A program made the position numbers and the translations under genes. From Flavisolibacter ginsengisoli DSM 18119 (GTDB lineage: Bacteria; Bacteroidota; Bacteroidia; Chitinophagales; Chitinophagaceae), in assembly GCF_900129295.1 (NCBI RefSeq), contig NZ_FQUU01000006.1:1-64000 (forward strand): DNA of 64,000 bases, read 5' to 3'. Under the pieces are notes generated by a model that worked only from the letters and a program-made list of their open reading frames with translations, had not been told where the DNA came from and did not search any database. Positions 1 to 64,000 of this stretch are shown here, in pieces; the first letter of the stretch is position 1, and the number at the start of each line of letters is the position of its first letter.

Positions 1-209
1 CCAATATTATTGAGAACATTAACAGGATCATAAGAAAGTACACAAAGACAAAATGCAGCCTGCCCAACGACCAGGCAGTAGAAAAAGTAGTGTACCTGGC
101 ACTGATGCAAATAGCCAAAAAATGGAGCCAGCCACAGGATGACTGGGCTACCATGCTTGTAAACTTTATTGATATATTTGGTCAAGATAGATGTGATGTT
201 GAATCATAA
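1..209 (+). CDS. IS256-family transposase, C-terminal fragment (cut by window edge)
   Basis: Reading from base 3, the frame encodes 68 residues ending at TAA 207-209. The stretch NIIENINRIIRKYTKTKC, then LPNDQAVEKVVYLAL, then QPQDDWATMLVNFIDIF, matches the C-terminal end of mutator-type IS256 transposases, where an (R/K)RxIRKYTK segment and a KW..P...W....F..IF ending are typical. The catalytic DDE residues lie upstream of the window, so activity cannot be judged. The ORF that follows in another frame (169-621) is a shadow. Family assignment is good; whether the element is intact is unknown. Confidence 0.8.
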   Translation, partial: NIIENINRIIRKYTKTKCSLPNDQAVEKVVYLALMQIAKKWSQPQDDWATMLVNFIDIFGQDRCDVES

Positions 210-210
210 A

Positions 211-271
211 CCCTTTGCACAGTTATCTAAACTGGATAGAAAACCAGTTTACACAGTTATGTTAACACTCT
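211..271. mobile_element. Probable right terminal region of the IS256-type element
   Basis: Just past the transposase stop lies a perfect 8-bp stem, TAAACTGG (228-235) and CCAGTTTA (244-251), with an 8-nt loop. It is bracketed by two copies of ACAGTTAT (219-226 and 253-260). Read outside-in, the right edge begins GAGAGTGTTAACATAAC, which resembles IS256-type terminal repeats that start GAG.. TGT. The left end is outside the window, so neither the inverted repeat partner nor a target duplication could be checked. Confidence 0.45.
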
Positions 272-305
272 CTTTATGTACCATTTGCCTGTCTTGCTGG
301 CAGAA

Positions 306-1889
306 TCAGGGGTTCCAGCCTTCAGCCTTTAAAAAATCCAACAGGATCTTATCATTAGCCGACATAGGTGGAAGCCAGGTATCTATCCTTTCCCTTTTCC
401 ACCAAAGTCCCTGTGGGTTTCCGGGCGGGGCAAATGCATACCGGTATAAGATGGCCCTGATGTACCTGGGCGGCGTACCATTGAAAGGGTCTTTAGCGAA
501 AAGCCCCACGGCATCCCGGTCGTTATGCAGGAGTTTATACACCAGGTGCAGCGTCCATGGGTACTCGTTAGGTGTGGACATGGAGGCAAACCACATTTGC
601 CAGTCAAGTCGTAATTGGTAGGGCGCTATTTGGGGTGAGGGTTGATCCAGGAGGACAGGCAGGCCCTTGTAGATATAGGGCTTCCAGTGCGCGGCATCAC
701 TCGTATCATTATCCATAGTGCCTTCAAGAACTACGTTAAGGCGCTCCTTACCTACCGTTCCAAAAGCGCCATAGGTATTAACAAGATCAAGCGGATCGAA
801 GGAAGTATTCATGATTTGACGTGGAGATAACAGGTTAATGGCGGGGCGGATACTCAGTAATCCAATGACAATGGTTATTACCATGGCAGTGGTGTGCATG
901 GGTTTTGATTCAATAGCATGCGCGGAAGCCTCCTGCGCCTTCTCCACCAGTTGCCGTGGCAGGATCCTGCTCCAGAACCCATCATCCAGGCAGGCCAATG
1001 CTGGTATAACGGTTAGCACATTTAAAAAGGACAGGTTACCACTCAGGAAAATATTCAATTGGAAGAGAATGATCACCACCCCTGCTATATGGCGCGCCAG
1101 CCGGGGCCAGAATACAAACCAGGGAGCTACCAGTTCTGCCAGGTGATTGAACCAAACACCCGCTTTCAACCATGTATGTGGCAGAAAATGAAACCACCTG
1201 CTTAAGGGCCCTGGTATGGGTTGGGTCTCAAACTGGTAATACAAGGCGGTAGCATTGCGCCAGATGGCATCACCACGCAATTTGATAAGGCTTGCTCCAA
1301 ACATGATGCGGAAGATGAGCCAGCGGAAAAGGATGATAATAAGAAACGGTGGTGCTCTTTTAGGAAAGGGACGCATATCTAAGAGAGGACATAAAAAAAT
1401 CGCCAGGAAACCGGTTTCGGTCAACTGTATTTCCCATCCGTAGCCATACCACTCCTGTCCTACATGAACGAAGGACATATAGAGTACCCACAGCATTGCC
1501 ATGATAATAGCATTGGCATATCCAGCCATTACTAGCAAAGCAAGTAAAAGACCCGTCCAGCCTAAGATCATAAAAGCTGCATCTGAATGCGAGAACCAAA
1601 ACAGGGAAGGCAGGCGCAGAAACCCGGCGGCCACAGATCCATAGGCAGCCGTTACCCTGTCGAGGTAAAGATTGACAGGTGTCAATCCATGAGAACCAAT
1701 CAATGGCAATACCTGGTTAATGGCCACGAGAAATGCAATGGCATATACCAGTCCCAGTAAACGGAGGATCATGAACCGGGTAAGCCAGTAACCAGGGTTT
1801 GTGATGTTATGCTCTACGCTTTCCTCATTGCCTGGGCCATTACCCGGTGCTATTGGGTAATGTTCTTCCTGGTATTGTTCTAGTTGCAT
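306..1889 (-). CDS. Lipase maturation factor family membrane protein
   Basis: This 527-residue polytopic membrane protein has about eight to ten hydrophobic segments between residues 40 and 360, then a soluble C-terminal part rich in Trp and Pro (WKPYIYKGLPVLLDQPSP, then APYQLRLDWQMWFA). That combination, with NHLAELVAPW and a closing R..Y.....P...W.R, is the signature of the LMF1-like family (Pfam LMF1). In animals LMF1 folds secreted lipases in the ER; the role of bacterial members is not established. The gene is alone between the IS end and a broken oxidoreductase on the same strand, 39 nt away. The start is an ATG and no promoter is obvious. Family assignment is firm, function is not. Confidence 0.82.
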   Translation of the reverse strand: MQLEQYQEEHYPIAPGNGPGNEESVEHNITNPGYWLTRFMILRLLGLVYAIAFLVAINQVLPLIGSHGLTPVNLYLDRVTAAYGSVAAGFLRLPSLFWFSHSDAAFMILGWTGLLLALLVMAGYANAIIMAMLWVLYMSFVHVGQEWYGYGWEIQLTETGFLAIFLCPLLDMRPFPKRAPPFLIIILFRWLIFRIMFGASLIKLRGDAIWRNATALYYQFETQPIPGPLSRWFHFLPHTWLKAGVWFNHLAELVAPWFVFWPRLARHIAGVVIILFQLNIFLSGNLSFLNVLTVIPALACLDDGFWSRILPRQLVEKAQEASAHAIESKPMHTTAMVITIVIGLLSIRPAINLLSPRQIMNTSFDPLDLVNTYGAFGTVGKERLNVVLEGTMDNDTSDAAHWKPYIYKGLPVLLDQPSPQIAPYQLRLDWQMWFASMSTPNEYPWTLHLVYKLLHNDRDAVGLFAKDPFNGTPPRYIRAILYRYAFAPPGNPQGLWWKRERIDTWLPPMSANDKILLDFLKAEGWNP

Positions 1890-1928
1890 AGTGATGATAT
1901 AAATGCAGCAATGAAAATGCCTGGTTGT

Positions 1929-3386
1929 CTATTTGGGTGATGGTAGCCGGGCATTAATACCGAATACATCCTTCATAGCTCTTTTGGCGGCATGGTATCC
2001 ACACATACCATGCACACCCCCACCAGGTGGTGTAGAAGAAGAACATAAATAGATGCCTTTGGCTGAGGTCTTATAAGGCGACCAGCGCAATGCAGGTCTT
2101 GTAAATAATTGCCGTATGTCTATGATACCTCCATTGATATCTCCACCGATATAATTAGGATTGTATTTTTCCATATCTACTGTATTCATTACATGCCTGC
2201 CGAGGATACGCTCTTTAAATCCCGGGGCAAACCTTTCCACCTGGTTTTCTATACGGGTTGTCATATCCACCGTAGAACCATTGGGCACATGGCAGTAGGC
2301 CCAGGCAGTATGTTTACCTGATGGTGCTCTTGAAGGATCAAATAAGCCCGGTTGCGCAAGGATCACAAAAGGCTGTTGTGGATGTGCACCTGCGGCTGTT
2401 GACTTTTCAGCTTCTACTATCTCTTCCATTGTATTTCCAAAGTGAATGGTGCCTGCCTGCCGTCAATGTGGCGCTATAAAAGGAATAGGTTCCGCCAATG
2501 CCCAATCGATCTTATATACACCCATTCCATACCTGTAGTGGTTCAATTGCCATTTATACAAGCTTGATAAGCTATGACCAGCAATTTGGAGTAACTGCCG
2601 GGGTGTGATATCAAATAGAATGGCATGTGCAGAAGGTAATTGCTCCATGGAATGCACATAAAAATTGGTTTGAATCTTACCGCCCAATGAAACAAAATAA
2701 GATGCTAAGGCATGGGCAATAGATTGGGAGCCTCCTTTTGCAAGAGGCCATCCACCTGTATGCGCTGTGATCAGCAAAACAAGGGCAATGGCTGAGGTGG
2801 CAATATTGGAAAGAGGCTGTAAAGCATGTGCAGCCATTCCTGCCCATAATGCTTTTGCTTCCGGGGTGATAAAGCGCTTAGACATGGACGTTGCTGAAGA
2901 AAGGGCCTTCCATCCAAATTGAGCCATAAGGTAAGGATGCGCGGGTAAATGCAGTGGCGCAAGGATATCATTTGCTATTTTAGGCCAGCTCCCTACCAAT
3001 AGAGCTAACAATTGTTTATAAGCGTCTTGATCCTGGCCCAGGAGTTTTGCAGTTTTATCCAAGCCAGGTAGGAGAACAGCTTCGGTGCCATCTTCAAATG
3101 GGTGGGCTGCCGGTATGGGAGGAAAGATATATTCCAGGCCATGGTCATGCAAGGGAAGGCTTTTGAAAAATGGAGAGGCTAAGGCCAGGGGGTGAATAGC
3201 AGAACAGACATCATGTATAAATCCCGGCAGGGTCAGTTCTTGTGTACGTAAACCTCCACCAATAGTCTCCTTTCCTTCTATCAATAACACCGAAAGGTGT
3301 TGCTGTTGCATGGCAATGGCAGCAGCCAAACCATTAGGTCCTGAACCTACAACTATGGCATCAAAGTCTTTCTTACCTGTTGGCAT
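1929..3386 (-). pseudogene. Phytoene-desaturase-like (PYROXD2-type) FAD oxidoreductase with in-frame TGA
   Basis: One continuous reading frame of 486 codons is interrupted only by a TGA at 2463-2465. The upstream 307 codons carry the FAD/NAD dinucleotide-binding motif DAIVVGSGPNGLAAAIA near residue 10 and the GGGLRTQELTLPGF stretch of CrtI/PYROXD2-like enzymes. The downstream part (residues after AGTIHFGNTMEEI) carries the conserved C-terminal block GGDINGG, RP.LRWSPY and STPPGGGVHGMCGYHAA. No base is inserted or lost: both halves are in one frame and the total length matches the family (about 480-530). In homologues I recall, the interrupted position is usually Cys in a C.RAGTVHLG context. 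The simplest reading is a nonsense mutation making a pseudogene. Reinitiation at the ATG at 2429, readthrough or sequencing error are alternatives. Confidence 0.82.
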
Positions 3387-3594
3387 GGATGAGATACTAT
3401 TAAGCAGCTATTGTTCTGAGCTTATTCTAAAAGAGACCTTTACAATTATTCAATTATCATTCCCCCTATTGTTTATTCTCCTGGAAATTCAACAGTGTAT
3501 TTAATCCATTAATAATTTGGAAATATTTACCCCGGGAAAACAAATAAAAAGGTATATTCAGTTAACCTTTTTCCTTAACCTTTAAGCAATTCAA

Positions 3595-4173
3595 ATGAAA
3601 CCAATCCCCGTATGCCTGCTGATCTGTGCCTGTGCCATATTTACAAGTGCTAAAGCCCAGAAGACGACTCTCTCAACAGCAGAAACCAACGCCTTGATTG
3701 TTGTGCACGAGAACCAAAAACTGTCATTATTTGTATATGATTCTTTATATGCCATCTGGGGTATTAACCCGTTTGGTAATATCAGGTCTGCTGAGAGCCA
3801 ACATGTAAGTTTCCTGGATGATGTTGCAGATAATTATGCCCTTGAACTTGAAACAAACGAACCAGGAAACAGTGCAGCAACGTTTACTACTCCACAGGCT
3901 GAAACCATTTACCAGGAATCTATATCTAAAGGATCGTTGTCTGTGGTTGATGCATTGAAAATGGGGGCAAGGCTGGAGGAAATGAGCCTTCAGGTACTTC
4001 ATAATGCAAAAGCAGTCACCATTAAATCTGACCTGCTGCATACATTTGATATCCTGGCCATGGGTTCTAAAAATAATCTGCAGGCTTTCAACAGGCGACT
4101 TAAAATGTATGGCATTACCTATGAGCCAGGATTCCTGGAACAAAAGGACTTCAGGAATATCATCAATCAATAG
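3595..4173 (+). CDS. Exported DUF2202 ferritin-like protein
   Basis: The protein has 192 residues. A signal peptide (MKPIPVCLLICACAIFTSAKA) is followed by a helical domain with LSTAETNALIVVHENQKLSLFVYDS, then IWGINPFGNIRSAESQHVSFL, and finally GSLSVVDALKMGARLEEM. This order matches DUF2202, a ferritin-like four-helix domain usually annotated as a possible metal-binding or redox protein. The acidic and His residues in E..KL and AESQH would be the candidate metal ligands. The gene stands alone, convergent with the lacI-type gene whose stop codon lies 18 nt downstream. No terminator is evident in that gap. True function unknown. Confidence 0.75.
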   Translation: MKPIPVCLLICACAIFTSAKAQKTTLSTAETNALIVVHENQKLSLFVYDSLYAIWGINPFGNIRSAESQHVSFLDDVADNYALELETNEPGNSAATFTTPQAETIYQESISKGSLSVVDALKMGARLEEMSLQVLHNAKAVTIKSDLLHTFDILAMGSKNNLQAFNRRLKMYGITYEPGFLEQKDFRNIINQ

Positions 4174-4191
4174 TAGTATGCGGCTAACAGA

Positions 4192-5226
4192 TTATACTGG
4201 CTGTTCGATAGTGTTGACACCAGTTGATTGACCAATAACCAGTTTTGCCGGCAGGTGAATTTGAGTGATCTTTTTGGGCCGGGTCATTAATTCAACGAGG
4301 GTTTGAACCGCAACTTTTCCCATTTCATCAAGGGGCTGACGGATATGTGTAAGCGTGGCATAAAACAGGTCAGTAGCATCTGACTGGTCAAAACTCAGGA
4401 TCTTAAGGTCATTCGGCACTTTTAAACCCAGCCTGTTGATATACTTCAAGCCGAGGGTTGAAACTTTGTTACTTGCAAAAAACAGGGCATCAATGGGTTC
4501 GGGCAATGCAAGTAAAGCCTTAATAGCTTCCTTAACCTCTTCTGCAGAAGTATCAATAGGAACTTCTTTTATCCAGCTTTTGCTGACCGTTATACCATTC
4601 TTTTTTAAAGCGGACTGGTAGCCCTTTTTACGGTCCTGCAAATGGGATAAGGTAGTTTTAAATCCGATGAAGCCGATCCTGCGGCAACCAGCCATCACCA
4701 GGTGTTCCACGCCTGTAAAGGAAGCTTCGGTATTATTTACTGCCACGTAATTCACCTTCAGACCCGGGAAGTAACGGTCGATCAATACAAATGGAACTTT
4801 GCTTTTTTGCAGGTATTCAATCAGCGGCTGGTCATTTGCAGCAGGGGCAAAGATGATCCCATCCACTTGCCGGTCCAGCATTACGTTAATGATCCTTTTG
4901 GAACGTTCTTCCTTTTCATCTGAACTGCCGACAATGACTGTGTAATTGTTTTTCTCTGCTTCATCCTCTATAATGCGGGCAATAGTGGAAGAAAAAGGAT
5001 TGGCGATATCGGCAACTACCAGTCCAATAGTATTGGTTTTATTTGTCTTCAGGCTTTTAGCTATCTGGTTAGGACGATAATTCAACTTCTGCGCCGTATC
5101 CCTGATCTTCTTTGATATTTCTTCACTGATCCTGCCTTGCTTTTTATTATTCAATACATAGGAAACCAATGCAATGGAAACGCCTACCTTCTGGGCTATA
5201 TCTTTTAATGATACCTTTTTCTTCAT
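4192..5226 (-). CDS. LacI/GalR-family transcriptional regulator
   Basis: This 344-residue protein starts at ATG 5224-5226; an upstream TTG in frame is less likely. Residues about 5-60 form the LacI helix-turn-helix (VSLKDIAQKVGVSIALVSYVL) with the hinge sequence YRPNQIAKSL. The rest is a periplasmic-binding-protein-like effector domain (NTIGLVVADIANPF, DGIIFAP, PNDLKILSFDQSD). It is transcribed away from a perfect palindrome at 5321-5344 and from a second copy at 6276-6293; both have the central CG expected of LacI operators. Its obvious targets are a candidate small RNA and a 60-residue protein, not a sugar-utilisation operon, which is unusual for this family. The effector is unknown. Autoregulation through the nearby operator is likely but inferred. 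Confidence 0.92.
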   Translation of the reverse strand: MKKKVSLKDIAQKVGVSIALVSYVLNNKKQGRISEEISKKIRDTAQKLNYRPNQIAKSLKTNKTNTIGLVVADIANPFSSTIARIIEDEAEKNNYTVIVGSSDEKEERSKRIINVMLDRQVDGIIFAPAANDQPLIEYLQKSKVPFVLIDRYFPGLKVNYVAVNNTEASFTGVEHLVMAGCRRIGFIGFKTTLSHLQDRKKGYQSALKKNGITVSKSWIKEVPIDTSAEEVKEAIKALLALPEPIDALFFASNKVSTLGLKYINRLGLKVPNDLKILSFDQSDATDLFYATLTHIRQPLDEMGKVAVQTLVELMTRPKKITQIHLPAKLVIGQSTGVNTIEQPV

Positions 5227-5320
5227 AAATGGCAATAAACAGGAACAAGTTAATCATACCTGATTAATGAAAAGTAATAAATAATGGCAATTTGTTAAAA
5301 TTTCAGCAGTTTACCTATTT

Positions 5321-5344
5321 TTTTGTTTAAACGTTTAAACAAAA
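5321..5344. promoter_or_regulatory. Perfect palindromic LacI-type operator, copy 1
   Basis: A perfect 24-bp palindrome has the core GTTTAAACGTTTAAAC (5325-5340) and four T/A flanks on each side. It lies 94 bp upstream of the divergent lacI-type start codon and immediately upstream of a TAnnTTTG element, overlapping the expected -33 region. An identical 16-bp core recurs at 6277-6292. A protein bound here would most simply block RNA polymerase, but activation is not excluded. Confidence 0.85.
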
Positions 5345-5362
5345 CTACTACATTTGTGTCGT
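5345..5362 (+). promoter_or_regulatory. Bacteroidota-type promoter -7 element for the candidate small RNA
   Basis: TACATTTG at 5349-5356 fits the TAnnTTTG consensus exactly. A TTTG at 5322-5325, inside the operator, is the only -33 candidate; the 23-nt spacing is a little longer than the usual 19-21. Transcription would start near 5362. Confidence 0.6.
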
Positions 5363-5483
5363 CTTAGTGCATGATCAGATAGAAAAGGATCGCAAAGCAC
5401 TAAAATCGCAAACACGATATTTCAACTCTTCATATAGCAAGCAATCGTTAGTCGTCCGTTGTTTCTACAACGGACTTTTTTTT
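5363..5483 (+). ncRNA. Candidate operator-controlled small RNA, about 120 nt
   Basis: The region is bounded by the TACATTTG element and by a strong terminator at 5454-5483. It contains no usable ORF: the only ATG opens a three-codon frame. It can form a stem TTAGTGC (5364-5370) with GCACTAA (5397-5403), a small ATCG/CGAT hairpin (5405-5418), and the terminator stem. An independent promoter for the next gene lies at 5613-5643, so this is more likely a separate transcript than a leader, though attenuation of the downstream gene is possible. The call rests on sequence features only. Confidence 0.55.
5454..5483 (+). terminator. Intrinsic terminator of the candidate small RNA
   Basis: A perfect 9-bp stem GTCCGTTGT (5454-5462) / ACAACGGAC (5467-5475) with a TTCT loop is followed directly by eight T. 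Confidence 0.9.
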
Positions 5484-5612
5484 GTTTGAAGCCTTAACAA
5501 TACGGTAATATAGCATTGGAAATAATAAGAAACATCGGCTACAAACAGCCACCATGGCTGATTTTAAAGATCCATATAAAGTTTGCGATCATAGATGTGC
5601 CATAAATTGGTG

Positions 5613-5643
5613 TTGCAACAGCTATTATTTGCAACTAAGTTTG
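5613..5643 (+). promoter_or_regulatory. Promoter of the secreted protein gene at 5744
   Basis: TTG at 5613-5615 and TAAGTTTG at 5636-5643 are separated by 20 nt, a very good fit to the Bacteroidota TTTG / TAnnTTTG promoter. The implied leader is about 95 nt long. No palindromic operator overlaps it, so the gene may be outside LacI-type control. Confidence 0.65.
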
Positions 5644-5743
5644 CATAACGAAAAACCTGAACCACCCGGTTCCTAATAATTGCCTGCTCCTACCGATTGC
5701 TTTTCATGAACAATTATTTTTTTATTAATTAAACATTTCAAAT

Positions 5744-6154
5744 ATGAAAACGCAAACAAAGAATCCAATGAGAACAATCGCAACAAGTATTTTATTTTTC
5801 CTGGTTATATTGGTTAGTGGAACAAGTGCTATGGCGCACGACGTCACAGGAAATCAAAAGCCAGGCATCAACTACCTTGGAAAAAGTGAAGGACAACACG
5901 TTGTGCAGGTAAATTTTGAAAATGCCAACAGCCAGCCATGGGCTTTATCTGTTCAGGATGCAGATGGAAATATATTGTATACTACCAAATTCAATGAGCA
6001 AAACTTCTCAAAGAAATTCCAGGTAGCCCAGGGTGATGCTCCAGATGTTAAATTGACATTTGTTTTCACTTCCGGCAAGACCAGGCATACACAAACCCTG
6101 GAGATCAACACATCCAGCTATACTGTTGAAGATGTAACAGTTACCAAACTTTAA
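5744..6154 (+). CDS. Small secreted protein of unknown function
   Basis: A 136-residue protein. After a short basic N-terminus (MKTQTKNPMRT) it has a hydrophobic signal segment (IATSILFFLVILVSGTSAMA), with likely cleavage after AMA. The mature part of about 105 residues alternates polar and hydrophobic residues in a beta-rich pattern (HVVQVNFENANSQPWALSV, then ILYTTKFNEQNFSKKF, then VKLTFVFTSGKTRHTQTLE). This suggests a single beta-sandwich, perhaps binding a ligand or another envelope protein. I do not recognise a named family. It sits between the two LacI-type operators, which makes a functional tie plausible, but it has its own promoter. Exported location is confident; role is not. Confidence 0.7.
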   Translation: MKTQTKNPMRTIATSILFFLVILVSGTSAMAHDVTGNQKPGINYLGKSEGQHVVQVNFENANSQPWALSVQDADGNILYTTKFNEQNFSKKFQVAQGDAPDVKLTFVFTSGKTRHTQTLEINTSSYTVEDVTVTKL

Positions 6155-6162
6155 ATTGATTG

Positions 6163-6235
6163 ACATTAACAAGGTAAGGTGTAAGGAGCCGTTTGCTTTG
6201 ACATGGGCACCTTATTCACCTGATCTTGTTGATGT
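6163..6235 (+). other. Long imperfect hairpin downstream of the secreted protein gene
   Basis: ACATTAACAAG (6163-6173) pairs with CTTGTTGATGT (6225-6235), 11 bp with one G-T wobble. Inside it AAGGTG (6176-6181) pairs with CACCTT (6208-6213). No T run follows, so it is not a classical terminator. It may protect the 3' end of the upstream mRNA. Confidence 0.4.
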
Positions 6236-6275
6236 TTGATTCCAGACAAGTCAAAATTGTTAAAGTCGGGCAATG

Positions 6276-6293
6276 TGTTTAAACGTTTAAACA
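6276..6293. promoter_or_regulatory. Perfect palindromic LacI-type operator, copy 2
   Basis: The 16-bp core GTTTAAACGTTTAAAC (6277-6292) is identical to copy 1, with one more matching base on each side. It lies the same distance (24-25 nt from its first base) upstream of a TAnnTTTG element, so both promoters have the same architecture. Confidence 0.82.
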
Positions 6294-6301
6294 GATGGCC
6301 C

Positions 6302-6309
6302 TACTTTTG
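6302..6309 (+). promoter_or_regulatory. Promoter -7 element for the 60-residue microprotein
   Basis: TACTTTTG matches TAnnTTTG. The start of transcription would be near 6315. The leader of about 50 nt contains a small hairpin, CGGCT (6325-6329) / AGCCG (6334-6338). The operator core covers the -33 region. Confidence 0.6.
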
Positions 6310-6367
6310 CACTTCCAAAGAAAGCGGCTTTCCAGCCGGCAATCTTAAAGTATTAAAATATAGAAAC

Positions 6368-6550
6368 ATGAAAAACACGACCACTCAAGACCAGGAAAAA
6401 AGATATGTAAAGATCAGGGCCCAAAAAGAGGAAACGGCTATACCTGCAAGCAATAAAAATACAAACGAGGAAGCAGCCCATTATGCAATGCATCCTCTTC
6501 AATATTGGGCCAGTCCAAATTTCTTTTTGGCACCCTTAAGGAAAAAATAA
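6368..6550 (+). CDS. 60-residue microprotein under the second LacI-type operator
   Basis: The ATG at 6368 opens 60 codons. The earlier in-frame start at 6236 is rejected because it would place the operator and promoter inside the gene. The product is hydrophilic and charged (QDQEKRYVKIRAQKEE) up to about residue 40, with an aromatic C-terminal segment HPLQYWASPNFFLAPLRKK. There is no signal peptide and no Cys. A strong terminator follows at 6605-6627, so the gene is monocistronic. I do not recognise the family. The operator, the promoter at the right distance and the terminator make expression likely, but coding needs confirmation; the transcript could also act as RNA. Confidence 0.6.
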   Translation: MKNTTTQDQEKRYVKIRAQKEETAIPASNKNTNEEAAHYAMHPLQYWASPNFFLAPLRKK

Positions 6551-6604
6551 AGTACCCCTTTATTTCTATTGCATTACCAATAGAACACATGAAAGCACAG
6601 ATTA

Positions 6605-6627
6605 CCCCGGTATTATACCGGGGTTTT
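6605..6627 (+). terminator. Intrinsic terminator after the microprotein gene
   Basis: CCCCGGTA (6605-6612), TTA loop, TACCGGGG (6616-6623), then TTTT. Confidence 0.85.
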
Positions 6628-6794
6628 CATTGTATCACCAGTGGGTACAATGATGGTATTATTGATCTTATGTAGTTGGGAGGGTATTTAAATAAAAGAG
6701 TAAGGAAATGCTATTGAATTACAAAGTTCGAAGTAGCGCCTGGAGAATTACATTCAGGCTCTTTGAAGTTAGTATGACCATGATTTAAAACCGA

Positions 6795-6998
6795 TCATAT
6801 ACTTTGTCTTTCATAGAGATCATTTTCCCTGTCGCTTCTCCTGAGTTCTGAACGATTGTTAGAAGATACGCTTTGCATATTCTTTTCCCTGCCAGTTCGT
6901 GCAGAAGGATAATTTCTATCATCGGACGACCTTACACCTTCCGCCATACCAGGCTTACGATCTCTTTGATTATTGTTATTATTATTATTCCGTGACAT
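6795..6998 (-). CDS. Small hydrophilic Asn/Arg/Ser-rich protein
   Basis: A 67-residue, highly charged and probably disordered protein. It begins MSR followed by seven Asn residues, encoded mostly by tandem AAT codons, and continues with Arg, Asp and Ser-rich sequence (SSDDRNYPSARTGREKN). No membrane segment, no Cys. The next gene upstream on the same strand, 30 nt away, has the same disordered acidic/basic character, so the two may form a transcription unit. Small hydrophilic proteins like these are often stress-induced in Bacteroidota; that is an inference from composition only. Confidence 0.5.
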   Translation of the reverse strand: MSRNNNNNNNQRDRKPGMAEGVRSSDDRNYPSARTGREKNMQSVSSNNRSELRRSDRENDLYERQSI

Positions 6999-7028
6999 GA
7001 TTGCATTTATTAATTGAATCCGTAAATT

Positions 7029-7244
7029 TTATACCAAATCTGTTTTCTCCTCTCCCAGCCTTGCTGACTCTCCTTCATCCAAATCGTCATTAGGGCTAGA
7101 AGCACTTAGGTCCGGATCATTATCAATATCATTCAAAGCCTCATCATGGGCTCTTTCATTTATTTGTTTTTGGTCAGCAGAAATTTCCTTTGCCAATGGG
7201 TGTTCATGATGTCCCTGCTTAGGATTATTATTTGCCTTTTTCAT
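7029..7244 (-). CDS. Small acidic hydrophilic protein
   Basis: 71 residues: a Lys/Asn/His-rich N-terminus (MKKANNNPKQGHHEHPLAKE) followed by an acidic C-terminal half (DIDNDPDLSASSPNDDLDEG). It is predicted disordered, with no signal peptide and no hydrophobic core. It lies directly upstream of another small disordered protein on the same strand (gap 30 nt) and diverges from the cupin gene. Not a family I can name with certainty. Confidence 0.55.
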   Translation of the reverse strand: MKKANNNPKQGHHEHPLAKEISADQKQINERAHDEALNDIDNDPDLSASSPNDDLDEGESARLGEEKTDLV

Positions 7245-7324
7245 AAAATTATTTATAAGATAGTCAATAAATACTATGCCGCAATGGCTTACAGAAACAA
7301 TTATCTTTAGACCAATTTATAGAA

Positions 7325-7648
7325 ATGGCCTTCATAGAAATTACTACATTAAATTCTCGGGAAGTTATTAAAGGGTATACAGGAAGGGCCGTACATACAG
7401 GCACAACCACCCTGATGTATTGGACAGTAGAAGCCGGTGCCGCCATGCCAATTCATAACCATATACATGAACAGGTAGCGCACGTTTTAAAGGGGAAATT
7501 TGAATTGATCGTAGAAGGAGAAATCAAAATATTAATACCAGGAATAATAGCAGTAATTCCACCCAACATCCCTCATGGAGGTCGTGCCCTGACAGATTGT
7601 GAATTACTTGATGTATTTACGCCTGAAAGAGAAGATTATAAATTTTGA
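7325..7648 (+). CDS. Cupin-domain protein
   Basis: A 107-residue single-domain cupin. The first cupin motif is visible as MPIHNHIHEQVAHVLKGKFEL (G..H.H...E.......G with His at about 46, 48 and Glu 51) and the second as IPPNIPHGGRALTDCELLDVF (P..PH). These His/Glu residues would hold one metal ion. No accompanying enzyme is fused, so it could be a small oxygenase, isomerase or sensor. Its last 13 bases overlap the end of the convergent sulfoxide reductase gene. Confidence 0.8.
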   Translation: MAFIEITTLNSREVIKGYTGRAVHTGTTTLMYWTVEAGAAMPIHNHIHEQVAHVLKGKFELIVEGEIKILIPGIIAVIPPNIPHGGRALTDCELLDVFTPEREDYKF

Positions 7649-8118
7649 AAACTGACAAGCTGAACAATCTGTTCCAGGTATATTTTGTCCGTGTTATCGA
7701 AATGCTCAAGCTCAGCACTATCAGCATCCAGGATAGCTATCACTTCATTATTATATATGATGGGCACTACAATTTCCGACCTGGATAAACTGCTGCAGGC
7801 AATATGCCCTGGAAATTTTTCAACATCCGGAACAATAAGTGTTTCCGCTTTTTCCCAGGAGGCTCCACAAACTCCCCGCCCTTTTTTAATACGTGTACAG
7901 GCAACCGGTCCCTGGAATGGGCCTAGAACCAGTTCATTATCTTTCACCAGGTAGAAGCCCACCCACAACCATCCAAATTGTTCTTTTAAAGCTGCAGCTA
8001 CATTTCCAAGATTAGCTACCAGGTCCGTCTCACCTTCTAACAAACCCTTGATCTGGGGTACCAGGGCTTCATATTGTTCCTCTTTTGTACCGATGATTAT
8101 TGATAAGTCTTCAGCCAT
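7636..8118 (-). CDS. Free methionine-(R)-sulfoxide reductase, GAF domain (fRMsr)
   Basis: This 160-residue stand-alone GAF protein has the sequence pattern of fRMsr, which reduces free methionine-R-sulfoxide in the cytosol. The GW.WVGFY segment near residue 49 and GPFQGPVACTRI, GRGVCGASW and HIACSSLSRSEIVVP provide the three conserved Cys at 74, 84 and 108, equivalent to the catalytic and resolving Cys of the E. coli enzyme. Full length for the family. Convergent 13-bp overlap with the cupin gene suggests the two mRNAs could pair at their 3' ends. Confidence 0.92.
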   Translation of the reverse strand: MAEDLSIIIGTKEEQYEALVPQIKGLLEGETDLVANLGNVAAALKEQFGWLWVGFYLVKDNELVLGPFQGPVACTRIKKGRGVCGASWEKAETLIVPDVEKFPGHIACSSLSRSEIVVPIIYNNEVIAILDADSAELEHFDNTDKIYLEQIVQLVSFQNL

Positions 8119-8178
8119 AACCTGTAAAGATAAACCATGGAATTATGGTAACAAAAGTTCACCGGATTGGTTGGATAT

Positions 8179-8205
8179 AAAAAAAGCTGCCCATAACAAG
8201 CAGCT
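8179..8205 (-). terminator. Terminator of the small secreted Met/Gln-rich protein gene
   Basis: On the minus strand AGCTGC, a 9-nt loop, GCAGCT is followed by seven T (8179-8185). It lies 27 nt past the stop of the gene at 8232-8636. Confidence 0.7.
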
Positions 8206-8231
8206 ATAATTTTTGAATATATGTGTATTAA

Positions 8232-8636
8232 TTAATTACCGCCATTTCCGGAATTCTGTCGCCGTTGCATTTGTTCCTTCCTCATTTCTTCAAAAAAAGT
8301 ATTGACATCCTTTACCTGGTCGTCTGTAAGTGGAATAGCTTTTAAGGATGCATTTTGAGCTTCCAGTAATTCCGTATTCTTTTTAGTTCTTTCTTCATCT
8401 GTTAAGGTTTGATCCATCCTGATATCCCTTCTTTTGCGCTGGTTACTAAAATTGATCTCGATAACCTTATCTGCCTGTGCATCGGTAAGCTTTGTTTTTT
8501 CAATAAGGGAAGGTTTTATTCTTTCCTTCATTCTTTGCATCATAGCGGCAGGGTCCCTGTCACCATTCTGTTGCGCATCAACCTTTGTTGAATATACCAT
8601 GGTAAACAGCACCACCAGGAAAAACAGTTTTTTCAT
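8232..8636 (-). CDS. Small exported helical protein (Spy/CpxP-like composition)
   Basis: 134 residues: a signal peptide (MKKLFFLVVLFTMVYSTKVDA, cut before QQNG) and a charged helical mature part with repeated TD.Q motifs (LTDAQADKVIEIN, then LTDEERTKKN, then LTDDQVKDVNTFFEEMRKEQ). The L-T-D-x-Q spacing recalls the LTxxQ motif of CpxP/Spy periplasmic chaperones and related Bacteroidota proteins, but overall similarity cannot be confirmed by eye. The tail is Gln/Asn/Gly-rich. Single gene with its own terminator. Confidence 0.65.
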   Translation of the reverse strand: MKKLFFLVVLFTMVYSTKVDAQQNGDRDPAAMMQRMKERIKPSLIEKTKLTDAQADKVIEINFSNQRKRRDIRMDQTLTDEERTKKNTELLEAQNASLKAIPLTDDQVKDVNTFFEEMRKEQMQRRQNSGNGGN

Positions 8637-8716
8637 TTGTTTGTTTTTAGACCAGTAAGGTATTTATTTCTGATGTTAAGCAAGGTTAAAAGCTAATCAA
8701 AACCTGACCACCAGTC

Positions 8717-9838
8717 CTATTTTAACTCAAAAAGCAGGAACTGTGTTTTGTCAACTAATGAAAAATTATCATCAGCTACAAACAAAAGAGTTGCATGACC
8801 ATTTGGAAGTACAGGGCCCCAGGTTACACCTTCAATATTATACACCGGGATTGGTAATTCCTCCATATTTAAAACTAATTTCTTTGCTACAGGCCTTACA
8901 TTTTTTGCTGTCAACAGGGATGTAATGGAAGATACATCCGATGCATGTTGAAGGTCTGCCAGGTAAAGCTTGATGACACAACCTGCACGGCCTGTTGAGA
9001 AGGAGCGCTCAATAGTCAGTAACTTATTTTCAGCCATCCAGAATATCTCTGAAACACCATTTATTTTAAAGGCACCTGCAGGTTGTGCAGGATATGCCAC
9101 GGGATCTGTCTTATAAGCATATTGAGCTAAAGGTTTACGCGTTTTTACATCAAACTTTATGATGCGTGTCCATGCGAAGGTATCGGCAGTGGCTGCCTGT
9201 ACTCCATCTTCAAAAAGAGGCTCCTCCACATTTACATATAAGGAACGGTATTTTTTGTCAAAACTTATTCCTTCAAACGAACCATTGTTTCTTGGACCTT
9301 TTTCCAGTTGGCTCATATGTAAGTTGGCCGGCAAAAGAAAACTATCCATCCATTTCCCATCCAGGCTACTGATGAACACCGAAGGATCGCGTAAAGTCCA
9401 TTCATTATTTTTCCTTGTCCTTTCTCCCTCACTACTCCAAACAATTTGATCGGCTGGCTGAAAATACCGTATTGCCTCAGGATCAATAGTGGCAGGTAAA
9501 TAAGGAGTTTGGTGTTGATTCAATAACGTAGTTACTGAGAGGAATTGCACTGTATCAATGCCTTTATCACCAAGCTGGATCTTTGCCTTGTATACCCGGG
9601 CAGGATCAATCTTGGAACCATCATCCGAGATAATGTAATACACATCTTTTTTAGCATCGTAGTCTATACCCGATAAACCTCCCACGGTAGTTCCATTGTA
9701 TTGTGCTTTCAGGGGTATGGTGTATTGTCCCAGGTACTGCAATTGGGTGTTATTATCTATGCTAAACCTGCGTTGTGTAGCACAACCAAATAAAAAGAAC
9801 AACAGGAAAGCACTATATCCATATTTCATAACTGTCAT
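8717..9838 (-). CDS. Esterase-like/phytase-like lipoprotein (phytase-esterase-like domain)
   Basis: About 373 residues. A lipoprotein signal (YGYSAFLLFFLFGC) has its Cys in a lipobox, so the protein should be anchored in the envelope. The mature part has the signature of the bacterial esterase-like activity of phytase family: GGLSGIDYDAKKDVYYIISDDG near residue 55, IDPEAIRY, SSEGER and NGSFEGISFDKKYRSLYVNVEEPL, expected blades of a beta-propeller. Start: the first ATG is at 9838, and a second ATG at 9829 is equally good; the TTG before them is unlikely. The exact substrate is unknown; family members are tied to phosphoester or phytate hydrolysis mainly by fold. Confidence 0.8.
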   Translation of the reverse strand: MTVMKYGYSAFLLFFLFGCATQRRFSIDNNTQLQYLGQYTIPLKAQYNGTTVGGLSGIDYDAKKDVYYIISDDGSKIDPARVYKAKIQLGDKGIDTVQFLSVTTLLNQHQTPYLPATIDPEAIRYFQPADQIVWSSEGERTRKNNEWTLRDPSVFISSLDGKWMDSFLLPANLHMSQLEKGPRNNGSFEGISFDKKYRSLYVNVEEPLFEDGVQAATADTFAWTRIIKFDVKTRKPLAQYAYKTDPVAYPAQPAGAFKINGVSEIFWMAENKLLTIERSFSTGRAGCVIKLYLADLQHASDVSSITSLLTAKNVRPVAKKLVLNMEELPIPVYNIEGVTWGPVLPNGHATLLFVADDNFSLVDKTQFLLFELK

Positions 9839-9959
9839 TTCAAAGGGCAAAATTGCTGTATCTTTTGTTGATTGGGCAAACGAATTTTAATTCATAGAAA
9901 AATCTGTTATTCCTCTGCCCGCGGGTATAATATTGTAGTGTAATAGATGTATAAACTGA

Positions 9960-10868
9960 ATGAAAAAAATCCTGTTCTATTTAAAGGAATATATTACCGG
10001 GCTTGATAAAATGATGCTGGTCTTTTGCAGTTTGCTTGCTGCTGCAGGCATTTTCCTGAATTACCATTTTGAATTGTACAGGAAGATCCATGGATCTCCA
10101 GTTCAAATACAGTATGCATGCTGGTTGCTGGTATTTTTAATAGCATTTGCTTTTCCTTATATAATCTATTCCTTAGCAACAGGAAAACCTTTATTTTCCA
10201 ACACCAGTTTTATTGCTTTACTAATAGTAGCCCCGGCCTTATTTGCCTGGAAAATGGTGTATACTATAAATGTTCATTTCACCAACTCAATTCGATGGAA
10301 TGAATACATCAACCATGTAATTTATTGGCCTTTGTTACTGTTTGTCATTTCCCTGGTGTTGTTCATTACATGGAAAATATATGCACCTGAACAGCCATTT
10401 TATGGAACAGATGCTCCAGGCTTTAAGGTTGCTCCTTATATCGGCATATTATTTATCATGGTGCCATTGATAGCGGCAGCTTCCACACAGCCTGATTTTT
10501 TGGATGTCTATCCCAAACTTAAAAACCTCCATTCCTGGCCTTCAGAGAAGGGAAAATGGTTGTATCAATTAATATATGAACTTTCCTATGGGTCTGATTT
10601 TATAACCATTGAATTATTCTTTCGTGGCTTTTTAATCCTGGGTTTTATAAAGTATGCCGGTAAGGATTCTATCCTGCCCATGGCTGTTTTTTATTGCGCC
10701 ATTCATTTTGGCAAACCTATGGCCGAATGTATCAGCTCTTTTTTTGGAGGCATCATACTTGGAGTAATAACTTATAATACAAGGACTATTTGGGGAGGAG
10801 TCATTGTTCACCTGGGCATTGCCTGGTTGATGGAAATTGGCGGATGGCTGGGGAATATATACTATTGA
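9960..10868 (+). CDS. CPBP-type intramembrane protease-like protein
   Basis: A 302-residue integral membrane protein with about eight hydrophobic segments. The C-terminal third carries CPBP (CAAX protease and bacteriocin-processing) motifs: IELFFRGFLILGF near residue 217, FYCAIHFGKP near 245 and the closing GGVIVHLGIAWL. Motif 1 is normally EExxxR; here the first Glu is Ile while the second Glu and the Arg remain, so catalysis is uncertain. The stop codon lies only 6 nt from the 3' end of rnpB, which is transcribed towards it. Substrate unknown. Confidence 0.72.
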   Translation: MKKILFYLKEYITGLDKMMLVFCSLLAAAGIFLNYHFELYRKIHGSPVQIQYACWLLVFLIAFAFPYIIYSLATGKPLFSNTSFIALLIVAPALFAWKMVYTINVHFTNSIRWNEYINHVIYWPLLLFVISLVLFITWKIYAPEQPFYGTDAPGFKVAPYIGILFIMVPLIAAASTQPDFLDVYPKLKNLHSWPSEKGKWLYQLIYELSYGSDFITIELFFRGFLILGFIKYAGKDSILPMAVFYCAIHFGKPMAECISSFFGGIILGVITYNTRTIWGGVIVHLGIAWLMEIGGWLGNIYY

Positions 10869-10874
10869 AAAAAT

Positions 10875-11276
10875 ACTGCAAGCCTGTAAGCCGGTTTCTG
10901 TACTTTAATGCGAACATCAAAGCTGCTATCATTTATCTGCTTCCTGTATTGCTACAGGAATGTATCTGCCTACCCACCCAACATCGGGCGAGCAGCCCTC
11001 AGGCGTTGGTATACATGGCATTTCAGCACGCAAGGTTTACCCCCTCTTATTATTACTAATAACAGTTGTGGGCTTTTACCCCACATTTTCACCCTTACCA
11101 GTTTGATGAAAACATCTAACTGGCGGTTATTTTCTGTGGCACTGTCTCGTCCCGGAAACCCGGGAGCCGGCTGTTAACCGGTACGTTGCTCTGCGCTGTC
11201 CGGACTTTCCTACCCTAACAACCCTAATTCACCGTAAGGTGAAAAGAGTATCAGGATCGATAGCATAGCTTGCAGT
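10875..11276 (-). ncRNA. rnpB: RNase P RNA (class A)
   Basis: On the minus strand the P4-region sequence GGAAAGTCCGGACAGCGCAG is followed by AGAGCAACGTACCGG, and later GACGAGACAGTGCCACAGAA and GGTAAGGGTGAAAA. The 3' end carries ACCGGCTTACAGGCTTGCAG. The P1 helix pairs ACTGCAAGC (5' end, 11268-11276) with GCTTGCAGT (3' end, 10875-10883), which fixes both ends to within a few bases. Length about 402 nt, normal for type A. ORFs predicted through this stretch are spurious. It cleaves the 5' leader from pre-tRNAs. Confidence 0.96.
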
Positions 11277-11280
11277 AGAA

Positions 11281-11310
11281 CAAAGGTACACTGAAATAAT
11301 GATCATCAAA
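11281..11310 (-). promoter_or_regulatory. Promoter of rnpB
   Basis: On the minus strand TTTG (11307-11310), an 18-nt spacer and TACCTTTG (11281-11288) stand 4 nt before the mapped 5' end of the RNA. This is the clearest Bacteroidota housekeeping promoter in the window. Confidence 0.85.
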
Positions 11311-11334
11311 TTTAGACACTGCCGGCAGCAAATA

Positions 11335-12345
11335 TCATTTGAAAAAGATCTCAGTAGCGCCATAACCAAAAGAAGGATGGTATTGGTTCACAAAGGATTT
11401 CACTTCTTTTTTTAAACGGAGGATATCATGTATCTCGTCTCTAAGCTTTCCACTACCTACACCGTGAATGATGATCAATTGAGACTGATGGTGAGCTAAT
11501 GCCAGCTCATACCATTTTTCAAACTCCTTTAGCTGTAAATGTAATATTTCACCATTCGATAAGTGCTTCCAGTTATCAGACAACTTTTCAATGTGCAGGT
11601 CTACAACAGTGCGGGCAGGCTGAAGGTGTTTTCGAATGTCTTTTAGACTATATACTTTAACGCCCTTGGGTGAAGCATCAAGGTCTATGGTTTCATCCTT
11701 AGGTTTATCGGGGAATGTATCAAATAATTTATAGGCAAATGTAGCTTCACCTTTTTGCTTTAGTAATTCTATCCTGTCAAACAATTGCTTTGGCTTAAGC
11801 TTCAGGCTAGATTCATAATAATCAGCCTTATGTTTTTCGGGGTTCAGTAAAGAGAATTCAAAGGTAAAGTTGGGACTGTCATTCATATCCTCAAATGGAA
11901 TATCATGCAGGTAAAAATCACCAAATGAATTAACCTCATTCCTTATCTCAAATTCTGACCTGCCAAAGAACTGCAGGTAGTAATTAAAATTGTATGCTTT
12001 TTCGGTTCTGTTAACCAGGTGCACTTTCAACTCCACCACCACGTCATCTCCAAATTCATCTGTTTCAAATTTGGGAAGAAAAGAAAGCCAGACGCCATCA
12101 GCCACTCTTGTAACAGGCGCTTTTTCCTTCCTGACATCCTCTACATACTTTTTTTCCTTCTTTGGTGGAAATAATTTCTTCTCTGTAAATCTTTTGAAAT
12201 AAGGAAAATCAATCTGGTCCATATAGGCAGGGAACTTTACACCCCTGACCTCTATCATAACCATTTTGTCATTTATAATATCAATGATCTCACCTTCCTC
12301 ATTGGAATGCAACACTACAATCTTATCGCCTAACTGGTACTTCAT
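11335..12345 (-). CDS. DUF2027 and Smr domain protein
   Basis: 336 residues. The N-terminus MKYQLGDKIVVLHSNEEGEIIDI is a small beta-barrel-like segment found in DUF2027 proteins, followed by a basic linker (KKLFPPKKEKKYVE) and a central beta-rich DUF2027 domain (about 80-220). The C-terminal 80 residues form a Smr domain: VVDLHIEKL (the LDxH-type motif near 245) and LIIIHGVGSGKLRDEIHDIL with HGxGxGxLR. Smr domains nick or bind nucleic acids in MutS2 and related proteins. This domain combination is specific to Bacteroidota and its cellular role is not settled. The start is ATG, 58 nt upstream of the rnpB promoter on the same strand. Confidence 0.88.
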   Translation of the reverse strand: MKYQLGDKIVVLHSNEEGEIIDIINDKMVMIEVRGVKFPAYMDQIDFPYFKRFTEKKLFPPKKEKKYVEDVRKEKAPVTRVADGVWLSFLPKFETDEFGDDVVVELKVHLVNRTEKAYNFNYYLQFFGRSEFEIRNEVNSFGDFYLHDIPFEDMNDSPNFTFEFSLLNPEKHKADYYESSLKLKPKQLFDRIELLKQKGEATFAYKLFDTFPDKPKDETIDLDASPKGVKVYSLKDIRKHLQPARTVVDLHIEKLSDNWKHLSNGEILHLQLKEFEKWYELALAHHQSQLIIIHGVGSGKLRDEIHDILRLKKEVKSFVNQYHPSFGYGATEIFFK

Positions 12346-12481
12346 GTTCTTAAAAACGCTTATTAGCTGTTAAATGCATGGAAAAACAACGTGTAAAGGT
12401 ACGTTTGAAACAAGAAACAGCGGGCCAACCAATGATGTACGCCTTTAGAATTAACAAGGTTGAAAACAATAACCGCAAGGA

Positions 12482-14170
12482 CTATCCAAGAGGTGTTCCC
12501 GCACCAGCTAATGTTTCCTTTGCCAGCCGGCTGTTTTTAAATCCATAGGTAAAGTATACCACCAGTCCAATGGCAAGCCATATAAGGAAGCGGTACCAGT
12601 TGGTATGACTTTCCTGGGCCATCAGGTAGAAGCAACTGGTAAACCCCAAGACCGGGATCAGGGAGAAATCCTTAACAAAAGATAGTACTGCGATGATTGC
12701 TGCAACCACCCAAAAAATGCCCATAGGGAATCCTTCTTTTGTAAGCACATTTTGAAAGTGTTCAGGGTTATACTTAATCACCAGGATCACAGAAGCAATA
12801 AACAAAGCAGGAATAATGTACTTACCGCTTACGTGTGGCACCCTGAATTTAGATTCAGCCCTGTTCTTTTGCTTTTGCAAAACAATCACACCCGCACATA
12901 CCAGCACAAAGGCAAACAGGGTTCCTATGCTTGTCAGGGCAAGCAATACCTCGATATTGAGAAAAAGCGCCGGAATACCGACTACCAGGCCCGTAAGGAT
13001 GGTAGAAAAAGATGGCGTTTGGTATTTTGGGTGGATACGTGAAAATATCTTTGGCAATAATCCATCCCTACTCATGCTCATCCAGATTCGTGGCTGGCCT
13101 AACTGGAAAACCAAAAGCACACTGGCAGTAGCAATGATGGCACTGACAGCTACAATACCCGAAACCCAGTACAAACCACGCTGATCGAATACTTCAGCTA
13201 ATGGATCACCCACATTCAATTTAGTATAGGGGATCATGCCTGTTAGTACCAATGCCAACAACACATAAAGCACTGTGCAGATAATCAGGGAATAGATCAT
13301 TCCTTTAGGCAGATCTCTTTGCGGATCCTTGCATTCTTCTGCAGTGGTAGAAATAGCATCAAACCCTATATATGCAAAGAATACAGCAGATACGCCTTTA
13401 AGGATGCCACTGATACCATTAGGTGTAAAAGGCGACCAGTTTTTGGGGTTGACATAATAAGCTCCCAGGACGATCACTAAAAAAACCACTGCCAGTTTAA
13501 TGATCACCATGATATTACTCAATGACCTGGACTCTTTTATGCCTATAAAAACTACATAGGTAATCAACGCTACTATAAGGAAGGCAGGAACATCCATTAA
13601 TATTCTGAGACCGAAAATCTGGGGAGCATTCGTCCAGGCACGAACTGCAGCTTCTGTACCCTCTGCAAACCCTCTCTGGGCAGTTACATAATCCATGGTG
13701 AGCCAATCAGGTATATGCATGCCAGCTTTATCTAAAAGGCCGGTAAAATATTCACTCCAGGAAATAGCCACCACCACATTACCAATGGCGTATTCCATTA
13801 ACAGGTCCCAGCCAATGATCCATGCAAATATCTCCCCAAAGGCAACATAGGAATAGGTATAGGCACTTCCTGATACAGGCACTGTGGAAGCAAATTCCGC
13901 ATAGCAAAGGGCTGCAAAGCCACAGGCGATAGCGGTGAACATATAAAGGAAAATGACACCAGGGCCACCATTATAGCTGGCATTGCCGATACTGCTGAAA
14001 ATACCTGCTCCGATAACAGCGGCAATACCCATAAAGGTGAGGTCCCGAACCCCCAGCACCTTTTTTAACCCCGAACTATGCCCTTCACTATCATGTAAAC
14101 CCTCTTCTGCTTCTCTTAAAATGGTAGGTATAGATTTCTTCCTAAGCAATTGATTTGTCATCCAATACAT
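12482..14170 (-). CDS. APC-family amino acid permease
   Basis: 562 residues with about 13-14 membrane spans. GIAAVIGAGIFSSIGNASYNGG near residue 52 is the substrate-binding first helix of the APC superfamily (consensus GxGIF). FFAYIGFDAISTTAEECKDPQRDLPKG near 270 is the classical TM6-loop motif of the cationic amino acid transporter (YfnA/CAT) group. A proton-coupled or facilitated amino acid uptake role is likely; substrate not predictable. ATG at 14170, with another ATG four codons on at 14161. Confidence 0.9.
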   Translation of the reverse strand: MYWMTNQLLRKKSIPTILREAEEGLHDSEGHSSGLKKVLGVRDLTFMGIAAVIGAGIFSSIGNASYNGGPGVIFLYMFTAIACGFAALCYAEFASTVPVSGSAYTYSYVAFGEIFAWIIGWDLLMEYAIGNVVVAISWSEYFTGLLDKAGMHIPDWLTMDYVTAQRGFAEGTEAAVRAWTNAPQIFGLRILMDVPAFLIVALITYVVFIGIKESRSLSNIMVIIKLAVVFLVIVLGAYYVNPKNWSPFTPNGISGILKGVSAVFFAYIGFDAISTTAEECKDPQRDLPKGMIYSLIICTVLYVLLALVLTGMIPYTKLNVGDPLAEVFDQRGLYWVSGIVAVSAIIATASVLLVFQLGQPRIWMSMSRDGLLPKIFSRIHPKYQTPSFSTILTGLVVGIPALFLNIEVLLALTSIGTLFAFVLVCAGVIVLQKQKNRAESKFRVPHVSGKYIIPALFIASVILVIKYNPEHFQNVLTKEGFPMGIFWVVAAIIAVLSFVKDFSLIPVLGFTSCFYLMAQESHTNWYRFLIWLAIGLVVYFTYGFKNSRLAKETLAGAGTPLG

Positions 14171-14338
14171 TATTTGAAGGGCTCAAAATATCGAAAAATT
14201 GTTACCGCTCATCAGCGAAAGGAAGGTTTTTGCCAATAATGGCAATAAAAAGATGACTAAAATCAGTTTTACGGTTTATAAAGGTCAATTAATAAAGGAT
14301 AGGCATGTCCCAAATTTGCCTAACAAAAATTGAACGAT

Positions 14339-14713
14339 ATGTCAACAACAACAATGGATCACTCTTTTAGCACAGCGTATACAGAACAAGCCACTCAAAC
14401 AGGCATTTTTTCTAAATTCATGACCTGGTGTAAAGGCCAGGATGAAAACCGCTTTATGTGGATCGGGATAGTTCTTGCCGGTCATGGGTGCATATTAACC
14501 CCTTTAACGGTAATGGCTGTGTTGATGGCCGGCACTAATATGTTCTTATTTATGCTCTGTATTGTATCTATGGGAATGGCTTTAGTAACCAACCTGGCAG
14601 CCATGCCTACAAAGATCACCATTCCTGTATTTGTATTAAGTGTACTTATAGATATAGCTGTTATTATTTCCTGCTTTGCAATAGGGCTTGACATTGCCAA
14701 AACTTACATTTAA
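14339..14713 (+). CDS. Small four-helix membrane protein of unknown function
   Basis: 124 residues from ATG 14339 (an in-frame TTG nine bases earlier is less likely). A soluble Thr/Ser-rich N-terminus of about 30 residues is followed by hydrophobic stretches at about 43-62, 64-80, 82-100 and 101-120 (FMWIGIVLAGHGCILTPLTV; FLFMLCIVSMGMALVTNLAA; IPVFVLSVLIDIAVIISCFA). No recognised motif. Its stop lies 3 nt from the stop of the convergent polyprenyl synthase gene, so the two share a transcript end region with no separate terminator. Confidence 0.65.
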   Translation: MSTTTMDHSFSTAYTEQATQTGIFSKFMTWCKGQDENRFMWIGIVLAGHGCILTPLTVMAVLMAGTNMFLFMLCIVSMGMALVTNLAAMPTKITIPVFVLSVLIDIAVIISCFAIGLDIAKTYI

Positions 14714-14716
14714 ACC

Positions 14717-15682
14717 CTAGTGCTGCCGTTGCGTTAAATAAAGAGCCAGTTCTTTCAATGGCTCTTTTCTTTTTGTAAGTACTGCAATGTCTTCCAGGTG
14801 GTCAAAGGCCTGTTCCATATATTTTTCTTTTAATGCCCTGGCCCATTCATCTACGCCACAGGCCTTAAAAATGTTTAATACCTGGCTCACTTTGTCTTCA
14901 CTATTGTTATTCAACAAAGCATGTAACTCTTCTTTCTGTGCAGGTGTAGCAGTTTCAAAGGCATGGATCAATAAGAATGTTTTTTTATTTGCCTTGATAT
15001 CACCGCCTACCTGCTTACCAAACTTTTCGGGGTCACCGAATGCATCCAGGTAATCGTCCTGCACCTGGAAAGCCAATCCAAGCTTTCGGCCAAATTCATA
15101 TATCAGGTTTTGATTTCTTTCAAGAGCCCCTCCAAGGATGGTACCCATTTTCAAACTGGCAGCCAGCAATACTGACGTCTTCAGGTTGATCATATTCAGG
15201 TACTCATCATAACCTACATTATCACGCTTTTCAAAGTCCATGTCTAACTGCTGTCCTTCACATACTTCACGTGCAGTTTTATTAAAAAGAGAAATAATAA
15301 GTGAGCTATGATTAGGTGAGATCCTGTTCAGGTATTCATAGGCTGCTACCAGCATCACATCACCGGCGAGCAGTGCTGTACTTTCCCCAAACTTCTGATG
15401 CACTGTTTCGTTCCCCCTTCGCAAAGGAGCTTTATCCATTATATCGTCATGAATAAGGGTGAAGTTGTGAAACAGCTCGATCGCGGTTGCAGCATGCATA
15501 GCATCCTGAGAAATATCACCAAAAAGTTCATTACCCATCAGGCAAAGAACAGGTCGCACTCTTTTGCCACCCAACTTCAGGAAGTAGCGGTTGGGTTCAT
15601 ATAAAGATGCAGGTTCCTTAGGGAAGTGATCGGTATTAAATCTTTCTATAAAAAGGCGTGAAAGTTCTTCAAACGTGTGCAT
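14717..15682 (-). CDS. Polyprenyl (geranylgeranyl-type) diphosphate synthase
   Basis: This 321-residue trans-isoprenyl diphosphate synthase carries both aspartate-rich motifs: LIHDDIMDKAPLRRG (first, about residue 85, with its trailing RR) and FQVQDDYLDAFGDPEKFGK (second, about 210). GGKRVRP near residue 36 is the usual substrate-binding Lys/Arg site. It condenses IPP with an allylic diphosphate to give a polyprenyl chain for quinones or carotenoids. A Phe five residues before the first motif hints at a C20 product, but this is an inference. Last gene of the DUF3822 to rnr operon; its ATG overlaps the rnr stop by one base (TAATG). Confidence 0.9.
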   Translation of the reverse strand: MHTFEELSRLFIERFNTDHFPKEPASLYEPNRYFLKLGGKRVRPVLCLMGNELFGDISQDAMHAATAIELFHNFTLIHDDIMDKAPLRRGNETVHQKFGESTALLAGDVMLVAAYEYLNRISPNHSSLIISLFNKTAREVCEGQQLDMDFEKRDNVGYDEYLNMINLKTSVLLAASLKMGTILGGALERNQNLIYEFGRKLGLAFQVQDDYLDAFGDPEKFGKQVGGDIKANKKTFLLIHAFETATPAQKEELHALLNNNSEDKVSQVLNIFKACGVDEWARALKEKYMEQAFDHLEDIAVLTKRKEPLKELALYLTQRQH

Positions 15683-17706
15683 TATTCTCCAGTCTTTTTC
15701 TTTTTACGTTTTTGCTTTGATTTGTTTTCTTCCTCCTGTTCTTCCAGGGTGGCAGTAAGCACCCATTCATAATCAAGTTGTCTTTTTTCCAGGTTGGCAG
15801 CAATAACTTTGATCCTTACACGGTCTCCCATACGGAATTTTCTTCCACTCCTCATTCCTACCAAGCTGTAGTCTGTGTCAACCAGCCTGAATTCATCATA
15901 TTCCGCCAGGCTGGTAATACTTACCATTCCTTCACATTTATGTTCTATAGTCTCCACCCAAAAACCAAATGCTGCCACTCCGCTGATCACACCCTCAAAT
16001 TCTTCGCCCACAAAGTCTTTCATGTATTCCACCTGTTTATACTTGTTGGCAGCTCTTTCTGCATCCATAGCAGCCCGTTCACGTTCGCTGCTATGCTTGC
16101 ATTTTTGATCCATTTTTTTATCAGGCTTGATACTCTTATTAATTACTTGCTCCACTACCCTGTGCACCATGATGTCAGGGTAACGTCGGATAGGTGAGGT
16201 AAAATGACAATAATGCTCAAAACCTAAACCATAATGGCCAATATTTTCTGAAGTATAGACTGCCTTTGCCATAGTGCGGATGCCTAATTGTTCCAGCACA
16301 TGTTGTTCGGGTTTCCCATGCACATCTTTCAGCATGGTATTAAAAGACTCGGCAATTTTTTCAGGAGTGGACGTATCAAATTTATGCCCGAATTTTCGGG
16401 CAAAAGCCATAAAAGGCAGTAGCTTCTCTTCTGAGGGAAGGTCATGCACCCGGTAAGGAAAGGGAATTGGTTTTTTGTTGATCTCTATTTTTGAAATATT
16501 CTCTGCAACATATTTGTTGGCCAACAGCATGAATTCTTCAATAAGCTGGTGCGCCTCTTTACTTTCCTTGACAATGATACCAATTGGCTTTCCCTTTTCA
16601 TCCAGCTTGAAACGAACTTCTGTGCTTGAAAAATTGATAGCCCCAGACTCAAACCTTTTTTTGCGCAGGCGCTGGGCAATGCTGTTCAATAATAATATTT
16701 CATCCCTGTACAGGCCATCCTCCTTTTCAATAATCTCCTGTACTTCCTCGTAGCTAAACCGATGGTCAGAATGTATGGCAGTTTTTCCAATCCAGTATTG
16801 TTTCACCTGGCCTTTGGGTGTCATCTGAAAGACAGCAGAAAAGGTTAGTTTGTCTTCATTTGGCCGGAGAGAACAGAGAACATTTGAAATATGCTCTGGC
16901 AACATCGGGTTGACCCTGTCCGGCAAATAAACAGAAGTAGCTTTCTGGTAAGCCATTTCATCCAGCGCTGTATCTGGTACCACATAATGACTTACATCCG
17001 CAATATGAACACCGATCTCGTAATTACCATTTTTTAATACCCTTAATGACAAAGCATCATCAAAGTCCTTTGCATCAACAGGGTCTATGGTAAATGTCAG
17101 AATTTCGCGAAAGTCCTTCCTTTTATTGATCTCGTCCTGTGAGATCTGGTCTGGAATCCGCGCTGCTTCTTCAAGTACTTCATCGCTAAACCCAAGCGGA
17201 AATCCATTTTCCAACAGGATCTCTTTCATGGCCACGTCATTACTATCTTCTGCATCCAGAATACTGATTACTTCACCAACAGGACGTTTTTTAGTGTCTT
17301 TTTCCCATTCCTTTATTTTCACCACCACCCTGTCACCATCCTGTGCCTCATTAAAACTTGCCTGTGGGATAAATATGTCAGGGATTTTCTTATTGCCTTC
17401 CGCTATAAAAAAGGCATAACCTTTATTCATTTCCAGCCTGCCTACAAATTCCATTTGCTTTCGTTCAAGCACATCTACTACCACCCCCTGCATGCGTTTT
17501 CCGGTTTTATCAGGATCAACCTGCACTCTGACTGTATCACCATGCAAGGCAGTATTAAAATCATTGGGTCTTACCAAAATATCTGTTTCTAATCCAGTTA
17601 CCACTACAAAACCCATCCCTGAGCGGGTGATCTCCAGCACCCCTTTATATTCATCGAAGTTTCTTGTCCTTTTCCTATCTGATTTTTTAGAATTTTTACG
17701 GCTCAT
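15682..17706 (-). CDS. rnr: Ribonuclease R
   Basis: This 674-residue 3'-to-5' exoribonuclease belongs to the RNB family. Order of domains: cold-shock/OB domain (GMGFVVVTGLETDILVRPND, residues about 30-160), RNB catalytic core (about 215-540) with the metal-binding Asp cluster ILTFTIDPVDAKDFDDALS and the HYCHFTSPIRRYPDIMVHR motif, then an S1 domain (EFEGVISGVAAFGFWVE) and a Lys-rich tail. The tail and S1 domain favour RNase R over RNase II. Degrades structured RNA. Within a tight operon, 8 nt after lpxK and overlapping the prenyl synthase gene by one base. Confidence 0.95.
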   Translation of the reverse strand: MSRKNSKKSDRKRTRNFDEYKGVLEITRSGMGFVVVTGLETDILVRPNDFNTALHGDTVRVQVDPDKTGKRMQGVVVDVLERKQMEFVGRLEMNKGYAFFIAEGNKKIPDIFIPQASFNEAQDGDRVVVKIKEWEKDTKKRPVGEVISILDAEDSNDVAMKEILLENGFPLGFSDEVLEEAARIPDQISQDEINKRKDFREILTFTIDPVDAKDFDDALSLRVLKNGNYEIGVHIADVSHYVVPDTALDEMAYQKATSVYLPDRVNPMLPEHISNVLCSLRPNEDKLTFSAVFQMTPKGQVKQYWIGKTAIHSDHRFSYEEVQEIIEKEDGLYRDEILLLNSIAQRLRKKRFESGAINFSSTEVRFKLDEKGKPIGIIVKESKEAHQLIEEFMLLANKYVAENISKIEINKKPIPFPYRVHDLPSEEKLLPFMAFARKFGHKFDTSTPEKIAESFNTMLKDVHGKPEQHVLEQLGIRTMAKAVYTSENIGHYGLGFEHYCHFTSPIRRYPDIMVHRVVEQVINKSIKPDKKMDQKCKHSSERERAAMDAERAANKYKQVEYMKDFVGEEFEGVISGVAAFGFWVETIEHKCEGMVSITSLAEYDEFRLVDTDYSLVGMRSGRKFRMGDRVRIKVIAANLEKRQLDYEWVLTATLEEQEEENKSKQKRKKKKTGE

Positions 17707-17714
17707 GGTAATGG

Positions 17715-18788
17715 TTAAGAGGGTTGTTTAAAGTTATCCAGGAATGAAATTACAGCATTCGTAAATTCATTCTCCTGGCCGAAAAGGAATTGGTTTTCAA
17801 TTGGTATTACAAAAAAAGGCATGCCACTGAGTTCCTGGCGGAATTTCAAGAACCGCATGGCATCTTTTTCTGTTGTAAGAATGATCTTCCGGGGAGAGTC
17901 AATAGAATTGAATCGTTTAACTATATCACGCCAGTCATCAATAGTAAAAATATGATGATCATTAAAAGGCATCATATAGTATGTCTGTATGCGATCTTCC
18001 AGGAACATTTTTAAAGGCTTTGGATTAGCTATGCCCGTTACCAAAAGCACTTCAGTTTTATCGTCTATAAAAGTAAACTTATGATTGGTAATATGATAGG
18101 GAGTACCATAAGAAATAGAACTAAAGAATACTTTTTGATGTGGTAAGGGATTGATTTCTTCGGTGATATCAATTTTTTCCTGCATGGTGATACCATCCCT
18201 GCACTTTGTTACTACAATGATATCGGCTCTTTTATAACTGGATGGCATATCCCGTAGATCGCCTGTAGGCAGGAAAAAATCCCGGGTAAATAGGTTGCCA
18301 TACTCTGTCAAAATAATATTAAGTCCTGCCTTAATAGCCCTATGCTGGAAGGCATCATCCAGGATAATGACCTGGGTGGCAGGATTATCATGCAGCAATT
18401 GAGGTATGGCAACTATTCTCTCCTCACCTACAGCCACAGGAATATCAGGAAACTTTTTATGAAATAGCATGGGTTCATCACCAACATCCAGTGCCGTTGT
18501 TTCATCTGTAGCCAGGGCATACCCTTTCGTTTTTCTTTTATATCCCCTGCTAAGGGTGGCAACCTTGTACCGGTGTTTCAGGTGCAGCACAAGGAATTCA
18601 ACCATTGGAGATTTACCGGTGCCGCCCACTGATAGGTTGCCCACACAGATCAATGGCAAGCCGAAGGAACTGGAGCGCAGCAAATTATGGTCATACAACC
18701 AATTCCGTATCCATATTACCAAACCATATACTATAGCAAAAGGTAAAAGAAGAATCCGGAACGATTTTAAAAACCAATTAGAAAACAT
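17715..18788 (-). CDS. lpxK: Tetraacyldisaccharide 4'-kinase
   Basis: 357 residues. LpxK phosphorylates the 4' position of the lipid A disaccharide at the inner face of the cytoplasmic membrane. An N-terminal hydrophobic segment (ILLLPFAIVYGLVIWI) is followed by CVGNLSVGGTGKSPMVEFL near residue 50, the Walker A P-loop, LSRGYKR and DAFQHRAIKAGLNIIL (DDAFQHR motif with the catalytic Asp). Length is normal. The start overlaps the end of the formyltetrahydrofolate ligase gene by 11 bases, showing translational coupling in the operon. Indicates a lipid A-producing outer membrane. Confidence 0.94.
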   Translation of the reverse strand: MFSNWFLKSFRILLLPFAIVYGLVIWIRNWLYDHNLLRSSSFGLPLICVGNLSVGGTGKSPMVEFLVLHLKHRYKVATLSRGYKRKTKGYALATDETTALDVGDEPMLFHKKFPDIPVAVGEERIVAIPQLLHDNPATQVIILDDAFQHRAIKAGLNIILTEYGNLFTRDFFLPTGDLRDMPSSYKRADIIVVTKCRDGITMQEKIDITEEINPLPHQKVFFSSISYGTPYHITNHKFTFIDDKTEVLLVTGIANPKPLKMFLEDRIQTYYMMPFNDHHIFTIDDWRDIVKRFNSIDSPRKIILTTEKDAMRFLKFRQELSGMPFFVIPIENQFLFGQENEFTNAVISFLDNFKQPS

Positions 18789-19347
18789 AAATCCTGTGAG
18801 GGGTAATACAAATATCTAAAGGTACATCAAATTCATTGGCGTCTTCAACACTATCAACAGGCTCAAAATAACACAGCCCGATCTTTAATGCATCAGGTCG
18901 ACAGTTTTTAAGATACTTGTCGTAGTATCCTTTGCCATAGCCTACCCGGTAACCATTAAGGTCAAACGCCAGCATAGGAACCAGTATAATATCCAGGGAT
19001 TCCGGGTTTGCCAGTTCATTATCCAGGGGTTCGGGGATATTGAATTCATTAGCCTCAAAAATGCTGTCAGCATTACATACCACAGCTTCCATTGTACCCT
19101 GTAAAAGGTTTGTTCTAGGGTAACAGATGTGAAGGTTTGGATTTTTAAAATGCAGGTAATCCGTTATAGGGAAAGTGTCGATCTCATTATATTCCTGTAT
19201 GGGATAAAAACTGAAAACATATTCCAGGAACGGCAATTCAATTGTTTGAAACTGGATAAGGAGCAGATCATCCCACTTCATCTTATCGGTAACGGAAACA
19301 GCTTCTCTTTTCTTTCTAAATAAACTCCTGATCTCCTTTTTCCGCAT
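18778..19347 (-). CDS. 5-formyltetrahydrofolate cyclo-ligase
   Basis: 189 residues. The ATP-dependent enzyme recycles 5-formyl-THF to 5,10-methenyl-THF. Diagnostic segments are the N-terminal K..IR..FRKKREAV and the C-terminal DIILVPMLAFDLNGYRVGYGKGYYDKYL (VPxxAFD..G.RLGxGxGYYDR family motif, residues about 120-150). Two nucleotides separate it from rsmD upstream, and it overlaps lpxK downstream by 11. Confidence 0.92.
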   Translation of the reverse strand: MRKKEIRSLFRKKREAVSVTDKMKWDDLLLIQFQTIELPFLEYVFSFYPIQEYNEIDTFPITDYLHFKNPNLHICYPRTNLLQGTMEAVVCNADSIFEANEFNIPEPLDNELANPESLDIILVPMLAFDLNGYRVGYGKGYYDKYLKNCRPDALKIGLCYFEPVDSVEDANEFDVPLDICITPHRIYVF

Positions 19348-19349
19348 GC

Positions 19350-19898
19350 TTAATCTTTTATCCTATTCTCAAAAATGGAAAAAATAGTAGTGCCATAATT
19401 TCTTGACATTTTATAAAAAGGATACTGTTCATAATTGTTGGCCGGCGTATGCTCAAGGATGAACCAGCCCCCATCATTTAAAAGTTCTTTTTCAAATATT
19501 AACCTGGGCAGGTCGTCTATATTCTTCAAGGCATAAGGAGGGCCCGCAAAAATAAAGTCAAATTTTTCCTGGCATTGATCAATAAAACGAAACACATCTG
19601 ACTTGACAACATTAATATTTTTTATACCCAGGCCTTCTGCTGTCTTTTTAATAAAAGCGTGCATCTGGTTATCCTTTTCCACTATAGTCAGATCATCAGC
19701 GCCCCTGGATGCAAGTTCGTAACTGATGCTACCTGTACCTCCAAAAAGATCAAGTGTCTTTAACCGGGAGAAATCCAGGTTATTTTGAAGTATGTTAAAG
19801 AGGCCTTCCTTTGCTATATCAGTTGTAGGCCGGGTATAAGGCATTTTTGATGGAGGATTTATTCTTCTGCCTCCATAATCACCACTAATTATACGCAT
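19350..19898 (-). CDS. rsmD: 16S rRNA (guanine966-N2)-methyltransferase RsmD
   Basis: This 182-residue SAM-dependent methyltransferase has the RsmD N-terminus MRIISGDYGGRRI, P.....RPTTD..KE.LFNIL, the SAM-binding LDLFGGTGSISYELASRGA (residues 49-67) and an acidic E/D after motif I (IVEKD). The catalytic motif IV, usually (D/N/S)PPY, reads GPPY at 119-122; either this clade uses Gly or activity is altered. Overlaps the DUF3822 gene by 10 bases, a conserved pairing in Bacteroidota. Confidence 0.92.
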   Translation of the reverse strand: MRIISGDYGGRRINPPSKMPYTRPTTDIAKEGLFNILQNNLDFSRLKTLDLFGGTGSISYELASRGADDLTIVEKDNQMHAFIKKTAEGLGIKNINVVKSDVFRFIDQCQEKFDFIFAGPPYALKNIDDLPRLIFEKELLNDGGWFILEHTPANNYEQYPFYKMSRNYGTTIFSIFENRIKD

Positions 19899-20707
19899 AC
19901 AGCAAGATTTGAAGTGGAAGCAAAAAAATGTCCTGGCAGGTCATTCTCAGGCAATGAAACTGTAGTGTTGGTGTAAAAACTAATATGTAAAAAGTAATTG
20001 CGTATTTCAATAAATAACGCGGATGCTTCTTCAATAAGCCCGGATAAATAAACAGAGACCTCTGCCTGGTCTACACCTAACTCAGCTACTATCTTAAGTA
20101 AATAATAAACTACATCAAGTGGTGTTTTGTAAGCGTAGGTTTGAACCAACTCTATATGTGCTCCTTTTTTTACAAGAATTCTGAAAAACTGGGTAGTAAA
20201 ATGAATAAATATCTTGTCCTCACCCCCACTGGCCGAACTATTTTTCAAAGCAGGGGTATATTCATGAAGGTATTGGGCTTCAGGATAAACTTCATTGATC
20301 ATTGCATATATATCCTCAGCTAAGGAATAACTGTTTACCAATTGCCAGTCATTGATATTGTCCCTGAAAAATGCCTGGGCTGGTGCATCATAGGTTAATT
20401 GTAAAAGAGCATCTGCTTTTGAAGTATATTTTAACGGGGTTAAAAAAGAACTTGGAAAAGCACTACAAATGAAAACCCTGACAGGATTACTTTTTTTTGT
20501 TTCTTCCAATATGGATTCTAATGCGGACTTTAATTCAAATTCATCTATGGAACAGTATTTCAGCTCCACCAATGCATTACTCACATCCTGGTACCATGAA
20601 TAGTTAATATGGTCTGCCCCTATTTCCAGTAGTAGAACAGCATTATCTTCCTGGTATTCATCGGTGCCGATATGGAAAAGTGTTTTCACTATTTTTATTT
20701 GCTGCAA
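19889..20707 (-). CDS. DUF3822 family protein
   Basis: 272 residues, cytoplasmic, no Cys motif. HIGTDEYQEDNAVLLLEIGADHINYSWYQD near the N-terminus, FICSAFPSSFLTP about residue 80, and YLLKIVAELGVDQAEVSVYLSGLIEEAS at about 205-230 fit DUF3822, a Bacteroidota family that neighbours rsmD. The alternation of two similar halves, each beginning with a short beta-hairpin, recalls actin-like folds, but that is speculation. Start is uncertain: the frame opens at TTG 20707, GTG at 20689 is an alternative, and there is no ATG nearby. First gene of the six-gene operon. Confidence 0.75.
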   Translation of the reverse strand: MQQIKIVKTLFHIGTDEYQEDNAVLLLEIGADHINYSWYQDVSNALVELKYCSIDEFELKSALESILEETKKSNPVRVFICSAFPSSFLTPLKYTSKADALLQLTYDAPAQAFFRDNINDWQLVNSYSLAEDIYAMINEVYPEAQYLHEYTPALKNSSASGGEDKIFIHFTTQFFRILVKKGAHIELVQTYAYKTPLDVVYYLLKIVAELGVDQAEVSVYLSGLIEEASALFIEIRNYFLHISFYTNTTVSLPENDLPGHFFASTSNLAVCV

Positions 20708-20772
20708 AGTACGTATTTCATTAAAAACTGATTTACAGAAAAATCTTTCTTTAGTTTGCTTTCTTTTTAAGT

Positions 20773-22116
20773 ATGAGCGAGAAGTTGCAGGTTGATTTTT
20801 CTTACAGGCAAATATTAAAAATTGCTTTGCCTATAGGACTGGCACTTCTCGTGCCACAATTCAACTTCATTATTAATAATATCTTCCTTGGGCACCTCAG
20901 TGAGGAAGCATTGGCAACAGCAAGCATTACAGGAGTTTATTACCTGATATTTGCGGGAATAGGCTTTGGATTAAATAATGGCCTGCAATCCCTGATTTCA
21001 AGGCGGGCTGGTGAGAACAGGCCTGAAGAAATAGGTAAAATATTTAACCAGGGTGTCTTTGTTTCCCTTGCCATTGCATCTTTTGGCATATTGGTTACCT
21101 GGTTCATCGCTCCTTTGATCTTTAAATCTACCATTCATTCTGAACAGGTGTTGATTGATGTGATCCGATTTTTGCGAATAAGAATATTTGGATTACTATT
21201 CCTTTACATCTACCAGATGCGAAATGCCTTATTGGTAGGCATTAACCAAAGCAGGTTATTGGTTATCGGAACCTTTGCTGAAGCTGTTGCGAATGTGGTC
21301 TTTGATTATGCCCTTATATTCGGACATTTCGGCCTGCCTAAAATGGGATTTGACGGTGCTGCTGTTGCATCAGTGATTGCAGAATTCATTGGCATGTTTG
21401 TAATATTCCTTGTGATCCGTTCCCGGGGTATAAGCCAAAAGTTTTCATTGTTTCAGAAGTTCACTATTGATAAACATTATTTGAAACTGATAGTAACTAT
21501 TTCTGGTCCCTTAGCTTTTCAACATGCTATCAGTATTATTAGCTGGTTCTTTTTTTATATCCTGGTAGAGCACCATGGACAAACAAGCCTGGCCGTTTCC
21601 AATACCATGCGAAACATCTTTGGCTTTTTCGGATCGTTTATCTGGGCCTTTTCTTCTACTACCAATTCTATGGTGAGTAACATTATCGGCCAGGGAAAAA
21701 AGGAAGAGGTGGTAGGTTTAATCACACGAATTATGAAGCTGAGTTGCTCTGTAGCTGTCATTGTGTTTTTGTTTCTAAACATATTCCCGGCAGCCTTCCT
21801 ATCCATTTATGGACAGAATGAGCAATTTATCTCGCTTGGTATTCCCGCATTAAGGGTAGTTGCAGTAGCCATGCTATTTATGTCGGTTGGCACAATTTGG
21901 CTTAATGCTGTTACTGGTACGGGTAATGGAAGGATAACGTTTATTATAGAGTTAATAGCTATATCCTTATACTGTATTTATGTTTACCTGGTACTGGAGT
22001 TGAACAGATTGTCAATAGTATGGGGCTGGATGTCTGAACTGATTTATTGGTCAGTACTTTTTACGCTTTCCTATTGGTACATCAGGAGCAAAAGATGGCA
22101 TGCCACTGTTATTTAG
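20773..22116 (+). CDS. MATE family multidrug/sodium antiporter
   Basis: 447 residues with 12 predicted membrane helices in two six-helix halves, the first beginning ILKIALPIGLALLVPQFNFIINNIFLGHLS and the second near residue 235 (LIVTISGPLAFQHAISIISWFF). This duplicated arrangement and the N-terminal P....L...I....G.L pattern identify MATE exporters, which use a Na+ or H+ gradient to expel cationic compounds. It diverges from the DUF3822 operon, 65 nt apart. Substrate unknown. Confidence 0.9.
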   Translation: MSEKLQVDFSYRQILKIALPIGLALLVPQFNFIINNIFLGHLSEEALATASITGVYYLIFAGIGFGLNNGLQSLISRRAGENRPEEIGKIFNQGVFVSLAIASFGILVTWFIAPLIFKSTIHSEQVLIDVIRFLRIRIFGLLFLYIYQMRNALLVGINQSRLLVIGTFAEAVANVVFDYALIFGHFGLPKMGFDGAAVASVIAEFIGMFVIFLVIRSRGISQKFSLFQKFTIDKHYLKLIVTISGPLAFQHAISIISWFFFYILVEHHGQTSLAVSNTMRNIFGFFGSFIWAFSSTTNSMVSNIIGQGKKEEVVGLITRIMKLSCSVAVIVFLFLNIFPAAFLSIYGQNEQFISLGIPALRVVAVAMLFMSVGTIWLNAVTGTGNGRITFIIELIAISLYCIYVYLVLELNRLSIVWGWMSELIYWSVLFTLSYWYIRSKRWHATVI

Positions 22117-22145
22117 ATGTTTCACCAAAGCTTGTTATAGTATCA

Positions 22146-22517
22146 CTACTTACTGGCAGCTATTCGGGTATATGTCACTCCTACTGAACCTGTAAAGTTC
22201 GTAATGGGCGCATTTAACTTTCGTATAGAAATAATGATCTTATTGATTTGCGGGAATTGCAATTCCAGTTTATCTGCTATCTGCATGGCGCAGGTTTCAA
22301 TATAATACTGACGTATCCTGAATTCTTCCTGCACAATGCGATAAACGGCCACGTAATCTACTGTTTGGGACAGTGAGCTGACATGTAATTCCGGGGCCAG
22401 CGTGTCAATGGAAATATCAACTTCAAACTCATTACCAACTTTATATTCCTCTTCATACATGCCATGCCCGGCAAAAAATCGAAGACCTTTTAGTTCAATA
22501 TTAAATTGTCCAGGCAT
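22146..22517 (-). CDS. folB: Dihydroneopterin aldolase
   Basis: 123 residues. FolB splits 7,8-dihydroneopterin to 6-hydroxymethyl-7,8-dihydropterin and glycolaldehyde in folate synthesis. Seen: ELKGLRFFAGHGMYEEEYKVGNEFEVDISI (family start G...HGV...E...GQ.F.VD), SQTVDYVAVYRIVQEEF and ETCAMQIADKL with the pterin-binding Glu, and the closing IRKLNAP. The catalytic Lys is the K in IRK. Convergent with the MATE gene; 32 nt downstream of trxB, probably co-transcribed with it. Confidence 0.92.
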   Translation of the reverse strand: MPGQFNIELKGLRFFAGHGMYEEEYKVGNEFEVDISIDTLAPELHVSSLSQTVDYVAVYRIVQEEFRIRQYYIETCAMQIADKLELQFPQINKIIISIRKLNAPITNFTGSVGVTYTRIAASK

Positions 22518-22549
22518 AGCATTGATATAATTTAAGTTCCGGGAAAAGC

Positions 22550-23503
22550 TTAATGAATGCCTTTTTCAGACAGGTATCGTTCTGCGTCAAGTGCGGCCAT
22601 ACATCCACTTCCTGCAGCTGTTACAGCCTGGCGGTATATTTTATCCTGCACATCTCCCGCAGCAAATACACCTTCAACATTGGTTTTAGAAGAACCTGGT
22701 ATTGTTTTAATATACCCGGCTTCATCCATATCAATCACTCCTTTAAAAATGTCAGAGTTAGGGGTATGCCCAATAGCCACAAAAAAACCTTTTATAGGCA
22801 CCTCAACTTTTTCTCCTGACTGATTATTTTTGATCCGGACAGCTTCCACTGTTTTTTCACCAAGTATTTCATCTGTTTCAGAGTTCCAGTATATCTTGAT
22901 ATTCGGCGTGTTTTTTACCCTGTCCTGCATCACTTTACTGGCCCGCATTTCATCACGCCGAATAAGCATGTGTACGTTAGTGCATAATTTAGACAGATAC
23001 AAAGCTTCTTCTGCCGCCGTATCGCCTGCACCCACTATAGCTACATCCTTTCCTCTGAAAAAGAATCCATCACAAACAGCACAGGCACTGACACCATAAC
23101 CATTAAGCCTTTGTTCGCTCTCTATATTCAACCACTTGGCTGATGCACCTGTTGAAATAATAATTGACTCAGCCTCAATGATCTTTTCTTCGTCGATCCA
23201 TACTTTATATGGTCTTGCTGAAAGATCAACTTTAGTAGCCAGACCGTAACGTATATCCGCACCCATTCTTTGGGCTTGTTTTTCAAAATGTACCATTAGC
23301 TCTGGTCCCTGGATGCCATCCGGAAACCCGGGGTAATTTTCAACATCTGTAGTGATGGTTAATTGTCCACCTGGCTGAATGCCCTGGTAAAGTACAGGCT
23401 TTAAATTAGCCCTTGCAGCATAAATAGCCGCAGTGTACCCTGCCGGACCCGATCCTATAATTAATAGATTTACTTTTTCTGTTTGATTCTTATCCATGCT
23501 CAT
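22550..23503 (-). CDS. trxB: Thioredoxin reductase
   Basis: 317 residues, normal length for low-molecular-weight thioredoxin reductase. FAD-binding LLIIGSGPAGYTAAIYAARA at about 13-32, the redox disulfide CAVCDG (Cys141, Cys144), the NADPH motif VGAGDTAAEEALYLSKL and the C-terminal GVFAAGDVQDKIYRQ with the FAD ribityl-binding Asp are all present. Electrons go from NADPH through FAD to thioredoxin. ATG start with a second ATG two codons on. Confidence 0.96.
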   Translation of the reverse strand: MSMDKNQTEKVNLLIIGSGPAGYTAAIYAARANLKPVLYQGIQPGGQLTITTDVENYPGFPDGIQGPELMVHFEKQAQRMGADIRYGLATKVDLSARPYKVWIDEEKIIEAESIIISTGASAKWLNIESEQRLNGYGVSACAVCDGFFFRGKDVAIVGAGDTAAEEALYLSKLCTNVHMLIRRDEMRASKVMQDRVKNTPNIKIYWNSETDEILGEKTVEAVRIKNNQSGEKVEVPIKGFFVAIGHTPNSDIFKGVIDMDEAGYIKTIPGSSKTNVEGVFAAGDVQDKIYRQAVTAAGSGCMAALDAERYLSEKGIH

Positions 23504-23601
23504 TGTTGTGCTTAGTTCGCGAAATTAGATGGAAATGGGCTAAAAGAATACCTAAGAAATTCACATATACCCAATTGATTGTAAACAAGGGCATATAATG
23601 C

Positions 23602-24474
23602 CTATTTAGGTATGATCAAAGTATGATATTGTGAAGCATATCCTCCAAAATAACCCAATGCATTGTTGCTGATGTTTCCAAGGACTTTTGTTGGTGTTGA
23701 AAATGGATTGCCTACCGAGTTATACGAGTATTCCATAGTGCGCCAGAAATCAAAAGTGGCCTTATCTATATTGCTTACTTTGAAAACCACAGTATCTCCC
23801 CTGTTGAAAAGGTTTTCATCTCTTTTACCAGTATTTCTATCTACTCCGGGCGATACCTGCAGCTCATAGGTTGTTCCGTCAATAAAAAGATCATCATAAG
23901 TGGAATTCATAGGAGGCAAAAATGGGCCTTTATTTATTTTGGTAAAATAGCGGATATAATCTCCAAATCCCGGGGGGTCTGTTGCCCGTACCATAACAAT
24001 GGCTTTACTGCTGTCATTTCCCGGAGCTGGCTTGACCCATATGGAATCAATGATCCTGGTAAGGCCAGGAATAGTTGTATTGGAAGTATAGGTCTTGCCT
24101 TCACTTATAATTTTCAAAGAATAACTATGGTTCAATTCGCCGGTAAAAGCCGTAGCCAGGTTGGAGGAATCTATGGAATAATAAGAAAAGGAAAAACCCT
24201 GGCCAACGGGAATTGTATATTCCTTCAATTTATGTGTGCCACTGCTGCCCTCCACCCAAATATCAGCATTGTGAATGAAGCTTTGTGTGAGGTCTTTCGC
24301 GGTTATTTCTGCAAAATATCCTATTGACCTGGTGAGAATAACCCGGGGAGGTTGATCATTTTCAATAGTGGCCTCTACCACAATTTTTGGTTCAGCATTA
24401 TCCAGTTTGAAATTGATGTCTTTTTCACAACCAAGCAATATTGATAAGGATAAGCAAACAGCAATTCTTTTCAT
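23602..24474 (-). CDS. DUF4249 lipoprotein without a TonB partner gene
   Basis: 290 residues. The signal sequence MKRIAVCLSLSILLGC ends in a lipobox Cys. The mature part starts KDINFKLDNAEPKIVVEATI, the common opening of DUF4249 proteins, and continues with beta-rich Ig-like sequence (RVILTRSIGYF, YSLKIISEGKTYTSNTTIP). DUF4249 genes usually sit directly after a TonB-dependent receptor; here the neighbours are trxB and rpoD, so it is an orphan. A TAATTTTG element at 24482-24489, only a few bases before the start codon, implies a very short leader. Function of the family is unknown; surface exposure is likely. Confidence 0.78.
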   Translation of the reverse strand: MKRIAVCLSLSILLGCEKDINFKLDNAEPKIVVEATIENDQPPRVILTRSIGYFAEITAKDLTQSFIHNADIWVEGSSGTHKLKEYTIPVGQGFSFSYYSIDSSNLATAFTGELNHSYSLKIISEGKTYTSNTTIPGLTRIIDSIWVKPAPGNDSSKAIVMVRATDPPGFGDYIRYFTKINKGPFLPPMNSTYDDLFIDGTTYELQVSPGVDRNTGKRDENLFNRGDTVVFKVSNIDKATFDFWRTMEYSYNSVGNPFSTPTKVLGNISNNALGYFGGYASQYHTLIIPK

Positions 24475-24491
24475 GTACTGGCAAAATTAAA

Positions 24492-24528
24492 TAAAACAAA
24501 CAGCCCTGGCCATTAAGACCAAGGCTGT
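24492..24528 (-). terminator. Terminator of rpoD
   Basis: On the minus strand ACAGCCTTGG (24519-24528) pairs with CCAGGGCTGT (24500-24509), one wobble, followed by a T-rich TGTTTTATTT. Confidence 0.75.
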
Positions 24529-24567
24529 TATAAACCCATCAATTTGCTATTTTATCCCGTTGGGGAA

Positions 24568-25425
24568 TTATCCTAAATAAGCTTTCAGAGCATTGCTATA
24601 CCTGGCTTTTTGCAAGCGCTTGATAGCTCTCTCTTTGATTTGGCGAATTCTTTCTTTAGTAAGATCATATTTCTGACCTATCTGCTCTATTGTAGTTCCG
24701 TTTTCTCCGTCAAGGCCGAAATAAGCATTTACAATTTCAGCTTCACGTGGAGATAATGATTTTAATACACGCCTGATCTCGTTTCTCAGCGAATCCTTCA
24801 TCACATCGTCATCGGTATCATCACTGCCTTCCAAAAGATCACCCATAGCTACGTCTTCAGCCTCATGCACTGGTGCATCAAGGGAGGTATGGCGGGTATT
24901 GCTCTGGAAAATGTTATTGATCTCTGTTTCGCTCATTTCGAGAATATCAGCAAGCTCTTCTGTACTTGGTTCCCTCTCGTGCTCCTGCTCAAAAGCCATA
25001 TAAGCTTTATTGGCCTTATTATAGGTTCCGATCTTATTTTGTGGTAAACGTACCAGGCGGCCCTGCTCGGCTAATGCCTGTAAAATAGACTGCCTAATCC
25101 ACCAAACAGCATAAGAAATGAACTTAAAACCTTTGGTTTCATCAAATCGCTGGGCGGCCTTGATCAAACCCAGGTTTCCCTCATTGATCAAATCACTTAA
25201 TGATAAACCCTGGTGTTGATATTGTTTTGCTACAGAAACCACAAAACGGAGATTCGCCTGTACTAATTTGTCCAAAGCCCTTTGATCTCCCATTTTGATT
25301 CTTTGGGCAAGTGTAGTTTCCTCTTCCGGAGTGATCATTGGAATTTTAGATATCTCCTGAAGATATTTCTCTACCGCCTGGGAATCCCTGTTGGTAATCT
25401 GGGTAGCAATTTTGAGCTGCCTCAT
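24568..25425 (-). CDS. rpoD: RNA polymerase primary sigma factor (short Bacteroidota type)
   Basis: 285 residues, lacking region 1.1, as in the primary sigma of Bacteroidota. Region 1.2/2.1: YLQEISKIPMITPEEE; region 2.3-2.4: NEGNLGLIKAAQRFDETKGFKFISYAVWWIRQSILQAL; region 3: LVRLPQNKIGT; region 4.2 helix-turn-helix: GTTIEQIGQKYDLTKERIRQIKERAIKRLQ. It directs transcription from the TTTG / TAnnTTTG promoters seen through the window. Preceded by its own such element and followed by a terminator, so it is a single-gene unit. Confidence 0.96.
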   Translation of the reverse strand: MRQLKIATQITNRDSQAVEKYLQEISKIPMITPEEETTLAQRIKMGDQRALDKLVQANLRFVVSVAKQYQHQGLSLSDLINEGNLGLIKAAQRFDETKGFKFISYAVWWIRQSILQALAEQGRLVRLPQNKIGTYNKANKAYMAFEQEHEREPSTEELADILEMSETEINNIFQSNTRHTSLDAPVHEAEDVAMGDLLEGSDDTDDDVMKDSLRNEIRRVLKSLSPREAEIVNAYFGLDGENGTTIEQIGQKYDLTKERIRQIKERAIKRLQKARYSNALKAYLG

Positions 25426-25522
25426 AAATTAAATCCTTAATTATTAAGATGAATAAATAAACTTGACACTTGATTTTCACAGAAAGTTGCAAAAGGATAG
25501 TTAATCCGTCCAAGACTATCTG

Positions 25523-25530
25523 CAAAGGTA
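25523..25530 (-). promoter_or_regulatory. Promoter -7 element of rpoD
   Basis: TACCTTTG on the minus strand, about 95 nt upstream of the start codon. No good -33 TTG lies at the usual spacing. Confidence 0.5.
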
Positions 25531-25663
25531 AGTTTCAAATCTTAATTGTCATAATCCTTTTACGACATTATTATCTACAAAAACTGTACTATACCTGATT
25601 CTATTGAAATATTGACTGGTTAAGGTTTTCAAAAGACTGGGACATTTCCTTGAATTGAGTTAT

Positions 25664-26962
25664 TCACAGTTTTTGTGGGGTGGTATGATATTTATTACGC
25701 AGGAATATCCAAAGTGCAACGCCTGTAATCACTAACCCGGCAGAAATGACTTCTGCTTGCGTGGGGTGTAAACCAAAGATATCAAGCCTGTTATTGACCC
25801 TTATCTTTTCAATGAAGAACCGCTCCAGTCCATTTACGATCAGGTACAGGCAAAAGAGCCCTCCTGCTGGTTGTATCCGCTTTCGAAATGCCCATAGGAG
25901 GAAAAAAAGTAATGTACAGGCAAGTGTTTCGTAAAATGGAGTAGGAAATACCGGGATAGGTAGCTGGTTACAGTACTTTCCTTCACAACCTGCAATGGGT
26001 ACGCCGGTTTCATTTACATTATGAGGGTAGTTATATGCAAAAAACCAATTAGGCAAAAAACTTAATGCTGCGGGCTTGGGAAAAGAGGCATGATGCACAT
26101 CTTGAATATTTTCATAATGCGTAGAGAAGAAACTGGCGTGTTTATTCACTGAATCAGAAAAATCATTTGGAGCTGCCAGCACTATTTTATTAGAAGCATC
26201 AACCTTATAGGCATTGTTATAAATGCCCCAATCGCCATCACCAGCAGTTTGACAGCCAATTCTACCAATAGCGTAAGCAATCATCAAAGGAGGAGCAATA
26301 GCATCAGCCAGGTGGCGAACAGAAAACTTATGTTTCCTTGCATACCATATAATAACTATGGTTGAACAAATCAAACCTCCATAAAAAGTAAGACCACCGC
26401 CGGAAAAAATATACTCGGAAGGCCGTTTCAGGAAATCTGACCAGTTTTCGAAAATATCAAACATTTTAGCACCTATCAGGCCTACCACCAACGCAATGAT
26501 TGTGATCTCTCCAACCCTGTCATGAGGCCAAACCCTTATGACCCTGTCCTCGGGATTCTTCAGTTGTTGCTTCTTAGCATCTCTCCATTTAATCCAGGCA
26601 AATAGAGCACCAACCAATAAACCAATGGGCCAGCTACCCTTACCAGAAAATATATAAGCCTGGGTATCTTGTGTATCTGCAGCATCAAGGAAGAATAATG
26701 CTACAATCTTAAATCCTAATATAAATCCCAAAACAAAATTGAGTATCAGCTCAAATGCTGTAGCAGGCTTCCCCACCGTAATTTTTTCCTCTGTAGGATG
26801 GAACAAACCTAACTTGCTTTTGCGCTTAAGTTCACTGGTTAAAACTGCCGCAGCGACTAAAAAAGCAATTGCTACAAAAAAACCAAATGAATTAATAAAA
26901 CGTAAAAAACCGATCTCAACTCCAAAAAAATCCTTGAAAACGTAATAAAGATTGGGATACAT
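25664..26962 (-). CDS. lgt: Prolipoprotein diacylglyceryl transferase
   Basis: 432 residues from ATG 26960-26962. The open frame extends 29 codons upstream to a TTG, but Bacteroidota Lgt proteins begin MYPNLYY.FKD.FGVE, matching the internal Met. Membrane protein with about eight spans. PSEYIFSGGGLTFYGGLI and the signature GRIGCQTAGDGDWG (GRxGxxxxGDxxWG variant) identify Lgt, which moves diacylglycerol from phosphatidylglycerol to the lipobox Cys of prolipoproteins. It contains a hydrophilic insertion around residues 260-330, as in other Bacteroidota forms. It would process the several lipoproteins in this window. Confidence 0.92.
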   Translation of the reverse strand: MYPNLYYVFKDFFGVEIGFLRFINSFGFFVAIAFLVAAAVLTSELKRKSKLGLFHPTEEKITVGKPATAFELILNFVLGFILGFKIVALFFLDAADTQDTQAYIFSGKGSWPIGLLVGALFAWIKWRDAKKQQLKNPEDRVIRVWPHDRVGEITIIALVVGLIGAKMFDIFENWSDFLKRPSEYIFSGGGLTFYGGLICSTIVIIWYARKHKFSVRHLADAIAPPLMIAYAIGRIGCQTAGDGDWGIYNNAYKVDASNKIVLAAPNDFSDSVNKHASFFSTHYENIQDVHHASFPKPAALSFLPNWFFAYNYPHNVNETGVPIAGCEGKYCNQLPIPVFPTPFYETLACTLLFFLLWAFRKRIQPAGGLFCLYLIVNGLERFFIEKIRVNNRLDIFGLHPTQAEVISAGLVITGVALWIFLRNKYHTTPQKL

Positions 26963-27199
26963 AAGCGGATGGGGTATAAAACGCAATGTTATAGCAATTG
27001 ACAGAATTAAAAAAAAGACACTGGTAAAAGGGTAGTCTATTCTTTTCAATATTAAAAGTCAACCAACTGAATAAATCCTATATATGTTACCAGAAAACTC
27101 CTGAAGATTCAGAGCTTCCAGAGCAACCACTTTTTTCCTGATCACCAGCTTAAGAACTTAGGATAAGCCAGGTTTCCTGCCATATTAAGGCATAGGAAC

Positions 27200-27281
27200 G
27201 CCCTACCTCCTGTATAGTAAAGGTATAGATACTCCGTGCGGGCACGGAGTATCTATACCGCAGATAGGAAGTAGGTAGGGC
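27200..27281. repeat. Palindromic repeat element, copy A
   Basis: A perfect 18-bp inverted repeat, GGTATAGATACTCCGTGC (27222-27239) and its complement (27242-27259), has a 2-nt centre. It is nested in a weaker outer pair, GCCCTACCT / AGGTAGGGC, at 27200 and 27281. No T run follows, so it is not a terminator. A related element is at 60259-60324; the right halves share ATACCG, AGATAGG and AGGGCT. The remaining 26963-27396 intergenic stretch holds only this element and the bacilliredoxin terminator. Confidence 0.8.
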
Positions 27282-27345
27282 TCAGATATATGGTAAGTAT
27301 AAGAAAACCGGTGACTGGGCTCATTTTACCCTTAGCCATGTTTTA

Positions 27346-27376
27346 AAACAAAAATGGCCGTCTAAAAAGACAGCCA
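27346..27376 (-). terminator. Terminator of the bacilliredoxin gene
   Basis: On the minus strand TGGCTGTCT (27368-27376), TTTT loop, AGACGGCCA (27355-27363) with one wobble, then TTTTTGTTTT. Confidence 0.85.
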
Positions 27377-27396
27377 TTCAATAGTTTTAAAACTAA

Positions 27397-27813
27397 TTAA
27401 TTGCAAAATTCATTAAAAGCGCTGATAAGATTATTGGCGATCATTTGTGCTGACCGTCCTTCGATCTGGTGGCGCTCAATAAAATGTACCAACTGGCCAT
27501 TTTTAAATAAAGCTACAGAAGGTGAAGAAGGAGGATAAGGCATCATATGAGTTCTTAATGTCTGTACTGCGTCATTATCAAATCCAGCAAAGCTGGTGGC
27601 CAGGAAATCAGGCCTTTTAGATGCATTTGCAACAGCCATTAATACACCGGGGCGAGCAGTACCAGCAGAGCAACCGCAAACAGAATTGATTACTACTAAA
27701 GTGGTACCGGATTGATTTAGTTGATTTTCAACTTCATCTTTTGAAAGAAGCTCCTTAAACCCATTATCTGTCAGCTCTTCCTTCATTGGTTGAACTATTT
27801 CTATTGGATACAT
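27397..27813 (-). CDS. BrxA/BrxB-family bacilliredoxin-like protein
   Basis: 138 residues. The start is ATG 27811-27813 (MYPIEIVQPMKEELTDNGF); an upstream TTG is excluded because it lies within a promoter element. NSVCGCSAGTARPG with Cys46-Gly-Cys48 is the active-site CGC of the YphP/YqiW bacilliredoxin family (thioredoxin fold), followed by PPSSPSVALFKNGQLVHFIERHQIEGR with the cis-Pro loop. In Bacillus such proteins remove bacillithiol from proteins; whether this organism makes bacillithiol cannot be told here. Monocistronic. Confidence 0.9.
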   Translation of the reverse strand: MYPIEIVQPMKEELTDNGFKELLSKDEVENQLNQSGTTLVVINSVCGCSAGTARPGVLMAVANASKRPDFLATSFAGFDNDAVQTLRTHMMPYPPSSPSVALFKNGQLVHFIERHQIEGRSAQMIANNLISAFNEFCN

Positions 27814-27828
27814 GTTTAAATTTTTTTG

Positions 27829-27836
27829 CAAAGTTA
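27829..27836 (-). promoter_or_regulatory. Promoter -7 element of the bacilliredoxin gene
   Basis: TAACTTTG on the minus strand, 15 nt before the start codon. It implies a leader of roughly 10 nt and decides the choice of start codon. Confidence 0.65.
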
Positions 27837-28001
27837 GGGAAGTTCAGGTGACATGAATTGTTATAAAAAGATCATTTTGTCAGACAAATTTGCAAGCTTA
27901 CGACATAAAGGCAGATAAATATTCATTTTCTTTCGTTGGAATACTGTTTGAACATCAATGTTCATTAAAATTATTTTACTTAAAACTGAAACAAATATTT
28001 T

Positions 28002-28445
28002 ATGACACTAGTAAGATTACATAGCAAACCAGGATTCACAGGCTTTAACAATTTAATGGACGGCCTTTCTTCTCCTTTATCGTCTTTATACAAACAGGAT
28101 TTTGTTTCAAGTGCAAATCAAAAAACGCCGGTTAACATTAAGGAAACAGAAACCTGGTATGAAATGGAGCTTATAGCCCCGGGATTTGAAAAACAGGATT
28201 TTAAAATTAAACTGGATAAAAATATCCTTTCTGTTTCTGCCGAAAAGAATGCGGCCCCTGAAACAAATACTGAAAAATATATCAGGAAGGAGTATACGAA
28301 CCAGTCTTTTGAACGCTCTTTTACAGTTGAAGAAACTATAGATGCTGATAACATAGCAGCAAAATATGTTAATGGTGTTTTGCTTTTAAACTTACCCAAA
28401 AAGGCTATAGTCAAAGAAGAAGTAAAACAAATAAATATTCAATAA
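28002..28445 (+). CDS. Hsp20/alpha-crystallin small heat shock protein
   Basis: 147 residues. A variable N-terminus (residues 1-45) is followed by an alpha-crystallin domain: VNIKETETWYEMELIAPGFEKQDFKIKLDKNILSVSAE (beta strands 2-6) and the closing AKYVNGVLLLNLPK (A.Y.NGVL...P motif). ATP-independent holdase that binds unfolding proteins. Monocistronic with its own terminator 45 nt downstream. No HrcA-type CIRCE element seen upstream. Confidence 0.93.
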   Translation: MTLVRLHSKPGFTGFNNLMDGLSSPLSSLYKQDFVSSANQKTPVNIKETETWYEMELIAPGFEKQDFKIKLDKNILSVSAEKNAAPETNTEKYIRKEYTNQSFERSFTVEETIDADNIAAKYVNGVLLLNLPKKAIVKEEVKQINIQ

Positions 28446-28489
28446 AACAATTAAATATTTTTCTCATAAGCAGTTGGTTTTGGTTTACG

Positions 28490-28519
28490 CCCTCCGTTTC
28501 CACGGAGGGTTTTCTTTTA
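28490..28519 (+). terminator. Terminator of the hsp20 gene
   Basis: CCCTCCGT (28490-28497), TTCC loop, ACGGAGGG (28502-28509), then TTTTCTTTT. Confidence 0.85.
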
Positions 28520-28558
28520 TTGTTTAATATTGCAAGCCTTAAACAGATTCGTAGCGAC

Positions 28559-29821
28559 ATGAAGAAATCATTGACCCTTTGTATATACGCACTGTTCTTT
28601 ATTCATTTTTCCCAGGCCCAGGATAGTTCACAGGTTATACATCCTGACTCCATGCGGGTGTTTCATCCTGATTCTTCATTAAGGATCATTGATCTGAATC
28701 CTTATTTTACTATCCATGTTGATTCTACGTTAACCTACCAGCTTCAGATAAATAAGAATCCTGCCAACTACTTCTGGTATTTAAAAAATGCCCCTGTTGG
28801 GTTACGTATACAAAAGGATAATGGTATCATTAGCTTTAAAGCAGATAAATCCTATTTCCTTTCCGGCAAATTGAAATATGATATTGATTATAAAGTCAAT
28901 ATTGGAGTGCAAAACCTGAATGATCCTAAAGAGAAGGTAGACACAAGTTTTACACTCGTATTTTATAATACTGAGATCATTCCCTCTAAAGTAAAACCAA
29001 CGGTAAATGGCCCTGTATGGATAGATGAAGGGGAAACTGCAAGTTTTAAAGTAGTTTGTGAAACAGGAAGCTATCCAATTGAAAATATAATAACACTCAC
29101 AAGTGTACCAATAAGTAACTATACCAATGTCCAGGATTGCGGTGATGAGTTTAAATGGACTCCTTCCTATGATGTGGCAAAAGAATCTGATACTGCAAAG
29201 TCAAAAACAGTTTTGGTATATTTCATAGGCACGAACAAATTCAATGTAAGAGACACTGCAGTAGTGAAGTTCATTGTTAAAGATGCCTTGAATTATCCAC
29301 TGGCAATGGAAGAATATACCCAGACAACGAAAAATGTTGATCAGTACATTATGAAACTGAAATACACTTTTCTACAACTGGATAAGAAGCTAAAGAAAAC
29401 GAAGACAGCCCGTATTACCTTTGATTTAACATCTGCCACTACATCCTTAACTGGAACCATACTTTCTACATCGAGTAATGATAATGCCCAAAAAACCGGG
29501 AAGGTGCTTCCAAGTGTTGGATTGGCATTAGTACCTATAAAAGAAGCTTCTGTTCCAAGCAAGGTAGTAGATCAAAACCAGGCAGCCCAGATCCGCGCTT
29601 CTATTAAAAGGCTGGAATATATAAGGCAGGATAACATTGCTTTGGGAAGCAAGGATCCGGATTTAACTAAAAAAACAGGTAAACTAAAAGAGGAACTTCG
29701 CCAGGTACAGATGCAATTGATAGACGTGCCCATTGAACTAACCAATGACCTGACTGAAGAAGAATTAAACCGTTACTTTAATAGCCCAAAAGTTAATAAA
29801 AAGTACAGGTTGAAAGGGTAA
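28559..29821 (+). CDS. Exported beta-domain protein of unknown function
   Basis: 420 residues from ATG 28559; an upstream start inside the hsp20 terminator region is rejected. Signal peptide MKKSLTLCIYALFFIHFSQA, then about 90 residues of beta-rich sequence (LTYQLQINKNPANYFWYL), a second Ig-like segment beginning GPVWIDEGETASFKVVCETG with a Cys pair, and a helical Lys-rich C-terminal part with coiled-coil character (IRASIKRLEYIRQDN; GKLKEELRQVQMQLIDVP). No family name is certain. Envelope location is likely; a structural or glycan-binding role is only a guess from the Ig-like domains. Confidence 0.65.
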   Translation: MKKSLTLCIYALFFIHFSQAQDSSQVIHPDSMRVFHPDSSLRIIDLNPYFTIHVDSTLTYQLQINKNPANYFWYLKNAPVGLRIQKDNGIISFKADKSYFLSGKLKYDIDYKVNIGVQNLNDPKEKVDTSFTLVFYNTEIIPSKVKPTVNGPVWIDEGETASFKVVCETGSYPIENIITLTSVPISNYTNVQDCGDEFKWTPSYDVAKESDTAKSKTVLVYFIGTNKFNVRDTAVVKFIVKDALNYPLAMEEYTQTTKNVDQYIMKLKYTFLQLDKKLKKTKTARITFDLTSATTSLTGTILSTSSNDNAQKTGKVLPSVGLALVPIKEASVPSKVVDQNQAAQIRASIKRLEYIRQDNIALGSKDPDLTKKTGKLKEELRQVQMQLIDVPIELTNDLTEEELNRYFNSPKVNKKYRLKG

Positions 29822-29824
29822 ACG

Positions 29825-30280
29825 TTACAGGCATTTTTCTTTTCTTCTCGTATCTATTAAATACTGGATCTTCCAGACTCCTTTGATCTTTACTAATTGG
29901 TAGGAATCAACACCACAATGGCTAAATTTTTCTCCCAGGTAAAATTTATAAGGCGTCCAGGCAATGGCCAGCTCATTATCTACTTTAATCACATCAAAGG
30001 TGATACGCTCATCATAAATAACTGAATGTGGCCTTGCAATAAGATGTATAAATGAATCAAGCGGTTCTGTTTGGATGGTCACAATTCCATCCTGGTTTTT
30101 GTTAACAGTTTGCATGATAGCACCTTCTGAAAAGGCCGAGCGAAGCAATGATGTATCCGATTTTCGCATGCCTTCAAACAAGTTGTTAATGGTCTGTTTT
30201 ATAGCTACAATTTCATCATCCTGTGCCTTGCAAACTATGCTGGAACATAAGAATGTTAATACTATATAAATAAGCTTCAT
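29825..30280 (-). CDS. Exported NTF2-like (SnoaL-type) protein
   Basis: 151 residues from ATG 30278-30280, chosen because AAGGAAA precedes it at good spacing and a clean signal peptide follows (MKLIYIVLTFLCSSIVCKA). The rest (IKQTINNLFEGMRKSDTSLLRSAFSEGAIMQT, then AIAWTPYKFYLGEKFSHCGVDSYQLVKIKGVWKIQYLI) has the alpha-helix-then-curved-sheet pattern of nuclear transport factor 2-like proteins, which include small enzymes and binding proteins. Similar Bacteroidota proteins are usually annotated as nuclear transport factor 2 family. Substrate unknown. Converges with the preceding gene, gap 3 nt. Confidence 0.72.
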   Translation of the reverse strand: MKLIYIVLTFLCSSIVCKAQDDEIVAIKQTINNLFEGMRKSDTSLLRSAFSEGAIMQTVNKNQDGIVTIQTEPLDSFIHLIARPHSVIYDERITFDVIKVDNELAIAWTPYKFYLGEKFSHCGVDSYQLVKIKGVWKIQYLIDTRRKEKCL

Positions 30281-30340
30281 ATAAGATTTCCTTATCATTT
30301 TTTGGCTGCAAAATTGAACATTAAGGTAAAACAACACATC

Positions 30341-30745
30341 ATGAAACGTTTCAATTTTTTATCGGCGGTCATTCTAATCCTCTTAGTGGTTGCGGGAGCA
30401 AGTTGTACTACCCTAAACAGCGGTTATGATGATGAATATTATACAACAAACGACAGAACACCAAACAGGATTTATGTGGACGATGGCTATAATGGCACTA
30501 TAGTTCTGGAAAAAGATCCATATACAGGCAGGTATTACCAGGTAAGCCCCTATGGCTATTCCTCTGGTTATAATAACTATAATCGTTATAACAGAAATTA
30601 CAGCCGTAACAGGGTTTATTCAAGAAATAATAATGGTTATAATTATCCATCAAACACTACTACTAATCAACAACCCACAGAGCAACAAAGGAAAGATTGG
30701 GAAAAGAAAAGATCTGAGGCCCGCAATAAAGTTTTAGGTAATTAA
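30341..30745 (+). CDS. Tyr/Asn-rich lipoprotein of unknown function
   Basis: 134 residues from ATG 30341. The signal MKRFNFLSAVILILLVVAGASC ends with a Cys at a lipobox-like GASC, so a lipid anchor is likely. The mature sequence is low complexity, with Tyr, Asn, Gly and Arg dominating (YGYSSGYNNYNRYNRNYSRN), and ends in a charged helix (EQQRKDWEKKRSEARNKVLGN). No domain recognised. Diverges from the NTF2-like gene (60-nt gap) and converges with arginine decarboxylase over a shared terminator. Confidence 0.65.
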   Translation: MKRFNFLSAVILILLVVAGASCTTLNSGYDDEYYTTNDRTPNRIYVDDGYNGTIVLEKDPYTGRYYQVSPYGYSSGYNNYNRYNRNYSRNRVYSRNNNGYNYPSNTTTNQQPTEQQRKDWEKKRSEARNKVLGN

Positions 30746-30759
30746 ACTTAAAAGCTTTT

Positions 30760-30798
30760 AATAAAAGAAAACCCCGTTTTACGGGGTTTTCTTTTATT
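30760..30798. terminator. Bidirectional terminator between the Tyr-rich lipoprotein and arginine decarboxylase genes
   Basis: A perfect 18-bp inverted repeat, AATAAAAGAAAACCCCGT (30760-30777) and its complement (30781-30798), has a TTT loop. Each orientation has a GC core followed by a T-rich arm. The decarboxylase stop codon (30794-30796) lies inside the right arm. Confidence 0.85.
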
Positions 30799-32194
30799 TA
30801 ATATAACCTAAGATCTTGAGCATACTTTGAGCAGACTGCTCTTTAGCATATACCCAGTCTATTAACTTACCATTTTTATCATGTTCAATAATGATATGCT
30901 TGGGAGAAGGAATGAGGCAATGTTTAATACCCCCGTATCCACTGATCTGGTCCTGGTAAGCTCCGGTATGGAAAAAACCTACATAAAGTGGCTCCTCGCC
31001 ATTTGGCTTAGGCAGAAATACTTCGTTTATATGTTCCTCAGAGTCATAATAATCATGGCTATCGCAGGTTATTCCGCCCAAAACAACTCTTTGGTAATCC
31101 TGGTCCCATTTATTGATAGGCAACATAAGGAACTTTTCTCCAATGCCCCATGTATCTGGCAAAGTAGTAATGAACGATGAATCTATCATATACCAGGTTT
31201 CCCTGTCATTTTGAGCTTTCTGGCCTATTACACTATAGATATGGGCCATGCTCTCCCCTACAGTAAAACTTCCAAATTCGGTATAGATGTTAGGCATAGG
31301 CACCTTATTTCTTTTACAGGCAGCCTTAATATTACCTATGATCTCATTGATCATGAACTGGTAATCATATTCAAAACCAAGTGAGTGTTTTATCGGGAAA
31401 CCACCACCTATATTTAAAGAATCAAGCTCGGGACAAATCTTTTTAAGCTGGCAATACAGATTTATGATCTTATTCAGCTCAGACCAGTAATAGATATCGT
31501 CTTTAATTCCTTTATTTAAAAAGATATGAAGCATTTTTAACTGGAACTTGTCCTCGTATCCTTCTATATTGTCAACATAAAACTCGAGAATATCTTTTGC
31601 CCTTATACCAAGTCGGGAGGTATAGAATGGAAAAGTAGGTTCTTCCTCGGCAGCAACACGGATTCCTAATTTAAAGGGATGCTTTACCGAACGCTTATAA
31701 GCCAGGAGCTCCTCTTTATTATCAAGTATAGGAATTACATTCTTAAATCCTCCATTGATCAATTGCGCAATTCTTCGGGTATATCCTTTTTGTTTAAAGC
31801 CATTGCAAATGATAAAGATGTCCTTATTGATCTTCTTTTTTTCATAGAGTTTCTTGATGATCTCAATATCATACGCATAGGAAGTTTCAAGATGGATATT
31901 ATGCTGCAAGGCCTCTTCTACAATGAAACTAAAATGGGAGCTTTTAGTGCAGTAACAATAAAAGTATTCCCCTTCGTACTTATGTTTCTTTATGGCTTTC
32001 GCAAACATATCTTTTGCCTTATTGATCTGCATACCAATTTTTGGTAAATAGGTCAATTTCATTGGCGTACCATACTTATCTATTAAAGCCTTAATATCAA
32101 GGCCATTAAATTGCAGGTATCCGTTTTTTACTTCTAATCCTTCCTGTGGAAAGTTAAATGTTTGTTGTACAAGGTCTAAATAAGAGTTGTTCAT
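30794..32194 (-). CDS. speA: Arginine decarboxylase (Bacteroidota type)
   Basis: 466 residues from ATG 32192-32194; the longer open frame starts in non-conserved sequence. MNNSYLDLVQQTFNFPQEG is the usual start of this group. It is a fold-type III PLP decarboxylase: YCYCTKSSHFSFIVEEAL carries the PLP Lys, LDSLNIGGGFPIKHSLGFEYDYQ the Gly-rich phosphate loop, and FGSFTVGESMAHIYSV and GGITCDSHDYY the acidic substrate and catalytic Cys region. Converts arginine to agmatine, first step to polyamines. Next gene in the same direction is rplT 122 nt upstream with its own terminator. Confidence 0.9.
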   Translation of the reverse strand: MNNSYLDLVQQTFNFPQEGLEVKNGYLQFNGLDIKALIDKYGTPMKLTYLPKIGMQINKAKDMFAKAIKKHKYEGEYFYCYCTKSSHFSFIVEEALQHNIHLETSYAYDIEIIKKLYEKKKINKDIFIICNGFKQKGYTRRIAQLINGGFKNVIPILDNKEELLAYKRSVKHPFKLGIRVAAEEEPTFPFYTSRLGIRAKDILEFYVDNIEGYEDKFQLKMLHIFLNKGIKDDIYYWSELNKIINLYCQLKKICPELDSLNIGGGFPIKHSLGFEYDYQFMINEIIGNIKAACKRNKVPMPNIYTEFGSFTVGESMAHIYSVIGQKAQNDRETWYMIDSSFITTLPDTWGIGEKFLMLPINKWDQDYQRVVLGGITCDSHDYYDSEEHINEVFLPKPNGEEPLYVGFFHTGAYQDQISGYGGIKHCLIPSPKHIIIEHDKNGKLIDWVYAKEQSAQSMLKILGYIK

Positions 32195-32257
32195 TGATGG
32201 GTTTAATGGGTTAACTCCTGAACAATAGGTGTTACAAATGTAAAAGAATGATGAATA

Positions 32258-32293
32258 CAAAAAGAAAGCCGAATGCATTTAGCATCCGGCCTT
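32258..32293 (-). terminator. Terminator of the rpmI-rplT operon
   Basis: On the minus strand AAGGCCGGATGC pairs with GCATTCGGCTTT (12 bp with two wobbles) around a 5-nt loop, followed by CTTTTTG. Confidence 0.8.
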
Positions 32294-32315
32294 AGAGATT
32301 TAATTGCAAATAACA

Positions 32316-32660
32316 TTATTTAACCTGGGCAACCAGGGCTTTGAAGCTTTCAGGATTGTTCATTGCAAGATCAGCCAGTACCTTACGATCCAGGCTAATT
32401 TCCTTTTTGCTTAAAAGGTTGATGAACTGAGAATAGGTTAAACCTTCTTCACGAACAGCAGCATTGATACGTGCTATCCATAAACGACGGTATTCTCTTT
32501 TCTTTAATTTACGACCTACATAAGCATAGGTCATACCTTTTTCTACAACATTTTTGGCAACGGTATATACATTTTTACGCTTGCCATAAAAGCCTTTGGC
32601 TTGCTTTAAAATCTTTTTTCTGCGTGCTTTAGAAGCAACAGCATTTACGGAACGTGGCAT
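32316..32660 (-). CDS. rplT: 50S ribosomal protein L20
   Basis: 114 residues. [37 protein letters not shown] is the typical L20 start, followed by [30 protein letters not shown]20 is an early 23S rRNA-binding assembly protein and in some bacteria represses its own operon through the mRNA leader. Downstream of rpmI by 72 nt, same strand. Confidence 0.97.
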
Positions 32661-32732
32661 ATTTTAAGAAGTTTATTGTTTAAGTTGAGTGTTAAAACCA
32701 GTATTGAAGCATAGTATCTTCCCTGGCAATTA

Positions 32733-32930
32733 TTACTTTAATCTTAATAACCGCATTACAAAGTCCAAATTGGCCTTTGCAACAACGCCGTCTTTTCTTA
32801 ATGCACGTTTACGTTTTTTGGATTTTTTTGTCAGAATGTGACGCTTGAATGATTTCTGGTGAGTGATCTTCCCAGTTCCAGTTACCTTAAATCTTTTTTT
32901 GGCACTGGAGTTTGTTTTAACCTTTGGCAT
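32733..32930 (-). CDS. rpmI: 50S ribosomal protein L35
   Basis: 65 residues. [20 protein letters not shown], then [12 protein letters not shown], are diagnostic of L35. First gene of rpmI-rplT. The usual infC upstream is missing here: the upstream gene is a sulfatase-like membrane protein. A promoter and structured leader precede it. Confidence 0.96.
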
Positions 32931-33029
32931 TTGGTTAATTATTGATGTTAAACCCTTGAGGCGCTCTCCACAGGGAGAAACTTAGGGGGCCTCTTTAGGA
33001 AATACCCGGAAAACCGGGGCGCAAAAGTA
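32931..33029 (-). promoter_or_regulatory. Promoter and structured leader of rpmI-rplT
   Basis: TACTTTTG (33022-33029, minus strand) is a TAnnTTTG element. The leader of roughly 85 nt is GC-rich compared with its surroundings. It can form CCCGG/CCGGG (loop TTTT) and a second helix with AGAGGC against GCCTC. This is the arrangement expected of an L20-type autoregulatory leader; binding by L20 is inferred, not shown. Confidence 0.5.
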
Positions 33030-33067
33030 GGAAAAAATTTAATAACAATGGGGTAAAAACTATAGAT

Positions 33068-34633
33068 TTAACGCTTTTTGGTTTTGTCTTTAAGCATATT
33101 ATTTACCAGCAATACACTACTATCCTTTAGAAGAGGCATTGATTGACAAAAGTATTTATTCAAAACAACCCTGAAGCTGTTAACCGGGCTAATGGAATTG
33201 TATAGCTGTGAATAATCTCCATCAGAAAAATAATAGGCATTTAAATTCATAAAGACTTTGTATTCCGGCACATCAGGTTCATAATTTCTAAACCCATGGT
33301 CACCTTCTATGATAATAACTTTTTCTTTATTATTTGAAGATGGTATGCTTTCAACTATTTTTTTTAATAATAGGTTGCTATATTTCACTTGCCCCAAATA
33401 CCCTTCTTTAAAATTGATTTTATTTAGTAATATGGAAGTATCTGAAACTAAATGGCCGGTTGAATCCAGGTAAAAAGGCTCATGAGGCATAATAAGATGG
33501 GTATATACAAACCTGGGCTTATCTGAATTCGTTCCTAATTCCTTGATCAATCCTTTTAGATTATAATCATTCCGGAAAAGATGATATGATTTTTTCTCAA
33601 TATAGTTTTTAGGGATCTGAAATTTCCCGGTAAAAATATTTTTTAAAGTAAAATTCCATCCAATATCCGACCAAAGCCTGGAAAAAAATGTCTGGTTGTC
33701 AACCTGAGTATAATAAAGATCTTTAAAGTAGGGATCTGTTGGCGTTGGAGCCATTTCCATATCAAAACATCCAAAATTTCTGATACTATAGCCCTGGCCA
33801 TCTAAAAACCTTGCCAGCCTATTTGTTTTTAGGGTTTCCATAGCCTGCAAAAACTTTTTAGTGGTTACCATAGTATTTTCTATACCACTTTTCAGGTAAC
33901 CCAAATTCAATGTTGAAGACAAAGAAAATGGAGTGACATTATAATTACTTTTTGAATAGTTAGAAATAAAAAAATGATTATTTAGCAACAAAGAGTCTGT
34001 GATTGAGTTATCGTAATTAAATTCTTCTTTTAGACATTGTGAACTTGTATAGCCATCTAATACAATAAAAAATATATCAGGTTTTGTGGTATTTACACAA
34101 CTTTTAATATTGGTTTTAGGGTAATCAGGACCTGAAAGATTATTGCTGGCGGCCACATGGGTAATACCATTATAAATGAAAGTTCCAACTTCAAGAATTA
34201 AGAATATAGTTACCAGGTAGTAAAAATATCGCATTGAAAAAGTGCTGATGTCTTTGCGCAATTTGATATAAAAAAAAAGCAGGATAGTTACAACCAAAAA
34301 CAGCGGGATTAAAATTGAGTAAGAACTGATAAAATAAAAAAGCGAAGAAGCTTGCAAATAATCATGGAATGCACCAAAGAGAAAAAACACAGAAATGATA
34401 TAAAAAGAGAAGGTATCCGCCTTATTCAGATTTTTAAATAATAGAATACTCAATACCAGAATGCAGAGGGTTATTAGTATGTATTGAAGGAAAAGATAAG
34501 AAATTACTCTTAATGGCAATAAGCCAAAGTTTTCATTGTAAGCATGTAAAAGAAAGAATACTGGCAGGAAAAATAAGAACAATACTTTCTTTTGAAATTG
34601 CAATTTGCGTAGGGCATTCAGGTTCAATGACAT
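33068..34633 (-). CDS. Membrane-bound sulfatase/phosphoglycerol-transferase-like protein
   Basis: 521 residues from ATG 34631-34633. Five N-terminal membrane spans (residues about 15-170) are followed by a large exported alkaline-phosphatase-superfamily domain: KPDIFFIVLDGYTSS (metal-binding Asp and nucleophile Thr/Ser), THLIMPHEPF and VIIIEGDHGFR (metal-binding D-H). The layout is like LtaS/EptA-type enzymes that transfer or remove phosphoryl or sulfuryl groups on envelope glycans. Downstream end of the glycan group with the glycosyltransferase (27 nt gap) and flippase on the same strand. Substrate unknown. Confidence 0.8.
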   Translation of the reverse strand: MSLNLNALRKLQFQKKVLFLFFLPVFFLLHAYNENFGLLPLRVISYLFLQYILITLCILVLSILLFKNLNKADTFSFYIISVFFLFGAFHDYLQASSLFYFISSYSILIPLFLVVTILLFFYIKLRKDISTFSMRYFYYLVTIFLILEVGTFIYNGITHVAASNNLSGPDYPKTNIKSCVNTTKPDIFFIVLDGYTSSQCLKEEFNYDNSITDSLLLNNHFFISNYSKSNYNVTPFSLSSTLNLGYLKSGIENTMVTTKKFLQAMETLKTNRLARFLDGQGYSIRNFGCFDMEMAPTPTDPYFKDLYYTQVDNQTFFSRLWSDIGWNFTLKNIFTGKFQIPKNYIEKKSYHLFRNDYNLKGLIKELGTNSDKPRFVYTHLIMPHEPFYLDSTGHLVSDTSILLNKINFKEGYLGQVKYSNLLLKKIVESIPSSNNKEKVIIIEGDHGFRNYEPDVPEYKVFMNLNAYYFSDGDYSQLYNSISPVNSFRVVLNKYFCQSMPLLKDSSVLLVNNMLKDKTKKR

Positions 34634-34660
34634 CAACTATAAATTGAAATATGAAATGTC

Positions 34661-35839
34661 TTAATTTAAATTTTGATTGTACCAATTATGGAATTGTCTT
34701 CCTGCATTTTCTAAACTATACTTCTGCAGTGTATAGATTGATAATTGTTCCTGATCGTAGAGAGGTATACCTTCTATCACCTGAACAATCTTGGAAGCCA
34801 GGTCAACCGGGTCACCACTAGTAGCGAATATACCATTAACCCCTTCCTCAATATTTTCATGTAAAACAGGGATGTCACTGGCAATTACAGGAACCCCGCA
34901 AGCATTTGCCTCAATTACAACGCATCCAAATGTTTCATAACGGGAAAAAAGAATAAGGCCTTTTGAGCCTTGTATAAAGTTCACGAGTTTAGTCTGAGGC
35001 ATCTCATTGTGAAAATGAATATGCTCAGTCATTTTATAATAATTAACCAATCCCTTTAATTCCATTGATTCCGGGCCAATTATATCAAGTTCAAATTTGT
35101 ACCCCTTCTCTTTAACTAATGCAAAAGCTTTTATTATATCTTCCGGGTTCTTTTGATAATTTAGATTGGAGATATGTACAAACCGGTTAAGGTTCTGAAT
35201 TTCGGGTAATGCATATCTAAAAACATTTGCATCTACTACATTTGGAATCAGTATTGGTTTAGGAATCTGAAATGTATTATGTAAATAACTCCCTAAATAG
35301 TTGGATACCACCATAACGTCTGAGGCCTTTGCAAATATTTTTTTTATAAGTGTTTGTTTATATACCGGAAAATTCCAAAAATTGGGTCGGGCTTCTTTAA
35401 GGTAAATAGTCCATTGTTCTGAGATGACATAGGGAATTTTATATCTGTAATGAGTGTATAATGCCAGCAATCCTGCTTTATAAGCAATATACAAATGTAT
35501 CAATTGGGGTTTTCCATCTTTTTGGATTACCTCCTTTATAGCCCTTAAATAAAGTGATACATATTTCTTTATAGACTTAAAGCTTTGTAATAATTTAAAT
35601 TTCCCTGGAGTGATATAGTAATAGATTAAAGTTTCCTGTAATTGTCCCAGTTCATAATTTTCTTTCGAAACAGTTTTAGTAATAATTCCCGTACTATCTT
35701 TTATTATATAGATAACATGAATATTATTAAATAAAGAAGCAGCTTTTGCGTGTCTTTGAATGAAGTCTCCATTATATGGCTCTATTTTACTTGGATACCA
35801 GGAAGGCAGCCATAAGATATATGGTTCATTTTTTTTCAC
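34661..35839 (-). CDS. GT4-family glycosyltransferase
   Basis: 392 residues. The start is GTG 35837-35839, supported by a 4-base GTGA overlap with the flippase stop, the sign of coupled translation, and by the conserved N-terminus YILWLPSWYPSKIEPYNGDFIQRHA. The C-terminal Rossmann domain has NLNYQKNPEDIIKAFALVKEKG and SRYETFGCVVIEANACGVPVIAS with the EX7E-type motif of GT-B retaining glycosyltransferases. Likely adds a sugar during surface polysaccharide synthesis; donor and acceptor unknown. Confidence 0.88.
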   Translation of the reverse strand: MKKNEPYILWLPSWYPSKIEPYNGDFIQRHAKAASLFNNIHVIYIIKDSTGIITKTVSKENYELGQLQETLIYYYITPGKFKLLQSFKSIKKYVSLYLRAIKEVIQKDGKPQLIHLYIAYKAGLLALYTHYRYKIPYVISEQWTIYLKEARPNFWNFPVYKQTLIKKIFAKASDVMVVSNYLGSYLHNTFQIPKPILIPNVVDANVFRYALPEIQNLNRFVHISNLNYQKNPEDIIKAFALVKEKGYKFELDIIGPESMELKGLVNYYKMTEHIHFHNEMPQTKLVNFIQGSKGLILFSRYETFGCVVIEANACGVPVIASDIPVLHENIEEGVNGIFATSGDPVDLASKIVQVIEGIPLYDQEQLSIYTLQKYSLENAGRQFHNWYNQNLN

Positions 35840-37098
35840 GTAGATACAAACTTTACAATTCTCAACAAGTCTTTTTTTCTCAATAAAAAGAATTCATTCC
35901 AGGGAACAGAAAAGTTCTTATTAATAAAAGAAAGATATACCACGAATACAATAGAATAAGTGATGGTATTACTCCATGCGGCCCCCTGAATTCCATAACC
36001 AGGTATTAAAATTAAATCCGCAATTAAAATGAGAATAAAACATATGCTTGATCCAACCAGGTTATAAATAAATTTTCCTTCCCAGGAGAAGTATGCTGCA
36101 ATGTATATTACTAAAGCCCAAAAAAAGTAACCAGGAAGCATCATATAGAAAGAAGGTAATCCTGAACGATATTCATGTTCCAGGTAAAAATAATAGAATA
36201 GGTTTGTACAAATAATGGTAAAAAAGACGCCCATTAAATTCAGATAAAATGCAGTACTGAAAATTTTAGGTACAAAACCTTTTTCAATAGAAGAAAATTT
36301 GGTAATTAATAATTGTGCGAGCACATTGGGTATGATCCAGATTAGGTTAGCAAATTTGTTAGCCTGTGCATACAAACCAACTTCATAATTACTATAGAAA
36401 TACTTCAATATCCAAAAATCAAGTCTGTAAGCAGCTAATTGAATAATATTTGTGGTCATCACAATAAAAGACAATCCAATTGCTGCAAAGAATTCACTTC
36501 GTTTAAGCCTTTCAGTATCCAGACTGTGGTTCTTTACATGGAAAATCACAAACAAAGTAAATCCCTGCACTAAACTTTGTAATGCAAAACAATACAAAGC
36601 TGTCACGAACTCCATCTTTATAATATAATACAGAAAAACAAGTGTAATAGTATAAGCCATAGCGACCAACGTCATTGCTATATTCGCTAAAAGCGTTCTG
36701 TTAAAAGAATACAACAATATCATGTATTTTTCACTAAGAACTAATCCAATAAAATAGAATACATCAATAGCTAAATAACTGACATTTTGATTGGAAAGCA
36801 AAGTCCTATTTAAAAAATGTAAACTTAAAAACTCAAGAACCAGAAACAGAAGTATTTGTATGAGTATTCCATACCATACAAACTGTAAAGTCTTTAAGAG
36901 CTTCCATTTATCCCGGGCTACCTTGTGCAAAACAATACTTTCAGTTCCTAATCCGGTAATAATGCTAAGTAATGAGGCGTTTAAAATAAGCAATGATATA
37001 ATACCAAATCTTTCAGGCAAGGCTATATTACTTAGTATGAGCCCGGCTATAAACATGAAAGACATATAAACCATTCGTATAAACAGTGTTCGCAGCAT
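35836..37098 (-). CDS. Oligosaccharide flippase (Wzx-like)
   Basis: 420 residues, about 12 hydrophobic segments over the whole length, few charges except in short loops (VLHKVARDKWKLLK; HVKNHSLDTERLKRSE). The N-terminal half begins FIAGLILSNIALPERFGIISLLIL, as in polysaccharide biosynthesis/MATE-like flippases of the MOP superfamily. It would move lipid-linked glycan across the inner membrane. Overlaps the glycosyltransferase gene by four bases. No Wzy polymerase is evident nearby, so the cluster may be incomplete or for a short glycan. Confidence 0.82.
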   Translation of the reverse strand: MLRTLFIRMVYMSFMFIAGLILSNIALPERFGIISLLILNASLLSIITGLGTESIVLHKVARDKWKLLKTLQFVWYGILIQILLFLVLEFLSLHFLNRTLLSNQNVSYLAIDVFYFIGLVLSEKYMILLYSFNRTLLANIAMTLVAMAYTITLVFLYYIIKMEFVTALYCFALQSLVQGFTLFVIFHVKNHSLDTERLKRSEFFAAIGLSFIVMTTNIIQLAAYRLDFWILKYFYSNYEVGLYAQANKFANLIWIIPNVLAQLLITKFSSIEKGFVPKIFSTAFYLNLMGVFFTIICTNLFYYFYLEHEYRSGLPSFYMMLPGYFFWALVIYIAAYFSWEGKFIYNLVGSSICFILILIADLILIPGYGIQGAAWSNTITYSIVFVVYLSFINKNFSVPWNEFFLLRKKDLLRIVKFVST

Positions 37099-37158
37099 CT
37101 AAAATAAACTCAGCATAGTGTTAATTAATATAAATTATAGGTAGGTATAATTATTCAC

Positions 37159-37545
37159 TTAAACAGGCCTAATTTGAATAAATTCCTTTCTCTTTATATA
37201 ATACAGGAACAAAAAATATATAATCGGTGAAATACTCATTAGCTGTAGCAAGATCAATCCAGAGGTAACACCCATCATATAAATAACAACCCCTATTATG
37301 GTCCCAATTAAAAGTTGATCATTTTCTATTCCACATACCACCTTAAAATAGTAGGTTTTTGTATACGAATAAGTAAGTTCAAGTGGCTTTGTTATATGAA
37401 AGCCATCAGTTACAACAATTTTTGATGGATTAGTTGGAATAGTAACAACTATTGGCTTATTTGTTACCAGAGAATATATATAAGTGCCATTTACAATTAA
37501 CCGAAGTCTTAAAAACCGCAATAAAAAGTGGTTCTTCTGAACCAC
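37159..37545 (-). CDS. Small membrane protein with N-terminal beta domain
   Basis: 128 residues from GTG 37543-37545; the frame stays open back to near the tpiA stop without an ATG, so the start is uncertain. Residues 1-75 form short beta strands (RLIVNGTYIYSLVTNKPIVV, then SKIVVTDGFHITKPLELTYS, then YYFKVVCGIENDQL), resembling small Bacteroidota proteins with a PEGA-like sheet. Two hydrophobic helices (about 78-100 and 101-118) follow. Function unknown. Close behind tpiA on the same strand, probably in one transcript. Confidence 0.5.
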   Translation of the reverse strand: MVQKNHFLLRFLRLRLIVNGTYIYSLVTNKPIVVTIPTNPSKIVVTDGFHITKPLELTYSYTKTYYFKVVCGIENDQLLIGTIIGVVIYMMGVTSGLILLQLMSISPIIYFLFLYYIKRKEFIQIRPV

Positions 37546-37571
37546 TACGATTTGATATTGCGGATTAGGTC

Positions 37572-38336
37572 TTATTGTTTTAAAGCTTTAATTATTTGAA
37601 TAAAATCCTGTGCAACTAGGGATGCACCTCCTACGAGGCCACCGTCAACATCAGGACAGGAAAATAATTCCGAGGCATTATTAGCCTTTACGCTGCCCCC
37701 ATATAAAATTGAAATTTGGTCAGCTATTTCATGACCGTATTTATTTGCTAACACCGACCTTAAATATTGATGCATTTCCTGCGCTTGTTGAGTAGAAGCT
37801 GTCTTCCCGGTGCCAATAGCCCAAATGGGTTCATATGCTATAACAACATTGATAATCTTATCCTGGTCAAGGTGAAATAGAGACTCTTCCAATTGTTTTT
37901 GAACATAATCATTTTGCCCATTCTTTTCCCTGACAGATAAAGCTTCCCCACAGCAAAATATGGGCGTAATATCATTTTCCAAACATATATTTACCTTATC
38001 AGCCAATGTCTTATTCGTTTCAAAGAAATACTCCCTTCTTTCACTATGACCAATAATGATATATTTTATACCTACAGATTGAAGCATTTCCACTGATACC
38101 TCGCCTGTGTAGGCTCCATTCTTCTTATCACTACAATTCTGAGCGGCAATGTCATACCCTTTTTCATGTGCTACTGTACTCTTTGCCATAATTAAATATG
38201 GAAAAGGCACAGCAAATATTACTTGTTGGTTATCCGATATTGCAATTTCAGCTTCTAAAATATCATTTAGAAGCTTCTCCCCTAGCTGATATGTCAGGTT
38301 CATTTTCCAATTAGCCGCGGCAATTTGTTTTCTCAT
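37572..38336 (-). CDS. tpiA: Triose-phosphate isomerase
   Basis: 254 residues. AANWKMN (Asn and Lys of the substrate site), YIIIGHSERREYF (catalytic His) and VVIAYEPIWAIGTGKTAS (catalytic Glu and flexible loop) are complete, as is ILYGGSVKANNASELF and the closing DGGLVGGASL. Interconverts dihydroxyacetone phosphate and glyceraldehyde 3-phosphate. Seven nucleotides downstream of the GlmU-like gene, so likely co-transcribed. Confidence 0.97.
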   Translation of the reverse strand: MRKQIAAANWKMNLTYQLGEKLLNDILEAEIAISDNQQVIFAVPFPYLIMAKSTVAHEKGYDIAAQNCSDKKNGAYTGEVSVEMLQSVGIKYIIIGHSERREYFFETNKTLADKVNICLENDITPIFCCGEALSVREKNGQNDYVQKQLEESLFHLDQDKIINVVIAYEPIWAIGTGKTASTQQAQEMHQYLRSVLANKYGHEIADQISILYGGSVKANNASELFSCPDVDGGLVGGASLVAQDFIQIIKALKQ

Positions 38337-38343
38337 ATTTTAT

Positions 38344-39519
38344 TCAATAATGATCAAAGATATGTTTCAAAAGACTTTTTTCGGTTTCGGTTATAGATTG
38401 GTCTTTTAAAGATTTCCAGGCATGTATATCAGAAAAAGCTTTTTGCAATTCATATCTTTCGACACCATCACTGCCCCAGGAAAAATTGGGTATAAATTTG
38501 GGAGTCAATCCATTACCTACAATGTTACAACTTACTCCAATTACAGTTCCTGTATTTATAGAAGTATTGATTGCAGTCCTTGAATAATCTCCCATTAAAA
38601 CACCACATTTTAATCCTGCACTTTTCAAACCCGTAGATGTCCATACCATTACAGGAGATGCATTATTTTTAAGGTTGGAATTTGAGGTCCCGGCACCAAG
38701 GTTGCACCATTCTCCTATAACAGAATCACCTATATAACCATCATGTGCTTTATTTGAATTTCCAAAAAACACTGAATTCTTAATTTCTCCTCCTACTATG
38801 CAATTTGGCCCTATCGTAGTGGCACCATAAATTTTTGAACCCATTTTTATTGTGGAGCCTTCACAAACAGCAATGGGACCCCTTAGCATACATCCTTCCA
38901 TTATTGTTACATCTTTTCCGATATAAATTGAACCCTCTTCAGCATTCAGAAAACAATGTTCAACTCTTGCACCTTTTTCGATAAAAATATCCGATCCTGA
39001 AATTTTGTTACTAGAGGATATTTTTTGGGATTTCCTTCCTTTTGTTATTAATTCGAAATCCTGCTCAATGGCCAAGTTATTCAATTGGAAAATATTCCAT
39101 GGGAATGTCAGTTCGGTAAGATTAAGTTCCATTTCCACAGCTTTTGACATTTTGATCTTATTTTCTGCTTCGATCTCTTTTTTAGAAATGCAATAAATAA
39201 AACTTTCTCTTCCAGGTACTGAAATAAATTCCCCGTGTTTTAACTTTTTTACCTGCCTGATTAATTTCGGAGTAGGCAAGACATTTCCATGCACCAGGTA
39301 TAATATATCCTTATCTATAGTTGCATCTATTTTAAGAGAACGATCCAAATCCTTATAATCATCTTCAAACTTATCAAAAGATGGCAATTGCAGGTATCTT
39401 TCCCATTTTTCACGGATTGTAAGTATACCTATCCGGATATCCTGGATTTGTCTGGTAAGCGTAAAAGGAAAAAGATTTTCCGGTTGGCAAAATTCTTCCG
39501 TAAACACAATTTTTTTCAT
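38344..39519 (-). CDS. GlmU-like putative sugar-nucleotidyltransferase with left-handed beta-helix
   Basis: 391 residues from ATG 39517-39519 (MKKIVFTEEFCQPENLFPFTLTRQIQDIRIGILTI). This N-terminus is typical of the Bacteroidota alternative GlmU group: the usual nucleotidyltransferase GxGTRM loop is missing and replaced by a different N-terminal domain. Residues about 190-350 are hexapeptide repeats (IFIEKGARVEHC; IYIGKDVTIMEGCMLRGPI; IGEWCNLGAGTSNSNLKN) making a left-handed beta-helix acyltransferase-like domain. Annotated in relatives as a probable bifunctional uridyl/acetyltransferase for UDP-GlcNAc, but that is by analogy. Confidence 0.8.
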   Translation of the reverse strand: MKKIVFTEEFCQPENLFPFTLTRQIQDIRIGILTIREKWERYLQLPSFDKFEDDYKDLDRSLKIDATIDKDILYLVHGNVLPTPKLIRQVKKLKHGEFISVPGRESFIYCISKKEIEAENKIKMSKAVEMELNLTELTFPWNIFQLNNLAIEQDFELITKGRKSQKISSSNKISGSDIFIEKGARVEHCFLNAEEGSIYIGKDVTIMEGCMLRGPIAVCEGSTIKMGSKIYGATTIGPNCIVGGEIKNSVFFGNSNKAHDGYIGDSVIGEWCNLGAGTSNSNLKNNASPVMVWTSTGLKSAGLKCGVLMGDYSRTAINTSINTGTVIGVSCNIVGNGLTPKFIPNFSWGSDGVERYELQKAFSDIHAWKSLKDQSITETEKSLLKHIFDHY

Positions 39520-39563
39520 AAGATTTGAAGTTATTTCATATCTCACATAAAAGAAAGGATTAC

Positions 39564-39597
39564 AAACAAAAATCCCCCGGAGGTTACCAGGGGATTT
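39564..39597 (-). terminator. Terminator of the L31 gene
   Basis: On the minus strand AATCCCC ... GGGGGATT with a 12-nt loop is followed by TTTTTGTTTG. Confidence 0.7.
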
Positions 39598-39617
39598 AAT
39601 ATATTAAAGACGATATA

Positions 39618-39866
39618 TTACTTTTTAGCGTATTTCTTTTTGAACTTGTCAATACGTCCTGCAGTATCTACCAATACATTTTTACCTGTAAAGAAAGGAT
39701 GCGAGGTATTAGAGATTTCTAATTTTATCAAAGGGTATTCATTCCCGTCTTCCCATTTTACAGTTTCTTTTGTTGCAGCTGTAGAGCGGCTCAAAAAACT
39801 GTATCCGTTACTCATATCTTTGAAAACAACATAACGGTAATTTGCGGGATGAAGATCTTTTTTCAT
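39618..39866 (-). CDS. rpmE2: 50S ribosomal protein L31, type B
   Basis: 82 residues. [29 protein letters not shown] and [32 protein letters not shown] match type B L31. The zinc-binding Cys of type A are absent, as in the form often used at low zinc. Single gene with a terminator; no Zur-like site recognised upstream. Confidence 0.95.
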
Positions 39867-39962
39867 GATAGTTCTATTTAATAACGACGTATTATTGGCT
39901 TATTTGAAGCTGCAAAAGTACAGCTAATTCATATTTCAACCAAATAGTACAGATGTTAATTT

Positions 39963-40454
39963 TTAACTACGCATATTTTCATATTGAAGCGGAATACCAA
40001 GTTCCCAGGTTTTGGAAGCTTGTATCACTTCCTGTAAATCGTCGATCTTTTTGCCGGTTACCCTAACTACGTCATCATTTATGGATGCCTGGACCTTTAA
40101 CCCTGCATCTTTGATTTTCTTAACAATTTTCTTAGCATCTTCCTGTTTTAATCCATTTCGTACCTGAACTTCTTTTTTCCATGCCTTACCACTTTGATAT
40201 CCCTCTTTTGAGGTATCAAATGCCTCTGGAGATATACCTTGTTTATGCGCCCTGTTTATAAGCACATCTATTAATTGGCCCATTTTCATGTCATCATCAG
40301 TCTCAATGTTTAATTTATATTCCTTTTTATCAAGATTGATAACAACATGTGCGCCTTTAAAGTCAAATCTGTTTGTAATCTCTTTGGAGGTAACATTTAC
40401 GGCATTATCCAATGCCTGGGCGTCAACTTTACTTACAATATCAAAAGATGGCAT
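39963..40454 (-). CDS. YajQ-family nucleotide-binding protein
   Basis: 163 residues. MPSFDIVSKVDAQALDNAVNVTSKEITNRFDFKG is the family start, followed by KKEYKLNIETDDDMKMGQLIDVL and KIKDAGLKVQASINDDVVRVTGKKIDDLQEVI. Two RNP-like alpha/beta folds. Some members bind cyclic di-GMP, others nucleotides or tRNA; which applies here is unknown. Usual length. Isolated gene. Confidence 0.92.
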   Translation of the reverse strand: MPSFDIVSKVDAQALDNAVNVTSKEITNRFDFKGAHVVINLDKKEYKLNIETDDDMKMGQLIDVLINRAHKQGISPEAFDTSKEGYQSGKAWKKEVQVRNGLKQEDAKKIVKKIKDAGLKVQASINDDVVRVTGKKIDDLQEVIQASKTWELGIPLQYENMRS

Positions 40455-40537
40455 AATTAAATTGGGTTGTTTGCTTCTGGTGTTAAAAATAATAAGGGAA
40501 TGCCATATAAATCCTATTTGCTAACCAGAAATGGTCT

Positions 40538-40565
40538 AAAAAAGGCCCCTTTAGAAAAAGGGGCC
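40538..40565 (-). terminator. Terminator of the first TonB-receptor gene
   Basis: On the minus strand GGCCCCTTT (40557-40565), TTCT loop, AAAGGGGCC (40544-40552), then six T. Confidence 0.9.
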
Positions 40566-40590
40566 GAATATGCACATGAGAAATAATTAA

Positions 40591-43050
40591 TTATTGACCA
40601 CCCTGACCTACCCTGCTTTGTTCATCCTGCGAACTGGAATTACGGCGCCTGGGCGGGTTATTTTGACCATTATTCCCAAATCTCCAGGTAAAAGTTGCCG
40701 TAACCTGGCGTATATCCGGTCTCACATGAAATTCGCCATCGATCAAACCATATTTATTTAAACCTTCAAATTTTTGCCAGGCAAAGGGGTCTCTAATGTT
40801 TAAACGAATTGTTCCCTTACCATTTAAAATTTGTTTCTGTCCTCCAATAGTCATTTGATAAATTGGTTCCATTAGCGACAGGCTATTAATATTCTTATGC
40901 CTGTAAAAACCACTTAATTCCGCTGTAAACCCTTTACTTATAGTAAAATTGTTCGTAATATTTATCATGAACGAAGTAAAAGTCATATCAATCTTTACAT
41001 TGTCATACACGCCTTTATAATGATTATTGAAAACATTAGTAAAAACATTGGTGTTTAACCATTTAGCAAATGTAACCGGAGTTGTTATTGACAATCCGAC
41101 ATTATTGAATTTGGCTACATTATCAGGTGTCAGATAGCGTATCTTACTATTCGGTTCTGGTTTAATGACCTGTGAGATTACATCATTTGTAGTATTGTAA
41201 TTCAGGGTTGTGATGTATTTACCCAAAAAAGAATGTGTCAGCTCAATATTGTGAGTGAACTGGGGTTTTAAGTAAATATTACCCTGCCTGTAAGAAAGTG
41301 TATCTAAAAAATAAGTGAATGGATTGAGGTCCTGGTAATTGGGTCGTGTAATACGCCGGCCATAAGATAAGGTCAAACTGTTTTTCTTATCTAATGCATA
41401 ACTGGCAAAAGCAGTTGGGAAAAGATTGGTAGAATCTCTTTTAAATTTCTGATTTGTTATTACCTGGTTTCCATGAGCCATAGTATTTTCTACTCTTAAC
41501 CCCGCCTGAAGAGTCCACTTTTTAATTTGTTTATTATAATTAAGATACGCTGCATTAATATTTTCATCGTAAATAAAATGATTAGATCTGATTTGGTCAG
41601 ACTCCCATTTTCCACTAATCAACTTTTCATAATTCACCAGGTTATCATTTTTGACATAGCTAAGTTTAATACCTGCTTCTAATTTACCTCCCTTTAATGG
41701 ATGCGTATAATCTGTCTTGAATGTATAGATATCAATGTTTGAAGGAAGGTGGCCTTTTAAATACGAAGTACCCGTCTGTTGCAACGATCCGTTATAAAAT
41801 TCAGTCGTAAGTAACATATCCGATGTGTTGGCGTAAACAACATAATCAAAATCAGCTGTCAACTCCCTTCCTACAGTATCGAAATTATGTTTCCAATTCA
41901 GATTAAGGCTGGCATTTTGAAACTGTATATCGTTATTTGTGTTGGATACCAGCCGGCTCTCCAATACATGGTTTACATCAGTAAGATCTGCAACTGTTGT
42001 GGGCGTGGGATGACCCATGAATGTAAACCCACTAACAACAACACCAAAAACATTTGTTTTATTGGCGTACCAGTCAAGGCCAAGTTTTAAAGTATGATTG
42101 TTATTCCCAAACTTAAAAATGGTTTCAGTGGTATTATAACCCGTAATGTTTTTATTGTCGTCTAAAAAACGGGTCTCAAAATTCATGGTATTTCTTCCTT
42201 TGAAAAAGTTGGGATTATAACTTCCAAAAAAATTGACCTTATTTTTCTTATAATTAAAATTGATACTGTTTTGAGATTTGGGGAGGTAATAAGTCTTATC
42301 CTTTAATGTATAAATACTGCTGGTGGCACCAACCATAATGCTTCCATTTAACCCTGAGTTCTTTCCCTTCTTTGTTTTGATATTGATTATACATGAATTT
42401 CCTGAAGCATCATATTTAGAAGATGGGTTGGTCATGATCTCAATCTGCTCCAGGGCAGAAGCAGGCATATTTTTAAGCAGGTTCGCAAGGTCATTGGGAG
42501 ACAAAAACGTTTGCTTACCATCTATTAATACTATAACTCCTTGCTTTCCCCTAAGGCTTATAGCTCCATCGCTATTCACCATTATGCCAGGTGATTTCTC
42601 AAGGATATCCAGGGCAGTAGATCCGGCACTTGTGGGAGAAGCTTCAACATTTACAACCGTTTTATCTAGCTTGGTTTCAATAAAAGGTCTTTGTGCTGAT
42701 ACAGTAATATTTCCGAGGTCACTGGTATTTTCCAGTAATGTTATTCCGGGCAATTCAATATTATCATGACCTACAGTAATTATGCTTGAGTAACGTATAC
42801 CATACCCTATCGAGCTGGCTACAACAAGGTATTTCCCTTCTTTGACAGATTCATAACTATACTTTCCATCTTTGTCAGTTATTGTCAGTTTTACTAAAGA
42901 AGAATCTGATCCTTTTAACAGACTCACTGAGGCAGCTGAAATTGCTTTGCCATCTTTGTCCAAAACTTTTCCTATTATCACTGATGACGATTGGGAAAAA
43001 GCTGCTAATTGCAATGTCATTCCGAGAAAGCTGGTAATAATTAATCTCAT
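40591..43050 (-). CDS. TonB-dependent-type outer membrane beta-barrel protein, paralogue 1
   Basis: 819 residues. Signal peptide (MRLIITSFLGMTLQLAAFSQ), a carboxypeptidase-regulatory-like domain (SSVIIGKVLDKDGKAISAASVSLL, about 22-110), a plug domain (GAISLRGKQGVIVLIDGKQTFLSPNDLANLL and IEIMTNPSSKYDASG) and a C-terminal beta barrel (outer membrane beta-barrel family, Pfam OMP_b-brl_3) with FTWRFGNNGQ as the last strand. An additional tail, SSSQDEQSRVGQGGQ, follows the final aromatic strand. Its neighbour at 43266 has the same architecture and the same DEQSRVG tail, so they are tandem duplicates. Ligand unknown; no SusD partner is present. Confidence 0.88.
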   Translation of the reverse strand: MRLIITSFLGMTLQLAAFSQSSSVIIGKVLDKDGKAISAASVSLLKGSDSSLVKLTITDKDGKYSYESVKEGKYLVVASSIGYGIRYSSIITVGHDNIELPGITLLENTSDLGNITVSAQRPFIETKLDKTVVNVEASPTSAGSTALDILEKSPGIMVNSDGAISLRGKQGVIVLIDGKQTFLSPNDLANLLKNMPASALEQIEIMTNPSSKYDASGNSCIINIKTKKGKNSGLNGSIMVGATSSIYTLKDKTYYLPKSQNSINFNYKKNKVNFFGSYNPNFFKGRNTMNFETRFLDDNKNITGYNTTETIFKFGNNNHTLKLGLDWYANKTNVFGVVVSGFTFMGHPTPTTVADLTDVNHVLESRLVSNTNNDIQFQNASLNLNWKHNFDTVGRELTADFDYVVYANTSDMLLTTEFYNGSLQQTGTSYLKGHLPSNIDIYTFKTDYTHPLKGGKLEAGIKLSYVKNDNLVNYEKLISGKWESDQIRSNHFIYDENINAAYLNYNKQIKKWTLQAGLRVENTMAHGNQVITNQKFKRDSTNLFPTAFASYALDKKNSLTLSYGRRITRPNYQDLNPFTYFLDTLSYRQGNIYLKPQFTHNIELTHSFLGKYITTLNYNTTNDVISQVIKPEPNSKIRYLTPDNVAKFNNVGLSITTPVTFAKWLNTNVFTNVFNNHYKGVYDNVKIDMTFTSFMINITNNFTISKGFTAELSGFYRHKNINSLSLMEPIYQMTIGGQKQILNGKGTIRLNIRDPFAWQKFEGLNKYGLIDGEFHVRPDIRQVTATFTWRFGNNGQNNPPRRRNSSSQDEQSRVGQGGQ

Positions 43051-43213
43051 AATCTTTGGTTTTCGTGTATGCCATAATAAAGGTTGATCAAAAACAATTG
43101 CCTGTTTATTGAATTATGACAAAATGCTATAGCAAGTTTCAAAGGGTAATATTGACATGTAGATACACAAACGGTCTTAATAGATTATGAATTAAAAAGC
43201 AGGCTATCAATAA

Positions 43214-43243
43214 TGAAAAAGATCCCACATAAGCGGGATCTTT
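43214..43243 (-). terminator. Terminator of the second TonB-receptor gene
   Basis: On the minus strand AAAGATCCC (43235-43243), 8-nt loop, GGGATCTTT (43218-43226), then TTC. It separates the tandem receptors, so each has its own transcript end. Confidence 0.8.
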
Positions 43244-43265
43244 ACATTTATTAACAATAGTATAT

Positions 43266-45722
43266 CTAGTTGCCATTTCCTCCACCTACTCTACTCTGTT
43301 CATCGCCTGCGCCACCATTATTTCTTTTTTTTGAAGATCCATTCAATTTCCCTTTATTAAACTTGTAAGTGAATCCTATGTTTACAACTCTTGTGTCATG
43401 TTTCTCCTGGAATGAGGCATCAACAGAACCATATTTGGAAGATGCGCTGAACTTCTGGGTATTTAATACATCCCGTATATTCAATCGAAGACTACCATTA
43501 CCTTTCATTATTTGTTGGCTCAGTCCTATGGATAAAGCACCCATTGGTTTGGTATAAATCACACCTTCTACTGCACCTGTTCTGTACCAGCCACTTAATT
43601 CAGCACTTAGCGTCTTGCTCAAAGTGAATTGCTGTGATCCATTGAATGTAAATGTTGAAGCCGTCAGGGACACATCATCGCCATTCACAACACCTTCAAA
43701 TTTATTAGTAAATCCAAGCGCATATAAATTGGTTCTCCACCATTTTGTTATTGAAAATCCAGCACTCATAGATACACCATACTGTTTTTGTTTAGCAATA
43801 TTGGCTTGTTTTACATAAGTAAGGGTATCTTCTGTTATTTGCTCAATAACTTGTTGAATTATATCGTTGGTTTGCGTATAATTCAAGGTGGTCGTCAAAA
43901 AGTTATTATAAGTATGACTAAGCTCTATGTTATGACTAAACTGTGGTTTTAAGTTTGGATTGCCTTGCTGGTAGGTATACCTGTCCAGGTATTCAATAAA
44001 TGGATTCAAACTTTCATAGTTCGGACGGCGTATCCTTCTACCATAGTTAATTCCAAAAGAATTTTTTTCACTGGCCTTGTATTGCAGGAATGCAGTTGGA
44101 AATAACTGTGTATAGTGACGATCAAAATTTTCATTGGTAGTAATTTGCTTGCCCTTAGCATTGGTGTTTTCTACACGTAACCCTAATTGTGCATTAAGCT
44201 TTTTTCCCAATGGGCCACTCAAATTAGCATAGGCAGCATTGATATTTTCTTCATAAACAAAATAATTACTTCTATTTTGATCTCTTACCAAAACCCCATT
44301 ATCTGTTGTATCATATATGGCATTATTGTCAGTTTTTACAAAACTGCTTTTGAGGCCTGCCTCAAAGCGGGCTCCTTTTTTTAAAGGCTGCACATAATCC
44401 ACTTTGCCACTCCTAATGTCAATAACCTGGGGTAACTGACCATATAATGAATCCGCCTTTCTCCTAATATTTCCAGATGCATCGAAATATGAATTGGTCA
44501 ACATTTGGTTTTGCATGCCATTATATGATATATAATCAAGGTCTGCAGTAAGTTCTTTTCCATTTGTATCTAAGACCTGCCTAAAGTTGAGGTTAGTGCT
44601 GAAGTTTTTCCATTTTTCATCATTTCTGGAATATGCTTTCGTTTGCTCAGCTAATTGACCGGCTGCATTGTAAATATTATTGACATTCCTGTTCTGAAAA
44701 GTCCCCGGACTGGAAAAGCCGGTAAATACGACTCCTACAGTAGTGTTTTTTGAAGCAGAATAATCCATACCAATCTTGGCGTTATATGAATTATTTTCAT
44801 TATTCATTCTGGACTGTTGGTCTATATGAGACCTCAGTTGCTTAGATACAACCTCTATAAAATTTCTTTGAATATCCAGGTCACCATATCCATTTCTATA
44901 ATTATGGCTTAAGTTGGTGAATACATTCACTTTCCCTTTCCTGTAATTAAAGTTTACCCCTTCGTTAAATTTAGGATAAACGCCCTGACCGTAACCCAGC
45001 GTAACAGAACCATTATATCCGAATTGTTTATTCTTTTTGGTTTTAATGTTGATCACCCCGGCATTACCCGCAGCATCAAATTTTGCAGGTGGGTTGGTCA
45101 TGATCTCAACCTGGTCCAGCTGATTTGCATTCATACTACGAAGAAGGTTGGCCAGGTCTGATCCCCCCAATTGGGTGGGTCTTCCATCTACCAATACAAG
45201 TACACCTTGTTTTCCTTTAAGACTAATATTACCATCTTTATCAACAGAAATACTAGGAGACTTTTCCAATACCTCCAGTGCACTGCTGCCCACATTCGTT
45301 GGCGAAGCATCAACATTTATTATTGTTCTGTCGATCCTTTGCTCTACCAATGGCTTTTTTGCAGTCACGATAACCGTATTCATTGCTTTTTCCATTGGCA
45401 CTAACTTAATGGTTTCCAATTTAATAGAAGAGTTAATTGAACTTAAGGTAAAGACAGGAGAATATCCTTTATTATGACCTACTGCAGTAATAGAAACCAA
45501 GTAACTGCCATTGGGAATATTATCAAATGAAAAAGAGCCTGTTTTATCTGCAGCTGCAACTTTTGCGATACTGGAATCTTTTGATTTCAATAAAGTAATA
45601 GTCGCTGATTCTATTGTCTTTTCACTTCCATCCTGTACAATTCCACTTACCTTACCATTCATTTGAGCAAAACCCATGACTGATGTTCCTAATACAGTTA
45701 TGAGGGTTAAAAATTTTTTCAT
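43266..45722 (-). CDS. TonB-dependent-type outer membrane beta-barrel protein, paralogue 2
   Basis: 818 residues. Signal peptide (MKKFLTLITVLGTSVMGFAQ), regulatory-like beta domain (GKVSGIVQDGSEKTIESATI), plug (GNISLKGKQGVLVLVDGRPT, then VEIMTNPPAKFDAAG) and barrel ending FTYKFNKGK followed by a Gly/Asn-rich tail with GDEQSRVGGG. Sequence and length parallel the gene at 40591 throughout (for example NYGRRIRRPNYESLNPF against SYGRRITRPNYQDLNPF). The promoter is probably the near-consensus TACTTTCG about 50 nt before the start. Ligand unknown. Confidence 0.88.
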   Translation of the reverse strand: MKKFLTLITVLGTSVMGFAQMNGKVSGIVQDGSEKTIESATITLLKSKDSSIAKVAAADKTGSFSFDNIPNGSYLVSITAVGHNKGYSPVFTLSSINSSIKLETIKLVPMEKAMNTVIVTAKKPLVEQRIDRTIINVDASPTNVGSSALEVLEKSPSISVDKDGNISLKGKQGVLVLVDGRPTQLGGSDLANLLRSMNANQLDQVEIMTNPPAKFDAAGNAGVINIKTKKNKQFGYNGSVTLGYGQGVYPKFNEGVNFNYRKGKVNVFTNLSHNYRNGYGDLDIQRNFIEVVSKQLRSHIDQQSRMNNENNSYNAKIGMDYSASKNTTVGVVFTGFSSPGTFQNRNVNNIYNAAGQLAEQTKAYSRNDEKWKNFSTNLNFRQVLDTNGKELTADLDYISYNGMQNQMLTNSYFDASGNIRRKADSLYGQLPQVIDIRSGKVDYVQPLKKGARFEAGLKSSFVKTDNNAIYDTTDNGVLVRDQNRSNYFVYEENINAAYANLSGPLGKKLNAQLGLRVENTNAKGKQITTNENFDRHYTQLFPTAFLQYKASEKNSFGINYGRRIRRPNYESLNPFIEYLDRYTYQQGNPNLKPQFSHNIELSHTYNNFLTTTLNYTQTNDIIQQVIEQITEDTLTYVKQANIAKQKQYGVSMSAGFSITKWWRTNLYALGFTNKFEGVVNGDDVSLTASTFTFNGSQQFTLSKTLSAELSGWYRTGAVEGVIYTKPMGALSIGLSQQIMKGNGSLRLNIRDVLNTQKFSASSKYGSVDASFQEKHDTRVVNIGFTYKFNKGKLNGSSKKRNNGGAGDEQSRVGGGNGN

Positions 45723-45800
45723 TGTATATAGTTTTAGTACTTGTTCTTGAGAGTTACAATACGAAAGTAGGTACTATGCAATGCCAAGAACAATGTTTTA

Positions 45801-45841
45801 TAATAAGCGGCCTTATTTATTGATGGCCGGTAAGCTTATTA
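45801..45841. repeat. Nested inverted repeat in the gap before the second receptor gene
   Basis: TAATAAGC (45801-45808) pairs with GCTTATTA (45834-45841), and GGCC with GGCC inside it. It lies 80-120 nt upstream of the receptor start codon, beyond the probable promoter. The rest of 45723-46100 shows only AT-rich sequence; I see no other gene or site there. Confidence 0.5.
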
Positions 45842-46100
45842 ATGTATCATAGGACGTCAGCCTTCCATACTGGTTACAGGTAATTACGTTTTCTTGACCA
45901 ACGGTATGATCATACTTTAAATGGTAATTCATTATAGAAGTACATTAGGTAGAACCTTATTGAGGCTAAAAATCCCAGGAAATCATCACCATTTTATTAG
46001 TCATGAATATTACTTACCAGTAAGTTTTTATCCCGGAAGATTTATTTCGGAGATGTTATAGAGGATGAACAGGCTTAAATTGCGACAAAATAAAAATTGA

Positions 46101-47117
46101 ATGATCATAGACTTTAGGTCAGATACAGTTACCAGGCCTACAAAAATCATGTTGGAAGCAATGTTTAATGCCCCCGTTGGCGATGATGTGTTTGGTGAAG
46201 ATCCTTCCATAAATACTTTAGAGGAAAAAGCAGCTGCTATGTTTGAAATGGAAGCGGCATTATTTTGTCCTTCCGGTACTATGACAAATCAAATTGCAAT
46301 AAAATGCCATACCCAACCAGGCGATGAGGTAATTTGTGATTCAACTTCACATATTTATCAATATGAAGGCGGTGGAATTGCTTTTAATTCAGGTTGTTCA
46401 GTAAAGCTAATCGATGGGAACAGGGGGCGAATAAAAGCAGAAAACGTTTTACAAAGCATTAATCCCAAGGATATTCACAAAGCGCCTACTTCATTGGTTA
46501 GCTTAGAAAACACCTCCAACCGTGGAGGAGGAAGTTGTTACGAAATGGAAGACATTATAAATATCAGGCAAGCTTGCGATGATAATGATATAAAATTGCA
46601 TCTCGACGGGGCACGACTTTTTAATGCCTTGGTGGCTAAAAAGCAAAGCCCGGCGCAATTCGGGAAAACTTTTCATAGCATATCTATTTGCTTGAGTAAA
46701 AGCCTTGGTTGTCCTGTTGGAAGTTTATTACTCGGTAACAAAGAATTTATAACCAAAGCCAGGCGTTACAGAAAAGTGTTTGGAGGCGGTATGAGGCAAG
46801 CGGGGTATCTGGCTGCTGCGGGTATTTATGCTCTTGACCATAATATTGATCGGTTAAGTGAAGACCATTTACATGCCATGCAAATTGCTGCTGCATTAGC
46901 ACAAAAAGATTTTGTCCAGGAAGTTTACCCTGTCGAGACAAACATCATTATATTCACTTTGAAACAAACTATATCAGCAAAGGAACTCGTGGCTCGGTTT
47001 AAGGAATCTCAAATACTTGTCCATGCCATTTCTTCCAGCCAGGTACGAATTGTTACCCATTTAGATATAACTCCGGAAATGACAGAGAAAACGACCAGGT
47101 TCATCCAATCAATCTAA
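46101..47117 (+). CDS. ltaE: Low-specificity L-threonine aldolase
   Basis: 338 residues, PLP fold type I. IDFRSDTVTRPT, then APVGDDVFGEDPSINTLEEKAA at the start, HLDGARLFNALVA (PLP-binding Asp) at about 166 and SICLSKSLGCPVGSLLLG with the Schiff-base Lys near residue 200 identify threonine aldolase, which splits threonine/allo-threonine to glycine and acetaldehyde. Followed after 33 nt by pgi on the same strand, probably one transcript. Confidence 0.93.
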   Translation: MIIDFRSDTVTRPTKIMLEAMFNAPVGDDVFGEDPSINTLEEKAAAMFEMEAALFCPSGTMTNQIAIKCHTQPGDEVICDSTSHIYQYEGGGIAFNSGCSVKLIDGNRGRIKAENVLQSINPKDIHKAPTSLVSLENTSNRGGGSCYEMEDIINIRQACDDNDIKLHLDGARLFNALVAKKQSPAQFGKTFHSISICLSKSLGCPVGSLLLGNKEFITKARRYRKVFGGGMRQAGYLAAAGIYALDHNIDRLSEDHLHAMQIAAALAQKDFVQEVYPVETNIIIFTLKQTISAKELVARFKESQILVHAISSSQVRIVTHLDITPEMTEKTTRFIQSI

Positions 47118-47150
47118 AATCGCAATTTTACAACCTATTAATTACAGAAC

Positions 47151-48803
47151 ATGTTTCCTAAGATCAATCCTTCTACTACTCAAGCCTGGAACTTACTTGA
47201 AAAGCATTCTACCAAAATGAAAACCCTTCAGATAAAGGAGTTGTTTGAACAGGATCCTGAAAGGTTTAAAAGATTTTCATTTTGCCTTAACCAAACTGTA
47301 TTTGATTTTTCGAAGAACATATTGGTTGCTGAAACTATATCTCAATTATTGCAACTTGCTGAAGATTGTAAATTGAAGCAAGCTATTGAAGCTATGTTTG
47401 AAGGAGACTTTATTAATAAAACTGAGCAGCGTTCTGTCCTTCATACTGCTTTAAGAAACTTCTCAGGCAAACCCGTATTTAGTGCTGGTCACAATGTAAT
47501 GGAAGATGTAAAAAGAGTACAGGATCAAATGAAATCCTTTTGTGAAAGAGTGCACAGTGGAGAATGGAAAGGTTTTACAGGTAAAAAGATTAAGTATATA
47601 ATTAATATTGGTATCGGTGGCAGCGACCTTGGACCTTTAATGGTTACAGAAGCTTTGAAACCTTATTGGATAGAAGGTATACAACCTTATTTCGTTTCTA
47701 ATGTAGATGCATCACATATAGCTGAGACGTTAAAAAAGATCAATCTGGAGGAATCTTTATTCCTTATTGCTTCAAAGACATTTACTACCCAGGAAACTAT
47801 GACCAATGCTCATACTGCCAGGGATTGGTTTCTAAAAACTGCAATTGATGAAGCGCATATTGCAAAACATTTTGTAGCCCTGTCAACCAATGAAAAAGAA
47901 GTTGTAAAGTTTGGAATTGACAAAGCCAATATGTTTGAATTCTGGGATTGGGTTGGCGGCCGTTATTCTCTTTGGAGTGCTATAGGGTTATCCATTGCCC
48001 TTACCATTAGTTATGGCAATTTTGAAGAACTGCTTCATGGAGCTTTTAATGCAGATCAGCATTTCCGTAATACAGAATTTGAAAAGAATATACCGGTATT
48101 AATGGCCCTGATAGGTATATGGTATACAAATTTCTTTGGTTCTCAAACAGAAGCAATACTACCTTATGACCAATATCTCCATCGATTTCCTGCCTATTTT
48201 CAACAAGGTAACATGGAAAGTAACGGAAAAAGCATTGACCGGAATGGAGAACCTGTCACCTATGCTACTGGACCAATTATTTGGGGAGAACCAGGAACCA
48301 ATGGTCAACATGCATTTTACCAACTCATTCACCAGGGAACCATATTAATACCCTGCGACTTCATCGCTACCGCCCAATCTCATAACCCAATTGGCGACCA
48401 TCACCAAAAGTTGATCTCCAACTTTTTTGCGCAAACGGAAGCCCTAATGAATGGCAAAACTGAAAAGGAAGTAGAAGAAGAATTACTTAAATCAGGTAAA
48501 AATGCCGAAGAAGTAGCTCGATTGACTCCTTTTAAAATTTTCAGTGGCAATAAGCCTACAAACTCAATTCTGCTGAAAAAACTAACCCCTAAATCTTTAG
48601 GAGAACTAATTGCCATTTATGAACACAAGATCTTCGTTCAGGGAGTTATTTGGAATATTTTCAGTTTTGATCAATGGGGTGTTGAACTGGGTAAACAATT
48701 AGCAAATAAGATCTTGCCTGAATTAGAAAATGATACGCCAGTTTCCTCCCACGATTCATCAACTAACAGTTTGATCAATGCATATAAAGCAATGAGGAAT
48801 TAA
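47151..48803 (+). CDS. pgi: Glucose-6-phosphate isomerase
   Basis: 550 residues, the long form. [17 protein letters not shown] (phosphate site), [13 protein letters not shown] (PGI signature 1 with the catalytic Arg), [13 protein letters not shown] (catalytic His) and [14 protein letters not shown] (signature 2 with the catalytic Lys) are all intact. Interconverts glucose-6-P and fructose-6-P. Probably co-transcribed with the aldolase gene upstream; the terminator at 48841-48865 is shared with the convergent DUF3276 gene. Confidence 0.97.
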
Positions 48804-48840
48804 TTGTTGGGAATAGATATTGAGTCTATATAATATAAAC

Positions 48841-48865
48841 AAAAAAGCCCTCCAAAAGAGGGCTT
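48841..48865. terminator. Bidirectional terminator between pgi and the DUF3276 gene
   Basis: AAGCCCTC (48845-48852), 5-nt loop, GAGGGCTT (48858-48865). The T run is best on the minus strand (TTTTTTG), so it mainly ends the DUF3276 transcript. Confidence 0.8.
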
Positions 48866-48886
48866 AATTATTTATAAATCAAAGTA

Positions 48887-49294
48887 TTACCATTTATCAA
48901 CTTCCTCTGTGGAAGAACTGCTGCTTGCAGAAGGAGCTGTATCAGTATTAGGGATTTCCACTTCTGCTGCTACTTCGTCAATCTCGCCTTCCATTCCTTC
49001 AACATCGTCATGATTGAATGCATCAAAGTCGAAATCGGGCATTAATTGTGTTTTCACATGGTCTACCGCCTCTGTCAAAGCCTTTATAAACTTGTTGAAA
49101 TCTTCCTTGTAAAGAAAAATCTTATGCCTGTCATAACCATTATCATTAAAGCGCTTACGGCTTTCTGTAATAGTTAAATAATAATCATTACCACGTGTAG
49201 CCCTTACATCAAAAAAGTAAGTCCTCCGTTTGCCGGCCCGGATACGTTTGCTGTAAATGCTCTCCATTTTCTTTTCATTGTTGTCGTACGCCAC
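48887..49294 (-). CDS. DUF3276 (PUR-alpha-like) nucleic-acid-binding protein
   Basis: 135 residues. The frame starts at GTG 49292-49294 (MAYDNNEKKMESIYSKRIRA); ATG at 49267 is an alternative, but relatives keep the longer N-terminus as I recall. IYSKRIRAGKRRTYFFDVRATRGNDYYLTITESRKRF, then KIFLYKEDFNKFIKALTEAVDHV, is the PUR-type beta-beta-beta-beta-alpha repeat that binds single-stranded DNA or RNA. The C-terminus is acidic. A small Bacteroidota-specific regulator or RNA-binding protein is likely; partner unknown. Confidence 0.85.
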   Translation of the reverse strand: MAYDNNEKKMESIYSKRIRAGKRRTYFFDVRATRGNDYYLTITESRKRFNDNGYDRHKIFLYKEDFNKFIKALTEAVDHVKTQLMPDFDFDAFNHDDVEGMEGEIDEVAAEVEIPNTDTAPSASSSSSTEEVDKW

Positions 49295-49467
49295 AGTTGT
49301 AAATTTTTACAGTTTAAATAAAAGGTTTTGGTTTAATGCTCACAAATATAATTATGTTTTTTCAACAGCCAAATTTGCTTCATTAATGCTCTCTAACCCT
49401 TATATTTTAAACCATTCACCAAAAATTCAAGCTTTTATTTAAAAATCATACTTATCTACCAGTCAAA

Positions 49468-51291
49468 TCAGCTTTCATCCTCTCTTAATTGCCTCATATA
49501 CATTTTATAATAAATTCCCTTTTTGTCAAGAAGTTCTTCGTGTGTTCCTTCTTCCACAATGGCACCTTCTTCCAGTACTATTACTTTGTCAAAATTTAAT
49601 AGGCTAAAAATCCTGTGTGTGATCAATATTGATGTTTTCCCTTCCAGGTAAACCTTCAAGTTTCCAATGATCTCTTTTTCAGTACGGGCATCTACAGCGC
49701 TCAGGCAATCATCCATTATTAATATAGGCGCCTGTTTCATCAGAGCCCGTGCTATAGATATGCGCTGTTTCTGGCCGCCACTAAGCGTTACCCCCCTCTC
49801 GCCTATTTCTGTTTCATATCCTTTTGGAAATCCTTCAATATCTCTTGAAACTACTGCTAACCTGGCAGATTCCCTTACGGCTTCAGGAGGCAGGTTCATA
49901 GCCCCAAAAGCTATATTGTTTGCAATAGAATCACTAAATAAAAATCCATCCTGGGGAACATAGCTTATTTGTTTTCTCAATGACAGCAGATCGATATCTT
50001 TTATATCTATACCGTCCACCAGTATTTTACCTGAATTAACATCAAACATCCTCATTAACAATTGAGCCAGGGTGGTTTTACCACTACCAGTTCTGCCTAC
50101 TACTGCAATACGCTGTCCTGCAGTAATATGAAGATTAAAATGTTTTAAAGCATGGATACCCGTATGAGCATAAGTAAAATCAACATTCCTGAATACTATA
50201 TCACCGGTTAATGATAACTCCCTTTTTGAAGACTCAATAGGAACGGAGGGCCGGGTTTGTAAAAACTCATTCAAACGCTTTTGAGATGCAGACGCTCTTT
50301 GTATCATACTTGCAGTCCAGCCAATAGCGCTAACGGGGAAAGTGAGCATATTGATATAAATTACAAACTCTACTATGGTATCGATTCCAATATCCTTTGT
50401 TCCATTTATGTAATAGATACCCCCAATCATAATAGTCAACAAGGTGCTCAACCCTATAAGTAATGTCATTGAGGGAAAATAAAGAGCTTCCACCTTTGCC
50501 AGCCCCACAGCCTGTTGTTTATACCTTTCGCTATTTTCTTCAAATTGATGGAACATTGACGCTTCCTGCACAAAGGATTTGATTACCCTGATCCCAGAAT
50601 AAGACTGTTGTGCGTTTGTTGTTAGACTTCCAAGTGCTGCTTGTAAGGCTTCGCTTTTTCTGTGAATGATAGTGTTAACATAATAAATAATGAATGCTAA
50701 TATGGGTAAGGGAGCCAGCACATAGATGGTAAGTTCAGGCTGACGCTTAAACATAAAAAATACACTCATCGATATAAGTGTTATCAAATTGATCAAATAC
50801 ATAACAGCCGGACCAGTAAACATTCTTACACGGCTGACATCTTCAGCCATCCTGCTCATCAGGTCACCAGTACTGTGCGTCTTATAAAAGGTGGCATCAA
50901 GCGTCTGATACTTTTCAAATACTTCGTTTTTTTGATCATATTCTATGTGGCGGCTCATGACAATAATGGTCTGACGCATCAGGAACATGAAAAATCCCCG
51001 AAGCAAGGCCAATGCTAAAATGATAATACCGCATAAAACCACAATTTGAATAGGAGAATAAGTTAACCCTTCAACGTATTTAATAAACCTTGTTACCGCC
51101 ACATCATATACAGCCCTTTTTGCCTTGGGCTGATAGCCAGGCAAGGTGCGCTGTGAAAAATCAATAATGAACCCGATAATTTGCGGAGCAAGCACACCAA
51201 AATAGTTGGATATAATTATAAAGAATACCCCTATGCTCAACCTCACCCTATACTTCCAGAAATATTTATTTAATGCCTTTAGGTGCTTCAA
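49468..51291 (-). CDS. ABC exporter (fused membrane and ATPase domains) with a degenerate Walker B
   Basis: 607 residues. Six membrane spans in the first ~320 residues, then the nucleotide-binding domain: Walker A VGRTGSGKTTLAQLL, signature LSGGQKQR, Walker B ILIMDDCLSAVD (Asp527 plus Asp528 where Glu is usual) and the H-loop ITHR. The start is TTG 51289-51291: an in-frame TGA lies directly upstream, there is no ATG before the first span, and KHLKALNKYFWKYR is the normal start of this group. The Asp in place of the catalytic Glu is typical of the weak half of heterodimeric exporters, but no partner gene is adjacent. Substrate unknown. Confidence 0.9.
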   Translation of the reverse strand: MKHLKALNKYFWKYRVRLSIGVFFIIISNYFGVLAPQIIGFIIDFSQRTLPGYQPKAKRAVYDVAVTRFIKYVEGLTYSPIQIVVLCGIIILALALLRGFFMFLMRQTIIVMSRHIEYDQKNEVFEKYQTLDATFYKTHSTGDLMSRMAEDVSRVRMFTGPAVMYLINLITLISMSVFFMFKRQPELTIYVLAPLPILAFIIYYVNTIIHRKSEALQAALGSLTTNAQQSYSGIRVIKSFVQEASMFHQFEENSERYKQQAVGLAKVEALYFPSMTLLIGLSTLLTIMIGGIYYINGTKDIGIDTIVEFVIYINMLTFPVSAIGWTASMIQRASASQKRLNEFLQTRPSVPIESSKRELSLTGDIVFRNVDFTYAHTGIHALKHFNLHITAGQRIAVVGRTGSGKTTLAQLLMRMFDVNSGKILVDGIDIKDIDLLSLRKQISYVPQDGFLFSDSIANNIAFGAMNLPPEAVRESARLAVVSRDIEGFPKGYETEIGERGVTLSGGQKQRISIARALMKQAPILIMDDCLSAVDARTEKEIIGNLKVYLEGKTSILITHRIFSLLNFDKVIVLEEGAIVEEGTHEELLDKKGIYYKMYMRQLREDES

Positions 51292-51309
51292 TCATTTAAA
51301 TTTGAACAG

Positions 51310-51340
51310 CAAATGTAGAGAACAATAAAGAGTTAACTCT
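51310..51340 (-). promoter_or_regulatory. Promoter region of the ABC exporter with a 12-bp palindrome
   Basis: TACATTTG (51310-51317, minus strand) matches TAnnTTTG, 19 nt before the start codon. A perfect palindrome AGAGTTAACTCT (51329-51340) sits upstream, near the -33 position, and may be an operator. The divergent galM has TAAATTTG at 51412-51419, almost touching its ATG at 51425. Confidence 0.5.
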
Positions 51341-51424
51341 ATTCCCGGGTTTCCTATTTGGAAGAAGCAAGAGATTATAACAGGGAATTATCTCTTATTT
51401 TTATTAAGAAATAAATTTGAAGTT

Positions 51425-52477
51425 ATGGCAGGCCAGGAAAAATTTGAACGAACACTGCAGGGCAAGGCTGTTTCATTATATAATTTAAAGAATAGTGCGG
51501 GAACTGAACTCAATATTACCAATTATGGATGCCGGATAGTTAACCTTATGGTGGCCAGGCCAAACAAGCCACAGGTTGATGTAGTTGTAGGCTTCGACAC
51601 TATTGACGGATACTTAAATGCTACAGAAGTTTATCATGGAGCTATTATTGGCAGGTATGCCAACAGGATTGCCAATGGTAATTTTCATTTGGACAAAAAA
51701 GACTACCAGTTAGCCATTAATAATCCTCCCAATCATTTGCACGGCGGCCCAATGGGATTTCATTCCCAGGTATGGGATGTCATAAATAGTTCTCCTGGAA
51801 GTATTTCTTTAAGTTATCTATCTCCTGATGGTGAGGAAGGATATCCTGGCAATTTAAAAGTAACAGTGACTTATTCCCTAACAGATGAAAATGAAGTGAT
51901 CATCCATTATGAAGCAGTTTGTGACAGCTCAACTATCATGAACCTTACCAATCACTCGTATTTCAATTTGAACGGCCAGGGCAGCGGTACCATACTTGGT
52001 CATGAAATGTACATAAATGCAGATAGGTATACCCCTGTCACTGAAACTCTTATTCCAGATGGTACCCTTGAACATGTTAAAGGAACACCTTTTGATTTCA
52101 AACTGCCACACTCCATTGGCAGGCACATTAATGATGACCATATCCAATTACAGTATGGAAATGGATATGATCATAATTATGTTTTAAATAAAGAGGGTTT
52201 GAATCACGAACTTGCCGCCAGGGTAAAGGGTGATGTAACAGGTTTAATTATGGAAGTATACACCGATCAACCGGGCATGCAGTTTTATACTGGAAATTTT
52301 ATGTCTGGGGAAAACTTTATTAAAGGACATATACCTGACCATTTCAGAACAGCATTTTGTCTTGAAACACAGCACTATCCTGATTCACCACATCATTCAA
52401 ACTTTCCTTCAACGGTTTATCACCATGGAGAAGTTTTTAAATCCACCACTATTTATAAATTCCCGGTTACACAATAA
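51425..52477 (+). CDS. galM: Aldose 1-epimerase (galactose mutarotase)
   Basis: 350 residues, beta-sandwich. NYGCRIVNLMV, GRYANRIANGNFHLDKKDYQLAINNPPNHLHGG (substrate Arg and first His), NLTNHSYFNLNG (catalytic His) and FCLETQHYPDSPHH (catalytic Glu) are present. Interconverts alpha and beta galactose/glucose; supplies alpha-galactose to galactokinase. No signal peptide, so cytosolic. Convergent with galK, gap 57 nt. Confidence 0.94.
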   Translation: MAGQEKFERTLQGKAVSLYNLKNSAGTELNITNYGCRIVNLMVARPNKPQVDVVVGFDTIDGYLNATEVYHGAIIGRYANRIANGNFHLDKKDYQLAINNPPNHLHGGPMGFHSQVWDVINSSPGSISLSYLSPDGEEGYPGNLKVTVTYSLTDENEVIIHYEAVCDSSTIMNLTNHSYFNLNGQGSGTILGHEMYINADRYTPVTETLIPDGTLEHVKGTPFDFKLPHSIGRHINDDHIQLQYGNGYDHNYVLNKEGLNHELAARVKGDVTGLIMEVYTDQPGMQFYTGNFMSGENFIKGHIPDHFRTAFCLETQHYPDSPHHSNFPSTVYHHGEVFKSTTIYKFPVTQ

Positions 52478-52534
52478 ATCCAAATTATTAAGATACCAAC
52501 TAATAATTATTGCGGCAATTTTACCGTTAAACCT

Positions 52535-53695
52535 TTAAACAACTTTTGAAGAGCCATCATCCGTTTCTACTATGTAGGAAGTAAGGTCAAGTTCCATAGC
52601 ATTTTTATAAGAAGTAGATAACCTGCCGATCAATCCCTGGATGGCATCCTCTTTAACAATATTGATGGTACATCCACCAAAACCTCCACCCATCATTCTT
52701 GCACCAAGAACATCGGGATTTTGTCTTACAGCATCAACCAGGAAATCCAATTCTTTACAGCTTACCTCATATTCTTTGCTAAGGCCTTCATGCGTACGAA
52801 ACATTTTTTCCCCTAAAGCTTTTAAATCACCTTTCTTAAGGTCCTCGCAGGCAGAGAGCAACCTTTCTTTTTCCTCAACAACATATTTACACCTTTTAAA
52901 AACCACTGGGTTTGAGTCGCCAACATATTGTTGCAACATGTCAATGGTCACATCTCTAAGTGATTTCACTTCCGGATGGTGCACCTGTACCAATTTCACT
53001 CCTTCTTCGCATTGTTTGCGCCTGGTATTGTATTCTGTAGAAGCAAGAGAATGCTTTACATTAGTATTCAGCAACAATAATTTATAACCCTTTAACTCCA
53101 GGGGTTCATATTCATATTCCATGCTTTGGCAATCCAGCCTGATCACATGGTCTTTTTTTCCAAATACGCTTGCAAACTGGTCCATGATGCCACACATAAC
53201 CCTGGCAAATTCATGTTCTGCCTTCTGACCTATAAAGGCAAGTTCCATTTTGTCAATTCCCAGTTGAAAAATATCGTTCAAGGCAAAGGCTGTTGCGCAT
53301 TCCACAGCGGCCGATGAGGAAAGGCCAGAGCCAATGGGAACATCTCCCTCAATGTTAAGATTAAATCCACCTATTTTATATCCTCTCTTCAGGAGTTGAT
53401 CTACAACCCCAAGTATATAGTTCGGCCATCCTTTATCTGTCCTTTCTACTGTATCCAGTGTGCAGGTATGATCTTCTTTAAATTCTTCTGAATATAGCAT
53501 TATGGTCTCATCCTGCCTTTTGCTTACTCCAATATAAACCGCCTTGTCAATAGCTGCGGGCAATACAAACCCGTTATTATAGTCAGTATGCTCTCCAATA
53601 ATATTTACCCTTCCAGGTGATCTGAATAAGGTTGGCTCCTCTTTAAATCTTAATCTGAACTTTTCCCTGACATCCTTTATAATTTCTTGATTCAT
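52535..53695 (-). CDS. galK: Galactokinase
   Basis: 386 residues, GHMP kinase. LFRSPGRVNIIGEHTDYNNGFVLPAAI at about 22-48 is the galactokinase signature; GDVPIGSGLSSSAAVECATAFAL is the ATP-binding motif; GARMMGGGFGGCTINIV is the third GHMP motif. Makes galactose 1-phosphate. Sits next to galM, but I see no galT or galE in the window, so the route onward must be encoded elsewhere. Divergent from the GH5-like gene with a 221-nt gap that shows no clear operator. Confidence 0.96.
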   Translation of the reverse strand: MNQEIIKDVREKFRLRFKEEPTLFRSPGRVNIIGEHTDYNNGFVLPAAIDKAVYIGVSKRQDETIMLYSEEFKEDHTCTLDTVERTDKGWPNYILGVVDQLLKRGYKIGGFNLNIEGDVPIGSGLSSSAAVECATAFALNDIFQLGIDKMELAFIGQKAEHEFARVMCGIMDQFASVFGKKDHVIRLDCQSMEYEYEPLELKGYKLLLLNTNVKHSLASTEYNTRRKQCEEGVKLVQVHHPEVKSLRDVTIDMLQQYVGDSNPVVFKRCKYVVEEKERLLSACEDLKKGDLKALGEKMFRTHEGLSKEYEVSCKELDFLVDAVRQNPDVLGARMMGGGFGGCTINIVKEDAIQGLIGRLSTSYKNAMELDLTSYIVETDDGSSKVV

Positions 53696-53916
53696 AACCT
53701 TTCTTTAGCTTTATAAAACCCAAATATCACTAATAAATTCATGCCGGCAGATCATTGAAAAATTACTATGCTATGCTTTACCTGCTTTATTTAGCATTTC
53801 ACCGATAAAAAAGAAATTTAGCCGAATTCAAACTTGCATCTTTTATCCTTTGCAGTTATTTTGAGTCTTAATTCCGAAACATATAAAACCCGGAAAAATC
53901 TAATAACCTATACTTT

Positions 53917-55041
53917 ATGTTAGCCACCAATGTTACCGTGCCTTTTATAGAGCATGACCCTGAACTGGCCCATCGCTGGCCCGAAGCTAAAGCAAATGAA
54001 TGGATGGATAAGAATGACTGGTTGGTAGGATGTAATTTTATCCCCAGCAATGCCATAAACCAACTTGAGATGTGGCAGGCTGAAACCTTTGATCCCTTTC
54101 GAATTGACCAGGAATTAAGTTGGGCCGCCGACCTTGGGTTCAATACGGCAAGAGTCTTTCTTCACCATCTCTTATGGCAGCAAGATCCACAGGGTTTTAT
54201 AGCGCGTATCGAAACCTTCCTGACCATTGCTCACCGCAACGGCATCAGGTCTATGCTTGTATTATTTGACTCTGTCTGGAACCCATTTCCAAAATTGGGC
54301 ACGCAGCCCGCTCCCAGGCATAATGTGCATAACTCAGGCTGGGTTCAGTCCCCCGGGTATGATGTACTAAACGATCCTTTACAATACGATAGCCTCATGC
54401 AATATGTAAAAGGTATTGTTTCCCATTTTGCTTCGGATGAAAGAGTGTTGATCTGGGACCTGTTCAACGAACCAGACAATATGAACCTTACGAGTTATAA
54501 GGATGATGACTATGCTATGCATAAGGCAGAGCTTTCCATGGCTTTATTAAAAAAGACTATTAATTGGGTACGCGAGATCAATCCTTCACAACCAATTACT
54601 ATGGCCCCATGGAAAGAAGACTGGAGCTGCGATACAAAACTTACCGCTCTTGATAATTACATGTTCACCCATTCTGATATTATCAGCTTCCATTGTTATG
54701 ATGATGTAAAGCTTACAGAAGAAAAGATCAGGCATTTAAGACGTTTTAAAAGACCTCTTTTATGTACTGAATATATGGCCCGGCCATTTGGAAGTACTTT
54801 CCAGGATATCCTTCCCTTATTTAAAAAATACAAAGTTGGAGCCTATAACTGGGGTTTAGTAGCAGGAAAAACCCAGACACATTGTCCATGGGATTCCTGG
54901 AGCACCGAATATCAAAATGAGCCCGAACTATGGTTCCATGATATTTTCCGTGAAAATGGAGAAGCTTATAAACCTGAGGAAGTAGCCTTCTTGAAAGAAA
55001 TTACAAAGAAAAAAAAGGAGAAACTTCAAAAAGTCGCCTAA
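53917..55041 (+). CDS. Cellulase-family (GH5-like) glycoside hydrolase without a signal peptide
   Basis: 374 residues, (beta/alpha)8 barrel. LGFNTARVFLHHLLWQQDPQGF and VLIWDLFNEPDNMN give the acid/base Glu185 of the clan GH-A NEP motif. PLLCTEYMARPFGS gives the nucleophile Glu285 in a TEY context. W.NPFPKLGTQP and NWGLVAGKTQT are further family segments. The protein starts MLATNVTVPFIEHDPELAHRW without a signal peptide, whereas many relatives are secreted; it may act on a cytosolic glycan. Divergent from galK and upstream of the Galf operon. Substrate unknown. Confidence 0.82.
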   Translation: MLATNVTVPFIEHDPELAHRWPEAKANEWMDKNDWLVGCNFIPSNAINQLEMWQAETFDPFRIDQELSWAADLGFNTARVFLHHLLWQQDPQGFIARIETFLTIAHRNGIRSMLVLFDSVWNPFPKLGTQPAPRHNVHNSGWVQSPGYDVLNDPLQYDSLMQYVKGIVSHFASDERVLIWDLFNEPDNMNLTSYKDDDYAMHKAELSMALLKKTINWVREINPSQPITMAPWKEDWSCDTKLTALDNYMFTHSDIISFHCYDDVKLTEEKIRHLRRFKRPLLCTEYMARPFGSTFQDILPLFKKYKVGAYNWGLVAGKTQTHCPWDSWSTEYQNEPELWFHDIFRENGEAYKPEEVAFLKEITKKKKEKLQKVA

Positions 55042-55068
55042 AGAGTTCGGTAAATAATTTATTGATTA

Positions 55069-55096
55069 AGAGTGTTGCTTTGCAGCACTCTTTTTT
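55069..55096 (+). terminator. Terminator of the GH5-like gene
   Basis: AGAGTGTTGC (55069-55078), TTT, GCAGCACTCT (55082-55091) with one wobble, then six T. Confidence 0.88.
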
Positions 55097-55572
55097 AATT
55101 ATTATTAGCAAATAATACATGGCAATTAGATGCCCCTGTATTTAGGTATCAACTACTTTTTCTTAATTAATATTTATTGCATCTTCTTCTAATTCTTAGT
55201 GTAGTTTGTAATTGCAAGCCGTCTATGTATTCACTAATAGGTTTCAATTGCTATTCTTGATAAAAGCGATGTTTTTATTAAGACAATACTTTTAAAAATC
55301 ACTCTAACAAGTATCCATAAAATTTAATCATTTGAAAGATTAAATTTCATTTTATAGTAACTCACATTGTGATGTTTCCAGCAAAAGAAATACCTCATCA
55401 AGCACCAGTCTAAATTTTAAAATGTTAATTCTTAAGTATGCCAAAACCTGCAATGACAGTAAGTTTCATTGCATGATGAGGACTATTTTCTACACTTGAT
55501 TTCAAAACAGTTAGAAGTAGTTGCTTTATTTATTTTAAAAATGTGTGGCATGTAAATAGCATCTATAAGAAC
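55097..55572 (+). other. AT-rich intergenic region upstream of the glf operon
   Basis: About 476 bp without a supportable ORF, RNA gene or strong repeat. It has several short A/T runs and scattered TTG and TTTG, but no clear TAnnTTTG within 60 nt of the start at 55573. It presumably holds the promoter of the three-gene operon and may have regulatory sites I cannot see. Confidence 0.4.
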
Positions 55573-56754
55573 ATGATTAAAAATATCGAAGACGTCTCAT
55601 GTGCGTTTCTGCATAATATAGACCTGGTTTGCTTTTCCCATTTAAGATGGGGATTTGTTTTTCAAAGACCTAATCATTTGTTAAGCCGGTTTTCAAAACA
55701 CCAGCGTGTATTCTTTATTGAAGAACCTATTTTTCACGATCATGAAGACAAAATACAAATTGAAAACTTTAATGAAAACTTATTTGTAATAACCCCTTAT
55801 ATAAAACATGGATTAAGTGAAACTGAAATTCACAACAGGCAACGCAAGGTTATAAACAAGGTCTTCATCAACATGAAGATTAACCGTTTCTTCAGCTGGT
55901 ATTATACACCAATGGCAATACCTTTCACTGATCATCTTACACCAGAATTAGTGATATATGATTGTATGGATGAACTGTCAGCATTTAAATTTGCTCCGCC
56001 TGAATTAAAAATCAGGGAAAGGGAGCTTTTCAAAAAAGCAGATGTTGTATTTACAGGGGGCAACAGTATTTTTAATTCTAAAAAAGATGCTCATCATAAC
56101 ATTTTTTCTTTTCCCAGCAGCATAGACAAACATCATTTTGGTATTGCACGGTCCTTCAAGGAAGATCCTGCAGACCAGGCTTCCATTCCTCATCCACGTT
56201 TTGGATTCTTTGGCGTGGTTGATGAAAGATTTGATATTGACATGCTTGATAAAGTTGCCAGGGAAAAACCAGAATGGAATTTTGTTATCCTGGGACCAAT
56301 TGTAAAAATTGATCCCGCTTCCCTACCTCATTATGAAAACATTCATTATTTAGGCGGAAAGAGTTATGAAGAACTTCCCAAATACATTGCAGGTTGGGAT
56401 ATTGCTACCATACCTTTTGCAATGAATGAATCAACAAAATTTATAAGTCCTACCAAAACGCCGGAATACCTGGCCGCAGGTAAGCCTGTTATTTCTACTC
56501 CTATTACTGACGTTGTTCATCCTTATGGTGATAATAAATTAGTTCACATTGCCAGCAATGCTGAAGAATTTATTGCTGCGGGCACAAAGGAATTAAATAA
56601 GAAAAGACGGTCTGCCTGGTTGAAAAAAGTTGACGAGTTTCTGGCATTTAATTCCTGGGATCGTACATGGAGCCAGATGGTTCGGAATATTGAAGACACA
56701 TTAATTGAAAAAACATCCGTAAAAACTAAAGTGAAGGAGAATATCTATGTTTGA
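55573..56754 (+). CDS. Glycosyltransferase (GT4-like) of the glf operon
   Basis: 393 residues from ATG 55573; the longer frame starts at a GTG (55543) in unlikely sequence. LVCFSHLRWGFVFQRPNHLLSRFSKHQRVFFIEEP is the typical opening of a subfamily often next to UDP-galactopyranose mutase. The C-terminal half shows a GT-B Rossmann domain: FGFFGVVDERFDIDML, NIHYLGGKSYEELPKYIAGWDIATIPFA and SPTKTPEYLAAGKPVISTPI. No signal peptide. The gene overlaps glf by eight bases. The product may use UDP-Galf made by Glf; the acceptor is unknown. Confidence 0.85.
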   Translation: MIKNIEDVSCAFLHNIDLVCFSHLRWGFVFQRPNHLLSRFSKHQRVFFIEEPIFHDHEDKIQIENFNENLFVITPYIKHGLSETEIHNRQRKVINKVFINMKINRFFSWYYTPMAIPFTDHLTPELVIYDCMDELSAFKFAPPELKIRERELFKKADVVFTGGNSIFNSKKDAHHNIFSFPSSIDKHHFGIARSFKEDPADQASIPHPRFGFFGVVDERFDIDMLDKVAREKPEWNFVILGPIVKIDPASLPHYENIHYLGGKSYEELPKYIAGWDIATIPFAMNESTKFISPTKTPEYLAAGKPVISTPITDVVHPYGDNKLVHIASNAEEFIAAGTKELNKKRRSAWLKKVDEFLAFNSWDRTWSQMVRNIEDTLIEKTSVKTKVKENIYV

Positions 56755-57880
56755 TTACCTGATTGTAGGCGCCGGATTTGCCGGAAGTGTATTAGCTGAG
56801 CGATTGGCTTCGGAAGGAAATAAAAAGATTTTGATCATTGATAAAAGGGAGCACATTGCTGGAAACGCTTATGATTATTATAACAATGATGGCATATTAA
56901 TTCATAAATACGGACCTCATATATTTCATACAAACTCCAAAGAGGTATTTGAATACCTGGGGCAATTTACTCCATGGCGTCCTTATGAGCATAAAGTATT
57001 AGGTAGTGTAGACGGACAATTGGTACCTATTCCTATCAACCTGAATACAATCAATCAATTGTACGGTTTGAATCTGAATAGTTCCGAGGTGGAAGATTTC
57101 TTTGCTTCAAGGGCAGAAAAAGTAGCCGGGGTAAAAACATCTGAAGATGTTGTTGTGAGTAAGGTTGGACGCGAGCTGTATGAAAAATTCTTTAGAGGGT
57201 ATACCCGCAAAATGTGGGACCTGGACCCTTCTGAATTAGATGCGAGTGTAACAGCCAGGGTGCCTACACGTACCAATCGTGACGACAGGTACTTTACAGA
57301 TACCTACCAGGCAATGCCATTACATGGGTATACGCAAATGTTTCAGAAAATGTTATCGCATCCCAATATTAAAGTGATGCTGAACACTGACTATAAAGAA
57401 ATTATTGATTTCATACCCTATCATAATTTAATTTTTACCGGCCCTGTAGATGAATACTTCAATTACTGTTATGGAAAGCTTCCTTATCGGTCATTAGAGT
57501 TCAAATTCGAAACAATTGACCAGGAAGTTTTCCAGCCAACAGGAACTGTGAATTATCCTAACGACCAATTGTACACAAGGATAACAGATTTTAAATACCT
57601 CACAGGTCAAAAACATCCAAAGACAGCTGTTGTTTACGAGTTTCCCAAGGCTGAAGGCGATCCATATTATCCGGTTCCAAGACCAGAGAATGCGGAGTTG
57701 TACAAGAAATATCAACAATTGGCTTCTTCAATGACAAACACCTATTTCGTTGGTCGTTTAGCTACTTACAAATATTACAATATGGATCAGGTAGTGGCCC
57801 AGGCATTAACTACATTCAAAAAGATTATGCAAGGACAACCTGAAACTTATATCAATGGACAAAACATCTTACAATCCTGA
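56747..57880 (+). CDS. glf: UDP-galactopyranose mutase
   Basis: 377 residues. FAD-binding LIVGAGFAGSVLAERLAS at 4-22; IAGNAYDYYNNDGILIHKYGPHIFHTNSKEVFEYL with the UGM-specific GPHIFHT; FFRGYTRKMW and RPENAELYKKYQ, and TYFVGRLATYKYYNMDQVVAQAL at the C-terminus with the conserved Arg and Tyr. It converts UDP-galactopyranose to UDP-galactofuranose with reduced FAD. Overlaps the glycosyltransferase gene by 8 nt and the next gene by 26 nt, a strong sign of a single unit. Implies galactofuranose in a surface glycan. Confidence 0.96.
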   Translation: MFDYLIVGAGFAGSVLAERLASEGNKKILIIDKREHIAGNAYDYYNNDGILIHKYGPHIFHTNSKEVFEYLGQFTPWRPYEHKVLGSVDGQLVPIPINLNTINQLYGLNLNSSEVEDFFASRAEKVAGVKTSEDVVVSKVGRELYEKFFRGYTRKMWDLDPSELDASVTARVPTRTNRDDRYFTDTYQAMPLHGYTQMFQKMLSHPNIKVMLNTDYKEIIDFIPYHNLIFTGPVDEYFNYCYGKLPYRSLEFKFETIDQEVFQPTGTVNYPNDQLYTRITDFKYLTGQKHPKTAVVYEFPKAEGDPYYPVPRPENAELYKKYQQLASSMTNTYFVGRLATYKYYNMDQVVAQALTTFKKIMQGQPETYINGQNILQS

Positions 57881-60038
57881 AATTTGGGGCGGAATTGAAT
57901 GCACAATCAATAGGGTAAAAAATAACTTCTTCGATCAATTAATATATTCTGGTCATTACGACCGTAAGGGTGATATTGATGCCATAGCAACACTTGGCAT
58001 CAATATGATCCGCTATCCTGTGCTTTGGGAAAAACATGAACCCCAAAAAAATACAGATATAGACTGGGCCTGGACAGAAGAACAGCTAAATAATTTGAAG
58101 AATAAAGGGATTGGTGTAATAGCTGGCCTGGTGCATCATGGTAGTGGTCCCCAATTTACCAGCTTATCAGATCCGGAATTTCCATATTTACTTGCTTCGT
58201 ACGCAAGAAAAGTTGCAGAAAAATTTCCCTGGATCAATCATTATACACCAGTAAATGAGCCTTTAACTACTGCCCGCTTCAGTGGGCTATACGGTTTATG
58301 GTATCCTCATGAAAGGTCTACACCGCTATTTTTAAAAATGCTGATCAACCAGCTTAAAGGTATAGTGCTTTCCATGCAGGAGATCAGGAAAATAAATCCT
58401 GGAGCTCGTTTGGTTCAAACAGAAGATCTTGGAAAGACCTATAGTACGCCTAAGTTAAAGTACCAGGCCAATTTTGAGAACAAACGTCGTTGGCTAACCT
58501 ATGATTTTCTTTGTGGCCGTGTTAATAAAACCCATCCTCTTTGGAAGTATTTATTAAAAAACGGTTTGACACAAGAGGAACTTCTATTTTTTATAGAGAA
58601 CCCTTGTATACCGGATATTTTTGGGTTCAACCACTATGTTACTTCAGAGCGATTCCTTGATGATCGTTTGAGACTATATCCCCAGAACCTGGTTGGTGGC
58701 AATGGCCGCCATCGATATGTAGATGTGGAAGCAGTGCGTGTGGAAGTAGGACACGAAACAGGAATAAAGATTTTATTAAAAGAAGCATGGAGCAGGTACA
58801 GAAGCCCAATGGCTATTACAGAAGTGCATTTGCACTGCCACCGCGAGGAACAATTACGATGGTTTAAACATGTTTGGGATTCAGTTGGAGAGCTTAAGAA
58901 GGAAAACATAGATATTAAGGCAGTCACTTCCTGGGCTTTATTAGGATCTTATGGTTGGAACAAATTGCTTACAGAACCAGGTGGAGAATATGAACCAGGT
59001 GCTTTTGATGTACGAAATGGATCTGCAAGGCCCACAGCATTGGTAAAATATATTAAAAGTTTAAAAGAACCCAGTAATTTCTCTTACCCACTATCCCAGG
59101 AAAAGGGTTGGTGGCATCGTTCCTCCCGAATATTATTCGGCCCAGTCATTAAAGAATTAAGAATGAGAACAGGACGAAATAGTGCACCAGTACTGATCAT
59201 AGGTAAGAATGGAACCCTGGGTAAGGCGTTTGCAAAAGTATGCGAAGAAAGATGCATCCCTTACCAGCTTATTGGCAGGCAGGAATGCGACATCAGCAAT
59301 CTTCAGCAGGTAAAAAATACAGTTGAGCAATTAAAACCATGGGCTATTATTAATGCTGCAGGCTATGTTAGAGTAGACGATGCCCAAATGGATGGCGACA
59401 GGTGTTTTTTAGAAAACACACAGGGTGCTCATAACCTGGCATTAGCTTGCCAGGAATATAATATTAAGTTTATTACTTTTTCTTCAGACCTTGTCTTTGA
59501 TGGTCAAAAGAATACACCTTACCTGGAGTCAGACGAACCAAACCCTTTGAATGTTTATGGTCAGAGTAAGTTCCAGGCAGAAAAACTGGTTGCAGAATCC
59601 ACGGAATCTGCTCTCATTATTCGTACCAGCGCTTTCTTTAGTCCATGGGATGAATTTAATTTTGTTCACTATGTTCGAAAAGCACTTCAAAATGGTGACC
59701 ATGTTCATGTAGCAAATAACATTTTCATATCTCCAACATATGTCCCGCACCTGGTAAATAGTACACTGGACCTGTTGGTTGACCATGAAAAAGGAATTTG
59801 GCATCTATCCAATAAAGGTTCCCTTTCCTGGTCCGAATTTGCGATACTGGTGGCAGAAGAATTTGAACTTGACAAATCCCTTATAGATTCTAAACCTGGA
59901 GAAGATTTGGGATATATTGCTCAACGTCCTAATTACAGTGTGCTGGGCAGTGAAAAAGGGCAATTGCTTCCTTCACTTGATATTGCCCTGGAACAATATA
60001 TCAAAACAGAAAAGACTGAAAAAAGAAAGGTGGCTTAA
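57855..60038 (+). CDS. Fusion protein: GH1-like glycosidase and RmlD-like sugar-nucleotide reductase
   Basis: 727 residues. N-terminal domain (about 1-410) is a GH1-like (clan GH-A) barrel: IRYPVLWEKHEPQ, NHYTPVNEPLTTARFSGLYG with acid/base Glu135, and SPMAITEVHLHC with Glu323 in the position of the TENG nucleophile. C-terminal domain (about 445-720) is a short-chain reductase of the RmlD group: GKNGTLGKAF (Gly450, 453, 456; NADP loop), NAAGYVRVDDAQMD, TFSSDLVFDG, and NVYGQSKFQAEK (catalytic Tyr and Lys). No signal peptide, so cytosolic. Fusing a glycosidase to a dTDP-sugar reductase is uncommon and does not correspond to a known pathway; both active-site sets look intact. Overlaps glf by 26 nt. 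Confidence 0.85.
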   Translation: MDKTSYNPEIWGGIECTINRVKNNFFDQLIYSGHYDRKGDIDAIATLGINMIRYPVLWEKHEPQKNTDIDWAWTEEQLNNLKNKGIGVIAGLVHHGSGPQFTSLSDPEFPYLLASYARKVAEKFPWINHYTPVNEPLTTARFSGLYGLWYPHERSTPLFLKMLINQLKGIVLSMQEIRKINPGARLVQTEDLGKTYSTPKLKYQANFENKRRWLTYDFLCGRVNKTHPLWKYLLKNGLTQEELLFFIENPCIPDIFGFNHYVTSERFLDDRLRLYPQNLVGGNGRHRYVDVEAVRVEVGHETGIKILLKEAWSRYRSPMAITEVHLHCHREEQLRWFKHVWDSVGELKKENIDIKAVTSWALLGSYGWNKLLTEPGGEYEPGAFDVRNGSARPTALVKYIKSLKEPSNFSYPLSQEKGWWHRSSRILFGPVIKELRMRTGRNSAPVLIIGKNGTLGKAFAKVCEERCIPYQLIGRQECDISNLQQVKNTVEQLKPWAIINAAGYVRVDDAQMDGDRCFLENTQGAHNLALACQEYNIKFITFSSDLVFDGQKNTPYLESDEPNPLNVYGQSKFQAEKLVAESTESALIIRTSAFFSPWDEFNFVHYVRKALQNGDHVHVANNIFISPTYVPHLVNSTLDLLVDHEKGIWHLSNKGSLSWSEFAILVAEEFELDKSLIDSKPGEDLGYIAQRPNYSVLGSEKGQLLPSLDIALEQYIKTEKTEKRKVA

Positions 60039-60114
60039 GTAAATTATAACCAGGTTATGATTATAGCATTACTGCCCAATATGATCATCGTGTTATTTAT
60101 ATAATACTTATTAT

Positions 60115-60184
60115 AAAACCAGGTAATTCCTTTACTGTTCATATCGAAATTGTATGAAAGTGAAGGATTACCTGGTTTTTTATT
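60115..60184 (+). terminator. Long hairpin terminator of the glf operon
   Basis: AAAACCAGGTAAT (60115-60127) pairs with ATTACCTGGTTTT (60167-60179). CCTTTACT then pairs with AGTGAAGG after a 1-nt bulge, and TTCATA with TATGAA at the top. TTTTTTATTTG follows the stem. Confidence 0.8.
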
Positions 60185-60258
60185 TGTTACCAGGATCTGC
60201 CATGGGATTAACCAATTTTCTACCGGGTTTCTCTATAGGTACTTCCTCTCAACTCCCC

Positions 60259-60324
60259 ATCTACGGTATAGCTCCGGTATAGATACTGCGTGATGATCAC
60301 GCACTAAGTATACCGTAGATAGGG
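60259..60324. repeat. Palindromic repeat element, copy B
   Basis: ATCTACGGTATA (60259-60270) is the exact complement of TATACCGTAGAT (60309-60320). A second palindrome GCGTGATGATCACGC lies in the middle. The stretch GGTATAGATACT (60276-60287) and the right flank with ATACCG, AGATAGG and AGGGCT are shared with the element at 27200-27281. A related 8-bp pair ATAGCAAG / CTTGCTAT lies just downstream (60330-60370). Confidence 0.72.
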
Positions 60325-60420
60325 CTTTGATAGCAAGTTGCCTGCCCTAAGGCTACCATTAGCTTGCTATATTCTCTTCCTCCCGACTCCAGACTCAAGA
60401 CTCCCCACTCAATTCCCTTC

Positions 60421-60477
60421 CGGACAAAAGCGGACAAAACCGGTCAAATCGGCCAAAAGCGGCCAAATCGGCCATAG
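60421..60477. repeat. Six-unit CGGnCAAA tandem repeat
   Basis: Units of 9-10 bp run head to tail: CGGACAAAAG, CGGACAAAAC, CGGTCAAAT, CGGCCAAAAG, CGGCCAAAT, CGGCCATAG. The fourth base drifts A, A, T, C, C, C along the tract. It ends 60 nt before the MAKQ-family ORF. Short GACTC repeats precede it (60384-60410). Too short and spacer-free for a CRISPR array. Confidence 0.85.
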
Positions 60478-60536
60478 TGCCTTGGTGTTACTAAGTATTT
60501 TAGCAATCTTTACAATCAATAAAATCCAATATCATT

Positions 60537-61139
60537 ATGGCAAAGCAAATAAGTCATGTAAAGGCGACAGGTACAGTGTGTGGAGACATCAACTTTTATA
60601 AGGATGTGGACTGGGGATTTTTGGTAAGAATGCTTCCTGGTGTGGATTCTAAGCGCTTCTGGAAGGACCCTGTCTTTGAAGGCAGCAGGAGAAGCGCTGA
60701 AAGGTTTGCAATCGGTAATATCATGTCTTCCATCATCTACCGGTTTGTGCCAGTAAAAAGAAGATACCCAAAGCTGTTTACTCAAGTAAGAAGAATTGCC
60801 ATTGCTTTTTTAAAGCAGGGAAGTGAAAAAAGGGAAGTGTTTTCAGCCTTGTTCACCTTTCTTACGGAGCAAAAGCGTATTTCCCTTACCCGGGAGCAGT
60901 TTGAATTACTCCTGTCTTCCTTTGAAGAGGAATTAAAAGGAAGGATACAAGAACAAAAGCCCGAAAAGGAAAAGAAGATGAAGAACAAGCTGGATATCCA
61001 GGTTTCTGCACCACTTAGTGAAGAGGATATAGAATACTTTAAGCTTTATATGGATGATATAGAGTGGACCATAAAGTTTGAAGGGGAGTTTACGGAAGAT
61101 TACAGGATCCCATTTTTTCTCCTTAAACATGCTGTTTAA
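60537..61139 (+). CDS. MAKQ...GT.GDI.FYK family protein of unknown function
   Basis: 200 residues. The N-terminus (MAKQISHVKATGTVCGDINF, then YKDVDWGFLVRMLPGVDSKR, then DPVFEGSRRSAERF) follows a pattern I recall from uncharacterised Bacteroidota proteins, often several per genome: MAKQ.....GT.GD..FYK...G...R...GV....... DP.F...R.....F. The middle is helical and basic (KRRYPKLFTQVRRIAIAFLKQ); the C-terminal third is a Lys/Glu-rich linker followed by an acidic end (EEDIEYFKLYMDDIEW). No signal peptide or catalytic motif. Preceded by the CGGnCAAA tract; no operon partner. Function unknown. Confidence 0.72.
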   Translation: MAKQISHVKATGTVCGDINFYKDVDWGFLVRMLPGVDSKRFWKDPVFEGSRRSAERFAIGNIMSSIIYRFVPVKRRYPKLFTQVRRIAIAFLKQGSEKREVFSALFTFLTEQKRISLTREQFELLLSSFEEELKGRIQEQKPEKEKKMKNKLDIQVSAPLSEEDIEYFKLYMDDIEWTIKFEGEFTEDYRIPFFLLKHAV

Positions 61140-61346
61140 GGAAGTTTGTAGTTTGTAGTGTGTAGTTTGTAGTTTCTTAGGACTGAGAGGTACAACTGGG
61201 TGCAGACAAGTTTTATTGGTATTCATCTTTGCGATCCTTTGCGAACATCTTTGCACTATTTGCGTTACTGAGTATCGCCAGGTGCGCAAAGAGAGAGAGC
61301 CACGCAAAGAATTCGTAAAGTGCTCCTGGTAAACAGATATCCAGAT
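61140..61346. other. Repeat-like intergenic stretch
   Basis: Begins with an AGTTTGT repeat (61143-61176) and continues with four TTTGCG or TTTGCA blocks (61227-61265) ending in a GCGCAAAG / CGCAAAG pair. No coding signal; it looks like low-complexity or decayed repeat sequence. Confidence 0.4.
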
Positions 61347-61622
61347 TTAATTCTTTTTAACCGAATCCTTATGTGTGCTGCTGCTGCCAGTGCTTGTACC
61401 ACTGGTAGTGGTCCCCTCTCCCATACTTGTACCGGAATTATCAATACCAGTATTCAACGAATCAGTTTGAGAGTGTACTGGGGAAGAATTAGCAGTATTG
61501 CTAATAGTATCATTGCCTTGTGTTTTGCCTGAGCTTTGATCTTTACAACTTAGAAGCGCAAACAGAAGAGCAGACGCATATAATACCCATTTCAGTCCTG
61601 GAGTTTGAAAACTAAGTGTCAT
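61347..61622 (-). CDS. Small Ser/Thr-rich lipoprotein
   Basis: 91 residues. N-terminal signal LKWVLYASALLFALLSC with lipobox Cys, then a Ser/Thr/Asn/Gly-rich disordered tail (SSGKTQGNDTISNTANSSPV, then TTTSGTSTGSSSTHKD). Probably an outer-membrane or inner-membrane anchored peptide with no domain. Lies 86 nt downstream of the sensor kinase on the same strand. Function unknown. Confidence 0.6.
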   Translation of the reverse strand: MTLSFQTPGLKWVLYASALLFALLSCKDQSSGKTQGNDTISNTANSSPVHSQTDSLNTGIDNSGTSMGEGTTTSGTSTGSSSTHKDSVKKN

Positions 61623-61708
61623 AGTAATATACCCCTCAAATCACTTGCCAGCAAAATGTTGCAAGGCATTAGAATATGCATTTGTTATGTAATGCCGGTA
61701 ATCTTGTA

Positions 61709-64000
61709 TTAGGTCAGCAAAGACGTATTAAGCGATGGAAAATAACAATAGAATTCTGCGCCTTCGCCGAGTTGACCATTGGCTGTAATAAACCCATTAT
61801 GATTATCCATGATCTTTTTGCATATTGCCAATCCCATTCCGGTTCCTTCATACTGTTGAGGGTCGTGCAAACGTTGAAATACCTGGAATACCTTTTTAGA
61901 ATATTTGGGATCAAAACCTAAACCGTTGTCTTTAAAATAAACACATTGGTAATCAACTCCAGGTATATTTTTCTCATGATCCAACCTTTTTGCTTCAACA
62001 GGCCTTGCCCCTATCTGAACAATTATATTTCTTCCAGCTTTATTAAACTTTACAGCATTGCTCAAGAGGTTTTTAAACAGGTAAAATAATTGATTATCGT
62101 TTCCATTTATAATTGGCAATGAATCAGCAATAATTTCAACACTATGCTCTGAAATATATTCCTTCATGTCACTTGTGACTCTATCAAGAATTGCATTAAG
62201 ATCAATTGGCTTAAGAACCTTTTTATCAGCCTCGATCTTTGTTAAAACAAGTATATCCTCAATCAACATATCCATCCTGCGCACTGAATTCGCCATTTTC
62301 TTTATATAAGACTTACCAGTATCTGAAAGATTTTCCAATTCCCTGTTCAAAAGCCAGTCACTGAAAGTGTATAGTTTTCTTAACGGTTCCTTCAAATCAT
62401 GGCTTGCAATAAAAGCAAATGAGGTGATCTCTTCATTTTTCTCTTCCAGCTCTTTGTTCTTCCTTTCCAGGATCATATTTAATTCGCTTAACTTTTCTTT
62501 TTGCAGAAAAGTATCAGACACGTCATGCATCAGGTTCAAAACAGCATAGGTTTCACCTTTTTCATTCTTTAAGGGTATAAAGAAACGTTCGTAATATTTA
62601 TCTGTATAAGTGCTTTTAGTATTTGGCAAATGAATGTAATGCCCGAGCAAGGCTTTCTTAAAGGCTTTATAGAGTAGTTCATCTTTTTCAATTTTTGGAA
62701 AAAGCTCAAAAAGGTTCTTACCTATTGCGTGCTTTTTTGAAACCCCGGTTAATTCGGCTGACCTGCTATTCCAGGCAATGATATTTAGTTGCTGATCATA
62801 CAGCATGATACGGTCAACACTGGAGTCTATTATGGCTTCAGCATATTGAGTTCTTTCTATTAATTGATTGCGCAATTCAACTTCATGGGTAATATCCTGT
62901 AGAATACTTAAAATATGGGTTGGAACTTTATGCTGATCTCTTTTAAATACTTTGGAACGGTCTCTTATCCAAATGATCTTACCAGTGTAAGCAATCAGAC
63001 GGTATTCAATGGTCCTTATCTCATTGCTTTCAGCATGATGCATATCATTATTGAAAGTGATAAGTTTTTCACGGTCATCGACATGCACCAACTGTAACCT
63101 CCCGGAATAACCCATTTCAGTCATGACATCAGGTGATAAACCTGTCCATTCAGCCAGGCAGTTATTCAAATGAACCGTTTGCCTGGTGGCCACTTCATAA
63201 ATATTAATAGCATCCGGTACAGCCAGTGTAGTTTGAAATAACATCTCCTGGCTTTCCAGTATTTTTTCTTCTGCTAATTGAAGGGCTGAAATATCAATTC
63301 CCACTCCAAGAACTTTATACACATTACCTGAGTGGTCCTTAATTCCCGAGCCTTTAATTTTTAATGTTTTTATTTTGTCATTTACAATAATCTGTATCAA
63401 TTCTTCAAATGATTCTTTTCCATTGCGTATTTGCTCGATTAATTGTTCGGCCTTTGATCTATTCTTATACCTGGTATAATCAAGATATATCTCTGGCTTA
63501 ACTTCAATGCCAGGTTCTATCTCAAACAATTGATACATTCCCTCAGACCAATGGAATGAATTGCTCTCACATTCAAATTCCCAACTTCCCATATGGGCTA
63601 ACTGTTCGGATTGTTGAAGAATTTGTATATGCTTGAGTATGGCCTGTTCGTTGTTTTTCCTGTTTGTAACATCCTCCAGACTTACGACAACACTTTCTCC
63701 CAGTTTCATTGCTTTGATACAATACCAATACTTTGCACCATTGAATTGGAAAGTAAATTCATCTGTAAAATCAATGCCTGTTATAATAACAGTTGTAAGC
63801 TTTTCAAACATACCTGGCATTACTTGTCCATTACCAGCTTCACAGAATCTTTTCCCCTGCAATTCTGTCTTTAATAGAGCACAGGCCATATTGTTTGCCA
63901 GCACAAACTCAAAATCATAAATATCATGTTCTGCATTTCGCAATGCTTTCATTAACATCAAACCATTTGAAGAGGTATTGAATACAGAAGCAAGCAGATC
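61709..64000 (-). CDS. Multi-PAS sensor histidine kinase (5' end outside the window)
   Basis: At least 763 residues. The frame continues past the first ATG to the window edge with PAS-like sequence (LLASVFNTSSNGLMLMKALR), so the true start is beyond 64000. About four to five PAS domains (QLLASVFN...; EQLAHMGSWEFECESNSFHW; NHLAEWTGLSP-type; IDSSVDRIMLYDQQLNIIAW) precede HisKA (FIASHDLKEPLRKLYTFSDWLL with the phospho-His) and the HATPase domain (KNLLSNAVKFNKAG N-box, FKDNGLGFDPKY G1, YEGTGMGLAICKKI G2). No membrane segment, so a cytosolic light/redox/ligand-sensing kinase. No response regulator gene follows. Signal unknown. Confidence 0.88.
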   Translation of the reverse strand, partial: DLLASVFNTSSNGLMLMKALRNAEHDIYDFEFVLANNMACALLKTELQGKRFCEAGNGQVMPGMFEKLTTVIITGIDFTDEFTFQFNGAKYWYCIKAMKLGESVVVSLEDVTNRKNNEQAILKHIQILQQSEQLAHMGSWEFECESNSFHWSEGMYQLFEIEPGIEVKPEIYLDYTRYKNRSKAEQLIEQIRNGKESFEELIQIIVNDKIKTLKIKGSGIKDHSGNVYKVLGVGIDISALQLAEEKILESQEMLFQTTLAVPDAINIYEVATRQTVHLNNCLAEWTGLSPDVMTEMGYSGRLQLVHVDDREKLITFNNDMHHAESNEIRTIEYRLIAYTGKIIWIRDRSKVFKRDQHKVPTHILSILQDITHEVELRNQLIERTQYAEAIIDSSVDRIMLYDQQLNIIAWNSRSAELTGVSKKHAIGKNLFELFPKIEKDELLYKAFKKALLGHYIHLPNTKSTYTDKYYERFFIPLKNEKGETYAVLNLMHDVSDTFLQKEKLSELNMILERKNKELEEKNEEITSFAFIASHDLKEPLRKLYTFSDWLLNRELENLSDTGKSYIKKMANSVRRMDMLIEDILVLTKIEADKKVLKPIDLNAILDRVTSDMKEYISEHSVEIIADSLPIINGNDNQLFYLFKNLLSNAVKFNKAGRNIIVQIGARPVEAKRLDHEKNIPGVDYQCVYFKDNGLGFDPKYSKKVFQVFQRLHDPQQYEGTGMGLAICKKIMDNHNGFITANGQLGEGAEFYCYFPSLNTSLLT

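Follow-up and report, generated by a model that had tools for sequence, protein, structure and literature searches.

To our knowledge, post-transcriptional control in the Bacteroidota is known mainly from Bacteroides. In other bacteria, Spot 42 and SgrS are sugar-responsive small RNAs (sRNAs) placed under carbon-source regulators. The closest described system is FopS (RF04319) of Bacteroides, which is a multicopy sRNA family with a single-stranded UUUUCAU seed followed by a terminator, targets the start-codon region and has been reported in a phage (PMC11697453). The same account gives FopS and GibS canonical Bacteroidota promoters, GibS having its own promoter motif, and names the RRM protein RbpB as partner (PMC11697453).

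Here we describe a locus of Flavisolibacter ginsengisoli DSM 18119 lying in the window, that is, the whole 64,000-nucleotide stretch that was analysed (contig NZ_FQUU01000006.1, positions 1 to 64,000). Our best explanation, to which we assign a probability of about one half, is a LacI-controlled copy of an sRNA acting as a start-codon blocker, accompanied by an orphan small protein.

Organization of the locus

The regulator carries the N-terminal LacI HTH domain (PF00356; 49.9 bits, cut-off 27, E 2.7e-13) and the periplasmic-binding-protein-like ligand domain (PF13377; 110.7 bits, cut-off 26.5, E 1e-31) of the LacI/GalR proteins, in agreement with the initial annotation, which had placed a LacI-family gene beside the palindromes (Table 1). 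It was not assignable to any named NCBIfam equivalog (RbsR, CcpA, PurR and others), RbsR coming closest with 207.6 bits where 382 are required. The palindrome GTTTAAACGTTTAAAC is indeed present twice in identical form, each time at an equivalent distance from a TAnnTTTG box, and the genome scan that had been proposed for it returned these two exact copies only in 4,676,225 bases (4.68 Mb), where chance would give 0.004 (base composition of a 1.26-Mb sample). With up to two mismatches, six places were found in the genome versus seven for a reversed-pattern control, so the mismatched places look like chance. A possible -33 element, TTTG at 5322-5325, precedes the first unit; the second has no such TTTG.

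Table 1. Features of the LacI-type locus (positions in the window)
Feature	Position	Strand	Remarks
LacI-family regulator gene, 344 aa	4192..5226	-	likely start ATG at 5226; PF00356, PF13377, PF00532
Operator 1	5321..5344	.	perfect 24-bp palindrome enclosing the 16-bp palindrome 5325-5340; upstream of sRNA -7 box
-7-like box TACATTTG of sRNA	5349..5356	+	8 nt past operator 1 palindrome
Small RNA, about 122 nt	5362..5483	+	ends predicted; non-coding score; family member
Conserved family core/seed CTCTTCATATAGCAAGCAATCGTTAG	5426..5451	+	predicted pairing with arginase start
Intrinsic terminator, GTTTCTAC loop region	5454..5483	+	hairpin 5454-5475, then T8
136-aa secreted-looking protein	5744..6154	+	between the two units; coding-like codon score
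Operator 2	6277..6292	.	16-bp palindrome identical to operator 1 core
-7-like box TACTTTTG of second unit	6302..6309	+	9 nt past operator 2 palindrome
60-aa ORF, orphan	6368..6550	+	codon usage typical of genes
Terminator-like hairpin of second unit	6604..6624	+	follows 60-aa ORF

The first unit is, as had been proposed, terminated and non-coding: all six frames have non-coding scores, and it ends in a terminator-like hairpin and a T run. Its predicted fold has a z-score of -3.36, with the seed unpaired in the centroid. No Rfam family matched the sRNA, RNase P being the sole family returned by a scan of the whole window. The second unit likewise contains the 60-residue protein gene described before, an orphan with a gene-like codon score of 0.146 (one antisense frame also scores 0.110). 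Three weak homologues of this ORF were rejected, two having stops in the aligned frame and the third not being recovered by tblastn; no operator-like site was found at the three loci. The ORF start was also discarded as an sRNA target (pairing index 758/982), as was a FopS match at 6314-6378 on the minus strand as an sRNA, which is sub-threshold (32.5 bits, 56 needed) and arises opposite the ORF start because the ORF begins ATGAAAAACAC, which is complementary to the FopS seed. The 136-aa protein, for which a family match above cut-off was not found, is probably outside the circuit.

Regulators 64-66% identical to that of the window occur in three relatives (G006, G014 and G009). A conserved half-Rossmann gene (~97 aa) stands beside the lacI orthologue at five loci in relatives, and all five have the operator motif just upstream of that gene (0-2 mismatches to the window site); the palindrome is thus near the regulator gene and kept with lacI orthologues, as in LacI/GalR systems. 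An MFS transporter adjoins the half-Rossmann gene and operator in four of the five. The MFS gene of the window genome sits on a different contig, with one 3-mismatch operator-like site ~4 kb off in the 18 kb viewed. As the operator fronts the half-Rossmann gene in the five relatives and is combined with the sRNA in one of 394 family genomes, relatives do not keep the palindrome pair next to this regulator, and the operator-sRNA arrangement draws no evolutionary evidence from these genomes; the wiring is apparently lineage-specific. The initial annotation had itself named non-conservation of the pair as counting against its proposal. What stands of that proposal is a LacI protein with an operator pair of its own, behind which lie two units, one of them non-coding and ended by a terminator, the other holding the gene of a small protein.

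It is possible, if quite improbable, that the locus is a decaying LacI circuit whose ancestral transporter operon has been lost, the sRNA and the small ORF being accidental or vestigial outputs. The relatives' operators with their half-Rossmann and mostly MFS neighbors, the distant MFS gene here with its single imperfect site, the uniqueness of the operator-sRNA combination and the orphan state of the 60-aa ORF would all fit such a history, but two identical perfect palindromes, equally placed in two promoters, would be unlikely survivors of it.

A multicopy RNA family in the Chitinophagaceae

Together with its terminator, the 3' part of the window sRNA, UUCAUAU(A/G)GCAAGCAAUCGUUAG, makes up the core of a large, paralogous and multicopy RNA family of the Chitinophagaceae, to which the window sRNA contributes one copy. 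Model matches were found in 46 of 98 genomes, the window's own included: 46 of the 59 within its family and none of the 39 outside. The window genome has eight matches, four of them seed-bearing and four seedless (C22:28460, C6, C20 and C10), so model counts overstate the number of seed-bearing members. A relative has as many as 25 model matches, part of them perhaps seedless, and one of the 46 positive genomes (G011), with a best E of only 1.1e-6, may be a seedless case. Several copies per genome have the seed, predicted to be single-stranded, and the terminator in common. The terminator stem covaries (20-member alignment), 178 of 188 family sites are intergenic, and TAnnTTTG boxes in the bins from -140 to -70 upstream of the core number 56 versus 7.7 in block shuffles (171 members). 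An operator-like site was found upstream of one of the 171 members, that of the window, and promoter palindromes with arms of at least 10 in two of the 63 members with a recognisable box, namely the window's and one on C6 of G009. Nothing in the sRNAs of six member-bearing loci reached the Rfam gathering score (one TPP riboswitch lies elsewhere in L103). A literature search found no published description of the family among its leading matches, and the family is apparently new to description. A second, similar 3' module also exists.

Two gene neighborhoods recur, one with 67 sites in 50 loci and the other in 26 loci. The former, which holds the commonest copy, is divergent from the gene for a TPR-like protein of ~517 aa, relatives of which (at least 50% identity, some in pieces) are present in 44 of 46 sRNA-positive and 0 of 13 sRNA-negative family genomes, a co-occurrence that may simply follow phylogeny. 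The protein is predicted to be all-helical, and no recognised RNA-binding domain was found in it; its Foldseek matches were generic helical-repeat proteins with low TM-scores. A further copy of the motif GGCAAGCAAUCGUUAGAGG (up to 5 mismatches) lies upstream of the core in 40 of the 171 members (shuffles mean 0.25, maximum 2). Together with the divergent gene and its co-occurrence, this repetition would suit CsrB-like decoys that sequester an RNA-binding protein, perhaps the TPR-like protein. We regard such a role as unlikely: the other 131 members showed no detectable extra motif, and both the make-up of the helical protein, in which no RNA-binding domain was recognised, and the possible phylogenetic origin of the co-occurrence argue against it.

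Core copies are also found on twelve viral contigs, in two of them directly behind a called tRNA gene; among cultured phages and plasmids there were partial matches only (E at least 3). In G006 and G007, copies are placed 3' of an MFS gene. Dispersal of this kind, like the existence of the second 3' module, could indicate that core and terminator form a transcription-end cassette or mobile repeat that lacks trans-acting function. This seems to us improbable given the promoter boxes upstream of the core, the stable gene neighborhoods, the predicted arginase pairing in some genomes and the strong conservation, 5' of the hairpin, of a stretch that termination does not need (in part by construction, the copies having been collected with it).

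Predicted pairing with translation starts

In form the core resembles an antisense to translation starts, its UUUCAU facing AUGAAA. When start regions of the window genome were scanned with the 28-nt window seed (981 starts, about 27% of the genome), arginase ranked first at -26.0 kcal/mol, a value reached by none of 60 shuffled seeds (best-gene mean -18.4 kcal/mol). The top three of 1268 start regions from other loci, a pool that includes 30 arginase loci fetched for the test, were arginases, one being the window genome's own. Mean duplex energies were -15.8 for 18 arginases of sRNA-positive genomes, -10.7 for 12 of sRNA-negative genomes and -9.7 for 319 pooled ATGAA starts, the genomes not being independent, since arginase leaders are partly homologous. 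Two of the 32 arginase matches (G062 and G066) had no locus and were left out, and for G065 the start region used is shifted by one codon. Predicted pairing is good in several relatives and weak in several sRNA-positive genomes (G026, -5.5; G005, -10.3; G008, -11.3; G032, -11.6), and the arginase of the sRNA-negative G022 pairs at -16.1.

No arginase match (E 1e-50) was found in 11 of 29 sRNA-positive genomes, which excludes arginase as a target common to the family. When the 91-nt RNA replaced the seed, arginase did not appear among the 12 top-ranking starts, and the mean duplex energy over all starts was no better than for shuffled RNAs. In a first k-mer test, TATGAAA-type words alone generally stood out, ATGAAA being a common start anyway; the A-variant 8-mer TGCTATAT also passed the flag (7 versus 0). 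Arginase is, by these predictions, the best candidate target found in the window genome, not a family-wide one. The lacI start is another predicted partner in some relatives: those of G006, G014, G009 and G055 lie in the top 0.3-1.3% of the 1268 starts, that of the window at 4.1%, and those of G005, G034 and G024 are not predicted targets (G023 and G019, where no start was located, were left out).

Proposed mechanism and significance

From the protein family and the anatomy of the computed operators, we infer that the LacI-type protein would bind both sites, just upstream of the two -7 boxes, and repress transcription of both units until a sugar-like ligand frees it. The sRNA would then present its core, which the predicted fold leaves unpaired ahead of the terminator, as an antisense-like element to translation starts; most likely it pairs across start codons and blocks initiation, with arginase as the best candidate here. 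A sugar-type signal would thereby yield one extra copy of a common start-codon blocker, and the second unit a small orphan protein.

More speculative, and improbable, is a wider reading in which the Chitinophagaceae and their viruses would share a start-codon-blocking module, UUUCAUAURGCAAGCAAUCGUUAG plus terminator, that works with the TPR-like protein as a dedicated partner. The module would be joined to independent sRNAs, to the 3' ends of mRNAs and to tRNA regions of viruses, its copies would be under different transcription factors, and in some members it would control arginine breakdown through arginase. LacI would have captured one copy here, and in some relatives, where the lacI start itself is a predicted target, regulator and sRNA would form a mutual-repression switch.

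For the Chitinophagaceae, this provides an sRNA family that is well delimited and can be searched for, along with a candidate target, a candidate for its partner protein and copies on viral contigs. One copy adjoins an identifiable sugar-type operator and so is testable through a single regulator. Should the pairing prove true, the phylum would possess a second multicopy family of start-codon-blocking sRNAs, unlike the first, and one could see how such RNAs gain new signals.

Comparison with known systems

The regulator resembles LacI/GalR repressors in domain architecture and in its palindromic operator at promoters, but the two units behind its operators are an sRNA gene and the gene of a 60-aa orphan, where genes for transport or catabolism would be usual. 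Spot 42 and SgrS offer the likeness of an sRNA under a carbon-source regulator, and differ in regulator type, RNA family and the unrelated candidate target. With the CsrB/RsmY decoys part of the family shares a repeated short motif, although its core resembles an antisense seed. FopS is nearest: both families are multicopy, with a UUUUCAU-type seed and terminator, viral occurrence and Bacteroidota promoter boxes, and the start-codon region, targeted by FopS, is the predicted target here. Beyond UUUUCAU, however, the sequence is unlike FopS, whose covariance model (RF04319) had no match on the sRNA strand at gathering score. The present family further differs in belonging to the Chitinophagaceae, in having a variable 5' part with the core close to the 3' end, and in carrying an extra motif copy in some members.

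Regulator, operators and the second output

The initial annotation described a LacI-type regulator with two identical operators feeding a candidate small RNA (sRNA) and a microprotein, and the sequence observation behind it was confirmed. The two 16-bp palindromes lie exactly where they had been placed, beside a gene that encodes a LacI-family regulator, and each is followed 8-9 nt downstream by a TAnnTTTG box, the Bacteroidota -7 element. The 4.68-Mb genome contains no further exact copy (0.004 expected from base composition), and the first of the two lies within a perfect 24-bp palindrome. The regulator scored below every NCBIfam equivalog cut-off. The 60-aa ORF of the second unit, which includes a terminator-like hairpin, has gene-like codon usage (0.146; 5-95% of real genes, 0.00 to 0.20; 95% of off-frame scores below 0.05), with one antisense frame scoring 0.110. 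No convincing homologue was found in 393 other genomes of the family, where three weak matches were taken as chance, nor in viral contigs, Pfam or NCBIfam.

Features located in the window
Feature	Position	Strand	Remark
lacI	4192-5226	-	
First operator	5325-5340		
Predicted sRNA	5362-5483	+	
sRNA core (seed)	5426-5451	+	
Intrinsic terminator	5454-5483	+	
Second operator	6277-6292		
60-aa ORF	6368-6550		
RNase P RNA class A	10871-11276	-	the window's only Rfam gathering-level match
ORF, presumably Hsp20-like	28002-28445		
Second conserved 3'-end module	28457-28521	+	TTTTCTCATAAGCAGTTRGTTTTGGTT plus terminator, just after the ORF

Operator and regulator in relatives

Orthologues of lacI, 48-66% identical to that of the window, were found in four genomes of the same genus (G006, G014, G009, G005) and one of another genus (G055). 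Near all five lies the operator motif with 0-2 mismatches, in every case just upstream of a conserved gene whose 95-118-aa product resembles the N-terminal part of a Gfo/Idh Rossmann domain (the G005 protein does not reach the Pfam cut-off); in 4/5 an MFS transporter adjoins. Sites with 1-3 mismatches occur at three more distant regulators (G034, G023, G019), within gene clusters that we take to be of the L-fucose type. Thus, the motif goes with the regulator; however, its outputs in relatives look conventional. A stand-alone half-Rossmann gene (~97 aa) beside a lacI orthologue was noted at L057:7959-8252, with relatives in loci L058, L059, L060 and L065. The window genome carries its MFS orthologue (62% identity to the G006 counterpart) on a different contig, of which the 18 kb examined contain one 3-mismatch operator site, some 4 kb from the gene, and no sRNA core.

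The arrangement of operator plus core was detected in 1/394 family genomes, namely the window's own, and no other member among 171 carries such an operator site within 250 nt upstream. The LacI circuit is plausible, although it appears to be lineage-specific; it is of interest chiefly for the RNA family to which its sRNA belongs.

Extent and structure of the RNA family

A DNA search with the leader matched 29/58 genomes, most of the matches listed being to the 3' part of the RNA; in G018, G028 and G033 only other parts were matched. Twenty aligned copies share a nearly invariant core followed by a terminator with a covarying stem, the invariance being due in part to selection, because the copies had been collected with that core. 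Four pairs of the stem are changed on both sides (equalled by 6/500 shuffles), and the number of doubly changed cells and the covariation score were each matched by 0/500. A covariance model (E 0.001) matched 46/98 genomes, own included: 46/59 in the window's family, taken as Chitinophagaceae, vs 0/39 from other families of the order. As the seed is missing from 4/8 matches in the window's own genome, the per-genome match counts are best read as maxima. Across a sample of the phylum the model matched 11/296, including two marginal matches outside the family. The exact core was found in at least 118 stretches of GTDB contigs; among the 80 matches listed, informative titles were mostly Chitinophagaceae, with a few other labels (e.g., Flavobacterium MAG17, Sphingobacteriales). 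TAnnTTTG boxes lie 140-70 nt upstream of the core 56 times in 171 distinct members, vs 7.7 in block shuffles. In L168, L099 and L087, three to four copies follow one another in tandem at intervals of roughly 340-800 nt.

Gene neighborhoods and inputs

Of 188 distinct sites in the loci studied, 178 are intergenic and 10 inside an ORF by a simple ORF call. The commonest address, 67 sites in 50 loci, is divergent from a ~517-aa protein that is predicted to be all-helical and TPR-like (mean pLDDT 85.6) and matched no Pfam family above cut-off. Relatives of at least 50% identity, some in pieces, were found in 44/46 family genomes with a model match vs 0/13 without one, kinship being ignored; in the group of 13, three genomes encode a more distant relative, at 42-44% identity. 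G011 and G028, the two of the 46 that lack such a protein at the 50% level, have completeness values of 62% and 72%. In 26 loci the divergent neighbor is a small ECF-sigma-like gene (Sigma70_r2 just reaching its cut-off in the two tested), and 13 of these are among 16 loci sharing one kind of next downstream gene, presumably prephenate dehydratase. The own-genome copies comprise one at each recurrent address (contigs C12, C35), one that stands alone (C17) and the one beside lacI. Separately, an asparaginase-like gene lies downstream on the same strand in eight loci (L106, L138, L142, L146, L179, L186, L189, L203; one tested, PF00710).

At one copy in G009 (contig C6; L240:5380) a different perfect 20-bp palindrome, AAAGTTGTTGCAACAACTTT, occupies the same promoter position, beside a urease gene cluster in which Pfam recognized UreD and the remaining genes are taken to be the rest of the cluster. 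Another position, immediately 3' of an MFS gene and on its strand, was seen for a copy in each of G006 and G007. Together, these cases suggest that individual copies gain different inputs. The G006 MFS gene belongs to the operator-bearing lacI locus, and in G006 the LacI-type regulator may have become linked to the RNA family earlier.

Predicted seed pairing

In the predicted centroid fold the core is unpaired, and it contains UUCAUAU, complementary to AUAUGAA starts. Among 981 start regions taken from about 27% of the own genome, arginase was the best predicted partner of the 28-nt window seed (-26.0 kcal/mol), a value reached by none of 60 shuffled seeds, whose best genes averaged -18.4; 38-nt cores of two siblings ranked arginase first and second. 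With the whole 91-nt RNA, arginase was not among the best 12 of the 981, and the average gene paired no better with the sRNA than with shuffled RNAs. Predicted pairing averaged -15.8 for 18 arginase genes of genomes with the sRNA, -10.7 for 12 of genomes without it and -9.7 for 319 pooled ATGAA starts that include the arginases themselves, the arginase leaders sharing ancestry across genomes. Which of two parts of the seed is matched depends on the species: AACGATTGC precedes the arginase ATG in G010, G012, G015 and G016, and GCTATATGAAG is the matched part in G002, G006 and G014, with a variant in G019. Several results count against arginase pairing, among them the shared ancestry of the leaders and the unremarkable average gene: four arginases of sRNA-bearing genomes are predicted to pair poorly, the arginase search gave no match in 11/29 such genomes, and G022, which lacks the sRNA, scores -16.1. 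At the start of the lacI orthologue, a strong seed site is predicted in G006, G014, G009 and G055 and a moderate one in the window (4.1 percentile), but none in G005, G034 and G024; G023 and G019 were left out, as the start was not located.

Viral copies and comparison with FopS

Core plus hairpin occur on twelve IMG/VR contigs (L220-L231), of which two are identical in sequence at the core. Host neighbor genes were found on none of the twelve by tblastn, tRNA genes were called on six, directly before a core in two (L223, L228), and 5/10 proteins tested match PHROGs families; cultured phage records gave only chance-level matches. Copies similar to the TTTTCTCATAAGCAGTTRGTTTTGGTT module were noted on G000 contigs C6 and C20, in L059 and L100 and on viral contig L231, where the main core is present as well; the copy on G000:C10 looks like a hybrid.

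FopS, a multicopy sRNA family of Bacteroides (RF04319), represses translation at start codons, according to PMC11697453. The FopS consensus has UUUUUCAU within its seed, and the core described here has UUCAUAU. The same paper reports FopS in a phage, and our core is likewise found on viral contigs.
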